Assembly (NCBI GenBank): GCA_002104905.1
Contig: MCFE01000197.1
Location: forward strand, 1 to 64,000
DNA from: Basidiobolus meristosporus CBS 931.73
Taxonomy: Eukaryota; Basidiobolomycota; Basidiobolomycetes; Basidiobolales; Basidiobolaceae
Length of the DNA stretch: 64,000 nt
Direction: 5' to 3'
Of this stretch, positions 1 through 64,000 are shown piece by piece (the stretch's first letter is position 1; each line of letters starts with the position of its first letter). The position numbers and the translations under genes are program-made. Below the pieces are notes generated by a model that saw only the letters and a program-made list of their open reading frames with translations, ran no database searches and had not been told where the DNA came from.

Positions 1-1740
1 TTCTCCTCAGAATAATTTTCGAGCAACTTGTCTTCACAGTCAATTATACCGGACATAGACTTGTCAAATTTAGCCATGTATTTAGATGAAGTAACCACAA
101 CAATAGCATGAGTCTCGCTGATTATAAATGAGCTACGTGCTTCTGGATAGTTGGGATCCATGGGAACATATGCTCCACCAGCTTTGAGAACTGCTAGCAT
201 AGCTACTATCATATCAACTGACTTGTCGATACATAGGGGGACCATGGACTCGACACCTACTCCAATCTCGGCAAGATAGTGGGCTAGTCGATTTGCCCTA
301 CTGTTCAACTCATGGTACGTGACAAACTCGCTGTCCTCGAACTGAACCGCTATGTTGTTGGGTGTTCGCACAACCTGTTCCTCGAACAGCGTGTGAATAC
401 ATCCATGGTGAGTGACATCGGCACTAGGTCCACTCCATTGTTGTAGCAGCTCATGTTCGTGAGCAGCGATGACGCTGAAGCTTCCGATCAGCGTATTTGT
501 ATTGCTGGCAATACGTTGCAGCGCTGTCTTCAGATGCTCAAATATCCACTTTGCCTCATCCTGAGACACAACATCCTCGTCGTACAACATGGACAAGTGG
601 TGCTCTCTCTTCCCAGTAGACAACTCCACGACTAGCGGGTAGCTTGCTGGCATGGCTGCCTTGACTTCCATCAGCCCAATCGACTCAAAGGTATGTCGCT
701 GGTCTCCTCCCGTGAGGTTCTGAACAACTAGCAAAGTGTCGAATAATGAGTCCATCTGACCGTTGCCCCACAGTTTCTGGATTTCCTGAAGTCCAATGTT
801 CTGGTATTGGCACTGCTCCAACTGAGCAGTATGTATCTGACTCAATACATCAAGGAGAGTCGAATCATCCTCAAGGTTCACTCGCACGGGTAGCGTGTTG
901 ATGCAAGGCCCACATATCTGGTCGATTCCACCCACTGGCACATTTCGGCCCGAGTTGACCACCCCGAATACGACATCCGAGCTACCAGTGTGCGCTCTCA
1001 GCACCAAAGACCAAGCCAGGTTCATTACCGTAGCAATGGTGATATTGTGCCTTCTTGCTAGCTCCGTGATGTCCACCTGGACCCGTTCCTCGATGCAGCT
1101 ACGCGTCTGCGGCTTTGTGGAAAACGATGTGTGCTTGGAGATGTGAGTTGCCGCTGCGCCATCTAGGACCCTTGACCAGTATTCTAGGGACTTGCCTCTA
1201 TCTAGGCCAACATTGTACTCAATAAAGCTAGCATATGAAGGCCTCTGTGGTAGATCCAGTGCGCGATATGCCCTCACAAGATCTTCAACGATGAGACCCA
1301 TGGACCATCCATCGTACAATGCATGGTGGATGGTCCATATGAGGCATCCTCCAGGTTGCTCACCACGCAACCAGGTAAAGCGGGTCAGCAGCTTACCTTC
1401 GGCAATTCCTTCCTCTCGGTCCTTCTGGAGTGTTTCTTGGATCTCGTGCTCCATCAAAGTCGCACTACCAGTAGCAATCTCCCTCCAGTCGATCATATCA
1501 TCCGATAGGACCACTTGCAATCCATTCAGGTGTGAGTTGCCACGGCTCACAAACACGATGGTAGTGCGGAGAATAGGATTTGATTTGATCACCGTTGACC
1601 AGGCCTTCTTTAGGCGCATGATATCAACACTCTCATCAAAGGAAAATACGTGCTGTGTGAGATACTCGGAGTTCGCTCGGAGCCCCAAGGCAAACAAGCC
1701 TTCTTGCAGTGGGACACATGGGTATACATCCTCGACACTG
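1..1740 (-). other. NRPS module 5: C5 and start of A5 (cut by window edge)
   Basis: C5 is the only one of the three repeated C domains with an uninterrupted path into HHALYDGWS (near 1325); it lacks the extra base found in C3 and C4. After the -1 indel at about 1759 the frame is open to position 1. The first ~215 bp of the window no longer match the repeat, so A5 leaves the homogenised block within its first 150 residues and probably has its own substrate pocket. Confidence 0.8.
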
Positions 1741-4700
1741 CTGATGGGGATCCCGTTGTTTGGACATCCACATTGAGCAGATCCTCGACCTCACCTGGCT
1801 CCAATTTGAGCAGCGAGAATTTCTCGATCTCCTTTGCTCTCACCCCATTGCTTACTGGAGAAGGTACCAGTTTGGCCATTTCTGTAATTGTCGGATGTTC
1901 AAACACTTGCTGGACCGTGATTTGGTAGCCTTGCTGGCGGGCTGCTGCCACAAGCTTGATGGCCACAATTGAGTCACCACCTAGACTAAAGAATGAGCTG
2001 TTGGTTCGGATCTGACTCTCCGCGATAATCAAAACTCTTGACCACAGCTTTATCCAACACAGCTCCATTTCGGTAGCAGGCAAAGATGAAGTTTCACCTT
2101 CAGATTTACTTAACGCATGCAGTTCCTCCGCATTCATATTATTAAGCATCTTCTTCAGCTCGCCTCGGTCTAGTTTTGCCATTCACATTAGTAGGAACTC
2201 GGCGAATTGGAATAATCATGTTCGGCTCCATATAGGATGGCAATTTTGTAGTAAGTAAGGTTTGTATCTCAGCAATCCACGTCATAAATTGCTCGGTCTC
2301 AGCAGCATTGTATAGCATAGTGCCCACGCGCTCAGTTAGCTGCTCATAGAAGTTTACCAGTGCAACCAAAATCTTGCGATTTGTTTCCTTATCAACAATC
2401 AGTGGAAGAACACAGGCTCTTGAAACCATTGGGTGTTCGTGAAGAATATGCTCAATCTCATCCAGCTCAATCCGCAATCCATTCAGCTTTATCTGGTTGT
2501 CCATTCTCCCAATCAACTCCACCGTCCCATCCATGTTGAATCGAGCCAGGTCGCCGGTGCGATACATTCGTTCTGCAGGGCTGTCTGGATTCGACACAAA
2601 GGCTGCAGCGGTCAGGTCGGGTCTGTTTAAGTATCCACGAGCCAACTGTGGACCAGACACGCAGAGCTCACCCACTGCACCCAAAGGAACTGGCCGTAGT
2701 CGGGAATCAAGAATGTATATCCTATTACGCCCAAATGGTAAGCCGATATTGCCACAAGACGTGCTTTCTGTGACCCGACGATTTACCATGAAAGCTACAG
2801 CTGACTCGGTTGGTCCATATGCATTGCTCAGGTGAGCCAGTGAAGCCCATCGGTCTTTCAAATCTGGAGTCATCATTTCACCGCCAAGGCACAGCCTTTT
2901 AACATGACAGTTCTTGTCACATTGCAATAAACTGGCTACCGAGGGCGTTAACATCAGAGTATTCACATTCATTACGGCAATCATCTCGTCTAGCTTAGAG
3001 TAGAGCGCCTCCTTATTGGCTAAGCAGGTCCGTGATCCAAAAAGCAACGGAACAAACACTTCGATCACAAACGCATCAAAGGTGTAACTAGCGAATTGGA
3101 GCACGGAGTCAACCATCTCCAGGCGCCATACATCCTGCATCGCAACAACAAAATTGAGGGTAGCCGTATGCTCCAGCAAGACTCCTTTCGGTACACCAGT
3201 TGAACCCGACGTGTAGATGACATAACACAGGTTGGCTCCCGTCAAGTTTGCTATGACTGGATTGGTGTCGGAATACTCCTCCAATTCCAAATCCTCAATG
3301 ACAACCACTGCAGGTACACTCCCTTGGAACCTGGATGTATAGCACCTGCTTACTAGTACAGTCTGAGCTGAGGTCTCTTTAACTATGAATCGGCTTCGCT
3401 CTTCAGGATTAGCCGGGTCCATTGGTACGTAAGCTCCACCAGCTTTGAGAACTGCTAGTATGGCCACCACCATATCAATGGATCTGTCGATACATAGGGG
3501 GACCATGGACTCGACACCTACTCCAATCTCGGCAAGATAGTGGGCTAGTCGATTTGCCCTACTGTTCAACTCATGGTACGTGACAAACTCGCTGTCCTCG
3601 AACTGAACCGCTATGTTGTTGGGTGTTCGCACAACCTGTTCCTCGAACAGCGTGTGAATACATCCATGGTGAGTGACATCGGTACTAGGTCCACTCCATT
3701 GTTGTAGCAGCTCATGTTCGTGAGCAGCGATGACGCTGAAGCTTCCGACCAGCGTATTTGTGTTGCTGACAATACGTTGCAGCGCTGTCTTCAGATGCTC
3801 AAATATCCACTTTGCCTCATCCTGAGACACAACATCCTCGTCGTACAACATGGACAAGTGGTGCTCTCTCTTCCCAGTAGACAACTCCACGACTAGCGGG
3901 TAGCTTGCTGGCATGGCTGCCTTGACTTCCATCAGCCCAATCGACTCAAAGGTATGTCGCTGGTCTCCTCCCGTGAGGTTCTGAACAACTAGCAAAGTGT
4001 CGAATAATGAGTCCATCTGACCGTTGCCCCACAGTTTCTGGATTTCATGAAGTCCAATGTTCTGGTATTGGCACTGCTCCAACTGAGCAGTGATGTATCT
4101 GACTCAATACATCAAGGAGAGTCGAATCATCCTCGAAGGTTCACTCGCACGGGTAGCGTGTTGATGCAAGGCCCACATATCTGGTCGACTCCACCCACTG
4201 GCACATTTCGGCCCGAGTTGACCACCCCGAATACGACATCCGAGCTACCAGTATGCGCTCTCAGCACCAAAGACCAAGCCAGGTTCATTACTGTAGCAAT
4301 GGTGATATTGTGTCTTCTTGCTAGCTCCGTGATGTCCACCTGGACCCGTTCCTCGATGCAGCTACGCGCCTGCGGCTTTGTGGAAAACGATGTGTGCTTG
4401 GAGATGTGAGTTGCCGCTGCGCCATCAAGGACCCTTGACCAGTATTCTAGGGACTTGCCTCTATCTAGGCCAACATTGTACTCAATAAAGCTAGCATATG
4501 AAGGCCTCTGTGGTAGATCCAGTGCGCGATATGCCCGCACAAGATCTTCAACGATGAGACCCATGGACCATCCATCGTACAATGCATGGTGGAATGGTCC
4601 ATATGAGGCATCCTCCAGGTTGCTCACCACGCAACCAGGTAAAGCGGGTCAGCAGCTTACCTTCGGCAATTCCTTCCTCTCGGTCCTTCTGGAGTGTTTC

Positions 4701-7700
4701 TTGGATCTCGTGCTCCATCAAAGTCGCACTACCAGTAGCAATCTCCCTCCAGTCGATCATATCATCCGATAGGACCACTTGCAATCCATTCAGGTGTGAG
4801 TTGCCACGGCTCACAAACACGATGGTAGTGCGGAGAATAGGATTTGATTTGATCACCGTTGACCAGGCCTTCTTTAGGCGCATGATATCAACACTCTCAT
4901 CAAAGGAAAATACGTGCTGCGTGAGATACTCGGAGTTCGCTCGGAGCCCCAAGGCAAACAAGCCTTCTTGCAGTGGGACACATGGGTATACATCCTCGAC
5001 ACTGCTGATGGGGATCCCGTTGTTTTGGACATCCACATTGAGCAGATCCTCGACCTCACCTGGCTCCAATTTGAGCAGCGAGAATTTCTCGATCTCCTTT
5101 GCTCTCACGCCATTGCTTACTGGAAAAGGTACCAGTTTGGCCATTTCTGTAATTGTCGGATGTTCAAACACTTGCTGGACCGTGATTTGGTAGCCTTGTC
5201 GACGAGCTGCTGCCACAAGCTTGATGGCCACAATAGAGTCACCACCTAAGCTAAAGAATGTATCGCTAATATCGATACCATCCTCGTCTATATTTAATGC
5301 TTGGGACCAGAGTGTAACCCAAATACTCTCATTCTCATTTTTGGATTGGGGATCTGCTGCGCATTTGAAGCTGTTAAATTTATGAATCTCCTCCTTAGCT
5401 GTTGACTGGTATAGGTCCATCAACGATCCTCTAGCAATTTTTCCACTTGAGTTCTTTGGCATCACTCCCAGCGGGAACCATATACATGGCACCATGTATG
5501 ACGGTAGCTTGAAGCGCACTAGCGCCTCTACTTGGACAAGTATATTTCTTACTGGTTCAACATATTCTTGATACAGTAGAGCACTCTCTGCCTTCTTATG
5601 TAGCAGGCTAGTAAATTCTAAAAAGGCCACCAGTGTTTTACGATCGGTTGCCTTGTCTACAGCCAGCGGGAGAACGCAGGCTCTTGAAACCATTGGGTGT
5701 TCGTGAAGAACATGCTCAATCTCATCCAGCTCAATCCGCAATCCATTCAGCTTTATCTGGTTGTCCATTCTCCCAATCAACTCCACCGTCCCATCCATGT
5801 TGAATCGAGCCAGGTCGCCGGTGCGATACATTCGTTCTGCAGGGCTGTTTGGATTCGACACAAAGGCTGCAGCGGTCAGGTCGGGTCTGTTTAAGTATCC
5901 ACGAGCCAACTGTGGACCAGACACGCAGAGCTCACCCACTGCACCCAAAGGAACTGGCCGTAGTCGGGAATCAAGAATGTATATCCTATTACGCCCAAAT
6001 GGTAAGCCGATATTGCCACAAGACGTGCTTTCTGTGACCCGACGATTTACCATGAAAGCTACAGCTGACTCGGTTGGTCCATATGCATTGCTCAGGTGAG
6101 CCAGTGAAGCCCATCGGTCTTTCAAATCTGGAGTCATCATTTCACCGCCAAGGCACAGCCTTTTAACATGACAGTTCTTGTCACATTGCAATAAACTGGC
6201 TACCGAGGGCGTTAACATCAGAGTGTTCACATTCATTATGGCAATCATCTCGTCTAGCTTAGAGTAGAGCGCCTCCTTATTGGCTAAGCAGGTCCGTGAT
6301 CCAAAAAGCAACGGAACAAACACTTCGATCACAAACGCGTCAAAGGTGTAACTAGCGAATTGGAGCACGGAGTCAACCATCTCCAGGCGCCATACATCCT
6401 GCATCGCAACAACAAAATTGAGGGTAGCCGTATGCTCCAGCAAGACTCCTTTCGGTACACCAGTTGAACCCGACGTGTAGATGACATAACACAGGTTGGC
6501 TCCCGTCAAGTTTGCTATGACTGGATTGGTGTCGGAATACTCCTCCAATTCCAAATCCTCAATGGCAACCACTGCAGGTACACTCCCTTGGAACCTGGAT
6601 GTATAGCACCTGCTTACTAGTACAGTCTGAGCTGAGGCTTCTTTAACTATGAATCGGCTTCGCTCTTCAGGATTAGCCGGGTCCATTGGTACGTAGGCTC
6701 CTCCAGCTTGAGAACTGCTAGTATGGCCACCACCATATCAATGGATCTGTCGATACATAGGGGGACCATGGACTCAACACCTACTCCAATCTCGGCAAGA
6801 TAGTGGGCTAGTCGATTTGCCCTACTGTTCAACTCATGGTACGTGACAAACTCGCTGTCCTCGAACTGAACCGCTATGTTGTTGGGTGTTCGCACAACCT
6901 GTTCCTCGAACAGCGTGTGAATACATCCATGGTGAGTGACATCGGCACTAGGTCCACTCCATTGTTGTAGCAGCTCATGTTCGTGAGCAGCGATGACGCT
7001 GAAGCTTCCGATCAGCGTATTTGTGTTGCTGACAATACGTTGCAGCGCTGTCTTCAGATGCTCAAATATCCACTTTGCCTCATCCTGAGACACAACATCC
7101 TCGTCGTACAACATGGACAAGTGGTGCTCTCTCTTCCCAGTAGACAACTCCACGACTAGCGGGTAGCTTGCTGGCATGGCTGCCTTGACTTCCATCAGCC
7201 CAATCGACTCAAAGGTATGGTGCTGGTCTCCTCCCGTGAGGTTCTGAACAACTAGCAAAGTGTCGAATAATGAGTCCATCTGACCGTTGCCCCACAGTTT
7301 CTGGATTTCATGAAGTCCAATGTTCTGGTATTGACACTGCTCCAACTGAGCAGTGTGTATCTGACTCAATACGTCAAGGAGAGTCGAATCATCCTCGAGG
7401 CTCACTCGCACGGGTAGCGTGTTGATGCAAGGCCCACATATCTGGTCGACTCCACCCACTGGCACATTTCGGCCCGAGTTGACCACCCCGAATACGATAT
7501 CCGAGCTACCAGTATGCGCTCTCAGCACCAAAGACCAAGCCAGGTTCATTACCGTAGCAATGGTGATATTGTGCCTTCTTGCTAGCTCCGTGATGTCCAC
7601 CTGGACCCGTTCCTCGATGCAGCTACGCGCCTGCGGCTTTGTGGAAAACGATGTGTGCTTGGAGATGTGAGTTGCCGCTGCGCCATCAAGGACCCTTGAC

Positions 7701-10700
7701 CAGTATTCTAGGGACTTGCCTCTATCTAGGCCAACATTGTACTCAATAAAGCTAGCATATGAAGGCCTCTGTGGTAGATCCAGTGCGCGATATGCCCTCA
7801 CAAGATCTTCAACGATGAGACCCATGGACCATCCATCGTACAATGCATGGTGGAATGGTCCATATGAGGCATCCTCCAGGTTGCTCACCACGCAACCAGG
7901 TAAAGCGGGTCAGCAGCTTACCTTCGGCAATTCCTTCCTCTCGGTCCTTCTGGAGTGTTTCTTGGATCTCGTGCTCCATCAAAGTCGCACTACCAGTAGC
8001 AATCTCCCTCCAGTCGATCATATCATCCGATAAGACCACTTGCAATCCATTCAGGTGTGAGTTGCCACGGCTCACAAACACGATGGTAGTGCGGAGAATA
8101 GGATTTGATTTGATCACCGTTGACCAGGCCTTCTTTAGGCGCATGATATCAACACTCTCATCAAAGGAAAATACTTGCTGCGTGAGATACTCAGAGTTCG
8201 CTCGGAGCCCGATTGCAAATAAGCCCTCCTGAAGTGGGGCGCATGGATACACATCCACCACATTGGCGATAGGAATCCCATTGTCTTGAACCTCGGAATT
8301 TAGTAAGCATTTCACCTCATCTGGCTTCAACTTGAGCAGCGAAAATTTCTCGATCTCCTTTGCTCTCACCCCATTGCTTACTGGAGAAGGTACCAGTTTG
8401 GCCATTTCTGTAATTGTAGGATGTTCAAACACTTGCTGCACTGTGAGAATGTACCCTTTCTGGCGAGCAACTTCTACGAGCTTGATAGCCACAATGGAGT
8501 CACCACCTAGACTAAAGAATGAGCTGTCGGCTCGGATCTGGTTCTCTGCTATCCCCAATACTCTAGACCATAACTTCAGCCAATGCAGTTCGGTATTGGT
8601 AGCTGGTAAAAATGGAGTATCATTTCCGGATTTACCTTGCGTAAATAGCTCCCCTCTGTCCATGTTGTAGAGCTTTTTTTTCAGCTCACCTCTATCTACT
8701 TTACCATTCGTATTAATGGGAACCTGTCGGATCGGTATAATAACGTTTGGCTGCATGTAAGGTGGTAATTTTGCTGCAAGAGTGGTACGTAACTCTTCAA
8801 TCCATTTTGCAAATTGCCTGGCCTCATTAGCGTCATATAATATAGTAGTTGAGTCTTCATTTAACTGCTCATTGAAGTTAGCCAGTGCAACCAAAATCTT
8901 GCGATCGGTTGCCTTGTCTACAGCCAGCGGGAGAACGCAGGCTCTTGAAACCATTGGGTGTTCGTGAAGAATCATGCTCAATCTCATCCAGCTCAATCCG
9001 CAATCCATTCAGCTTTATCTGGTTGTCCATTCTCCCAATCAACTCCACCGTCCCATCCATGTTGAATCGAGCCAGGTCGCCGGTGCGATACATTCGTTCT
9101 GCAGGGCTGTTTGGATTCGACACAAAGGCTGCAGCGGTCAGGTCGGGTCTGTTTAAGTATCCACGAGCCAACTGTGGACCAGACACGCAGAGCTCACCCA
9201 CTGCACCCAAAGGAACTGGCTGTAGTCGGGAATCAAGAATGTATATCCTATTACTTCCTAGTGGCTACCGATATTACTACACGAAGTATTTACATCAACA
9301 ACTGAGTTGACTATGAACGCGACTGCCGCTTCGGTAGGGCCATAGGCATTACTGAGAATAACCTTTGAAGCCCAAATATCACGGACTGTGGACGTTAGCA
9401 TTTCTCCTCCTACTATTAGCTTCTTGATACTTGGTACTCTCGCTGGCTTAACAGTACCGGCGATTGTCGTAATCATTACCGCAGCGGTGATGTTCATAGT
9501 GTTGATGGTATTCTCCAGATTGTTCATCAGGCTTTCTTTTTTAGCGATAACTACTCGAGCCCCAGCAAGGAATGTGGTAAATATCTCCAGTATCGAAACA
9601 TCAAAGGTGTAATTAGCAAATTGCAACACTCTATCTTGCGTATCAAGCCTCCAGTCTTCCTGATATGCATGGACGAAATTGACCACTGAACGATGCTCTA
9701 GTACCACTCCCTTTGGAACACCCGTGGATCCCGAAGTATAAAGTACATAGCATGGGTCGCTTGGCGACAGGTTCTCCATCATAGGATTCTCATTTGGGTG
9801 TTGGCCTATAGCATATGCATCAGTGTCCATTAATACTCTTGCACATCCTTCAAATCTGGTTCTCAGGACACTTGTAGTAATAACTACTTGAGCCTTGACT
9901 TCTTCAATGATGAACATATTTCGTTCCTTTGGGTTTTCAGGATCCAACGGTATATAGGCACCCCCAGATTTTAATACAGCTAGTATCGCAACTATCATAT
10001 CCACGGACTTTCCAATGCATATCGGTATTAACGGCTTGGGCGTGACACCTATATTAATTAGATAGTTAGCTAGACGATTGGCTCGCTTGTTTAGCTCCCC
10101 ATAGCTAACAAGCTCGTTTTCTTCCGTTTGTAGGGCGATCCTATCTGAACTGGACATAGCTTGCCATTCAACATAGCTATGTAGATATGCTTCGGGCTCA
10201 AACGGGCTACTATTGCTTCGAGAGAACGACTCCAGCATGTCCTTCTCAAGGTTGGGCATTTTCGGAATGCTCTCAAGCGTGGAAATCGGGCTAATGTTCA
10301 GCATTGCATCAAGTATCACATCCAGTCTCTGGAGAAAGAGCTCCGCTAGTGTTTGGTGTAACGTTTGGACATTGTAGTCCAAGCGATAAACAAACTTCTC
10401 ATTTCGCACGCAGATATTGAGTCCAAGGGGATACTCTGTTGGTTCAATTATCCTCAATCGCTTGAGCGAGAGTTCGCCCTTAGTGGAAGTTGCCTCGTTG
10501 GTCATCTCACTTGGCTGAAAGTTCAATATTGAGTCAAACGCAAGAGCACCGCCCTCTGCATTACTCCATTTTTTTATGGAGTGTAGGCCAGCATGCTGAT
10601 ATGGTATACTTGCAACCATATGGTCATGTATTTTTCTTAGCCAATCGTAGACTATGGCCTGTGGTTTATAAGAGACTCTCAGTGGCAGGGTGTTGATACA

Positions 10701-13700
10701 TGGACCAACAACTTTATCAACATTCTTCATGGGAATGTTTCTTCCGTTCACGAGAATCCCAAATATGCACTCATCAGCACCATAGTAAGGCTGAAGTATC
10801 AATCCCCAGGCAGCCTGAAACAGTGTAAATGTAGTAACCCCCGCTTTCTTCGCGAGATGCTGTAGGTCACCCGCCCGGAGTTCACTGTTGACTGACAACT
10901 GCACATATTCTTCCGCCAGATGGCCCGCATCGCCTAACTTTGGGAATACGCAAGGTTCGGTATTCATCAAGTAATTACACCAGAAATCTCTTTCTAACTG
11001 GCTCTTTTGTTGTCTCTGCTCTTCGATATGGTACTCGATATAATCCCTAAACGGTATGGTTGCTGGCTTGAGCGTATTGTTGTATGCTGAAAGTAGACAT
11101 TCCATGGTGATTCTATCTGACCAGCCATCATTAATCGCATGATGGCGGCTTATCACCAAAAGGGCACCTCCGTTGTTCTGGTGTATTAAGCAAAAGCGAA
11201 TGTTTGATTTCCCTAGTGGAAATCCTTTGGCTATGTCATCAGTAAGGTATTCGCTCAAGACATGGTCCACATCTTCGGCTTGTACTGGTAGATAGCCCAT
11301 ATCAGGCTCCATCTTTTTCAGGACAACCTGAAGGTAAGCACCGGAATCCTGATGTATATATGGATTATTGATGAATATCGTTCTCAATATTGGTAGGTCT
11401 TGGATGACTGCTCTCCAGGCGGATTTCAGTTTTTCGAAATCCCATGAACCAACAAGCTCATACACATCCTGGACATGATATAGACTTGGTGATCGCATAT
11501 TGCCCATGATGAGTCCTTCTTGAATTGGCGAGCATGGGTAGATATCCTCCGTATTTCGCACTCCATACTTGGGCAAAATCTCATCAATCAATTGATCCAA
11601 ATCATTAGCAGGCATGGAGAGAAGTGGAAGGTCCGAGACAGTAAACCGAGATACATCCTGATTCGCACAAGTAGTGATGGCTTCAAGTAACATTTCGCGC
11701 CAAGCCTTCATCCATCTCTCAATTATTGACTTTTCGTGTAGAGCTTGACTATACGAGATGGAAGCGCGTAGGGTATTGTGAAGCATGGTCACCTCAGCCT
11801 CAATGGCGTTCATTCGTCTCCATTGGGGTCCAATCATTTGCAGATCAAACTTGTACTGGTCGTCAACATCCTGTAATAATGCATTGGCTTTTTCCAAATG
11901 TTGAAAACGCCCTAGATAGTTGAAACCGACTTGCAAGGAATCCCTCTCAAATTCTCTAGAAGTCACCTCGTTCAAATACCGAAGAAGTCCGTAGTTGATA
12001 CCATGGTTAGGGATGCGTTGGCGTAGATCTTTGGTACGCTTGAGTACATCGATTATAGATTCATTGGATCCGGCAACGATATTCATTGGGTATATGGATG
12101 TAAACCAGCCGACTGTTCGTGAAATATCAATCAGGTCCGTCCATGGCTCACGGCCATGTCCCTCTGTAGCGATGCCCAGGGATTGAGTTTGGAATGTCAC
12201 ACAGTACGATGCAGCAAGTGATGCGAGCATAAAATCCACAGCCTTTGTTTTGTAAGCGGCATTACTAGTACCGAATAATAGTGTCGTATACTCTTCATCC
12301 AAAGAGAAGGATAACGTGTCTACGGTCGCCTGGGTGTTGAGTTGTGTTTTTGAGCCATCAATATTTAGCGGCTCTATGTACTCTTGACTAGGCCAGTCCG
12401 ACTGGCTCAATGTAGAAGCGTGAGCTCTAAGCATTCTGCTCCATGTTCTGAAGGATAGTGATTTGTAGGGCAATGGCTGTCCTTCCAACAGATTCTCAAG
12501 ATCTTCCCAAATTATTCGCCAGGAAACCAGGTCTATGATGTAGTGATGAATAGTCATGAATAGCAATTGCTGACCGTCTGAAAGATCATATAGAGCAAAG
12601 GCGAAGATTGGGCCAACTTCGATATCAAGGCTTTTTTGTAACAGACTGATTTTTTCTTGCAGCTCTTCCGGATCGAGCACATGATAACGCTTTACATCTA
12701 TGCCAATATCCTTTGTAGGTAGAATCCGTTGCTTCCAGCGACTGTCCACTTGTGAGAAACGAACACGCAACATGTCGTGGTGATCAATGAGCTTGTAGAG
12801 CGCTGTTTGCAAGTTGCCTGAAGAGATGGGGGTTTTCACTTTGACCAGCCACGACAAATGAAAGTGATTCACATTTGGCTGTTCCACTGCGAAAAACTGC
12901 TCCTGAATAGGTGTTAAAGGAATCTCATCCTCATCGAAGTCCCCTCCATCGACAACCTCGTACCCCTCCGATTCTATGGTAATCAACTCTGCAAAGTTAT
13001 TGAGCTGATGTATGGTCGGGTGTTGCAATATACTCTGCACCGATACTTTTACTCCCAATTGGCGACACATCGAGGATACCTGTATCGCAGAAATAGAATC
13101 GCCACCCAAATGGTAGAATGAATCATCTGTGCCTATGCGTGATGGATCAATATTCAGCACTGAGGCCCAGGCTGAGAGCAAGATTTGTTCAATGCGAGTG
13201 TTTGGTTTCGACTTCGCATTACTCTTGTTCAGCTCTGTACCAAGGCTACGAAGCTGGTCCAGATTACTCTCGTTGAAGATCCTCTCCAATGTTCGTAAAT
13301 CAGTCTTGCCGCTAGTGTTGACCGGAACTCGGGTAAGAGGCACCCATACAGTTGGCACCATGTATTTTGGCAGCTTCTGTCTTACTATACTCTGCAGAGC
13401 CTCTATTTTCGGGATAAGCTCAGCATTCTGATGACTGTCGATCACCTGAACTGAGGCAACATCATTGAGCGTACTTTTGAATGCCACAAAGGTCACAAGT
13501 GCACGTTGCCCTGCCTTTGATGTTGATTTGGTGCTAAGCAACCTGACTGATGCTCGAGCGACTTCGGAATACTGATGCAAAGCGTATTCGACTTCATCCA
13601 ATTCGATGCGCAAACCGTTCAATTTTACCTGGTTATCTTTACGACCAAGGATGGTGATAGATCCGTCGGTATTAAATCTTCCCAGGTCACCCGACCTGTA

Positions 13701-15601
13701 GAGGCGCTCACCTTTGGCAAATGGAGACTCGACAAACGCCAGCTGGGTCAGATCGGATCTGTTTAAGTAGCCCCGTGCAAGTTGAGGACCACCAAAACAA
13801 AGCTCACCAATGGCCCCCAGGGGAACCAATTTCAGTCTGTCGTCAAGGATGAAGACTTGGTTTCGACCAATGGGCCAACCAATGTTGTTGTAAGCGGTGG
13901 ATGCACTTAGAGATCTTCTGACGACGGTATACACAGTAGTCTCAGTTGGGCCATATCCATTGTTAAGGTCCACTTCACCAGCCCAAGCATCGCGTACAGG
14001 CTTCGTCATCATCTCCCCACCTTGCTGCAATAGTCGGAGTGTAGGCACCTCCTTAGGCTTGAGCAAGCCAGCTACTGTGGTGGTCAGTTGAGCCGCTGTC
14101 ACCTTCATCAAGCGCGCCATCTCTGATAGATGCGTGAGTAAGTTGTTTTTCGTAGCCAAACATATGCACGATCCCACAGTAAGATTCACAAAGAAATCGA
14201 GAATGGAGGCATCAAAGGTGTAATTTGAAAACTGCAGAAAGCGATCGCTCTCTTGGAGGTTTAGGATGCTTTGATGAGCAACAATATAGTTCACGGCTGC
14301 GCGGTGTTCAATCATTACCCCTTTGGGCATTCCTGTCGATCCGGACGTGAAGATCAAGTAGCAGAGATTGGAAGATCTCATTTCAGGAACAATGGGATTG
14401 ATTACCGGGTTTTGATCGAGCTCAGTCACCATTGCATCCAACAATATCACTTGGAGGTTGGGACATTCACTTAAAATCCCGCCCAGATCACTCGTAGTCA
14501 AACTTATTCTGGCTTTGGTTTCACTGACAATGAAGGATACCCGCTCTTCGGGATGCTCTGGATCTAGAGGAACGTAAGCAGCGCCGGCCTTGAGCACCCC
14601 TAATATGGCTACTACCATCAAGATGGACTTCTCCAAGCAAATAGGTATGATAGTCTCGGGCCCTGCTCCCAGGCGGATAAGGTAATGTGCAAGTTGGTTT
14701 GAGCGACGGTTCAACTCAGCGTAGGTAATCCATTCCTTATCCTCAAATTGAAGAGCTATGTTTTCGGGTGTTTTCTCTACCTGCTTCTCTACAAGTTGGT
14801 GAATACAGCTATCGTCTAGTTCTTTGACGAAATCAGCTTTTCCACGCTGCCATGTTTCTAAAAAGAGGGACCTTTCAGCAGGAGATGCCCACTCCAAAGA
14901 TCCCACTGGTGTATCGAGATTCTCAACCAAACTTCTAACGATGTGTGTAAGCTGGCTAGCGATAAGCTGGCCTTGATCCAATGTGAAATGGGTCTTTGCA
15001 AAGGTCAATTGGATGGTTAGGTCTTCATCTTCCAACCAACCAATTCCATGGATTACAAGCTATATCCCAAGGCAATGAATCATAAATCTCCCACTCAACC
15101 CTGCATGAAGAATAGTTGACATACCTTGGAAGTATCTACTATTTCAGTATTCAGGCCTCCATTTGCAAAAATGATGGCAGTATTGAACAACTCGTCATCA
15201 TAACCAGCTGATGAGGGTACTAGTTGATCTGGATCTGTAATTGATGTACATGGTAGGCTAGAAAGCTTACGAATCCATTCAGCTGCTGAAAAGCTCCTTT
15301 CATCTGCATCGAACATTGACCAAAATACTTCAGGAGACAATTGCTTCTTTCCCTCTGCACTGTAGGTACCAAATGCAATATTTCGATTTCCTGTGTATGT
15401 GCTGAGTAGAATTGTCCAGGCTGCGTGGAGTAGCATTCTTTCAACCTCTGAAGTCTTCTTTAGAGTATTGTGCGCATATAGCCGGCTAACTGAGGCAATC
15501 TTCGACTCGACGATGTTAAAAGAGGTGTACCTCTCTTTGGTATCACCTGCTTCATACCCGGATAACTGCGGGAAAAGACAAGCGTTGACTGATGAACTCA
15601 T
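1..15601 (-). CDS. Giant multimodular non-ribosomal peptide synthetase (5' part; frame broken in repeats)
   Basis: Builds a peptide on a thiotemplate from at least five modules. Exon 1 is 15601-15125 (159 codons). A 65-nt intron 15124-15060 (GTATGT...ATATAG) joins it in phase to exon 2, which starts at 15059. From there one frame runs to about 9258. Beyond that, near-identical modules continue, but the frame changes at nine one-base indels: about 9261-9270 (-1), 8971 (+1), 7854 (+1), 6708 (-1), 4593 (+1), 4136 (+1), 4092 (+1), 2174 (+1) and 1759 (-1). Between them the domains stay NRPS-like throughout. Domain order from the N-terminus is C-terminal lobe of a C domain, A1, T1, E, C2, A2, T2, C3, A3, T3, C4, A4, T4, C5, A5 (cut by the window edge). 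No thioesterase or terminal C domain is visible, so the 3' end lies to the left. The start at 15601 is the first in-frame ATG of exon 1; an extra upstream exon is possible. Confidence 0.93.
1880..5000 (-). other. NRPS module 4: C4 - A4 - T4 (repeat copy)
   Basis: C4 shares with C3 the same inserted base just before the HHxxxDG motif (4593-4594). It has two more single-base insertions at about 4136 and 4092, and the three together add exactly one codon, so A4 (from 4082) is back in the frame used before C4. The A4 pocket residues are identical to those of A3, so the two modules should load the same amino acid. A +1 at 2174-2177 (four T) breaks the A10/T boundary. T4 has FFSLGGDS near 1975. The T4 linker resembles that of T2 more than that of T3. 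Confidence 0.8.
5150..8260 (-). other. NRPS module 3: C3 - A3 - T3 (repeat copy)
   Basis: C3 carries a one-base insertion at 7854-7855 that throws the frame out immediately before HHALYDGW, the catalytic motif. The motif itself is intact in the shifted frame. A compensating -1 at about 6708, at the start of A3, returns the frame. A3 has the usual TSGSTGVPKG and YGPTES cores, with pocket D-A-I-M-C-G-A-V-A-K read by eye. T3 has FFSLGGDS near 5240. Its A-T linker (5240-5660) differs clearly from those of modules 2 and 4. Confidence 0.8.
8410..11560 (-). other. NRPS module 2: C2 - A2 - T2
   Basis: C2 has an intact HHAINDGWS motif near 11130 and follows an E domain, so it should be a D-acceptor (DCL-type) condensation domain. 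A2 has LYTSGSTGVPKG near 9730 and a pocket reading D-V-L-M-I-G-A-V-A-K by eye. At about 9250, between the YGPTE core and the C-terminal subdomain, the sequence switches from unique to the type shared by the downstream repeats. A -1 indel lies within about 20 bp of this switch and a +1 indel at 8971 restores the frame. T2 has FFSLGGDS near 8505. Confidence 0.8.
11600..15601 (-). other. NRPS module 1: partial C - A1 - T1 - E
   Basis: The protein starts in the C-terminal lobe of a condensation domain with no HHxxxDG motif, so this lobe is probably not catalytic and module 1 is the loading module. A1 (about 14900-13300) has the core LIFTSGSTGMPKG, YGPTET and NTSGKTD. T1 has LGGDS near 13100. An epimerisation domain (about 12920-11620) follows, with the HHxxxDxVSW motif near 12535, EGHGRE, and RTVGWFTS. 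The first residue is therefore expected to become the D-isomer. Substrate-pocket residues, aligned by eye to GrsA-A, read D-A-L-Q-Q-G-G-V-Y-K. I do not assign a substrate. Confidence 0.85.
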
Positions 15602-17904
15602 TGTAAACGATACCTCCTTTCGAATGGGTTAGTGAAGCTCTTACGCTGGAGGTTTTTATATCCATGAGTGTAGGGGCTATTGAACGCCCAGACATCTTCC
15701 AGTATAACGGGACGACACCAAACTCTCTTCTTTTCCCGGTACACACGTACCACTTTGTCCATCACTTCCAAATCAGTATCGTTCGTCAAGAGTCACATTG
15801 GGTAATATGGATTGAGTAAGCCAAATATGGTGAGTACAGCAGTTGCTCTATTTAGCTGCTTCCAAGAATCTTTTGCAACCTTTTGATCATTGTCACTCAC
15901 GAATGCGTGGATCCCAAGTCTTTGCATTACTTGGCAATGATATGATAGAATCAATGAGAGAAATACAGCCAGGATGACAAAAATAAAGCATGTACGCCAT
16001 ATGTTAAGAAGGTTATTGTCGGAGACCTACTAATGGTAACCAAAGCGATCAACCTTGCCTTTGATTTTGACAATGAGTAATACCCCATTCCTACAGAAGC
16101 CGGTACTGTTGCCCCCATCTGATCAATGCTCACCGAGGGCAAACAAATGGTGTAATAATAATATAGCTAAATTCGGCTTGCCAAATCTTCCCTCCCACTC
16201 CCACAACTCAAGGATATTGGTCGGAGTCGCTAAACGAGGTTAATATTCCTATTTGGGAGGACTTTGGCATGGCACATGGCCAGGTATAGACCATTTGATT
16301 TGTTAATGTCCGAGTGGAACTGGACAGGAACTGGTACTCCCCAACTTTGTGGCAGGAACTTGGGTTTTCTCAAAACTGGGCGGTTGAATGAGTTACCCAA
16401 ATGCATGAACCAAACCATCATTGCATTAGCCCATATTCCCGCAATTATCGTGCCACAGTCAGGTATCTACCACTTTAATATCAGCTCCTTTCAATCCACT
16501 CCCACACCAATAATTAGACAGAAGCAGTGCTCAGAGGCTTTCCACAAATGAGATTACAGGATTAGAGATCAGATGAAATTTATGATTGGAACTCAAAAAC
16601 CGGTTTGGATTGGAGCGGAGTGTAAATGAATAACTATTCTTGCCTCTGAAGCGAAGATGGAGTGTATTCTCTGCCCAGTGCAGACAGCAAATGGCTTGCG
16701 TAAATGGAATTCGACTGTAATTGGTACATGGACGGGACTATTCTGGAGCAAGAATATTCTTTTTCCACTTGTGATTTGTTGAGCAGAATCTTTACAATCG
16801 TGGTATGTATCTCTTTATGTCAGAAGGATTGCGTTGTTACTCGCAGTCGCCGAGTCGTACATCCTTCGACGAATATGATCCCAGTTGGATTAGTCTCCAA
16901 ATGTCACAAACCGGTTAGAACTAGCAATATTCAATAGAAGCCGTTGACAATAGCCGCTACTTGCTTTTTTTCGATTGAAATTAGCCAATTGAGGTTGCCT
17001 CTTGTGCAACTGTTATTGGTCGCTGTTTTGTTTCGATCTTGCAGGCCGTGAACTCTACACTACTGAGAGTAAACTGGAATGATACTACAGCGATATGTTT
17101 GTGAAACAATTGATTGCAATAATCAGAATGAAAGCAAGTTAACCACTGGCCCAGCCGTTGAATAATATCCGCTTGTGCAAATTCTTAGCAGGATGGGAGC
17201 AAAACTTCAACACATCCTTGATATCGGCTACACTTTTTAGCACCTTTGGAAGCGGCTTAGACAGTTCGAGGGCTTTGGACAACATTGAAAATCTCCCAAA
17301 TCGATTCCTGGGTAATTACACATGGATACGCCTGCAATTGAGCAGTCCCATTGATATGTGTTAGATAAACCTCAACACTATATTGTGCACACTCCAACTC
17401 ATACTTTCTGTGTTTAATGTGCTATGATGCAACTCTATATTGTTGAGGCATCCGTATAGTGTTTACAGAGTAATAACCATAGAATAGTTGGAGGAGCTTT
17501 GAGAAATTTGGATGGTAAGTAGGGACTTCGGGATACCCCTCAATAGTTCAGTCCGTTTGGGAGTTTCTACTGTTCTGAACTGGTATGAAACTGCTATAGA
17601 CTACTTGATTATACTTGATCATTCATTTCTCAACAAGTACAAGCTGGTTAATACTGTTAGAATAGCACTTGACCTGGGGATTTTTCAATTACCTTCTCAG
17701 TAATCTTTTGAATTGCTGAAGTACTTGGAAGGTATTCAATAATCCAAATGGCTGCACCTTCTCATTCATCTACGTTGCATCTTCCTCAACATATTTGTAT
17801 CATTGGCCTACCAGATTCTCCAAAAGTATTGATATTTTTCTCGTTATTCAAATCACATTCAGGTTCCCAACCTCACTTGCGTCATGGTTTTGGAGCAACA
17901 GCAT
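15602..17904. other. Intergenic stretch with no supported gene
   Basis: This is the region upstream of the NRPS start. Short open frames occur (for example 15789-15598 minus and 16264-16551 plus), but none has a recognisable domain, a splice context or a homologue I can name. The NRPS promoter must lie here. An additional short 5' NRPS exon within 15600-15790 cannot be excluded. Confidence 0.5.
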
Positions 17905-18228
17905 TGTTGTCAGGAGTTTGAAGATATTGAAGGCGATTAACTGCACTGGTGGATTATTTGGTTTTCACTTGATGATTTACGGAATGTTAGAGTGGTATTT
18001 ACACTCTTACAACACGTCGAGTATGTTTATAAAAGCCCCGAAAATTTTTGGGCAAAGCTTGGGGTCTTGAACAGCGTAACAAATTTTGATGCTCAGGGTA
18101 CGTAACATTTTGGTGAAAACATTCCGTCCCGACATGGGATTTGGACAGGAAATAGCGAGGTTCATAAGCTAGGATCCAAGTGACTAAGTTATTGTAAACT
18201 TCATACTTGCACCTAAATGTTTACACCA
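17905..18228. mobile_element. Decayed solo LTR of the copia family
   Basis: It starts TGTTGTCAGGAG and ends TTTACACCA. It can be aligned along its whole length with the 347-bp LTRs at 56309 and 61949: the GAGATATTGG-like start, TGGTTTTCACTTGATGATTTA, TTTGGTGAAAA, AAGTGACTAAGTTA and CACCTAAAT..TTTACA blocks all appear in order. Many substitutions and small gaps indicate an old insertion. A target-site duplication is not convincing. Confidence 0.7.
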
Positions 18229-18531
18229 AGTATTTGTAATGGACGCGATAAACTTGCAAAAAAATACCTTACATGCCAATTTAAAACACTACTATAACGT
18301 ATTACAACTATGGAATGAGGTCTTATGGTCAGATACTTGGAGCGAAGCCCGTTGTCAACTGGTTCATCATAAATGAATGTCTCTATGGACTATTGCTCAA
18401 CATTTGCACAAAAAGAGATGAAACTATTGAAAGTTTGGGAATAACTCTGATGCAATATTAACCCCTCTTGTTCTAATTAAGGGATATAACACTAATTACA
18501 TAACCTGAACAGTCTTGACGTAAAAAAGAAA
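18229..18531. other. Intergenic, AT-rich, nothing recognised
   Basis: No reading frame or repeat recognised between the solo LTR and the tRNA gene. Confidence 0.5.
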
Positions 18532-18604
18532 CGAGGCACATGGGACTCGAACCCACAATCCCCAGATCCGAAGTCTGATGCCTTATCCATTAGGCCAATG
18601 CCCC
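18532..18604 (-). tRNA. tRNA-Arg (anticodon TCG)
   Basis: The 73-nt minus-strand sequence folds as a complete cloverleaf without an intron. The acceptor stem pairs GGGGCAT with GTGCCTC (one G-T), with discriminator G. The anticodon stem TCAGA/TCTGG carries loop CTTCGGA, giving anticodon TCG (arginine, CGA codons). The T arm GGGTTCGAGTCCC contains the internal B box. No CCA is encoded, as expected for a eukaryotic nuclear tRNA. Confidence 0.95.
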
Positions 18605-19046
18605 ATTCAACAACAAATCATTACAAGCTCAAAACGGCTTTAACAAACATCGGAGTATTCGGATGATTACAATTAGGATAAATATATTATGGAGAGCTCG
18701 TTTTAATTAGTCTTTGTAAAAGTCAGATTGGCCGATTCTGATCTATGGATATTTTACATTTAGCTCAAGTCAGTGATTACATCTAATCTCGTTGAAAACG
18801 CGAGCCAATATCTCCATAGAATTAGACGGTTTTCTCATCCAAAATAAATATCTAAAACTATGCTGACCATATATAGAAATAGCTAACCAAACCCCACCAA
18901 AATTCAAAAAAATCCGACTAAAATTTTGACACCGGATGCCTTTGATCAATGATCCCAGCCAAATGGAAATTTTTTACTTTAAACATATACCATCAACATC
19001 TGACTAACGTTACTGTTCAGCGTATCGTTCTGTTCATTTTTGTAGA
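18605..19046. other. Intergenic between tRNA and PPR gene
   Basis: AT-rich, with no supported coding frame. It holds the 5' flank of the PPR gene that starts at 19047. Confidence 0.5.
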
Positions 19047-20803
19047 ATGTCAATGAACTCAGCATTTGGTGGAATATCTCGCATTGCTTTGAAGGCTCCC
19101 AGGAACTTGTTGCATCAAGGTTCTGCAAAGAGAGCCCTCACCACCACCTTGGTCCAACAAAGTAAGCATTTCGATGTCGAGAAGCTACTTCTCCAGTTCT
19201 AACAGCCTTTCTTAGATCAAGTTCAGTACATTCGTCCAGCAACCAGATTTGGTAGAACCAATTCCTCCAGTGAGCAAACTACTCCGGTAGATGCCTACAA
19301 CAAGAAACTCCTAAGCAACAAAAATGACCTCGAAACTGTCAAGAAACTTATCAACGACATGAAAGAGGCTAACATTCAACCAAACCTCAAGACCTACAAC
19401 TTGTTGGCCGGCTCATACATGCGCGCAGGAAAGCAAGAGGGTGTTCTCGAAACACTTGCTGAAATGAAGCAACTTGGTATTACCCCCACCGTGTCTACAT
19501 ATGACACTCTACTACAGGTATTTTGATAATCACGCCTCTCCTCAAAGGACTGGTTTGCTAATTGGCGGATAATCGATTTTAGGAGTCCATCCGCGCTGTG
19601 GGCAATATCCCATTCATCATGGACCTGATGGAGAAAGACCAGATTCCATTGACCCAAAACTCCTACGAGTACTTGGTACATTCGATGGTGTGGAATAAGC
19701 GTTTGGAGCAGGCGCTAGATATCCTTGACTCTATGAAAGAGCGCAAAATCAGACCAACCGAATCCACCTACTCTCACATCATCAACGGCTGTATCGATGT
19801 TGATGAAACCGAGCTAGCATACAAATTCTTGAAAGACTCCGAGGCCAAGAGTATGTTTGTGCCACGTAGCGCATACATCCGCACCTTGTACGCTTGCGCT
19901 CGTAGCCATGAGAGCAATGTCGAGGAGCTCTGGAGAAAGGTTACTGGCGCTCTGAATCTCAAGCCATTGGAGGGGCTCTGTATGGAGGTGTTGAATTACG
20001 CTTGCAGAGCTGGAAAGCCGGACCTTGCCGCCGACGTCCTTCGCGTCCTGACCCAGAGCAAGATCACCTGCAAGGAGCAACACTTTGCTCCTCTGTTCGA
20101 GGCCTTCATCTCGAACAAAGACTGGAAGAGCGCTTTGAACATTGTTGACGTCATGGTCAACGCTAAAATTGAGCCCGAGCCAACATTCATGGAGCCATTC
20201 AAGAACGCAATCGAGAAGAGCGCCTCGGACCTGGACGATGCCTACATGGCCATTGAGAATCTCCGGGAAGATGGAAAGAAGGTTCACATCTCCGCATTCA
20301 ACACCATCGTTAGCGCATGTGCACACCTCGGGGATGTCAAGAGAGCATTCGCCGCCGTCACAGATGCACCCAAGCTGGGTATCCAAGCAGATATCGAGAC
20401 GTACAACGCCATCTTGGATGCCTGTGCTAGATCCCACAACAAGGAGATTGCCGAGAAGGTTTATCATGAAATCAAGGCTACCGGCCTCAAGCCCAACGCC
20501 GATACTTTCTTCCGCTTGATTGCTGTCTCTTGCCAGCAAAGCGATTACGAGGATGCCTTTGGCTATCTTGAAGAGACCAAGGAGAACAATATTGTGCCCC
20601 CAGCATCCGCATATGTTCTCTTGGTCCGGAAGTGCGCCCGCGAGCGTGACTCTCGGGCCCGTATTGCCATGGAGGAGATGGAGGTGTTCGGATACCCAGT
20701 AACCAACGAGCTAAAGAAGTATGTCGAAACCGGAGGAATGGCCGCATCCAAAATCTTCACCAAAAGACCTAGACATTTCGCCGGCGGAAAGGCTGATATT
20801 TAG
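19047..20803 (+). CDS. Mitochondrial pentatricopeptide-repeat (PPR) protein
   Basis: Three exons join in phase: 19047-19161, 19216-19517 and 19583-20803, giving 545 aa. The introns of 54 and 65 nt have GTAAGC...TTAG and GTATTT...TTAG ends. The N-terminus (about 35 residues) is basic, rich in Ser, Ala and Leu, and lacks acidic residues, like a mitochondrial presequence. The body is a run of ~35-residue helical hairpins with PPR signatures such as TYNLLAGSYMRAGK, TYSHIINGCIDV, AFNTIVSACAHLG, TYNAILDACARS and TFFRLIAVSCQQ. PPR proteins bind organellar RNA and act in mitochondrial transcript processing, stability or translation; the target cannot be inferred. The gene is intact and shows typical codon use. 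Confidence 0.9.
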
Positions 20804-21178
20804 AAATAGAGAAACGTTGTCTTGACGTTTGCTTTCATCTTTACTCTCGGAATTTTGTCGTTGTTGCTATCATCTTCATATCATGGAAATTTTCACTGCT
20901 GTGATCGGTCTTGACTCGAATCTCACAATCATCATGGCTATTTCAATCTTCTATCACCATCATCACCATCTTTATAACAAACTGCATATCTTTGTTTCCC
21001 GATGACGTCAGTAATTAAAGATTTCCCATTTTTACAAGTTGAATGCAGGCGCACTTCAGGATTATAGTTGAATAGTTAAACATAGCGTGAGGGGTGTTCA
21101 TCTATAGGTCATTAGTGTTTAAAGGTGGTATTGGCGAGAGGATAGGGGAGAGACTGACGGGTTGGTCAAAGGGGGCCT
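20804..21178. other. Convergent 3' flanks
   Basis: Region between the PPR stop and the stop of the minus-strand hydrolase. It contains a short (ATC/CAT)-rich run near 20925-20970. No gene is supported. Confidence 0.5.
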
Positions 21179-22419
21179 CTACATGTTGTTTCGCACCATC
21201 ACAGTAATGAGCTTAATACTAGCATCCCCTAGCTGATAGTACTGATGGTTGATGCCGGGGTTGAACATCGTGGTATGCGCATCGACTTCGTCGGGCGCTG
21301 CTGACTTGACTGGTGTGAAGAACTCTGCGGTCTCTTCCGGTGGAGGAATGATAAATGTTCGGACGTAGCCGCTTTTACCTTGGATCTGTGGTAGATGTGA
21401 TTAGTATCTTCGAAGCGATGCCAACGAGTTGATGAGGTGTCCGCTTACTTGCATGTAATAGCAATGGAAAATGATCTCGTTGCTCATTTCCTTAAGTCGT
21501 TTGACCCTGAAAAGTCTTGGTAAGCTGAATGGTACTTTTGATCACTGTAATCTCTTCAACGGCTACCTTTCTTTCAGCTCTTCCTTTCGAGTCAATGCTT
21601 TGACGAACTCCAAGTGTTCGGTCACGTAACTGACTCCATTTTGTAGATTTTCTTTCTGCCAGTAGATAGTGGCGCCGGCTGCAGCGGTTGCCGCTACCAC
21701 TGCTCCTATAGTCCCCCATTTCATTTTTGAGCTGGCTGCCGTGACGGAGTCGGTAGCCACTCTCGCGACCGCTGTACTGGTGGTGGCGGTTTTGACTGCT
21801 GCTCCCAATGTGGACACCAATGAAATAGCTGAACCGTATTTGCTATGAAGATCGGTAGCTCTAGTTCTAGCTGTCTCAGCAAACAAATTGGCCTCTACCC
21901 CATAGTAAGGAGTATCGTAGGCTAGAATTCCTATTATTTTCGGTATGTGCTTCTTTTCCTCCTCTGGGGCTTCTGCGGTTGCCTCTTTTAGATTGAAGAA
22001 AGCATCGGCAGCTGTATATCACCACGATTGCTTAGCACCGGAATTGTGTATGGTGAAGAAAGCTGGCATACCTAAAAGACCGCCCATCGAATGCCCCATA
22101 AGCACTATCAACGGTGGCGGAAGTCCGTGTTCACACCGTTCCTCGCCGATCTTCATGATCCAATTACACAGATTCGTTGCTGCAGCTTTCAGATCGCCTC
22201 TGGTTTCGTACTGGGGATAGACAACCACGTCAACATCGACTGCAGTCAGGGAATTCGTCAAAACCGTTCTCAATCGTTCAGGAAAATCCTAAAGTTCATG
22301 TGAATGAGAGATGGACTTGCTGCGCAGATATTGAGTGGTAATACCTCAAACGTTCTCTCGTTCCCTTTGAATCCATGTATAAAGATCAACAATAAACGGT
22401 TGTATCGTTGGAGTTCCAT
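21179..22419 (-). CDS. Alpha/beta-hydrolase (lipase-like, DUF676 type) with one membrane segment
   Basis: Five exons join in phase on the minus strand: 22419-22345, 22288-22072, 22011-21567, 21506-21449 and 21385-21179, for 333 aa. All introns are 56-63 nt. The start gives MELQRYNRLLLIFIHGFKGN, which includes the oxyanion strand HGF. The nucleophile elbow GHSMGG spans the end of exon 2. The motif ILAYDTPYYGVE follows, as in fungal DUF676-like hydrolases. A single hydrophobic Ala/Gly-rich segment (TIGAVVAATAAAGATIYW) lies near residue 210, so the protein is probably membrane-anchored. The substrate is unknown; lipid or acyl ester is an inference from family resemblance. Confidence 0.85.
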
Positions 22420-23422
22420 TTTCAGCAACAAAATTGGCAGCTGCTATACAGGCCAGTCTGCCATATATATACTAGTGGTCACTTTGATGTGAAATCATGT
22501 GATGATGAAACTCGGACCAAAAATTGCGGTTTGCTCTTGGCACGCAGAGAAGGTGAACATTAGGATTCTTATGCAAACCTAACCTTGACGAAGGGTGTCT
22601 GATGTATAATAGACATGGTTGATTAAATCTTACCGGCCAATGAACAACGAACACCTTCAGCACTAAGCACATACATATCTTCATCTTACTGGATGTTCCA
22701 TGTAAATTCGATTGATGTGTTACGTCAAGCCCCGAATCACTCACTGGACCGAAACTATACGATTCATGTATTCCAAACCCAAGTATTCTATATCAGTCCA
22801 AGCTGCGTAGACCAAAGTCACAGCGACAGAAACGAGCGAAAGGCTTGATTGGTCACAAACACACTCACACAGAATACAACATTTATACTTTTTAACACTC
22901 ACACAGAATCCCACCCACACCACTGCTCATGAGCAAATACGTCAAGTATTAAATTACTCCGTTGCACAGCTAGCACCCGGTCAAGCATAGAAAGCGTCGC
23001 CAATTAACTCCATATCCGCCAACAAATCCGATCAATTGAATACTTATTTAGGAACCAGGAAATTTGGGAAGCTATCTAAAGGTAAGGCCCATACGCCACT
23101 TGGTCCATCCAACAAAATCTGACGAAAATATCGGTATTTTTATTAATCTCCATCAATGTGCCAGTTCCCAAATCTTGCCCTGATCATTGGGATCTTCTAG
23201 ACTACACATATAAGTAAGCCTTGTGTTTTTTGGGATTTTTCGAGGTTATATCGTGTGGTTTTTGGGTCAAAGTGCTTTACACCCACCTTGATTAACGTTC
23301 TACTTTGATTTTGCAATTTTGTCCTTGCTACCTATTCTTCCTAAATCTCAACAACCACTGGGCTCAAAGCAACTCAATATCTATAGATTCCCACTTAGCA
23401 ACAGTTCGACGTAGGAGAAACC
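22420..23422. other. Divergent promoter region between hydrolase and AGC kinase genes
   Basis: About 1 kb between two divergently transcribed genes. Short frames are present but none is supported. The region just before 23423 is pyrimidine-rich, which is common before fungal start codons. Confidence 0.5.
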
Positions 23423-25575
23423 ATGTCGTGGAAGATTACTGGCTTTAAGAGTATGTCTGAAATTCTTTTCATGCCAGTCCCAGGGCTGTTTCCGCCTCCA
23501 TGCTTATATCGCTCATCTTGACCTCCCCTCTAGAAAATAAAGAAACGCCTGTTCCAACCATATCGGCTCCGATTACCGCCCCAGTTCGACAGAGAAGTCC
23601 GAAGTCGGGAACTTTACTGATTCGTGTAGTTGAGGCAAAGCATTTGCGGTTTCCAGCGGAAATCTCTTTACCCTCCGGACGTGTAGAAATTTGGAGACTC
23701 CCATATGTGGTCTTAGAATATGATAGAAATGACTTGCTGATCGAGGCTTTAGGTGGAGAGCTGGAAAATCCCATCTGGAAATACAAAGCAAACTTGTAAG
23801 TCACTTCCTAATCTCACTGCAATTTCCATCCAGATCTGCCCAGCATCCCTAGTGTATTCACAATACTCTTCACCATAGCGATGTTTCTCGTGAAAGTGAA
23901 GTGTCAGTTTCGATTTATACTCGTACAGAGGATCCAAAAAAAACCTCTGGCAAATCAGTGTTTCTGGGTGCGGTCATTCTCAGTCCCGACTTTAGCGGAG
24001 TACGTTTTATTGCTCATCGACAGAAACCCCCCCAAGTAATTTAACTTTTCCTTCTAGAGACTACAAGATGAGTGGGTTCCACTCACTGGGGGCTCTGGCT
24101 ATATCAGAGTGCAACTATGCTACAAGAAGAACGAGGTTTTAACTCTTTTGTAATCGGCCAAGTCGTGGTAGTATATTGACATAATTGTGAACTCCAGAGA
24201 ACCACCCCACTCTCGATTGATGAATTCGATCTCTTGAAAGTGATCGGCAAGGGCAGCTTTGGCAAGGTAAACTTCTAGCTGTATTTCATAAACACGGGGT
24301 CCCACCGCTGACCAAAATGAACCGCTTGCGCTTACAAAACTAGGTGATGCAAGTGCGTAAATGTGACACCAACCGTATTTACGCAATGAAGATCCTCAAC
24401 AAGTCCAAGATTGTTTCTCGGGATGAAGTAACTCACACTCTGGCCGAGAGAACCGTGCTAGGCCAAATCAATCACCCATTCATTGTTCCACTGAAATTCT
24501 CATTCCAAAGCCCCGAAAAGCTCTATCTCGTTCTTGCGTTCGTCAATGGTGGCGAGTTGTTCCACCACTTGCAGCGCGAGGGAAGATTCGATGAAAAACG
24601 AAGCCGATTCTACGCTGCCGAGCTCCTGACCGCTCTAGAGCATCTTCACAGCTACAATGTTATTTATCGGTAAGCCTTGATGGATTGAGTTGGTGCCACT
24701 TCTCTTAGCCACTAAACTCCTTTTCTACCCGATGTAGTGATCTAAAACCCGAGGTTAGATTTGGTTGATTGATAGGGAATGTGGAAGGTGGCTTACATTT
24801 TGTTGTTAACTAGAACATCTTGTTGGATTACAACGGGCACATTGCCTTGTGCGACTTCGGCCTCTGCAAACTCAACATGGCTGAGAGCGATACAACGAAT
24901 ACATTCTGTGGCACTCCCGAGTACCTTGCGCCAGAGCTTCTCTACGGCCAAGGATACACAAAGACTGTTGACTGGTGGACGTTTGGGGTGCTTTTGTTTG
25001 AAATGCTTACAGGGCTACCACCTTTCTACGACGAAAACACCCATGAGATGTACAGAAAGATCTTGGAAGACGAACTTAGATTCCCTGACCACGTTGGCTC
25101 GCATGCCAGATCGCTGTTGAGAGGCGTAAGTCCCTGGAATGTTTGGATCTCCAAAGGATTTATCACTGACATCGGTCTTTAGCTGCTCGAGAGAGACCCC
25201 AACCAAAGATTAGGCAACAACGGTGCCGACGAAATTAGACGCCATCCATTCTTTGCCGAAATCGACTGGGCAAAACTGTTGGCAAAGAAGTACCAGCCGC
25301 CATTCAAACCCAATGTGGTAGGTTGATTTGTATGCAGCTGTGTGATGACGAGCGATGCTGAAGCGGTTAATTTGATTTCCAAGGCGTCCGCATTCGATAC
25401 CTCAAACTTCGACGAGGAGTTCACCTCTGAGATTCCCCACGATTCAGTTGCCGAGGACTCGAAACTGTCGGAGACCATGCAACAGCAATTTGCTGGATTT
25501 ACCTATGAAGGAGATGGTGCGCTCTCTCTGGCTACCAGTCTGGGCGGATTGGGCATGGGCCGGAGTATCAACTAG
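23423..25575 (+). CDS. YPK1: Ypk1/Gad8-type AGC kinase with N-terminal C2 domain
   Basis: Ten exons join in phase for 512 aa: 23423-23450, 23534-23795, 23879-23999, 24058-24135, 24198-24266, 24344-24669, 24738-24753, 24814-25125, 25183-25317 and 25384-25575. Exon 7 is only 16 nt. The C2-like domain spans about residues 30-160 (GTLLIRVVEAKHLRF...). The kinase domain has GKGSFGKV, YAMKIL, RDLKPEN, DFGLCK and the activation loop TFCGTPEYLAPE. The C-terminal extension ends in the hydrophobic motif FAGFTY, the site phosphorylated by TORC2 in this family. Ypk/Gad8/SGK kinases act downstream of TORC2 and Pdk1 in membrane and sphingolipid homeostasis. The exon 4 donor (GTTTTA) is weak; a nearby GTAATC with a shifted acceptor also keeps the frame and would add about four residues. 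Confidence 0.92.
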
Positions 25576-26207
25576 ATCAATTCTTCATGCATTACAGAGG
25601 AACTTGGCGGCCTCCAAGCCAATCTATTCAAGTGACTTACTTGTCTATCCCAGTAGACCTTTCCTCATATATATTTTCATACTTCCTACACATGATATCT
25701 TCTCTAGCCTCATCTCGATTCAATGTTTTCTATCTTGTACTACGGTTCAATACAAATTCTAAAGATGCCCAATATATCTGCAGCGTGTTTGTTCCATGTC
25801 CATTGTAGGGATGTCGGTCCCTTAATCATGCCTTAAATAATCTATTCGAGATGTGGACATCGAGGAAGTGTGAGAAGAATCAACATTGTTCCATTGAGAA
25901 GCTTGGAATAGGGGCAACGCTTATCTCTCTAGTGGGAGAGGAGGTCGCCATTTGACAGATGACTGATTGGTCAAGCCTGTGACTAGAGTATGCGCTCCCC
26001 TCTGCTCAGCTGTATTTGCAATGTATAACCAATGTAATGCATATATTTCATGCCCGAACGTACCTTCGGTTCCCCAACCCCATATACAACCTTGTTGAAC
26101 GCATCAGGTTGATATCATTTTAGGGCCGCTATCCAATGTAGATAAATCGGTCCTCTGTAGTGACTTTCCTTTTTGAATTTTCTTTCTCACCATCCTCCGC
26201 TGCTTGA
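25576..26207. other. Intergenic, 3' flank of kinase and 5' flank of glycosyltransferase
   Basis: No supported gene. Short frames here have no recognisable domain. Confidence 0.5.
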
Positions 26208-27684
26208 ATGATGAGAGGAGAAGCGTCAGTCTCAAAGCCAATCAAGCTCCTTTTTTTCCTCTACGTATTCCTCTCTTTTCTTTATATTGTCCACTACTTC
26301 TACGAGATACCGAGTCCAAGTAAGTTCAGCGTCTTATCAGTTGCACGAAACCCCAAGTGAACACGAGTCCTGTCCTAGATATTCTCAAGATCCCACGCTA
26401 CACCCAGGAGTTGACGTTGGATGATGCAGGTAACCAGTGTCCCGCGCTTTCCACCGAGTGCCTCTTCTGATTCACCAGTTGCTAGACTCTATGTTCGGCG
26501 GCCACAATAACCGTTATGTCTACTCCAAATTATTCTCGAGCGCTATGCAGCCAAGCAACCTAGAGCCGTTTTATATCCGTGCTGAATTGATCCCCTCGCC
26601 AGACGATATCACCATCACAACGTTGATTACACCGGATCGATTTGAAGTATTTGAGAAACTCATCAATCATTATCAAGGTAACTCGAGCTACTCATTAGTC
26701 CATGACCGAAGCTTACCACCCCCACCCCTTACCAGGGCCCATCTCTGCCACCTTACATGTGGACGAAACACCTGAGAAGAGAAAAATCCTTGGAAGACTC
26801 CAAGCGATGTACATGAGAAACCCCTCGATGCGGAGATACGTGGATGTACACTTGATAGTGGATTCATTCGAAAGACAGTTTAACTACTGGCGTAATGTAG
26901 CCAGATTCTTTGCTCGGACCAAGTACATCCTGATGCTGGATGTAGACTTCTTCCCGTGCACGAACTTGCGGCAAAATCTACAGCGACACCCACAACTATT
27001 GGGCAAACTGCGAGAGGGGAATGCAGCAATAGTAATTCCTGCTTTCGAATATGGGGCGCTGGATGAGGGTCGGAATTCTGATCACTTCCCACGCACCAAA
27101 GACGCTCTAATCAAGGTGGTCCGTTCTGGACACCTTGACATGTTCCACAAGGTGTGGCAACAAGGGCACGGATCTACCAATTACACCCGATGGTACTCCG
27201 CCGATCAGCCATACCTTGTCACAGAATACACCTACAGCTATGAGCCATATGTCGTGGTGAAAAAAGATGCGGTGCCCTGGTGCGACGAGAGGTTTATCGG
27301 TTATGGTGCCAACAAGGCAGCCTGTTTGTATGAGATCTATTTATCTGGAACTGATTTCTGGGTGCTGCCCAACGATTTTTTGATCCACCAAAACCATGAC
27401 TATCCAGAGGTGACCCGTCGAATGGAGGTAAGCCAGGGCCGCAGGCTCGACAAGAAGACTACTTACTGATCAGGCTCGTCTTGTAGAGAAAACTTAACAA
27501 GCAGATCTACACGAATTTCCGGGAGGAAAGTTGCTATCGTTATTGGCGAAATGCCTTGGCCCTGGGGACTTGGAACAGCCCGCGCTCCAGCAACGCCAGA
27601 CGCGAGTGCAGTAAGATCCCGGAATTTATGGAATTACTCAATGAGTTGGATAATCCGAATTCAATCTCACTTAATTCCAATTGA
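26208..27684 (+). CDS. GT49/LARGE-like glycosyltransferase, type II membrane protein
   Basis: Five exons join in phase for 414 aa: 26208-26319, 26379-26429, 26486-26677, 26736-27427 and 27487-27684. Residues ~13-32 (IKLLFFLYVFLSFLYIVHYF) form an uncleaved signal anchor, so the catalytic part should face the Golgi lumen. The Glyco_transf_49-like domain covers the rest, with LMLDVDFFPC carrying the DxD metal-binding motif, then a region like the LARGE/B4GAT1 C-terminal transferase (EPYVVVKKDAVPWCDERFIG, NDFLIHQNHDYPE). In animals the relatives add glucuronate to O-mannosyl glycans. The fungal substrate is unknown. Its 3' end converges with THI5, and the riboswitch on the other strand starts 66 bp beyond its stop. 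Confidence 0.85.
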
Positions 27685-27749
27685 CCATCTGACCATCCTA
27701 TCCTAATGACAAACACACTAGAGCCATCTTTCAATTGTTTATTTCCAAT

Positions 27750-27875
27750 GGCAACTTTCCCTTGCGCAGGTATTATCCTGTTCAGGTTCAAAGGGTATGA
27801 TCTCAGTCCATTTGCAGCATCCCGCTAGACCCTTACCTAGGCCCGACAGCATACCACAGGACACCCCTAGTTACC
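27750..27875 (-). promoter_or_regulatory. TPP riboswitch aptamer (THI element) in the 3' UTR of THI5
   Basis: Read on the minus strand, the sequence carries the THI-element core in order: AACTAGGGGTGTCC, a long variable P3 arm, GGACTGAGA, ATACCCTTTGAACCTGA, ACAGGATAATACCTG and CGCAAGGGAAAGTT. P1 pairs AACT with AGTT. P2 pairs GGGTGT with ATACCC. P3 pairs GTCC with GGAC. P5 pairs CAGG with CCTG, a compensatory variant of the bacterial CTGG/CCAG. The bases that contact TPP (CTGAGA at 27801-27806 on the plus strand as TCTCAG, and GGATAAT) are conserved. It begins 28 bp after the THI5 stop codon, on the same strand, so it is downstream of the coding sequence. The nearest other gene is convergent. 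Confidence 0.93.
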
Positions 27876-27902
27876 AACGAAAAAAATAAATTACCACTGA
27901 AC

Positions 27903-29115
27903 CTAGTTTTGGGCCTGGACCTCCAGTGCTCTAGGCAGCTCGTTCTCAACTCTGTCCTGGCTACCTAATCCGGTTTTGGGTGCATTTGGGTCAACCTCTG
28001 GCAACAACGGCCAGGTTAGAAAATCATTGGTCATGTTCTGCCTGAACGCTTCGTCAACGATGCCCAAACGCTTGCAGTAGTTGGTAACCTTGTTCCAGTC
28101 ACGCTGGACATTCTTCAAATCCTTCGAGAAATAAATGAAGGAACGGTCGAAGATCTTTCTGTTGACCGGTGTGTTCATGGCCGGCTTCAAGTCAACCAAC
28201 AGCTCGTATGACTCTTCTGGCTTGGCCTGGATGAAATCCATGGCTCTCTTGATTGCCTTCATGAACTTTGCAACCTTCTCGGGGTTTTCGTTGATGAATT
28301 TTTCGTTTCCAATGAAGAGAATCTAACGCATTCGTCAGTCAGACATCCCAAATCCACGGCCGGCAAGCACTTACTGAACAGAAGCAGCAGCATCCAAGCT
28401 TGGCAAGCTCATCGATGCGGAGCATTTGAACATCATCTCTGGGACGGCCTTGCTCAACACTCCACTCCTCCAGCTCGACCATCTGAACGTTCTCAATTCC
28501 TATTCCTCCGTCAATCACCCCCTTTTGAATAGCCCTGGTCACATTCATGCCTACTCGAACTGGAGTGTAGTCCTCGGGGGTCATGCCAAAATGACGGGTA
28601 AGCTCATCCAACTGAATCTTACCAAACTCGCCAACATAACCGATTCTCTTTCCACGAAGCGATTGGAAGTCGGTGGTGATCCCGTTGGCCGACTTGAGGT
28701 AAATCACCCCAGTGAATGGTTCCTAGAGTCCGAGAAAAGGTTTAAATCAACCCCCAACCCATCACTTCCCTTCAACAGCATAATTACATCGAGCAAGGTG
28801 CCAATGGACTTGATAGGGAATCCACGGGCTTTCCCAGCAATGGTATGAATCATGGCTTTCAAGCCAAGATCAGCCTTGCCACTGCCAATGATTTCGGTAA
28901 CATCTACAAATCGGGAAAGATTACGCAACTTGTCCAAGAAAAGGCAGTGGGCTTCTGGAACGTTGGAGATGCTTACCAGATGGGTCATTTGGCTCCAAGA
29001 TGGCCACCTTCACTCCCTCATCTGCGAAATAGCCAAGCTTGTGGGCAACAAACAAGGGAGCATGGTAGGGGGTGGCGTGCCAGTTCAATAAGCAGGTGAT
29101 TTTATCGGTAGACAT
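27903..29115 (-). CDS. THI5: Thi5/Nmt1: HMP-phosphate synthase (thiamine pyrimidine precursor)
   Basis: Makes 4-amino-5-hydroxymethyl-2-methylpyrimidine phosphate from PLP and its own active-site histidine, the pyrimidine half of thiamine. Four exons join in phase: 29115-28977, 28903-28788, 28722-28375 and 28322-27903, giving 340 aa, the same length as yeast Thi5. The start gives [20 protein letters not shown]. Lys62 (PLP lysine) and the donor His66 fall at the yeast positions in LKAMIHT. The CCCFC iron-site motif is at about residues 196-200 and ends exon 3. The gene is intact. A TPP riboswitch lies in its 3' flank (27750-27875), so repression by thiamine is expected, through 3'-end processing or splicing rather than a 5' UTR intron (inference). 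Confidence 0.96.
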
Positions 29116-29765
29116 CGTCGGAAACCTAGAATAACAGAAAGTGTTGTTGATGCTCTGCCACCCTCGAGGAAACTCTCTTATATACCCTCCCTCTCGACTT
29201 GACGAGCCTGAACAGTGTTTGGGGTCCAACTTACGCATGCTACACCGTATCGACATAATTATCGACAATCAGGACAATTATTCATAGCATTTGGGTGGCT
29301 TAAGAAAGCCTAAGCCGAATCCCTGCCTTCCTGGTACTACCATGCCCATCGCCACTTTGAGGAGAAATGATCAGCAAAGATGAATTACCTGGATTACCTG
29401 GAAATGTGATTACTACATCCGAGATTGTAAAGCCTATGAAATCCATCAGCATCATTGACACGTGGTCCACTGCTTTCATACTAAGCAACGCGGCACTGAG
29501 ATTTCCAGCAAAGAATTCTTGGCATCATTGTGAAACCTTAATTGAGACCATCCTATAGCAACGTTTGATTTATGTGAGCATATTCCAGCAGCCTACACTG
29601 TCGCCTACCCGCCTACTTAGTCATTGTGTGGAGCGCCAATGACTCAGGTGGTGGAAATGGATATTCCATGCTATTTATTCTATAGGTGGAGGCACCCTCT
29701 CGACAATTGCCTCTGACATATATAAAACAAGCGCCTGCTGATTTCCGCCTCATTTTCGACCTTTG

Positions 29766-30473
29766 ATGGTACGATACAACCCGCCTGCTTCAATCACCCC
29801 TACACATATGGAAAAGCTGGGTACCGTTAGGTCAGCTAATGCCGATATTCAACAATATGTCACAACCCGACGCATCAGAATTCTCTGTGCTACTCTTATT
29901 AGCGTGCAGATGGTATGCCACCAGATATCTCATTCCGGACAGGATCTTCTAACAACAAGCCTCTAGTTGACTGCTGTGTCGATAGCCATCGCTATGGGGG
30001 TTGCAGCATGTAATATTAGTCATGACCCATACCTACCAGTGGGTGTACAGGTGGACCTCGACAACCTTCGTGATGCGCACTACATGTCATTGGTTGGTTG
30101 CGGATTGGCAGCTATCAACGCGATTACTGGTTTGATTGGAATCCGAAAAGTGAGTGGCACTCCATACTGGCTAATAATGGTGCGCTATACTTAGCATTGA
30201 TTCATTGCAGAGATGCCGCAAACTATTAAACATCTATATGGTGTTTACTATTATTACGACCCTGCTGACGATCGCCACCGGGTGTCTTTACGTAGTGTGG
30301 CGAAGCAGAATTCACGCCCTCATTATGGTTGCTCCAGTAAGTGAGTCTGGAATAGATGATCTACCGTATTGATCTAATCTAGTTTACAGAGCTGCATAGG
30401 TGTGTTGTGTGCTGCATGGACGTATATCCTTCGAATGCGACTCAAGATGACTCGCCATCTCATTGGCGTCTGA
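29766..30473 (+). CDS. Small four-helix membrane protein, function unknown
   Basis: Four exons join in phase for 179 aa: 29766-29912, 29967-30149, 30211-30336 and 30390-30473. Introns have clean GTATGC, GTGAGT and GTAAGT donors. Four hydrophobic segments are visible: about residues 38-66 (LCATLISVQMLTAVSIAIAM), 92-110 (MSLVGCGLAAINAITGLIGI), 117-138 (VFTIITTLLTIATGCLYVVW) and 147-166. The intron placement and preserved frame support a real gene. I recognise no family; the tetraspan layout alone does not define a function. Confidence 0.7.
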
Positions 30474-30584
30474 ACCTTAGCGCCTGAGCCTGAGCTTGTC
30501 CCATAAACACTCCATTCTTATACCCATTTCCACTGTACATAATTAGATTTAGTCGATGAATGTTAAATGCTGAATGGTATGGGA

Positions 30585-30612
30585 TATGGGATATGGGATA
30601 TGGGATATGAGC
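30585..30612. repeat. Short tandem repeat, GATATGG x4
   Basis: The 7-bp unit (GGATATG) is repeated about four times in the 5' flank of the FKBP gene, about 95 bp before its start codon. Confidence 0.8.
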
Positions 30613-30705
30613 TGATTTCATCTCCTCCCAGAATTATCCTTTTTTGGAGAAGAATTTTGAATAAATTTGCCAACGCTTGTAAACTTCTAACTTCATTCAA
30701 GCATC

Positions 30706-31221
30706 ATGGGAGTTACACGTCAAGTTTTGAAGCGCGGTGCTGGCCTCCTCTTCCCCAAGAAGGTACCCCAGCCCCCCCTTGCGCCTGGCAAGGCTGTACA
30801 GCTAACCCTTTGGCCACTTTAGGGTGATAGAGTCACCATGCACTATATTGGAACAGTAAGTGACAGGAGGGAAAAGCCCAATGGTGGTTGTCTGTTGTGC
30901 TCATAACTTTCTCAGTTGCAGAACGGCAAGAAGTTTGACTCCTCCCGTGACCGCGGCACTCCATTTCCAATGCCGCATTGGCGTTGGCCAAGTTATCCGA
31001 GGCTGGGATGAAGGTAGGTGGAGGTTTGGTTTGTTTGGCGTCGAACAAGGTACCTAAACGACGCACCGTTACATAACGTAGCCGTCCCAGAGATGTCCGT
31101 TGGCGAGGTTGCCAAGCTTACTATGACCAGCGACTTTGCCTATGGTAAGCGCGGGGTTCCAGGAGTTATCCCCGAAGACGCCACTCTGGTTTTCGAGGTC
31201 GAGTTGCTTGCAGTCAATTAG
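30706..31221 (+). CDS. FPR1: FKBP12-type peptidyl-prolyl isomerase, with one-base frameshift
   Basis: Four exons: 30706-30762, 30823-30855, 30916-31013 and 31082-31221. The protein starts [13 protein letters not shown] and has the FKBP core: [28 protein letters not shown], and the end [14 protein letters not shown]. Length would be about 108 aa, normal for FKBP12, the rapamycin/FK506 receptor and proline isomerase. Exon 3 holds one base too many: the run TTT at 30964-30966, after the GTP codons, should be TT for the frame to match both flanks (GTPF, then QCRIGVGQ). As written the protein is truncated. Either a sequencing error in a homopolymer or a real null allele; all other sites look functional. 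Confidence 0.88.
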
Positions 31222-31670
31222 AAGCGTCAATAAACACAACATATATGCGTGAACAATTTGACTAGAATTTATTTTCCCGCCTCCTCGGAGACGAGAATCA
31301 TGCTGCACTCGAACCATGAAAAGAACATAAAATATACAGGAGATATAACCGATAGAGGGATATAAGGATGAGGGATGGACATGATGGGATAGAATGGTTG
31401 TTTTTTCAGCTGTTTCTTTTCCTGAGGATATTTTGCAGTTTTTTTGCTTTTTTTCTTGGTATATAGTCGAGTTTGCTTCTTTCCAATGCATCTGTTGCGT
31501 AAGTGGACCGAATGATAAGGGCGGTGAATGTCGTTTACGTAAGTTCATGTGATTTCTTCGGTATGACCAGGCAGCGAGGGTAGGTGAGGGGAGGAGATCA
31601 GTACTCACGCCCGACACCTGCGCCCTGCAGCTTCCGGACTAGGCTCATACAGAGGCGGGATACGCCTCGT
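31222..31670. other. Convergent 3' flanks
   Basis: T-rich stretches near 31400-31460 and no supported gene. It separates FPR1 from a small minus-strand frame. Confidence 0.5.
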
Positions 31671-32000
31671 CTAGATGGCCGCAAATTTGCGAAGGAGCGT
31701 CTTGCGGACCACCCGTTCATCCTCCGAAAAATCCAGATAACGCGTCAGCGTTTTCCGAACACGACGTTCACTTCTACCGGACTTTCGATCTCCGTAGTAG
31801 ATTTGTGCGATTTGATAGATTTCTCCCGATTGAAAGCGACGACTCCAATGCTCTTCTGGTATCTCGTGACGACTGTGACTGGTCTCCTCATCATGAAAAT
31901 CCATCATGCCACTGTTGTGGCTGGGGGTATCTGGGTTTCTAGATTGGATCAGAGAGTAGAATTTGTGAGCATCTTGGAGTATGGTTGGTGGAAGGGACAT
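31671..32000 (-). CDS. Hypothetical small charged protein (109 aa)
   Basis: A single uninterrupted frame starting MSLPPTILQDAHKFYSLIQS. The C-terminal half is strongly charged (GDRKSGRSERRVRKTL, YLDFSEDERVVRKTL). No signal peptide, membrane segment or domain is visible. I do not recognise it. It could be a real small gene or a chance frame; the plus strand of the same segment is also open. Confidence 0.4.
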   Translation of the reverse strand: MSLPPTILQDAHKFYSLIQSRNPDTPSHNSGMMDFHDEETSHSRHEIPEEHWSRRFQSGEIYQIAQIYYGDRKSGRSERRVRKTLTRYLDFSEDERVVRKTLLRKFAAI

Positions 32001-32457
32001 CTCTTTGGGGAGTCAAGGGCTGGGGGAGAGAAAAAGATCAGTTTGCGGTACAGAGTACAATTGGTAACGGTGCAGCTGTGCTCATATTTATAGCCACCGC
32101 GAGTCTCTGTTGAGTCAATGAAACAGGTCAAAAATGTCGTACAATCGGGTTGAATCCAAGAAAAATTGCTTCAAACCTACATTGTATCGCGAGAGATTCA
32201 GGATTCGCTGGGAAGATGGTCTAGATGGACTTATTTGATTAAGAAACACGAGTCTCGCTCGACAGGTGAGAACGTCTAGATTGTTTTACATAATGCAACT
32301 TTAATAATGGTCGGTGTAACTGGGGCTTTATTAGCGCTGCCGGTTCTGATTGATTACGACAAATTGACGATGAGAGCATAATTAATTATTCTATGTTCAT
32401 TGCGAGGCGCGTGTAACAATAACACATCAATTATGTAAGAAATATTTGGCTTGCAGC
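32001..32457. other. Intergenic
   Basis: AT-rich, nothing recognised. It contains the 3' flank of the transporter gene. Confidence 0.5.
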
Positions 32458-34107
32458 CTAACCCGTCACTTTGAGTTTGATGTCCTCCTCTGCGGTGTTT
32501 TGCCGACGATTTTCCGACCTAAACAGGACTAGCCCCAGCAAACACACTAAACTCACCAACGTGGCCGAAAATATCAGCGAATACTTCATGTGATACGGTG
32601 GGTTGCTCTCTGGCCCTGCCCGAAGCGCGTCCATAATAAACATGGTTACAAAGCCAAAGAATTGAGCGCACATCCACAAGATCCCGCTGCTGGTGCCCTC
32701 GTCCACCGGGAATGTCGTTTCAACGCCCAGCTCCAAGCATACCGGGAGCCCTGCGAATGCCAGCATCCCAATGGCTCCGAAATTGACGCAGATCCAGGCG
32801 AAATTATTCTGTCGGACTTTCGCGGGGTTAGAAATGGCCACTGAGATGGCCAGAAATGGAACTTACTTGTAAAGATCAAGGCAATCAAGCTTATCGGCAG
32901 TAAACAAACTAAGAGTCGGAAAACTCGCATAAATTTTTTGGTTTTATCCAGGTAAACGCCACAGATCCCTAAATGCCATGGTTTAGAAAATCCTCCCCTT
33001 TACTGGCCACAGTTGATAGATCCTACCTCCACCAACCAATCCAATGCCGATCAGAGTCACTCCAAATATACTGCCATCGTCATCCGAGTACCCATACGGG
33101 TTGATGAATTCTGATAATAAAGTTACCACATCGTTGAAAATTCCAACCACCGATCCAAATATCAACACCAAAAGCCAGAAATGTGGGAGTCTTGAGCATA
33201 TCTTGAGCCCTGGTATAAACGGCTCCGATACTTTCGAAGCGCTGAGCGATGGCGGAGTCCTGGGTAGCTTGGGTATGATTGAGGCCGGTATGGCCACGAT
33301 TGTAGCGAACAAGGCTGCCGCAAGAAGCTATGTTGGGCGTTATTACTAAAATCGAGGTAGATGCTATTCAAGCCCTCACGTACCGCGTTCGGAAATTCAT
33401 TCGGGGCACTGCACACAGAGGTTGCCAGAACCATGCCAACCGCTGAGCCCAGAGGGTTGGCTGTTTTGTAGAGGTTAGCGATAGACCATACTCATCAACG
33501 TTGCAAGGACACCGTACTCACCTAAAGAAGCTACAGTGTTGGCTAATGCCCGCTCACTATCCGAAAACCATACCGCAGCCATTTTGGTGGGAGCATTGAG
33601 AAGAAAGGTTTGAGCAGCGCCTGCAATTACCTGGTGAATGATCTGCATTAGAGGCGAACTTCTCCTTACGACGGCATACCCGGTACAAACCTGACCCAAG
33701 ATGGCCAGAGCAAGTCTCCCACTACTTTGCTCATCCCCAACAAACGTTCCAAAATATCTTATCCAAGCTCCCGCAATTTGCAAGGCCGCGCCTATCAGCA
33801 AAGCAGGCTTAAGACCTTTCGTGTCGAGCACCCAACTACTCAGGAGAGAAAACAACACGAACATAAGCATATACAGACTACTTAGAAGGTTGATGATGGT
33901 CATGGAGATGTTGTAATAGCTTTGGGCTTGCGATGAAACCGAGGAAAAAGTGACCCATATTACTGAGGCAGCAATATTCAATAAGAAAACGACAAACAGA
34001 ACCAGAAACCGGATTTTGTATACGAGGAAGTTTGTGGTTGAAGGTTCCAGGAAGAAGGAATGCTCTTCGGTAGGAGAAAGTTTAGGATTGTCTACTTCGT
34101 CAGTCAT
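32458..34107 (-). CDS. MFS transporter of the SLC49/FLVCR family
   Basis: Six exons join in phase on the minus strand for 454 aa: 34107-33691, 33630-33522, 33460-33384, 33327-33027, 32968-32867 and 32816-32458. Introns are 50-61 nt. After a polar N-terminus (MTDEVDNPKLSP...), about 11-12 hydrophobic helices follow. Family-like segments are YKIRFLVLFVVFLLN, SSWVLDTKGLKPALLIGA, LLNAPTKMAAVWFSDSERALAN and NPLGSAVGMVL, which match the FLVCR/DIRC2 group. Animal members carry choline, haem or pyridoxine; the fungal substrate is unknown. The C-terminal tail is charged and cytosolic. The start was set at the first ATG (34107). Confidence 0.85.
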
Positions 34108-34962
34108 GTTGAACAGGGATGAGCCAGCACCTTCCACAGAAAATAGAAATTATTCCAGGTTGGAACATAAATGGACGATAGTGGTGTCTAGCCTTATTGG
34201 AAAAATTCGCCATCGTTGAATATTTTTAAAGGAATTCTCCTCGTTTTGCAGGTGTGCTGATTTCGGATGTCCGGTATCTGCGCTGACCCTTCGGAGGAGA
34301 TTTACTCCGCTCCGTCACTCCCTCTGCCAACACTCCTTTCAGACAAGGGCGTGCACCCAAAGTGTAGATGCTTTAATTCAAACAAATCACGTGCATAGAG
34401 GCATCTTCCGATTGAGGTAGCTGGACATGGTGCATGGGCTGACATCAAGGCCGACATCAAGATTGCCATGACAGCTTCAAAAGCAACTTTTGTTTGCCAC
34501 TCCATACGCTGTATTTCCAGGCGCTAATTTCCAGCCGCATTATATGGCCAATTTCAAAAGCCCAATCAGTACCTTGTGGCCATCCCCAAAAAGATACCAA
34601 TAATACTATGGCCAATGAGGTGTCCTTACTGGGACACTAATATATTTCTTCAAGTATCGTTTAAACTTTTCCTATTAATTAAGCGAATTTGGTGGGGAAC
34701 GCAATGGAAATTCCCTACTTCACCAGCCTCCCTTTTGCATTCAGCTCTCCCTGGCCACTCTCCTCCCTGTCCTCCCCTCAACTCCCCATTGCCCCCGTCC
34801 ATCTTTGGTCTTAATCACTTATAATTTTCTTTTTCCCTTTGGTTTCTTTGCCTCCATAGAACTTGTGTCCTCCTCTTCCTTGCTACCCTCTATTTCCTTT
34901 CTCTCTGTGTTTCAAAGGCCTCCCTTCCAACCTCCACCACACCTTAGTTGTAAACGAAAAAG
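34108..34962. other. Divergent promoter region, CT-rich
   Basis: Between the transporter and CYRI genes. The plus strand from about 34720 to 34950 is strongly pyrimidine-rich, up to the CYRI start. No gene is supported. Confidence 0.5.
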
Positions 34963-36450
34963 ATGGGCTTTCTATTTTCTTCGTTGAGAGGGGCTAGCAA
35001 TAGCACCACCACAAGCCCCAGCACTTGCAACACTGAGAGCATACCAGAGTTCTATATAAATTTCGAAAGTTTGTGTCTCTCGATATGCCACTTCCATCCT
35101 CCTACCATCAAGTCTAACGGCTGAATCCATCGTTTTGTCTTTAGACCCTGTTCCATCTTCAGATGAAGCACAAACATACGAGCGTGTCCTGAAAATGCTT
35201 CAACCAACCTCTTCCATTATCGCTTCTCTTCGACAGTATAAGGGTTGTGCCGATGTTATCCGACAGGTATGTGCCGGAAGTCTAGCAGTCGGCTGGTTGG
35301 TGGCGTTGCCTTAACACACCACCTCATCTTCGTAGGCTATATCGACCCCGAACGCAGATACGGAACAAGCAGCCTGGAAGGAACTGACACCCGCAGTCGC
35401 CGATCTCAAGCGCTTCTATGAGTTTGCTTCCGTACTAGGTAAAGATTACCTGGCTACAACATCCGGTCAATATGAGTACTAACGACAGCTTGCCTCCGCA
35501 TTTAGAGACGGTAGTTCCTGAGCTTCTGCATCCACTATGCCAAGGCAATGCCAACCAGAATATTGAAAAGCATCAAGCGTTGGCGAAACTCTTCGCAGAC
35601 ATACTTGATTTCGTCTTCGAGTTTGACGAGTTGAAGGCAAGTAACGGTGCCCTTCATGCGCAAGCCACCCGATCGAAGCTAACCCAACTCGTGTAGATGG
35701 CCAACCCTGCCATTCAGAACGATTTCTCATACTATCGCCGTTCATTGAGTCGTTTGAAGATGACCAACTCGGTAGGTTTGCTCCGTACAGGTTTACAGGC
35801 TTCCATGCTAACTGGCACCCTCCTCCCAGACACAAGCAAGCGAATCGGTGGTGCAGGATGAACTTGCAAATAGAATGTCATTATTCTACGCCTATCACAC
35901 CCCAATGTTGAAGACGGTAATTGACTCGGTAACCGAATTCGTCAACAAGGTTGGTGGTTTTCATACTCTGGTCAACAAGCAGCGGGATACTAAGTTCCAT
36001 ACAAATAGCAAAGCGAGGGCAGAAATGTTGCTGAATGCTTATCCGCAATCACTCTTGCCTGTTACAATGTGGTTACCAAGCAGGGGTAAGTGGGCGAATT
36101 TGTGGTATGTTGCTGGGGCCAATTACTCATTGCTTCATTAGAGCGAAAACTTCCGAGTTCAACGATTTCTGTCAGAGAGTGATGGTTGCATGCACCGTCC
36201 TATACGACCACATCAATCCAAACGGAGTGTTCAGTAGAGGCAGCACCATCAACGTAAGCTGGAAGACCATGCTCACCTCCCTGGATTTCGACTCACCATT
36301 GGCGTTCTTTAGGTTCGTAATGTCATCAAAGCAGTCCAGACGCAAGGTGCCCGTTGCAAAGACACCCTTCTTTGCGCATTGCGTTTCAACAGCAAGCATC
36401 TCAACGACGAGGATACACCCAAACAGATCAAAGCTATGCTCAACGAGTAA
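34963..36450 (+). CDS. CYRI: CYRI/FAM49 homologue (Rac-binding inhibitor of SCAR/WAVE)
   Basis: Nine exons join in phase for 327 aa (animal CYRI: 323-324): 34963-35068, 35145-35266, 35336-35438, 35506-35636, 35697-35771, 35830-35949, 36009-36085, 36142-36253 and 36313-36450. The protein starts [10 protein letters not shown], with Gly2 available for myristoylation as in CYRI-B. Family landmarks run in order: [61 protein letters not shown], and the end [21 protein letters not shown]. The two arginines of SYYRRSLSR (about 168-169) correspond to the Rac1-contact arginines. Intron 4 (35637-35696) has a GC donor (GCAAGT...GTAG). CYRI proteins bind active Rac1 and restrain Arp2/3-driven protrusion; in a fungus the role would concern Rac and actin. 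Confidence 0.94.
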
Positions 36451-37003
36451 GAGCCCCCTCAGCGCGCGGTCAATACGCAAAGACATTCCAATGGCTACTT
36501 TATTTCCGTTCAATCTTGGCATTTTAATATTTTTTTGATATATCTTTTTATGCATCCGTTCGACTGGAATATCCCCCCTTTAATTGCTTAAACATCTCAT
36601 TCTAATCTTTAATTGGCCAGAAGCGAACATCCTGGTGATGATATACTGGCTTGTTTGATGTGTTGTTGCGTGTTCCTTGACCCCGCCCTATTGGTTTGTC
36701 CTTGGCCTTCGTTGTAACTTCATGAATTGTAGCGTGATGCCTGCTCTCATGATGTTTTCGTTGCTTTCCTTATTACAACTTATCTGTTATTAATTCATGT
36801 ACTTTGCCCATTTCAATACCTATACCATCCAATGAAATCCGTGTATCCCGTCAAATCTCGACAATTCAAAGGTGGAGTGGTGGGTGGGAAAAAAATTGCC
36901 GAGGGTAAAGCAGTCAAAATTTTGGCTCCTGCGGTCCAGACCTTCCATCGGGAGATGATTTCAGTCGAGAAATTTTGCGCGGGTTCCCTTCGTCTATTCT
37001 ATC
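36451..37003. other. Intergenic
   Basis: T-rich 3' flank of CYRI, then the 5' flank of the rhodanese gene. Nothing recognised. Confidence 0.5.
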
Positions 37004-38405
37004 ATGTCCTTTTGCAGAGGTGTGGTACAAAGCTGGGGTAAAGCTAGCAAGAGAGGTTTCTCGACTTTGCTTGGCGCCACCCGTGCCGCCCCCGTTGTGT
37101 ATTACGCTTCGCGAAATGTCCCGAACCTCTTGTCCCGAGAGACGCGCCACTTCACTCCAGGTCTGGTGGGCTGCTTCCGCAATTTCTCCCTCTCCACCCC
37201 AAATCAAAAAGCCCGACAGCCCCCTCCGGATGAGTCGGGCTGGAGCTGGAAGACCATCTCTTTCTACCAGTTCGTCCCGTTGGAGGAGAACTCTCTCACC
37301 AGTCTGAGATTGCGTTTGTTGAAAGACCTCGAAGCCATCAACGTGGTGGGGAGAATATACGTTGCTACCGAAGGTATCAATGCTCAAGTATCTTGTCCTG
37401 AGCACCAACTCGAGGCATTGAGAGAGTACATAGATAGCCTGCCCTACTTCAGTGATATTGTGTTCAACTTTTCCACCCTTCACGTCAAGGCGTTCAAGAA
37501 GCTCCATGTCCGTGTTCGCCACCAGGTACACGCACTCTATTTTATCCATTCGCCAGGCCCAGCCTGATTTAACAGTCAGCGTAGATTGTAGCAGACGGTC
37601 TCGATCCATCCACATACGATCTGAAGAAACAGCCGAATTATTTGAGTCCCGAGGAGTGGCATGATGCATTGAGCAATAACGAAAACCCCCCGCTTTTGAT
37701 CGACATGAGGAATAATTATGAAGCGTAGGGGTCTTCAAGCGTATCGGCTTCCATCGCGTCGCATTCTAATCCCTTCCATGCACCAACAGGGAGATAGGCA
37801 AATTCGTCAATTCCATCTGTCCTGACGTGGATACTTTCCGGGATGAAATCAAGGTGATGAGAGAGCTTTGCGAGGGCAAGGAGAACGAGCCTATCTATAT
37901 GTACTGCACCGGCGGGATTAGATGCTCCAAGGCCGGAGCGATCCTCGCCAGCGATGGCTTCAAGAATGTCAACATGGTAAGAGCAGCCCCGTCACTTCTT
38001 TCCAGGGCGACGTTTGGTAATCGTTTATTGTAGCTCAGAGGAGGGGTCACTGCCTATGGCCGATACATCCGGGAGACCCAGAGACCTTCGATCTTCATCG
38101 GAAAAAACTTCACTTTCGACAAAAGACTCGGCGAACCGATCACGGACGATGTTATCGGACATTGCCATCAATGCGACTCTCCAGCCGACTCATTCACCAA
38201 TTGCCAAAACACAATCTGTAATCTGCTCTTTATACAATGCCCCAGCTGCAAAGCCAAATACAAGCACACCTGCGGATCCCATCATTGTATCGAGAGCGTT
38301 GATACCGGTGAAGCTAGAACAAATCCCAGGAAGCAAGCCACCATGCTTAACCACACGCAGAGAGTTAGCGGCAAAAAGTACATCTCTCAGCTGAACCTTT
38401 CCTGA
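37004..38405 (+). CDS. TrhO/TSTD2-like rhodanese protein (tRNA uridine hydroxylation family)
   Basis: Four exons join in phase for 406 aa: 37004-37525, 37585-37724, 37790-37976 and 38034-38405. An N-terminal ~70-residue Arg/Ser-rich segment looks like a mitochondrial presequence. An acylphosphatase-like UPF0176 N-domain follows (SFYQFVPLEE, VGRIYVATEGINAQ, FNFSTLHVKAFKKLHVRVR), then a rhodanese domain with the catalytic-loop signature YMYCTGGIRCSKAGAIL. A Cys-rich C-terminal extension (HCHQCDS, NTICNLLF, CPSCKAKYKHTC) probably binds zinc. Bacterial TrhO makes 5-hydroxyuridine in tRNA wobble positions; the same activity here, possibly in mitochondria, is inference. It is followed after 100 bp by MHF1 in the same direction. 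Confidence 0.88.
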
Positions 38406-38505
38406 TACCCTAGTGTAATTTTATGTTTATCAATAAACCCCGCGGTCACATGACCGACCGTTGGCTAAAGCATCTCCAAACTTGCTCACAGGTTTGTTTA
38501 GAGAA

Positions 38506-39226
38506 ATGAGTGACGTTGATTCGGAAAGCTTTGCTCTTGAGCAGGTTTGTATTTTGTGAACACCGCTGCCCAAGGAGGTGAGGCTAAGCGTTTTTCTTAT
38601 TAGAGATTGAAAGCCGCCATTTGGTATTCTGTCAACCAGATATGTAAAGAGGAGGGTAAAAGTGACTTGACTAGTTAGCCCGTGATATCCTATTCTCAAG
38701 CAACCTCTTTTCCAACAGAGAATTCGCTCGGTATCGACATCAGCCCTCCATTCATTGCTGCCCTAACCGAAATGGTATACAAGCAAACCGGTACAGATCA
38801 GACACGTTCGCTTTCTGCCCTTTCAGATTCTGACTTCCTTTGCTTCCAGAGACGGTTGGCATGGATCTGGAAATGTTTGCCAAGTTTGTGTCTTCTTAGT
38901 ATTTTTTGGGCCAAGTGGTTCGTTGGAGTGCTTATCTTGCGATGAACAGACACGCCAAACGCTCAGTTATCACACAAGACGATGTAAAGGTAAATTGTTT
39001 CACGCAATAATAGTCTATTCGCTCGAAATCTTTTTGTTTACCCGAGGAATCTACTCCAGCTATGCGCAAGGCGGAACGAAAGTCTGGTGGGTACTGCTTA
39101 CCAGGATCGTTGTCAAACCCCCCTTTCTTACCGAGCAGTTCCTTTGTTTAGCATGAATTACTTTGTGATGCCGCAGAGCGAATCAATGAGAAGTCAGCAA
39201 AAACTGTGCGCAAGCGTAAAAAATGA
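38506..39226 (+). CDS. MHF1: CENP-S/MHF1 histone-fold protein
   Basis: Seven very small exons join in phase for 112 aa: 38506-38544, 38604-38655, 38719-38790, 38850-38883, 38950-38989, 39060-39086 and 39152-39226. The product has the CENP-S histone fold: RLKAAIWYSVNQICKEEE, ISPPFIAALTEMVYKQ, TVGMDLEMFAKHAKRSVITQ, DDVKLCARRNESL, and a basic KRKK tail. CENP-S pairs with CENP-X (MHF2). The complex acts at kinetochores with CENP-T/W and with FANCM/Mph1 at stalled forks. Introns make up more than half of the locus. Confidence 0.93.
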
Positions 39227-39618
39227 GCTCACAGGGGAGTTGCTTGGGTTGTGGACAGTTTCCAATAAAATTCAATTGTTCCTGGTGTGGTTTTTAATTC
39301 TCCTTCACTTTAGCATCACTTTTGTGCGAAATAACGTCCACCTCTATTGCATTCCAACCCCCCCCCCCCCACATATTTCTGTGGACGATGGTTGAATGCG
39401 TTATCCCTTTATGAAATAGCATTGAATAGTGAATGATTTATGCAATCAAGTGGATCTGTCTTCAGCGAGCAACTGCCTAATTTAAGTGGCAATCTATTCC
39501 ACAGACCAATCAATTCATAAATTAGAGCAGTGAAGTAAGCTGTGATTTATTCAAAGAATAGTTGAAACCAGTCAACTAAGCAGACGTTTGGACGACAAGT
39601 CCAATTTCGGTTGACATA
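39227..39618. other. Intergenic with a poly-C run
   Basis: A homopolymer of about 12 C lies near 39358-39370. Nothing else recognised. Confidence 0.5.
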
Positions 39619-42600
39619 ATGAATGTGAATAGAGTCACTGTTACTTGTAAGTTCCTTCCTTCCAGCTTCTCAAGAATTACGGCGAGACTTTTCCCTAACT
39701 TCCCTCTGACCCCCATCACACTCACCCAAACATCAAGATTGCGACCTTTATAACATATGGCCGCTAATACAAGAGGAGCTGCGTTCATACCTGCCCTTGA
39801 AGTCCCTAAACTGGAAACCGGGTTCAGATGTCAACCACATAATCGATTCATTGCCCATAGATCTTGTTGAGTACAATCCTAGCACTGCCGGTGCGCCAAC
39901 CAACGTCCCAGTTCGACTGAGCCAAGAGCCCTATTTGAATCTGTTTTTCGTGAATTGTGAAGTCGGTCCCATCCTATTTGGCTGTGCCTCTTCTTCGGTA
40001 GTAACTGAATTCCATTGTTTAGGACCTGGAGCAATATCGACAGAGTGTGAAAAAGCAGATAAAGGATTGGCACTCTGTAGTGTCAGCCAAAAAAGATCAA
40101 GAATGGCTTATCGTGTATGTAGCAGGGCATGAGCTCACACGGAACACATTCCTGAACATCAAGGGCACGGTCTACGATAGAATTCGTGCCGATTTCAACA
40201 CAAAGAAAGACAGGTGAGTAGTCTTGCAGCAAGGAGCATACTCCAGTCGTCAGCACCTAACTAATCCTGTTTTACCGTAGATGTTCCATTTTACGACCCC
40301 ACGACCACGAGGCAAAGAATGAACTTTGGCAGGACTTCATGACCAAAGTCAAAGACGGGATCATCACTAGCTTTGAATACCATGTTGCGCAGTACGAGGA
40401 GCATATCCGTAGAATGGATGCGCAGCGCCAGATGCCTGGCTGGAATTATTGCACCTTTTTCTTGATGAAGGTAGGATCGATGATGCAGCTACAACTGCTG
40501 GTTACTCTCAACTTGATTTGATTCTAGGAAAGCCTCGCGCAATCGTACGAAATGATGAATTTATTCGATCAAGCCTTGAAGCAATATGATGAGCTCGAGG
40601 CATCGTTCTTTCAAGTTCTCAAAGGTCGTAGACTTTCACTTTGCCTTGAAGCCAACAGTACGCTAACTACTCACGCCAAATAGACAAGGCGCTGACATGG
40701 TTCAAGAATTTCGGAGGCTTAGATCCTGGTGATGATAGCGCCGACATCCTTGATATGAATCGCAAGTCCTATAGAGATGCGATCCTGCAGAACGATATTT
40801 CCGTGTTCGATTTCCGGATTTATCTCTTTGCCAGACAATGCCGACTTCTCTTCTTGATTGGTGACCCAACTGAAGTTTGTGATCGCGCGTTGAAATTCAT
40901 CTCGACTTTCGTCCGGACGATCAGGGATTTTCAGGTTTGCCCCTTCAACCTTGGCGGTGCGACTTTATGATCACTGACTCCATGTGCACCTCCTTCCAGA
41001 GTAGCTTTAGTACGAACTTCCTAGAGATCTGGACCTTTTCGTCATGCATGAATGTGGTGGAGACCTGTGAGAAAGCCCATGTTTCCTCACGTCGAGACTC
41101 TGGGTTTCACTCCCATTATGCTGCTGTCAAAGCCGAGCTAGTGAGATGCGCTCGCATTCAGGTAGCCTTGATGACTGTTTCGATTGTTGGGAGGTTGCAC
41201 CACTGACGCGGTATCTAGTTGGATAAGCTTGGAATCTACTACGGCTATCTGCCTTGTTCCCCACCCTTCATTATGTCGTTGGAGAGCAACACGTCTGAGC
41301 AGCAGCAAGAGATAGATAGCTCCTTAGCAGAGCACCCTAAAGCCATGCACAATGAGGCACTTCGAAATGCTATCGGCGACGCACAGGCTTTTTACGACCT
41401 TTACCATGTAAGTGATGAATGGTTTGGTGGTGTGCACTTGCGTTTGCGATACTTAATCAAATATTTCAGGAACTAAGTAATCGAGCCATCAAGTATTATG
41501 ATTTGAGTGGGCATACTCGGTATATTGACCAACTCCAGGGGGATATTGCATCCTTGCATTTGTAAGCATCGGCTGCCTTCTATCCATAGTGAGACTCAGT
41601 GGTATTAACTCGGGCCTTGCACTAGCCACAATCAGCAGTATGCCGAAGCAGGCCAGATACTGAAGCCTATCTGTGCGAAATACATCGAAGCTGGCTGGTT
41701 TACGATTGAGAATCATTTGATGACCAAACTTGCTGAATCTCAGAAACATCTGCAGCAATACAGCCAATATCCTTGACGATCTCCAGATTACTAATCCATC
41801 TCTCAAAACTTCTTGACGCCCTTAACCATGCTTACGTATGCAGAGTCGTGTCTTGTTCTACTCACCACAACAAGATTCCTGTTAAGTGCGGAGCAAGTCT
41901 TACTCTACTCGCAGGAGCTGATCAAAGTGTCCACAGAGCTTGAAGAAGGTTGCCTCTTCCCGCGCGCATTAGTCAAATCAACTGAACTAAACCCAAGCAA
42001 ACTTTAGAGATCTCGCGCAACGTTGAACCATTGTTTGAGGTCACTGTCCTGAGTAAGAAGGATTCTGCCACGGAGTTGGCAATCGAAATGCTTGTAAACA
42101 ACTCACTCCCCATAGTCAGTAATCCGCCTAGTATGCTATATTCTCCGCACGATTGACATCTTCGAGCTGTTTAGGAATTCACTGCTTCCAAACTTAGCCT
42201 GAAACTCGCTGGGGATATCACTAATGAGATCGAATTTTACTGTGAAAACCAACTACTCAAGCCTGGGTCCAACATGTGCCGGTTGATCTGTGAAGTAATG
42301 TTGGAGCCGGGCAGTTTCTCCCACGACCACCATCCTGACCTATTGCTATATTTCCTTCTAGACATCCGCACCGGGCAATTACGTTCTTGACAACATACGA
42401 ATGAATGTTGGGAAGCTGGTATTCACTCATTACTTACTCCGGGAAACCAAGAAGAGAACCTTCCGGATCAACGAGCATCCATCGACCATCAAGATCCAGG
42501 CGTCTCTACCCAAGATAGGTAATATCCAGACGTAGTCCTACTCTCTCCCTGCTCTCACTGACTCGGGTTCCAGTTCACATCGGGGGTCAAGATACGATCC

Positions 42601-44595
42601 TTGTTCAAATATTGACGCGCCAGGACTCTATCGAAAATGGGGTAATTCGAGTCAAAAGTCTAACTGATCTCCTCACCCTCAAACCCTGCGACAACACCAC
42701 AGGCAAGATACTTTATCGTCAAGAAAGTAAGCCATACAGCACGCACGCATGCACCATACGTTCCAAACTAATCTTGGCAAACCTAGCTTTTCTTGAATCT
42801 ACCCCGCAGGAGGATGAGTCTACCGTCACACTTGACCGTGTGGGCGAAGACTACAAATTGCCCTCTTTGCCCGAGCAATCTTTACTTAGGTTTACGGTAC
42901 CCTGCGAGGAATTTAGTACCAGTCATGGCAAGGTTGGGATTCATCACCTCTCAGGTTGAATATCCAGTCAGCACTCACCCAAGCTCCTACACTCCAGATT
43001 GGAATCGTTGTTGAATACACTACCAAGAAGGGTCAGAATCGCACGTACTCCACAACGCAAGAAGTGGACCTTTCCATCCCACTAACTTGGTCCCACAAAG
43101 TGTATTTCCAAGAGAACTGGTAGGCCGGTACATATTTATCCTAATAGCCATCATTCGCTAAACCGTCGTAGCGCCTTCTTCAAGGTCCATTTGGAATGTC
43201 GTTCTACGGCCCCTATCCGTATTCAAACCACATCACTCAACACCACCGCGGAATTCGAGCTAGCCCAAGCTTCTAAGCTAAACCAGTTGAACACGGTAAT
43301 GTAGTTGGATAGGCGCTGATTTAGCAAGAGATTAACGGTCACCGTGTTTCCAGCTTTTGTTCCCACGACAAGACATGACTGTGTTATACAAGCTCAAGAG
43401 AGGAGCAGGTTTGTTCTCGATAACCTGTACGACTATCATTAAGTTTCATTTATTTACTCATGTTTCCCGTAGAATATGAATCGAGAAAAACTAGTCATCA
43501 TTTTGATTTGGAGCTCGCCTACTGCACTCTTCAGGATGGTTTGGGATTCCATGGAAAGTTTCATTGTATCGCTCTCCAAATAACCATCACTTTGCCACCC
43601 TAGAGATCGAATCCACCATCATTCGCCGGCTGCACGATCTCCTCAAGAAAGAGCAGCTTGTTCAGCACGCCTCCTTCCTCATTCCATACATGAAGCAGCA
43701 TATCCGGCAGAAGGTCGATCTATTTTCGTACGGGATGACCAACACCGTGACCCTTGGCGAATTCGACTCGACCTCCCTAGAGAAGCTGCTGATGCATGAC
43801 GAAGAGAGCACAGCCAAAACGTTGTTGGAGACCATGGGCCAATTCTTTGAAGTAAGCCGCTCCGGTTGGCCAACATCGTGACTCGGATTCCCTAACCTCA
43901 CTTCATGTAGATGTATCAAACCATAGATATGGAGGAGATCGAGCCAGATCTAGGCCCGTATCAGCAAACGTTGAACATCCCCATGAGTGCGCCAGTATAT
44001 GAGGTTGGCCCAATTTATTAACCAATAAGTGCCGTTTCTGACCTAGTGGATCAGCTTTTATGCCAGGTGCAGCTTCATCATCTCGAGGAGGGGGTTGTCA
44101 ACATTGGGAGCGCGTGTCCGTTCAAGATGGTCCTCAAGCTGGCGGATTATTGGAAGCCCCGGCAAGACCGTTTACCGGTGGAGTTGCAATACGACATCGG
44201 GATTGATGGTGAGCAATGGCTGCTCTCCGGAAGGAAACGTGCCCACTTCACATTGGACGTAAGTAGCCTATCCCACTGACCGAACAACAAACCCCAACCA
44301 ACCTGCTTCACAGATGGACTCAACGATGGAGATCCACTTTATGCTGGTTCCACTCAAGACAGGCTTTCTTCCGTACCCATCGGTGGAGATCACCTCCGAT
44401 TCACTCGAGCAGGTCGGCATGTGCTACGTCAACGGAGGTAAGCAGCTGTTCGTGGTCCCCAAGGAGAACACCACAACCATCTTCCTGGAGAACCCACGTC
44501 CCATCATCAACAATATATGGCGACGCGAGTCCCTTGATGCCGACATCTCCATGTATGGCTCTGATTCCGACTCTGCGTCGGATGACTCTGATTAG
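39619..44595 (+). CDS. TRS130: TRAPPC10/Trs130, TRAPPII vesicle-tethering subunit
   Basis: 24 exons join in phase for about 1165 aa (yeast Trs130 1102, human TRAPPC10 1259). First exons: 39619-39646, 39738-39961, 40023-40213, 40281-40470, 40528-40624, 40684-40934, 41000-41161, 41219-41407, 41470-41561, 41626-41766, 41836-41948. The last exon is 44314-44595. Family landmarks are VTVTY, LPLKSLNWKPG, YVAGHELTRNTFLNIKG, SILRPHD, and near the C-terminus MLVPLKTGFLPYPSVEI. The TRAPPII complex activates Ypt31/Rab11 at the late Golgi. Intron 10 (41767-41835) is a U12-type AT-AC intron. The junction after exon 16 (donor 42916, acceptor 42971) is less certain, as a second donor/acceptor pair is possible. 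The C-terminal tail is acidic and Ser/Asp-rich. Confidence 0.94.
41767..41835 (+). other. U12-type AT-AC intron in TRS130
   Basis: The 69-nt intron begins ATATCCTT, the U12 5' splice consensus, contains CCCTTAAC (41819-41826), close to the U12 branch consensus TTCCTTAAC, and ends AC ten bases after the branch region. Joining CA|GTATGCAGAG gives Gln-Tyr-Ala-Glu in the family frame. There is no GT donor in the preceding ~50 nt of coding sequence, so no U2-type alternative exists here. Confidence 0.92.
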
Positions 44596-44856
44596 GTACA
44601 TACGACTCCGCTACACCATGTTATCGCAGCCATACCATCTATTCATGCCATGTCAATAAACACTGATAATGGGCTTTTCAACTTGATAATCTCGATTGTG
44701 TACAAAATAAGGGGCGAGGCAGCATCAAGAGATAGCGGGTGCGGAGGCTTGCCCAAACTAGGTTTGCTATAGGATACAGGGGGTGGTAGTGGTGGTGGTA
44801 GGCAGGGGAAGGTGCTAAATAATACAATCATTCACGGCTCTAGTGGATGCTTAACA

Positions 44857-46436
44857 TTACTCAAATCTCAAATTCAGTAGCTCCCATAGCTGTCTCATCG
44901 AGAGTGGTCCATCCCCGTGGTAAGTGGTTCGCGCCGCTATCGGCAAGGACTCGATGTAGTCCCGTATCGCCCGCACCCCATCCCCACTAAACACGCAGAA
45001 CATCGGCAGCTGGGTGATGGAAAAGTCCTTCGGCGGGGCGCGGGAGAACTTCTGTAGGTCGGCCCGTAGAAAGGCGGGGATCCCGGTCAGGGTGATATGG
45101 GTTAGCTGCGGCGTGATGTTCAGCAATCTCAGGATGCCCGGTACGGTGATTTGAACGCAGTACGACAGATGCAGTCGCTCCAACGATTGACACGCCACTA
45201 TCCCACACATGAATCCATAGATCCCCCGGTCAGTGATGCTGGCACACTTTACCAGACCGACTCTCCGAAGCTTCGGCAACGTTCCCAACTCGTACATGGA
45301 GGCGTCCGTTAACTGGTTGCAGCAAGCAAGATCCAAGTAACGTATCCTGGTGCAGTGGCGCGTAAGGGTGGCCACCCCCTTGTCAGTGATCCGCGCACAA
45401 TGTCCCAGGACCAGGTTGTGGAGTTGCTTTCCAAGCTTGGCGATGTGGGAGATGGCCGCGTCGGTCAGGTTGACACATTTCGCTAGTACGAGGTGGCGTA
45501 ACCGTGGGCATCGCTGGATTAGATTGCCGATGGTGGCGTCGGTAATCTGGGAGCATGAGGTCAGATCCAAGATCCGAAGTTGGTTGAAGTCGGGGTGGAT
45601 CCTTGCGAAAGAAAGATCGGTAATCCGCACGCAGGCAGCCAACCTCAGCTCACGAAGCGTTATGCAATGCTCCAGTATCTGGCTGACGGAGGCATCCGTC
45701 ACCTCTCCACACTGAGCCAGATCCAGCTCAGTCAGACCCCTAAAAGAGGAAATCATTTGCACGGAAGCGTCGCCCAGTCGCAAGCAACCAGCACATTTCA
45801 GCTAACAACATAGAGATCCATTAATGCTCCATTGAATAATATTGGGGTTAGGCGTGGAACTGCGAACTGGTGAGAACGTACCCTTTTAATACCCAGGTGC
45901 TCCCTAAAGCTAAGCAACGCCTCGTCCTCGACATTCTGGGACCCACTGATGTTCAGAGATTGCAGTTGTCGACAACACGCCGACAGCGCCAAAAGACACT
46001 GATTGTCGAGCACCAGCTCGCTCAGATCGATGCTCAGCAAATTGGGCCACTGCTGTACGAGTTGGGTGACCAGGGGACTGGGGATACTTTTGCACCCCCC
46101 GAAAGACACTTTCTCCACCCGGTTGCATAAAGACAGCTTGGCAATGGCCTCCTCACCTGCAAGCTCCCCGCCAAGAAGGGACAGGTTGATCCGACGCACG
46201 TAGTTGGAATACGGGGGTCGGAGCACCTCCGACATCTGGAGGAAGCCGGTTAGAGAGGAGAAGGATAGTCTGTGCCAAACGTGTTCCACACACAAATCGT
46301 GCCATCTCCTACACACCAGAAGACAGGAAAGGTGAGTGTTACGCGAACGGAACAGTTGGAAAATATGGACCAATATCTCGTTCGGCAGGTCCTGAATAAC
46401 AAGTGCCGGACACGGTGGCGAAACTAGGGTCATCAT
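44857..46436 (-). CDS. GRR1: Grr1-like F-box/LRR protein (SCF ubiquitin ligase receptor)
   Basis: Two exons, 46436-45882 and 45801-44857, are joined by an 80-nt intron in phase, giving 499 aa. The F-box lies near residues 15-60 (LPNEILVHIFQLFRS, LSCLLVCRRWHDLCVEHVWHR). About a dozen cysteine-containing LRRs follow (LRILDLTSCSQITDATI, LVLAKCVNLTDAAI, LGHCARITDKGV, GLVKCASITDRGI, LHLSYCVQITV), and the Grr1 C-terminal block FCVFSGDGV. Grr1 recruits phosphorylated substrates such as G1 cyclins to SCF and links nutrient sensing to the cell cycle. It is shorter than yeast Grr1 (1151 aa) and lacks its long N- and C-terminal extensions. Start at the ATG pair 46436/46433. Confidence 0.9.
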
Positions 46437-47187
46437 ACACAGTTCAAGGCTGTTCAACGCTTCTATGTGGAATGACAGTCGATGGGGAGAGTGGGGAAGC
46501 AGGTATCAGGGAAGTAGCGGGCAGACAACCTGGATTCTAGGAAAACCAGCGCTTGGTTTCTTAAACGGGCCACGCTTATAAATAAGGGCAGGGCTCAAAA
46601 GGTGACACAAAGGCAGAGAGACAGATTAGAAACTAAGTTACAGTAGTACATTTAGTTCATTAAGATCACTGGCGATAATTAAGCACGATATATATTTGGA
46701 AGCGAATTACAAATGAGAGATCAAACGGTACCGTTTGCAATTCTTAAAATGGAGATTTCGCTCCAGGAACAATCTATGCAATCCCAGCAGTAAATGGATT
46801 CTGGCCAGCGTTGATTGTTCTACTCAATGGCTGCATCATTCTTTTGACCTGGCATTATGATGCTATATGGTGGTGAGCCAGAGGTATGAGGGATTCTTTG
46901 GAACACAATAGGCCATTGGGATTTTGGGAGATGAAACAAGTTTTGGCGTATGTATTATGTCGTTGGTCAGGCTGACGATGAGGACCAGGGTTAGGGGAGG
47001 AGATGGGGATGGAAGGTTTACAGTCACGGTCACGGTCACGAGCTTGTTCCGTAACACCTTATCCCGTAATAATTTGGCCCGGATTCCTCAGCATGTTCGG
47101 ATTAGGAAAACCCACGAAAAAAAAGAAAAAAACCACCGGATGGTTGCATTCATCTCTCGCACGGTGACTTGTTGTTCCTAGGAAACC
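46437..47187. other. Divergent promoter region between GRR1 and NOP13
   Basis: Contains short direct repeats near 47020-47040 (CACGGT units) and an A-rich tract at 47110-47135. No gene supported. Confidence 0.5.
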
Positions 47188-48582
47188 ATGAGTATCGAGG
47201 GAAAGACCAAAACGCCGGAGGCTGTCGAAGATGACACTTACGATTTCGCCAAGTGGCACGAGGATGTCCCGGTAGCACCGCCAAAGAAGAAGAAGGCCAA
47301 GAAGGAGAAGAAGGAGAAAAAGGAGAAGAAAGAGAAGAAGGAAAAGAAGGAGAAGAAGGACAAATCGAAGAAGAGAAAAAAGAATGTCGAGGAAGAAGAG
47401 GAGAAAGAGGAGGAGAAGGAGGAAAGTGCGGAAGCCGAGAAAGCTGACTCCGAATCCGACTCTGAATCGGAGTCAGAGTCGGAGTCAGAGTCTGAATCAG
47501 AACGTGAGCTTGAAGACGACCCTGATACCCAACCACCAAAGAAGAAGAAGAAGAAGGCGGAGGAAAAGCCCGCAAAAGATAAGGAAAGATCTAAACATGG
47601 TGTCTGGATTGGAAATCTCTCCTTCAAAACCACTAGAGGAAGTCTCCATAAGTTCTTCTCTACTTGCGGAGAAATCACTCGCGTACATCTCCCCATGGGG
47701 AACAATGGCAACAGAGGGTATTACCAATATACTATATACGAGAGTGTTTGGCGCTGGGTATCCTAACCTTATCAACTGATAGTTTTGCTTATGTGGATTT
47801 CACCTGCGCTGAAGAGGTCGAGGCTGCCATTACCTTGAGTGAGCAAGAACTAGACGGCCGGCAAGTCCTTATCAAGAACTCGCAAGATTTCGCCAAAACT
47901 GGTAGACCTTCTACCTTCCCAACCACCGAGTCGTCCCTGAAAGCATCCAAGCAAAAGCAAAAGCACGAGCCTAGCCCCACTCTTTTCCTTGGCAATCTTT
48001 CATTCAACACCACTAGAGACGGTATCAAGTCTCTTTTCGAGGATTGTGGCAAGATCATCAAGGTAAGACTGGCGACCTTTGAGGATTCCGGCAAATGCAA
48101 AGGGTAAGTCTCGGCTTTCTACGGTGGTGTTCCAGGAGAGGTATTGACTTTCGCTCGTGGTTAGATTCGCATATGTCGATTTTGAAGAAGCCGAGAGTGC
48201 TACCAAAGCCATCAACGACAGATCCAAGCAGTGGCTGGATGGCAGAAAGCTCAGAATAGAGTATGGATCGGCCGAAGCCACCAAGCGTGGTGCTCCCTGG
48301 CTGCATGATAAAAAACCAAGAAGGTATGGTGAGGGTGAGGATGGCGAAGGTGAGGGTGAGGGTGAGAGCCAAGAAGGGGGCGAAGGTCACTACAGAGGCT
48401 ATCGTAGAAACGGCGAGGAGGGTGGATTCCAGCGCTATCAAAAGAACGATGCAGGGGACGATCTCAAGCCACGTAGAAGAAGAAGGAGAGAACAGCCACA
48501 AAAGAGCACCAGCCATTTACCGCCACCCAAAAAGTCCGAAGCACCGGTTCCTTTCGAAGGAAAGAAGATTGTCTTTGAGTAG
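47188..48582 (+). CDS. NOP13: Nop13/Rnp24-like nucleolar RNA-binding protein, two RRMs
   Basis: Three exons join in phase for 422 aa: 47188-47717, 47783-48103 and 48165-48582. Residues ~30-75 are almost pure Lys/Glu (KKEKKEKKEKK), followed by an acidic Glu/Ser run with SES repeats. RRM1 starts at VWIGNLSFKTT and has GFAYVDFTCAEE. RRM2 starts at LFLGNLSFNTT and has GKIIKVRLATFEDSGKCKG and FAYVDFEEAE. The C-terminus has EGEGEG and RGYRRN stretches and a basic RRRRRR patch. RRM spacing and the ATFEDSGKCKG motif match fungal Nop13/Rnp24, linked to pre-ribosomes. The two RRM introns sit at the same place (before FAYVDF), which suggests descent by RRM duplication. Confidence 0.9.
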
Positions 48583-48875
48583 AATAGAATGTAAATGTAC
48601 AATTCCCGCTGAATGGCACTTTCGCAGGTAGCATTAATAAATCCACGTGTTTAAAGTCTGACATCTCACACACGGTGATTTCACTGATCCTGAAGTAATG
48701 GATTGGGGGGGGGGAGAATATTGCGGAGCTCGTGTGACCTACTTCGGGATATATTTGTAATGTATGCCTAAAGAAATTTTTGTCCCTTCATTTAAAATTG
48801 GCCGGGCTGGACAGGTGTTGGATATACACGTTGGTTACTTTTCCCCTCCATACCGACTCTTTTGAAGTAGCAATC

Positions 48876-49740
48876 ATGTCTTTCGCTAGAGGTTTATTTA
48901 GCAATTTCAAGGCAGTCTCGACGTACAGGGCTAGCCTAAGACCCACCAGCCGTGCCTTCACGGCGCTGACGAACCAGAGCAACGTAACTCCCTTCCAGAG
49001 CAGAATTCTGGGAAGCAAGCAGCTCGGTAGCTTCAACCAAGGTAGATCTTCCACAATACTTCTCGCAACCTGTGCAAGGAAACTCAACCTCTACACCGAA
49101 TCTAGCTCGTACCCTGTTCATTCAAACCGAAGTAACGCCCAACCAAGATTCCCTCAAGTTCATTCCTGGGGTTCCCGTGATGGGGGAGCAAGGGACTGCG
49201 GAGTTCTTGAATTTCCGGGACGCCATGAACTCCGGACTGGCCAAGAAATTGCTCAACATCGAGGGCGTAAGAAGTGTGTTCTTCGGCCCCGATTTCATCA
49301 CCATTACCAAAGATACCGACACCCCTTGGCAGCTCATGAAGCCCGACATCTACGGCTCCATCACCGACTTCGTGGATTCTGGGGAACCGATCCTATATGA
49401 CCAAAACGCCCTTTCAGATACCACTATCCTACCGGACGATTCGGAGGCGGTTCAAATGATCAAGGAGCTGTTGGACACCCGTATAAGACCCTCCATCCAG
49501 GAGGACGGCGGCGATATCGAGTACCGCGGGTTCGATGATGGTGTGGTGAAGTTGAAGCTCAAGGGAGCCTGTCGTACGTGCGATTCGAGTGTCATCACAC
49601 TCAAGAATGGAATCGAGAATATGCTCATGCACTACATCCCAGAGGTGACCGCAGTCGAACAGGTGCTGGATGAAGAGGAGAAGATTGCCCAACAAGAGTT
49701 CGAGAAGCTTGAGAAGAAATTGGCGGAGAAGAAGAATTGA
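48876..49740 (+). CDS. NFU1: NFU1 mitochondrial iron-sulfur cluster scaffold
   Basis: Two exons, 48876-49026 and 49079-49740, give 270 aa. The N-terminus is basic and Ser/Thr-rich with no acidic residues for about 45 positions, as in a mitochondrial presequence. The Nfu N-domain follows (LFIQTEVTPNQDSLKFIPG, GVRSVFFGPDFITITK), then the NifU C-domain with the cluster-binding CxxC in KLKLKGACRTCDSS. The protein passes 4Fe-4S clusters to lipoate synthase and other enzymes. The donor is ambiguous: GTAGCT at 49027 gives a 52-nt intron, while GTAGAT 15 bp later gives only 37 nt in the same phase. I chose the longer because other introns here are at least 50 nt. Confidence 0.94.
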
Positions 49741-49955
49741 GTTGTGTAAGTAGCATCAACCAAGCCAGCGATGTTTCGTCGCCTGTTGGCACCTTTTCTG
49801 TAGTATATTCATCTTCATCTCCCGCATCCCGCCTTTCCTTCAAATAAACCTTCGTTTGGCAAACCTTTTATATATTGGCATTAAAACATACATGTGGGTG
49901 GGATCAAGGGTGGTCGAGGTAATAGTACAGAAAAAGGTTCGCTCCCGGCTGAGCT

Positions 49956-50708
49956 TCATCTCAAATGGATGGTCGTGGCCTGCTTGTCCACGAGCCAGCC
50001 TTCCTCCTTCTTTTTCAGATTCAAGTGCGCCCTGGACAGACTACAATAGTTTACCTCCACTAGAGTGCGTTCTTTGAAGCAGGCCTCCAACAAGGAGTTG
50101 ACCCCTGCTCCGTGCGTCACTAGAATCACCGTGGGGAAGGGCTCGTTTTCAGGGGTATCTTGTTCAAGCTGCTGCACCGTGCGCTCCAAAAAGTCCCGGA
50201 ACCTTGCTGCCAACTGGTCCAGGGTTTCAGGGAACTCCGGCAGGTGATTGAGCTGAGGTTTGTAAGCGAGTTCCAACGGAACCCGGTTGACGAGGCAAGC
50301 CTCCTTACAGGAGGAGATGAGGGAGTCCGGAATCTGCTCCGTGAAATATTCCTCGCTCATCCATTCCGATAGAGCAGGCTCCAGTCGGATCCCGCCCACG
50401 ATTTCCGAGTAACGGCTGGTCCCGATGCCACGTATGATCCCCTCCGCCGTTTGAATGCAGCGCAGGAAAGGTGAGGCGTAGAGGAGGTACCGTGTTTTAC
50501 TATGTGGCCTCACGAAAGAGTCGAAATTTTCCTGGGCAAGATCTCGTAAGTAGTAGCCGGTCTTGGTCGCTTGTTTGGCTCCTAGCTCGGTTAAAGGGGG
50601 GTCGTATGGAGTGGTGGTGGTATATCTCCAGTTCGGGTCGACGAAATCCGTGCGCTCCCCGTGGCGGACAAACCACACCGTAAGTTTTCGCGGCTCACTA
50701 ACTGGCAT
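49956..50708 (-). CDS. Histidine-phosphatase (phosphoglycerate mutase-like) family protein
   Basis: Single exon, 250 aa, starting MPVSEPRKLTVWFVRHGERT. The catalytic RHGE (His16) and the second-half histidine in VILVTHGAGVN define the family. PLTELGAKQA and YASPFLRCIQTAEGI are typical of the PGAM branch that includes UBASH3/STS-like phosphatases. The frame stays open upstream to an ATG at 50924, but that stretch is low in coding character and contains a TGGTG tandem run, so I read it as 5' UTR. The substrate is unknown. Confidence 0.85.
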   Translation of the reverse strand: MPVSEPRKLTVWFVRHGERTDFVDPNWRYTTTTPYDPPLTELGAKQATKTGYYLRDLAQENFDSFVRPHSKTRYLLYASPFLRCIQTAEGIIRGIGTSRYSEIVGGIRLEPALSEWMSEEYFTEQIPDSLISSCKEACLVNRVPLELAYKPQLNHLPEFPETLDQLAARFRDFLERTVQQLEQDTPENEPFPTVILVTHGAGVNSLLEACFKERTLVEVNYCSLSRAHLNLKKKEEGWLVDKQATTIHLR

Positions 50709-50737
50709 TTGGTGGGTGTTCTGGGAGGAGACGATCG

Positions 50738-50775
50738 TTGGGCTGCGGTGTGGTGTGGTGTGGTGTGTTGTGTTG
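50738..50775. repeat. TGGTG-type microsatellite
   Basis: A GTGTG/TGGTG tandem run lies in the 5' flank of the histidine-phosphatase gene. Confidence 0.7.
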
Positions 50776-50924
50776 ATAATAGACAACCAAAAGGGAGTGG
50801 TCCCTTGAAGAGATGGAAACTCTGGCAATGTTGATTTAACATGTGAATTTAAATTAGCGCTCAACCATGCTATTGGCTTCCAAGGAATCTCATCTAACTT
50901 ACATATATCGGCTATACTGTCCAT

Positions 50925-51693
50925 ATTTATATAAATTTATGATATCATTAAATGGCTAAACCAGGATTGCCTACACTAGAAGTCACTTGCTATTATCAAT
51001 CGCACAGGCTATGGTACTGAGGTTACCAACATGAATGCGCGAAAAGGCCCAAGCGCTTGGCTCAAATGGCATCGATTGGAATAGACACAAAATCCCAAAA
51101 AGCAGCACCCCTGTGTACTAATATCCCTGATGAATACTCTTCTGGAATGGTGGTTTTCATAATACATTAGCATCATATGAGTTCGTCCCATAGAACGTAT
51201 CTCTGCACGGTTGTTAAGTAATTCGAATTGCTTGGAAATTGCTACGGCGGGCAACTTGTCTTACAGCTCTGTATGAAATATTGATCCATCTTGTTTCGTA
51301 TCAGCATTCGTGCCATATAATGCAAGCAGGAACTGGAGCTGGCCGGTGTTTAGGCCATTGAGTCAAAGGTGGCTATTCCAATTACTTGGTGGAATACATA
51401 ACATTTACTCTTGGTGGCAATAAACCAGATTCTATGCTAGGGTGAAATATGGAATATGAACTGTGGTCATTAGAGCCAGCTCATAAACTAACACTTAACT
51501 CTTTAAACTGGTAGCCCTTGATGCTATTAAACTTATACAACCACCTCCAGGGAACCCACAAACTTTGTGTTGTGAATTTTGTACTCAATCATAAATACTC
51601 TATTCACTCAGTCATTTGGATTGAGGCTTATGAGCTTTGCTACAGCCCACTCAAGGTGTTATTTGGGATCTATATAAGAATTTTTATTAGAAT
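50925..51693. other. Intergenic; boundary of gene block and transposon block
   Basis: From here rightwards the sequence becomes AT-rich and repetitive. No gene recognised. Short frames such as 51254-51009 minus are unsupported. Confidence 0.5.
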
Positions 51694-52890
51694 TGTTGTT
51701 AGAGTTTTGGAGATATTGGAGTTGATTGGAAGTGATTTGAAGAACAAGCAGACTATGTGGTTTTCACTTAATGATTTGTTGAATGCAAAGGTAGTAGTTA
51801 TACTTCTACATAGTTTGGCAAAATAAACCCATAAAATATGCTTAGAAAGGTCTAACAAATATGTGTGCAAAGTTTGGGGTGGTTTGGACAACTCTCAGAA
51901 ATTTGATGTGTTGGTGAGAATATTCCAAGCAAATTCTGCCAAGGGATTTGGTTAGAGCTGGTAGGTAATGCCATAAGTGACTAAGTTAGGTGAGTATTTA
52001 GGGCTGCTTTTACTGTCTAGGGCACATTAATATGGACTGGATAAGCATAGGCCAAGTTTGAACCCTCATCAATATAGTAAGTTGGGCTATTTCTAATCTA
52101 GTTAGATCTTTTGCCTTAGGATACTGGAATGACCACTTCTGGCATATTTGTATGCACTAATTCAGGCTGAAGCACAGTTGTGGAGTTGTGTGGAGTGAAC
52201 AAGCTTTTGTTTTAGCTCAGATTCAGTCCACACTACTGGCAGACTTGAGATTGAATTGTTGCCAAACAGCACATCCCTGGACTTGACCAGCTTCTTTGCT
52301 TTGGCTTAATAGAGTCTGTATGCCTTACTCCAGTTTTTGTAATACAAGAATATGTGCTTTACACTTTTTGGCACAAAATTTGAATTATTTCAAGCAGTTT
52401 CTTGGCATATGCTGTGCAACCAGATGTTTTTAGGTGCTCTGCAGTTGGTTTATATCCATACTGCGCCACAAATAGGGTAGAATCACAAAGCATTCTGCCA
52501 TATCTTCTATTTCTAGGTTACACAGATGTAGGAACTGATTCTGCCCAGAGTTCATAGGATAATGTTGGATCAGGGATCATAGATCTTGCCATGTTAACCA
52601 TTGATCTGTTTGCATGTTCCAACACTTCTTTTTGCTGTGGGGAGTATGGTAGAGCAGTCTCCTGCATTATCCCATGAATTTAGCAGAAGTGGATGGAAAG
52701 TACTGAGGTACATTTGCCACCATTGTCAGGGTGCATTTTCTAGATTTTTTTCCCCAGTTTCTATCTTTGCCATGGCTTTAAACTCCCAGCATATATATAG
52801 AGCTTCTTCCTTTCTCTCCATGCAGCAGTCCCAAGTATATCTTATGTGATCATCAATACACTGTTGCAAGAGTCTTGGAGATATTGGAAC
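51694..52890 (-). mobile_element. Internally deleted copia copy (LTR, pol remnant, LTR tip)
   Basis: 51694 to about 52003 aligns with the 347-bp LTR (TGTTGTTAGAGTTTTGGAG..., AAGTGACTAAGTTAGGTGAGTATTTAGG). It passes straight into degraded pol sequence matching about 59530-60415 of the full-length copy: the linker before RT and the integrase, all on the minus strand. The first ~29 bp of a second LTR follow (TGTTGCAAGAGTCTTGGAG, 52862-52890). RT, RNase H and gag are missing. Frames are full of stops. Confidence 0.75.
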
Positions 52891-53359
52891 CCTATGAAAA
52901 ATAATTTGGTCCCATGGCTGGATCCAATCCAGATCAGCTGTCAGGATCCAGCTTGGAGACTGTCATAATACCAGCAGCTTGGAATTAGTGACTCTCTTAA
53001 CAATCTTATGATGGGATCTCAACAGTGTTTGGCTAATTTTACTGCCAAATAAAGTTAAAAAACTTGACAAAGTTTAATTGGTGCCGTAGCAATAATTGTG
53101 TGGCATAGTTGTGGTCTTAATGCACTCTACAACTATCTTAAATGGATCTAACCAGCCAGTACATCCAGTTGCTGTATATGACAAAAAACTTGACAGCGTT
53201 TTGACAGCCTCATTGCAAGTCTTTGATGGCATTATCATGGCAGTATTGCAGCTTACAGCTAGTTCTGTACAATGCTACCATACCAAGTTACCAAATGGCA
53301 TTTCCTTTTTCTACCTCCCCTTGTGCAATTCATATATTCCACTGTAGAATCACCCCTCT
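52891..53359. other. Unassigned repeat-like sequence
   Basis: No coding frame supported. It lies between copia and Plavaka remnants and may belong to either. Confidence 0.4.
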
Positions 53360-54800
53360 TTATTGCTTACCCACCACTACCTTGGGTATTTCACATAGAG
53401 TTTGAATCAAGAAAACTATGGCCTCCTGCTTACTAACCTCTACAAATGTGCACACCTGCCACAATTGACATACTTCTATCACCTCACCTTTATGGCTTTT
53501 TAGTATGATACTGGCAAAGTTGCCATATACCTTGTACTGCTGGTAACATATACATCTTGCAAACATATGCTTGGTTGCTGCCACTTCTGCCATGAATACC
53601 TCCTGAATATCAGCAAAGAACTTTTTGGTATTTAGCCAATATATTCCTTCTCCCAGCTGGATTCTAGTCCCCCTTATAGGTGTGCTCTGGCTCTTGTTTA
53701 TGTGAATACCATATTGAATGGTGCAGAAGTTGGCTTGTGACCAAGAGAAACCCGGCATACTTTGGTAGTGCTTTCCTAATAAAAATTAGCTGCTTGTTGC
53801 ACCCAACTCAACTTTGCATTACTTAACTTATTACCCACGCATTGGGGCTGCTTAGCTTCTTAATGCCATAGGCATAGGTGTCTCCATGTGCACATTTGTT
53901 GTCAGTATTCTTCAACTCTTCCTGGCTATCCTCCATGTACCAACTCATCACATCCATCATGGACTTGAAGGTAATATTCTTAATGAGATCAGGATATGGT
54001 AGTACCTGCAACCTGACTTGTCTTGTTATCTCCCCACACATCTGCTCCATAGGAAACTCCCAAAAGGTGAAGCAAGGCCCAATATTCACCATACACCAAG
54101 CAAGATGGAGTAGTGAATGGATACAGCAGTGGCAGAGATCTACACATTCAGCTTTATGTTTGTAGCACAGCTGCTCAAATTCTGTTACAAACTCCTTGCA
54201 CAACAGCTGTAGATGTGTTAAGTTGGTATTGGGGATCTGCTTCTGGATAAATATTCCTGCAATGCCCACATATGACTCCCAATGCTACCAATGTACTCTT
54301 GGTAGGAATGGCTTCAGAACACTATTTGAATAATACATATCCAGCTCATCCAGTCTTTGCATTTGTATTGTTGCATATGCATATGAACATTGATTGGAAC
54401 CCATGAGAAGTACCTAGGATAGTGGATACTCTGTAATATTTTGCCAATTCTTTCAAATTTCTCTGGTATCTCAAAGGGCTCATTTAGCTTGAAATGCTCT
54501 ATCTTAAGTATATCCAGTTTCCAGCTTATTGCATATTCTGGGCAATGGCTTATAGCTTGCCAACTTTGCTGCAATTGCATGCAGACTTCAGCATGTTCTC
54601 TCTGTGGGAAGATGATGTTCTTGGTGTTGGTGTTTGGACAATAGTAATGCGTGTAAGTTATGGGGAAAATCCCCTAGATCTCACATATTTACCAGCAATA
54701 CTACCAATTGTGCCCAGAAAAGCCAGCTATTTAGCTGATGCTGGGGTATCTAAATGCAGAGCATAATATGAGCTTTAACATGATGGTCACATACTAGTGT
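53360..54800 (-). pseudogene. Transposase relic of a CACTA/Plavaka-type DNA transposon
   Basis: Three minus-strand frames in order, 54580-54314, 54269-53823 and 53758-53360, read as consecutive pieces of one broken protein. The middle piece has CIHSLLHLAWCMVNIGPCF and FWEFPMEQMCGEI, which match the DUF4218-like block of fungal Plavaka transposases (HxLLHxxD...GP...W.FPMERxCG). The first piece has ERIGKILQSI and YKCKDWMSW, matching the segment just before it. The DDE core is not recognisable here. Stops and frameshifts separate the pieces, so it is dead. No terminal CACTA repeats were found by eye. Confidence 0.6.
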
Positions 54801-55139
54801 TCTGCTATATAACATACAAAATATCCAGCAATGGATACAGGTAGCTATCCAGGCTTGACAGTGATATACCCTATGAAAATATATTGTAATTATCCCATCA
54901 AAAGGCTGTCACAAATTCAAAGTTCTATGACTAAGAGGTATTGATCCTGTCAGGACACTGGGCAGAGACTGTTGAAAAATAATTGCACCCCAGGGTTCAC
55001 AAAAAACTTGGTCAAAATTTGTCATCTCAACAATACATGAGTGGCTTTTGATTGGCTCCCTGTCAATTAGCTTACTTTCTGAGCCCAGACACTCAATTGC
55101 CTCCTACATTTGTGTGCATTGATTGGCTAATGCCTCTTT
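54801..55139. other. Unassigned AT-rich sequence
   Basis: No gene or known repeat recognised between the Plavaka relic and the older copia copy. Confidence 0.4.
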
Positions 55140-56308
55140 TTCATATGAATATGAGTTATCTGGGCATATTCCAAGAATAATATAGATCAGACTGCTGACC
55201 ATAGATTGACAAGGAAGCTCCAGGCTTTCAAATGGCGCCATGCTCTGCTGATTTGGTTGAGTTTTTATCAAGTTAAGGTTTGTCTCCATTGGAGTAGCTG
55301 CCAGTTAACAGTCTTCCATTTGGTACTCCTTTAGTATTTCTTGAATATACTTGGATTGGCTTAGGGTGATAGTCTGGGTACTTCTGTCTATGAAGAACTT
55401 TATCCCTAAGTGGTAACTGAGCTCTCCTAGATTGGACCTCTTAAACTCTTTAGATAGGCTGGATTTAGTCTGTTCCAATGCTTCAGTATTGTGGGGCTAT
55501 TGGTGGCTAAAATAAGATGATCCACATATAGAGCTGATAGAAATGGATTTGCTCTATCTGGCTTATAATATTTACTATTGACAGTATTACTACTTTTGAA
55601 ACTCAAAGATTCCAAATAAGAATCTAACTTGCAATTGTTGCAATATTCTGAGGAGTATTGGAAGTGATGTGGAGAACATGAAGATCTGCATGTTATTCAC
55701 TTGCAGATTTATTGATCAAAAGTATGGTATTTATACTTTTGATAAAGTAGAGCAAATAAACATGTAGAGTTTGTGAAGGAAGGTCACAGTATATGTGTGC
55801 AAAGTTTGAGGGCTGTTGGTAAACTTTGAGAAAGATCCTAATCTGAGTACCTCATGATTTGGTGAAAATAATCTAGAAAAGTCCTGACAAGAAATTTAGT
55901 CAGACCGCATGCTAATCAAAGAATAAGATCTATGTGACTAAGTTAGTATGAATATTTAGGTTACAACTTCATAATTACAACAGCAATTACAGGCTCTCAG
56001 TGATTGCTTGAGTCTATTTAGAGACTTTTCAAGCTTGCAGACCAAATGAGGGTTATTCTGGTAAACAAACCCATCAGGCTGGTCAGTATACATGTCCTCA
56101 TTGAGATCTTCACTCAAAAACTCAGCTTTTACATCCATTTAATGTATAAGAAGCTTATATTTGGCTGCAATAGCCAATATTTATCTGATGGAATTAAACT
56201 TGGCTGCCAGTGCAAAGGTCTCAGTATAGTCAAGTCCTTCTGTTTGAGAGTATCCTTTGGCCATAAGTCTTGCTTTGTATCTTTCAGTTGTACCATCAGT
56301 CTTGTATT
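55140..56308 (-). mobile_element. Older copia copy, left part (reverse transcriptase remnant)
   Basis: 55140-55635 and 55983-56308 align with the RT segment at about 57290-57870 and with 59200-59380 of the full-length element. The remnant is interrupted first by a solo LTR (55636-55982) and then at 56308 by the full-length element; its continuation resumes at 62297. Frames are broken. RNase H and the left LTR were not found. Confidence 0.75.
55636..55982. mobile_element. Solo LTR of the copia family, 5-bp target duplication GCAAT
   Basis: 347 bp, from TGTTGCAATATT to ATTACAACA, aligned along its length with the other LTRs but more diverged. It is flanked by GCAAT on both sides (55631-55635 and 55983-55987). 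The flanks read continuously as RT coding sequence of the older copia copy once the LTR is removed. It formed by LTR-LTR recombination. Confidence 0.9.
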
Positions 56309-56655
56309 TGTTGTAAGAGTCTTGGAGATATTGGAAGTGATTGGGAGAACAAGTAGATTATGTGGTTTTCACTTAATGATTTATTGAATGTAAAAGTAGT
56401 ATTTATACTTTTGCCTGGTCCTGGCATTACAACACGTAGAATAGGCTAAGGAAGGTCCCAGAACATGTGTGCAAAGTTTGGGGCTGTTTGGACAACTTTG
56501 AGAATTTTCATGTTCTGGATACCTGGTTTTTTGGTGAAAATATACTAAGTAAATCCCAACAAGGAATTTGGTCAGTATTCTCTAGGATTTAAGGGTAATG
56601 ATCTAAGTGACTAAGGTAGGTGAATATTTAGGTGGAATTACAAATTTTTACAACA
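56309..56655 (-). repeat. 3' LTR of the full-length copia element
   Basis: 347 bp, TG...CA ends with inverted TGTTGTAA/TTACAACA. Just inside it (from 56656) the minus strand reads GACTGGGAG next to the LTR, a short polypurine tract for plus-strand priming. Confidence 0.93.
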
Positions 56656-56777
56656 CTCCCAGTCAGCTAAATGTTCATACTGACTAGTCCTAATTTTGAC
56701 CTAAGATATTCAAACTTGTCTCTAGCTAATGGTTTGGTAAATATGTCTGCAATCATTTCATCTGTAGGACAGTAAAC

Positions 56778-57860
56778 TCAGCTAACTAAGTTATTCTCTA
56801 TAGCTTCATGTATGAAATGATGTCTAATATCTATGTGCTTGGTTCTAGCATGAAAAGTTGGATTTCTACCTAATTGTATATATCCTTGATTATCTTGAAA
56901 TAAAGTAATAGGCGTTTTTTGACATAGGCCTAAATCTGTAAAGAGCTTTCTTAGCCACATTGCTTCTTTTGTAGCTTCACAGGCTGCCATATACTCTGCC
57001 TGTGTGGTGGAAAGTGCTACAGTTGGTTGCTTTCTTGAATTCCATGAAATTGCTCCTTTACAGTAAAGAAAGGTGTATCCTGTGGTGGATCTTCTGTCTT
57101 CTAAATTGTGTCCCCAATCAGCATCAGAGTATCCCACAAGATCCTGTTCTGAATCCTTATAAGTGTATCTTAAGTAGATATCAGCAGTTCCTTTTAGGTA
57201 TCTAAAATTCTGCTTAACTGCTGCAATATGATCAGATCAATAGTTCTTATTATGTTGGCTGACAACTCCCACTGAATATGAGATATCTGGACGTGTTCCA
57301 AGCATGATATACATCAGACTGCCGGCCATAGATTGATAAGGAAAGTCAGGGCTTTCAGATGGCACCAAGCTCTCTTGATTTGTTTGAGTTTTGACCAAGT
57401 TAAGGTTTGTCTCCATTGGGGTAGCTGCTGGCTTACAGTCTTCCATTTTGTACTTCTTTAGTATATCTTGAATATACTTGGATTGACTTAGGGTGATAGT
57501 CTGGGTACTTCTGTCTATGGAGAACTTAATCCCTAAGTAGTAACTAAGTTCTCCTAGATTGGGCATCTTGAACTCCTTAGATAGGCTGGATTTAGTCTCT
57601 TCCAATGTTTCTAGGTTATTAGTGGCTATAATAAGATCATCCACATATAGAGCTAATAGAACTGGATCTGCTCTATCTGGCTTATAGTATATACTATAGT
57701 CAGCATTACTTCTTTTGAAACTCAAAGATTCCAAATAAGAATCTATCTTGCAATTCCAGGCTCTTGGTGATTGTTTGAGACCATATAGTGTTTTTTTGAG
57801 CTTGCAGACCAAATGGGGGTTATCTTGGTCAACAAACCCATCAGGCTGGTCCATATACAT
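56778..57860 (-). pseudogene. Copia RT C-terminal part and RNase H
   Basis: 57860-57237 encodes the RT palm and thumb with the catalytic YVDD (LLALYVDDLIIATNN), ending MYIMLGTRPDISYSVG, followed by a frame break. 57137-56778 encodes RNase H with YSDADWGHNLEDRRSTTGY and FHARTKHIDIRHHF. These pieces are normal copia sequence but are separated from the upstream RT by a 1.3 kb insertion. Confidence 0.88.
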
Positions 57861-57875
57861 GTCCTCATCAAGTTC

Positions 57876-59178
57876 TGTGGTAATGGAAAGTATTCCATTA
57901 CTACAATATCTCTAAACCAATATTGCACTCATTTCTTTATTTTGCTTTTTGCTATTGTAACACACAAGTGAAAGATCAAGAATTTCCAACTTTGATGAGC
58001 AAATGCTCCAGACCCTGACAAGCAATCCCCCCAAGAATATTATGACATACAGAACACAAAGTAGCCAACACATGTTTCAAATTACAGCTCATTTGAAGCA
58101 GTACTTAAGGAGTTATGACCAAAAGAGTCCAATTATTATATATACTATGCCTTATTGCTAGGATTACTAGGGTTACTTTGATCGCGTGTAACTTTTGAAC
58201 CAGCCAATCAAGTCACGTGATATTCTCACAGGTGCTGCGCCTATGTCCGATCTGCGCCACTGCAAAATTTTAGCTTCATATCACATGTATTGCTTGCGCA
58301 ATTGCCCAAAAACTTTGATCCTTCAAAATTTTCATATATATTACTTCCCCAGCTGAAAAATAAAAGAGAGCCTCTCTTTCCAGAATCTCCACACTACAAT
58401 TACAAGTTTAAGGGTTATAAGACTTCCCCTGCATCACTTGCACTGTTGAGTATTCTGACTTTGATCAGTACTACATCAGTAAAGAGACTGCAAAGCTCAC
58501 AAGAATCCAATCTAAGTTCTACAAGAAACTACCACTTTTCTGTTGGAAAAGTCCCCTCTAAGAAACCCCTTTACTCTAAAGACACCCCTTTAGACACCCC
58601 TTTAGTCTAAAGACCCCTTTAGAGACCCTTTAAGAAACCCCTTTACTCTAAAGAAGCCCCTTTAGGCACCCCTCTGGTGTAAAGTCCACTTTAGAGACCA
58701 CTACAAGAAGCCCCTTTACTCTAAAGACACCCCTTTAGACACCCCTTTACTCTAAAGACACCCCTTTAGACACCCCTTTACTCTAAAGACACCCCTTTGG
58801 ACACCTCTTTAGGTCTAAAGACCCCTCTAGAGACTTCTACAACACACCCCTTTAGGCTAAAGGGAAGCTCAGAATTTCCATATTAGAAAATATTTTCTCA
58901 GAAAGGAAAGTGACTTCCAAATAAGGAAAAGTTACTATAAAAGTAAATAAGCCCATTAGTCAACAGAAGGTCAGAACACTGCTGTAGAAGTGATAAACTC
59001 TGCCTACAGTATATTTTGAGCCTAAGATTGAGGAAATTAGTGAAAGTTATATCTTCTACCGGTATATCAAACTCCCAATAAACTATTTCAGTATTAGAAT
59101 ACTGGAAGTTGTTGTATAGTGTTGATTAGCCTCTACATTGTAGAACAAGCCCCAAACTAATCATAATACAACACAACA
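57876..59178. mobile_element. Unclassified 1.3 kb insertion in copia RT, possibly a solo LTR of another family
   Basis: The RT sequence is interrupted between 57875 and 59179; the short duplicate GTTC (up to AGTTCT) flanks the insert. Removing it rejoins sequence that is continuous in the older copy near 56105. The insert starts TGTGGTAATGGAAAGTATTCC, containing a 9-bp inverted repeat (GTAATGGAA/TTCCATTAC), and ends ACAACA. It has a TATATA box-like site and purine-rich start region near 58330-58370. These ends fit a long solo LTR, perhaps Ty3-like, but no protein identifies the family. Confidence 0.6.
58554..58860. repeat. Minisatellite of ACACCCCTTTA / CTCTAAAG units
   Basis: Imperfect tandem array built from ACACCCCTTTAG and CTCTAAAGAC blocks, composite period about 20-25 bp, about a dozen units. 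The blocks CTTTA and TAAAG are mutually complementary, so each unit can form small hairpins. Confidence 0.85.
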
Positions 59179-59230
59179 GTTCTCCACTCAAAAATGCAGT
59201 TTTTACACCAATTTGATGAATAAAAAACTT

Positions 59231-61077
59231 TTATTTGGCAGCAATAGCCAATATTAATCTGATGGAATTAAACTTGGCTACTGGTGCAAAGGTCTCAGTA
59301 TAGTCAAGTCCTTTTGTTTGAGAGTATTCTTTGGCTACAAGTATTGCTTTGTATCTTTCAATTGTACCATCAGCCTTGTATTTTGTCTTGAAGACCCATC
59401 TGCATCCAATTGAATTTGGTTGATTGGTAATTTGACTAAGTCCCAAGTTTGATGTTCCATTAGGGCCTGATATTCCTCAGTCATTGCAGATCTCCAAAAC
59501 TTTGTCTGAGGGCTCTTTAGGGCCTCTTTTACAGTCTGCGGTTCATCAATATGGACTGAATAGGCATAGGCTAAGTTTGTACCCTCATTGATATAGTAAT
59601 TTGGGCTACTACTTGTCTGATTGGATCTCTGGGCATTTGATACTGGAATGATCACTTCTGGGATATTCCTGGGCACTGATTCTGGCTGAACCATGATTGT
59701 AGAGTACTCTGGAGTGAAAAAAATTTCATTGTTTTGCTCTGATTCAATCCTGACAATTGGTGGACTTGAGATCAGATTTTTGACATCATCTGATGTCATT
59801 TTTTGAGAAAATTTGAACTTTCATCAAACAACACATCCCTGGACTTGATCAGCTTCTTTGGTTTGGTATAGTAGAGTCTGTATGCCTTACTCTCATTGCA
59901 GTAGCCCAAAAATATGCATTTTACACTTTTTGGCTCAAATTTTGACTGATTTCCGGCCAGTTTTTTGGCATATGCTGTACACCCAAATATTCTTAGATGT
60001 TCTGCACTTGGTCTGTATCCATGCCATGCTTCAAGTGGAGTAGAAGCACAAAGCATTTTGTTATAACACCTATTTTTAAGGTATACAGCAGTGGCAACTG
60101 ATTCCGCCCAAAAAATCATAGGATAATTTTTGATCATGGATCATAGATCTTGCCATATCAATTATTGATCTGTTAGCTGGTTCTGCTACTCCATTTTGCT
60201 GTGGGGAGTATGGTACAGTAGTCTCTTGCTTTATCCCATGAATTTTGCAGAAGTGGATGAAGAGTTTTGAGGTATATTCTCCACCATTGTCAGAGCGTAT
60301 TTTCTTGATTCTTTCACCAGTTTCTCTCTCCACCATGGCTTTAAACTCCCTGAGCTTAGACAAAGCTTCTTCCTTTTTCTCCATGAAGTAGACCCATGTG
60401 TATCTTGTATAATCATCAACAAAAGTGATCAAATACTTCATCCCACCTAAGGATATATTTTGCATAGGTCCACACAGATCTGAGTGAATTAGATCTAATT
60501 TTTTCTTAGTTTTGATTAGCCCAGAGCTCTTGAATGGTTGTCTGGCTTGTTTCCCATATATGCAGGCTTCACAGTGCTTCAAACTAGCTGGGGGATCAAT
60601 TTTCACTCCAGAAATTAGCTGATCTTTGATCATTTCACGCATATAATCAAAATTGATGTGTCCAAATCTCATGTGCCAAAGCATTGGTGTTTCTTCATTT
60701 AAGTTACTTATATTGGCTTCCAGATATGATAGAATATAAGTCAACTTGTATAGATTCTGATCTCTGATGCCCAAAGCAATATGGGCACTATTTTGATCAG
60801 TGATCCTGCATCCAGAATTGCCAAAACTGAAGCTGAGTCCTTCTGCTGTGGCCTTGCTTACAGAGAGTAGGTTCTTGGCTATTTCTGGTACATAGAGTAC
60901 TTCTTTAAAGGTCAGTGTATGGCTTCCTTTACTGCTTCTAAGGTTTACTTGGATAGTTCCTTCTCCCACTGCATCATGTGTTCTATTGTCACTCATGAAA
61001 ACCTTCTTAATTGGAATTTCTTAATATTGGGTAAAAAGTTCTTTTTGGTGTGTAAAGTGTTGAGATGCTCCAGAGTC
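59231..61077 (-). pseudogene. Copia protease, integrase and RT N-terminal part
   Basis: The protease active site WYIDSGASQHFT lies near 61060, between a TAG at 61090 and a TAA about 20 codons later. 60996-60076 holds the integrase: His-Cys zinc finger (WHMRFGHINF...HCEAC), and D-D-E core residues (DLCGPM, FVDDYTR, YSPQQNGVAE). A frame break near 60110 leads to 60137-59796 (FWAESVATAVYLKNR, FGCTAY). 59799-59335 carries the linker and the RT start ([20 protein letters not shown]). Another frameshift leads to 59446-59231 ([24 protein letters not shown]). Confidence 0.88.
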
Positions 61078-61089
61078 AATATACCACGT

Positions 61090-61992
61090 CTAAGAATCCT
61101 TGTTTGTGGTCATATTTAGTGCAGATATGAATAGTCTATCTTCAGTTGTTGCAGCATTTCCATATTCAGGCTTCTTTTGCTGATTATCTTTCTTTTTGAG
61201 ACACCGGTCTGATGTGTGTCCTTTCCTTTTGCAGTAGTTGCAAAATAGGTTGCTGTTGCCTTTGTAGGGTCTTGGGTACCTTCTTTGTTGGTTATCATTG
61301 CTTATTAAAGCATTTTCTTCTTCCTTCTTATTGGCGCTTGATTTTCTTAATTCTTCAACCAGGAGCCTTCCATATACATAATTTAAGGTCAAATCTTCAG
61401 TTCTGGACTCTAGGGCTGATACAAGGCCTTGAAACTTGTCTTTCAGGCTATTCAGGATGGTAACTATCACATCCTCATCAGTAGTTGGTACGCCCACAGA
61501 TTCCATCTCATATACCAGCAGGGTAATTTTGTTAATTAGATTTTTCATTTCTTCTCCTGGTAGCATCTTAGTAGTAAAGAATTTTTGTCTCAGATACATT
61601 TTCTTGGCAGCTGAACATGACTGGTAGGTGTCTTCTAATGCTTTCCAGGCATTCTTTGCTGTTTTTGCTCTTGAGCATTGATTTAGCAATTTGTCCTTGA
61701 CATTAAGGCAAATGCAGTTAAAGGCACTTTGTTCTTTCTTCTGGTACTTTAAGGCTTCCTCTCCCACATTTTTAGGAGGGCATTCTTCTCCTATGACAAT
61801 ATCCCAAAGGCCTCCTTCTTGTAGCAGCATCTTCATCTTCACCTTCCACACTTGATAGTTAGAGCCATTCAACTTTTCAGCAGAGGGAAATATTCCAGTA
61901 ATAGCAGTAGTAGACATTGCAGAGAGTGACAGCTTGGGGCTCATAACCTGTTGTAAGAGTCTTGGAGATATTGGAAGTGATTGGGAGAACAA
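61090..61992 (-). pseudogene. Copia gag polyprotein
   Basis: Gag probably starts at the ATG at 61943 inside the primer-binding site (MSPKLSLSAMSTTAITG), about 284 aa; the frame is open further upstream into the LTR. UBN2-type gag features include NYQVWKVKMKMLLQE, AKNAWKALEDTY, and a CCHC zinc knuckle CNYCKRKGHTSDRC. It ends at TAG 61090, where the older copy has TGG, just before the protease, so gag itself is complete but pol is cut off. Confidence 0.88.
61937..61948 (-). promoter_or_regulatory. Primer-binding site: half of initiator tRNA-Met
   Basis: Directly inside the 5' LTR the minus strand reads GGTTATGAGCCC. The plus strand reads GGGCTCATAACC, the anticodon stem-loop of eukaryotic initiator tRNA-Met with the CAT anticodon in the loop. 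This is the half-tRNA priming used by Drosophila copia and yeast Ty5. The ATG within it is also the likely gag start. Confidence 0.85.
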
Positions 61993-62296
61993 TTAGATTA
62001 TGTGGTTTTCACTAAATGATTTATTGAATGTAAAAGTAGTATTTATACTTTTACCTGGTCTTGGCATTACAGCACGTAGAATAGGCTAAGGAAGGTCCCA
62101 AGAACATGTGTGCAAAGTTTGGGGCTGTTTGGGCAACTTTGAGAATTCTCATGTTCTGGGTACCTGGTTTTTTGGTGAAAATATTCTAAGTAAATCCCAA
62201 CAAGGAATTTGGTCAGTATTCTCTAGGATTTAAGGGTAATGATCTCAGTGACTAGGTTAGGTGAATATTTAGGTGGAATTACAAATTTTTACAACA
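61949..62296 (-). repeat. 5' LTR of the full-length copia element
   Basis: 348 bp, same ends as the 3' LTR. It abuts the primer-binding site on the left and the GTATT target duplication on the right. Confidence 0.93.
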
Positions 62297-64000
62297 GTAT
62301 TTTGTCTTGAAGACCCATCTGCATCCAATTGTATTTGGTTGATTGGTAATTTGACTAAGTCCCAGGTCTTGATTTTCCATCTGGACCTGATATTCCTGAG
62401 CTATTGCAGATCTCCAAAACTTTATCTGGGGACTACTAAGGGTTTCTTTTACAGTCTGGGGTTCATCAATATGGACTGAATAGGCATGGGCTAAGTTTGT
62501 ACCCTCATTGATTTTGATGTGTCAAAATATCCTGTGCCAAAGTGTTGGTGCTTTTTCATCTAAGTTACTAATATCTGCCTCCAGATATGATGGAATATTA
62601 GTCAACTTGCATAGATTCTCACCTCATATACCCATAGCAATATGGCCACCATTTTGATCAAGGATCCTTCATCCAGAATTGCCAGAGCTGAAGCTGAGTC
62701 CTTCTGCAGTGGCCTAGCATACAGACAGTAGATTCCTGGCTATTACTGGTACATAAAATACTTCTTTGTAGGTCAGAGTATAGCATTCTTCACCGCTTCT
62801 GAGGTTTATTTGGATGATTTCTTCTCCCACTGCGTCAAGTGCTCTATTGTCACCTGTGAAAACCTTGTTAATTGGAACTTCTTGATATTGTGTAAAATGT
62901 TCTTGTTGGTGTGTAAAGTGTTGAGATGCTCCATAGTCAATATACCAGGTCCAAGAATCCTTGTTTGTGGTCATATTCAATGCAGATATGAATAGTGTTT
63001 CTTCTGTTGTTGCAGTGTTTCCATATTGAGGCTTTATTTGCTAGTTATCCTTCTTCTTGAAGCACTGGTCAAATATGTGTCTGTTTCTTTTGCAGTAGCT
63101 GAAAATCAGGTTGCTATTGCCTTTAAAGAGCCTTAAGTACCTCCTTTGCTGGTTGTCATTGCTTATTAAAGCATTTTCTTCTTCCTTCTTATTGGCATTG
63201 ATTTTCATAATTCTTTGTCCAGAAGCCTTCCATTTACATAGCTTAATGTCAAATATCAAGCTCTGGACTCTACTACTGATACAAGGCCCTGGAGCTTGTC
63301 TGTCAGGCTATTTAAGATGGCAACTATCACATCTTCATCAGTTGTTGGTATGCCCTCAGATTCCATCTTATCCATCATCAGGGTGTACTGTTAATTTGGC
63401 TTTTCATTTCTTCTCCTGGCAGCATCTTTGTAGTATAGAATTCCAACTGAGATATTTCTTCTTTGCAGCTAAACAAGACTAGTATGCATCTTCTAATGCC
63501 TTCCAAGCATTCTATGCTGTTTTTGCTCTTGAGCATTGAGTTAGCAATTTGTCTTTGGCACTAAGGCAAATGCCGTTAAGGCACTTTGTTCTTTCTCCTA
63601 GTACTTTAAGGATTCCTCTGCCATGTTTTTAGGGGGGTACTCCTTGCCCAGGATAACATACTAAAGGCCTCCTTCTTGTAGCAGCATGTTCAACTTCACC
63701 TTCCATACTTGTTTATTAGATGCATCCAATTTTGCAGCAGAGGGAAAAGTTCCAGTAATAGCAGTAGTAGACATTGCCAAGAGTGACAGCTTGGGGCCCA
63801 TAACCTGTTGTAAGAGTCTTGGAGATATTGGATATGATTGGGAGAACAAGTATATTAGGTTGCTTTCAGTTAATGGTTTATTGAATGTAAGAGTAGTGTT
63901 TATACTTATCACATGATCATGGCATAAAAAGCATATAGGATAGGCTTGGGATGGCTCCAAGAACATGTGTGAAATGCTTGGGGCTGCTTGGACAACTTTG
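62297..64000 (-). mobile_element. Older copia copy, right part, with 5' LTR running off the window
   Basis: 62297 to about 62508 matches the RT start (59375-59590 equivalent). It then jumps to the zinc-finger/protease region (60640 onward), so about 1 kb of integrase is deleted. Protease 62980-62714 here still has TGG (WTWYIDYGASQHFT). Gag pieces occupy 63785-63041, with several frame breaks and a degraded knuckle (FSYCKRNRHIFDQC). The LTR starts at 63806 and is cut by the window edge. Its primer-binding site, GGGCCCATAACC on the plus strand, differs by one base from the full-length copy. Confidence 0.88.

Follow-up and report, generated by a model that had tools for sequence, protein, structure and literature searches.

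Where does a fungus keep its sensor of vitamin B1? In Basidiobolus meristosporus CBS 931.73, of the phylum Basidiobolomycota, a TPP aptamer was read shortly behind the stop codon of THI5, and the locus raises the question of whether a fungal thiamine gene can be controlled from its 3' end. In the literature surveyed, characterised fungal TPP riboswitches are located in 5' UTRs or in coding introns (PMC5882874, PMC11683625). Four fungal types have been defined, in 5' UTRs or introns (PMC5882874), and the aptamers of Mucoromycota are found mostly in the 5' UTR and in some cases in an intron (PMC11683625). A 3' UTR TPP riboswitch has been described in THIC of plants (PMC10226581). The analysis was done on a window of 64,000 nt, which is the whole stretch of DNA under study, and on the genome of the same strain.

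Scanning the whole window with cmscan gave a single TPP match at the gathering cut-off, on the coding strand of THI5 (RF00059, 59.6 bits, E 3.6e-9; gathering score 54.3). The match is complete (model positions 1-105 of 105) and thus confirms the intact aptamer announced by the sequence-only reading, which had proposed this search. The same reading had set the aptamer at 27750-27875, 28 bp past the stop. The place was right and the gap is indeed short, but the model match is wider (27878..27740, minus strand) and starts 24 nt past the stop, the figure of 28 having been counted from 27875. In a permissive scan of 27300-29600, no second TPP match was found, and none was located 5' of THI5. The P1-P5 fold is present in the cmscan alignment as well as in the MFE fold, and the aptamer-bearing stretch of 146 nt reaches -52.1 kcal/mol (z -3.88), while none of 200 shuffles was equally good. 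The features of the region are collected in Table 1.

Table 1. Features of THI5, its 3' region and the convergent neighbour (positions in the window)
Feature	Position	Strand	Evidence
THI5/NMT1 gene (HMP-P synthase), 340 aa	27903..29115	-	PF09084, 239 bits
5' splice-site-like GUG/GUAAUU (cut after GUG), GU 8 nt past the stop	27889..27897	-	predicted pairing with P1' without aptamer
TPP aptamer, full length, long P3 arm	27740..27878	-	RF00059 59.6 bits; fold z -3.88
P1 5' strand GGUAACU, itself 5' splice-site-like	27869..27875	-	
P1' strand AGUUGCC, partner of both P1 and upstream GUGGUAAUU	27750..27756	-	
AAUAAA, 6 nt past P1', with no other copy in the 300 nt behind the THI5 stop	27738..27743	-	
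GU-rich UGUGUUUGU and 3' splice-site-like UCUAG / AUUAG, past AAUAAA	27703..27722	-	read from sequence
GT49-type glycosyltransferase (3' part), convergent neighbour	26702..27684	+	PF13896 on ORF 26702-27469

The THI5 gene runs on the minus strand from the ATG at 29115-29113 to the TAG at 27905-27903 and contains three introns (28976-28904, 28787-28723 and 28374-28323), the second of which has the 5' splice site GTAATT. Its spliced product is identical, letter for letter, to a public protein of this strain (P0001, 340 aa). Nine homologues have a C-terminus of about this length, which shows that the coding sequence really ends at this stop. On the opposite strand, the TGA of the glycosyltransferase (27682-27684) lies 55 nt from the aptamer, which is therefore situated between convergent genes, as had been recognised from the sequence.

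In order to see whether THI5 stands alone, the genome (89.0 Mb, 1311 contigs) was searched with RF00059. Three TPP aptamers were obtained at E <=0.001, a number to be taken as a lower bound with 49 of 2815 candidates scored. All three are on the coding strand and closely follow the stop codon of a gene that is complete, at a distance of 24 nt in THI5, 73 nt in an SSS-family transporter (PF00474) and 102 nt in a sugar-type MFS transporter (PF00083). The SSS aptamer (C557) scores 60.1 bits, above the gathering score, and the MFS aptamer (C648) 51.9 bits, below it, with E 1.3e-7. The CUGAGA and GCG ligand motifs are intact in the cmscan alignments of all three. The ends of the public proteins coincide with the stops upstream of the aptamers: the SSS protein (492 aa) shows 99% identity over a piece of 434 aa and shares the terminal residue, and the MFS protein (490 aa) matches at 100%. 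The C-termini being complete, an aptamer within a coding intron was dismissed.

Only one of five SSS paralogues bears an aptamer; none was found at the other four with 1.5 kb flanks scanned. Among the 63 matches listed for MFS, only the gene itself is close, and the next best has 38% identity. THI4 is a common target of TPP riboswitches in other fungi; here, no recognisable TPP aptamer was found in a stretch of about 5 kb for each of its two copies (L018 on C363, L019 on C571). With the THI5 aptamer as a DNA query, only the THI5 and SSS copies were retrieved and that of MFS was missed. A core pattern of 14 bases matched all three aptamers and one site at C491; a fourth aptamer at that site was dismissed, since cmscan shows no TPP there.

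Position relative to the poly(A) signal was used to judge whether the aptamers belong to the 3' UTR. Of 16 other genes, 12 carry an AATAAA in the first 250 nt behind the stop (mean 2.52 and maximum 7 in 200 mononucleotide shuffles); all 16 are THI4, SSS or MFS relatives, four of them in tandem, and hence do not form an independent sample. THI5 and SSS each have a single AATAAA in the 300 nt behind the stop, at +162 and +229 respectively, and in both genes it lies beyond the aptamer. From this position, the THI5 and SSS aptamers most likely sit in the 3' UTR. In MFS, an AATAAA at +31 precedes the aptamer and an AATAAT at +218 lies within the extended P1; given the former, the mature MFS mRNA may be devoid of the aptamer.

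Comparison of the THI5 and SSS aptamers revealed identity in 97 of 121 core columns, whereas the flanks retain 1 of 6 and 0 of 7. This sharp drop outside P1 suggests that the aptamer travelled as a unit. With the THI5 fold as reference, the 45 pairs of this one sequence pair divide into 25 unchanged, 10 one-sided, 5 compensatory, 3 broken and 2 gapped. Within the P3 arm (16 pairs), 8 are unchanged, 5 one-sided and 3 compensatory, with none broken or gapped, while the outer P1 holds two of the five compensatory and two of the three broken pairs. When a covariance model is made of the THI5 and SSS aptamers only, it retrieves the MFS aptamer with E 6.4e-8. From these comparisons we infer that the fold is maintained by selection.

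How the THI5 aptamer might act was approached by predicting the folding of the region behind the stop. When the RNA between the stop and +230 is folded, the favoured partner of P1' in the ensemble is the 5' splice-site-like GUGGUAAUU just past the stop. With the aptamer enforced, at a cost of 3.95 kcal/mol, the predicted openness of the splice site increases from 0.01 to 0.77 at this end. With five different 3' ends, the openness (free/bound) was 0.14/0.52, 0.05/0.52, 0.01/0.77, 0.21/0.48 and 0.06/0.43. The shift is thus upward at all five (mean 0.45, minimum 0.27), and its size depends on the 3' end, as seen with 0.01/0.77 at 230 nt and 0.21/0.48 at 260 nt. Defining a switch at the 230-nt end by a free value <=0.1 and a bound value >=0.6, switching was obtained in 1 of 1500 dinucleotide shuffles and in 3 of 1500 native segments. 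When all five ends are considered, a minimum shift of 0.27 or more occurs in 6 of 1200 dinucleotide shuffles and in 4 of 2000 native 27-mers drawn from the window, and a mean of 0.45 or more in 2 of 1200 shuffles and 3 of 2000 native segments, in tests that were all devised after the fold was seen. Any such splice site was present in 421 of the 1200 and 118 of the 2000 control leaders, so that the rates among those are 6/421 and 4/118. With the same cut-off, no 5' splice site was found before the aptamer of SSS or MFS.

At the 200-nt end, the two THI5 folds differ by 2.07 kcal/mol, an energy gap within chance (reached by 13/300 dinucleotide shuffles, 35/300 mononucleotide shuffles, 61/300 native segments); when 60 nt of coding sequence are included, it is 0.94 kcal/mol. 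The gap was dismissed as proof of a switch, and likewise that of SSS (33/150). In the free ensemble, AAUAAA is mostly paired with the GU-rich stretch at the 200-nt end and mostly open (0.81) at the 230-nt end; a signal that is open without TPP is not a robust prediction of these models. The 3' splice-site-like region (UCUAG / AUUAG) has the same predicted accessibility with or without the aptamer. Taken as a whole, the predicted masking of a 5' splice site that SSS and MFS lack suggests a plant-like control in THI5, which is a lead short of proof.

The placement behind the stop codon is well supported, and from it, together with the largely conserved fold and the position of AAUAAA, we infer a mechanism. 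THI5, one of three genes with the aptamer behind the stop, would carry a 3' UTR TPP riboswitch and repress itself through the maturation of its mRNA 3' end; this reading is favoured tentatively, at somewhat less than an even chance. At low TPP, P1' would pair with the segment just past the stop and hide the 5' splice site, and the adjacent AAUAAA would be retained and used, resulting in a short and stable mRNA. At high TPP, binding of the ligand would close P1 and release the splice site. An intron containing the aptamer and the only AAUAAA could then be removed, and the transcript would extend into the convergent gene and presumably be unstable, giving TPP a negative effect. SSS and MFS would need a different platform, perhaps one in which the poly(A) signal is masked directly.

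Direct masking is also the basis of an alternative without splicing, in which P1 and an outer extension of it crowd the poly(A) signal and TPP lowers proximal cleavage and polyadenylation. It agrees with MFS, where the bases of AAUAAU lie inside the extended P1 with unpaired probabilities of 0.00-0.20 and the extension is stronger than with any of 400 shuffled flanks (0/400 as good), and with THI5, where enforcing the aptamer at the 230-nt end lowers the openness of AAUAAA from 0.81 to 0.48. However, the MFS signal stays paired whether or not the aptamer is formed (0.06/0.06) and another AATAAA is located upstream of it, the openness of the SSS AAUAAA is nearly constant (0.46 to 0.49), and AAUAAA is already mostly paired in the 200-nt fold of THI5. 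Moreover, the extension of P1 onto the poly(A) signal is within chance in THI5 (255/400 shuffles as good), where it was dismissed, and in SSS (37/400). This alternative is considered unlikely.

In THI5 and SSS, where the aptamer follows the stop and precedes the single AAUAAA of the next 300 nt, the location would also suit an aptamer that stays part of the mature 3' UTR and affects mRNA stability, export or translation only. No TPP riboswitch is known to work in this manner, which counts against the explanation; it is held to be improbable. The view that the aptamers are relics or unresponsive to thiamine has a precedent in diatoms, as the one tested there, the THIC 3' UTR of Phaeodactylum, did not make reporters respond to thiamine (PMC9544697). 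For Basidiobolus it is judged quite improbable: between THI5 and SSS, 3 of 45 pairs are broken whereas 15 are altered yet still paired, CUGAGA and GCG are intact in 3 of 3 aptamers, and all three genes belong to thiamine-linked families. A separate minus-strand gene that would begin with the aptamer, a possibility which the sequence-only reading had raised against itself, was dismissed as very improbable: nothing was found in its favour, the downstream neighbours are convergent at all three aptamers in the stretches read (the GT49-type gene for THI5, a histidine kinase/response regulator for SSS, a GNAT acetyltransferase for MFS), and none of nine selected gap ORFs matched a Pfam family at E 0.1 or better, although about 2.4 kb (SSS) and 1.0 kb (MFS) downstream are without an identified gene.

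Returning to the splice-site switch proposed for THI5, its likeness to plant THIC lies in an aptamer behind the stop of a gene for HMP-P synthesis, a 5' splice site, predicted in THI5, which follows the stop, precedes the aptamer and can pair with aptamer sequence, and a poly(A) signal within the possible intron (PMC10226581). The two differ in the enzyme, which is THI5 here, in the pairing partner, here P1' as predicted from sequence, and in that SSS and MFS are without the splice site. Fungal Type I riboswitches (NMT1/THI5, THI4) share the aptamer class and the THI5 gene but sit in 5' UTR introns (PMC5882874), whereas the sole TPP match at the Basidiobolus THI5 is past the stop, as is the single match in each of the stretches L020 and L021, and none was found 5' of THI5 or near either THI4 copy. 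In Type II, represented by NCU01977 of Neurospora, P1' has a distant alternative partner beside a 5' splice site, as predicted for THI5, but the intron is within the coding region (PMC5882874), whereas all Basidiobolus elements lie past the stop. Coding exons after the aptamer, as in Types II and III, were not found, the public proteins ending at the same stops.

THI5, SSS and sugar-type MFS are the same kinds of genes as those reported with TPP aptamers in other fungi or algae, namely NMT1/THI5, urea/SSS-type and sugar transporters (PMC5882874, PMC11683625, PMC4260697). The TPPsw-SUGAR class of Mucoromycota likewise concerns an MFS sugar-type transporter, but it is reported in the 5' UTR (PMC11683625), while the Basidiobolus aptamer is 3'. 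Relatives of the MFS gene with 68-70% identity, compared as proteins alone, are present in Rhizopus and Phycomyces.

The sequence-only reading had proposed an independent fungal use of the plant-like 3' layout. The aptamer is indeed behind the stop at all three genes found, but the same layout has been reported far outside fungi, in diatoms (PMC9544697) and, including THI5-like genes, in Micromonas (prasinophytes) and Aureococcus (PMC4260697). The THI5-like genes of the latter two are intronless (PMC4260697), in contrast to the three introns of Basidiobolus THI5. The only other fungal 3' UTR case in the literature surveyed is eIF5B of Postia placenta, a non-thiamine gene, which is mentioned as not validated by the structure method of the authors (PMC5882874). 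No further fungal 3' UTR TPP aptamer and no paper on Basidiobolus together with a riboswitch were found in the main texts of that literature. Basidiobolus is named in the main text of neither PMC5882874 nor PMC11683625, and a fungal 3' UTR case is not named in the portions covered of PMC5997356, PMC12335538 and PMC7390266. The 3' layout is thus already known in eukaryotes and, as far as the searches reach, new for fungal thiamine genes.

For Basidiobolus, the aptamer itself is ordinary, its placement is unusual and repeated, and a plant-like working is plausible from the modelled folds. The broader proposal, that all TPP control in Basidiobolus shifted to gene 3' ends independently of plants and that THI5 acquired a THIC-like splice/poly(A) switch, is possible but doubtful. 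If it is true, with every aptamer found in this fungus behind a stop, eukaryotes evolved the 3' layout on more than one occasion, and control of 3' ends by a small molecule in a fungus could be compared with the plant model. Surveys restricted to upstream regions or introns would then overlook fungal riboswitches. Basidiobolus has its B1 sensor behind genes that the sensor probably controls, an arrangement best known in plants and hardly reported for fungi.

Some minor observations were made on the three 3' regions. The 5' splice-site-like GGUAAGGGUC is the same in the P3 arms of THI5 (27828-27837, minus strand) and SSS (L001 1588-1597, minus strand) and is missing from the MFS aptamer; its openness is unaffected by aptamer formation (0.68/0.68 and 0.78/0.78). 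In SSS, a 3' splice-site-like UUUUUUUCUAG (L001 1485-1495, minus strand) is located directly before the only AAUAAA, and the predicted openness of its last six bases increases from 0.39 to 0.71 upon aptamer formation. Between AATAAA and aptamer, the MFS 3' region contains a hairpin, GAACCCCC...GGGGGUUC (L003 1649-1676, minus strand). Finally, many public THI5/NMT1 homologues are labelled as glycylpeptide N-tetradecanoyltransferase, apparently by confusion of two genes that are both named NMT1.
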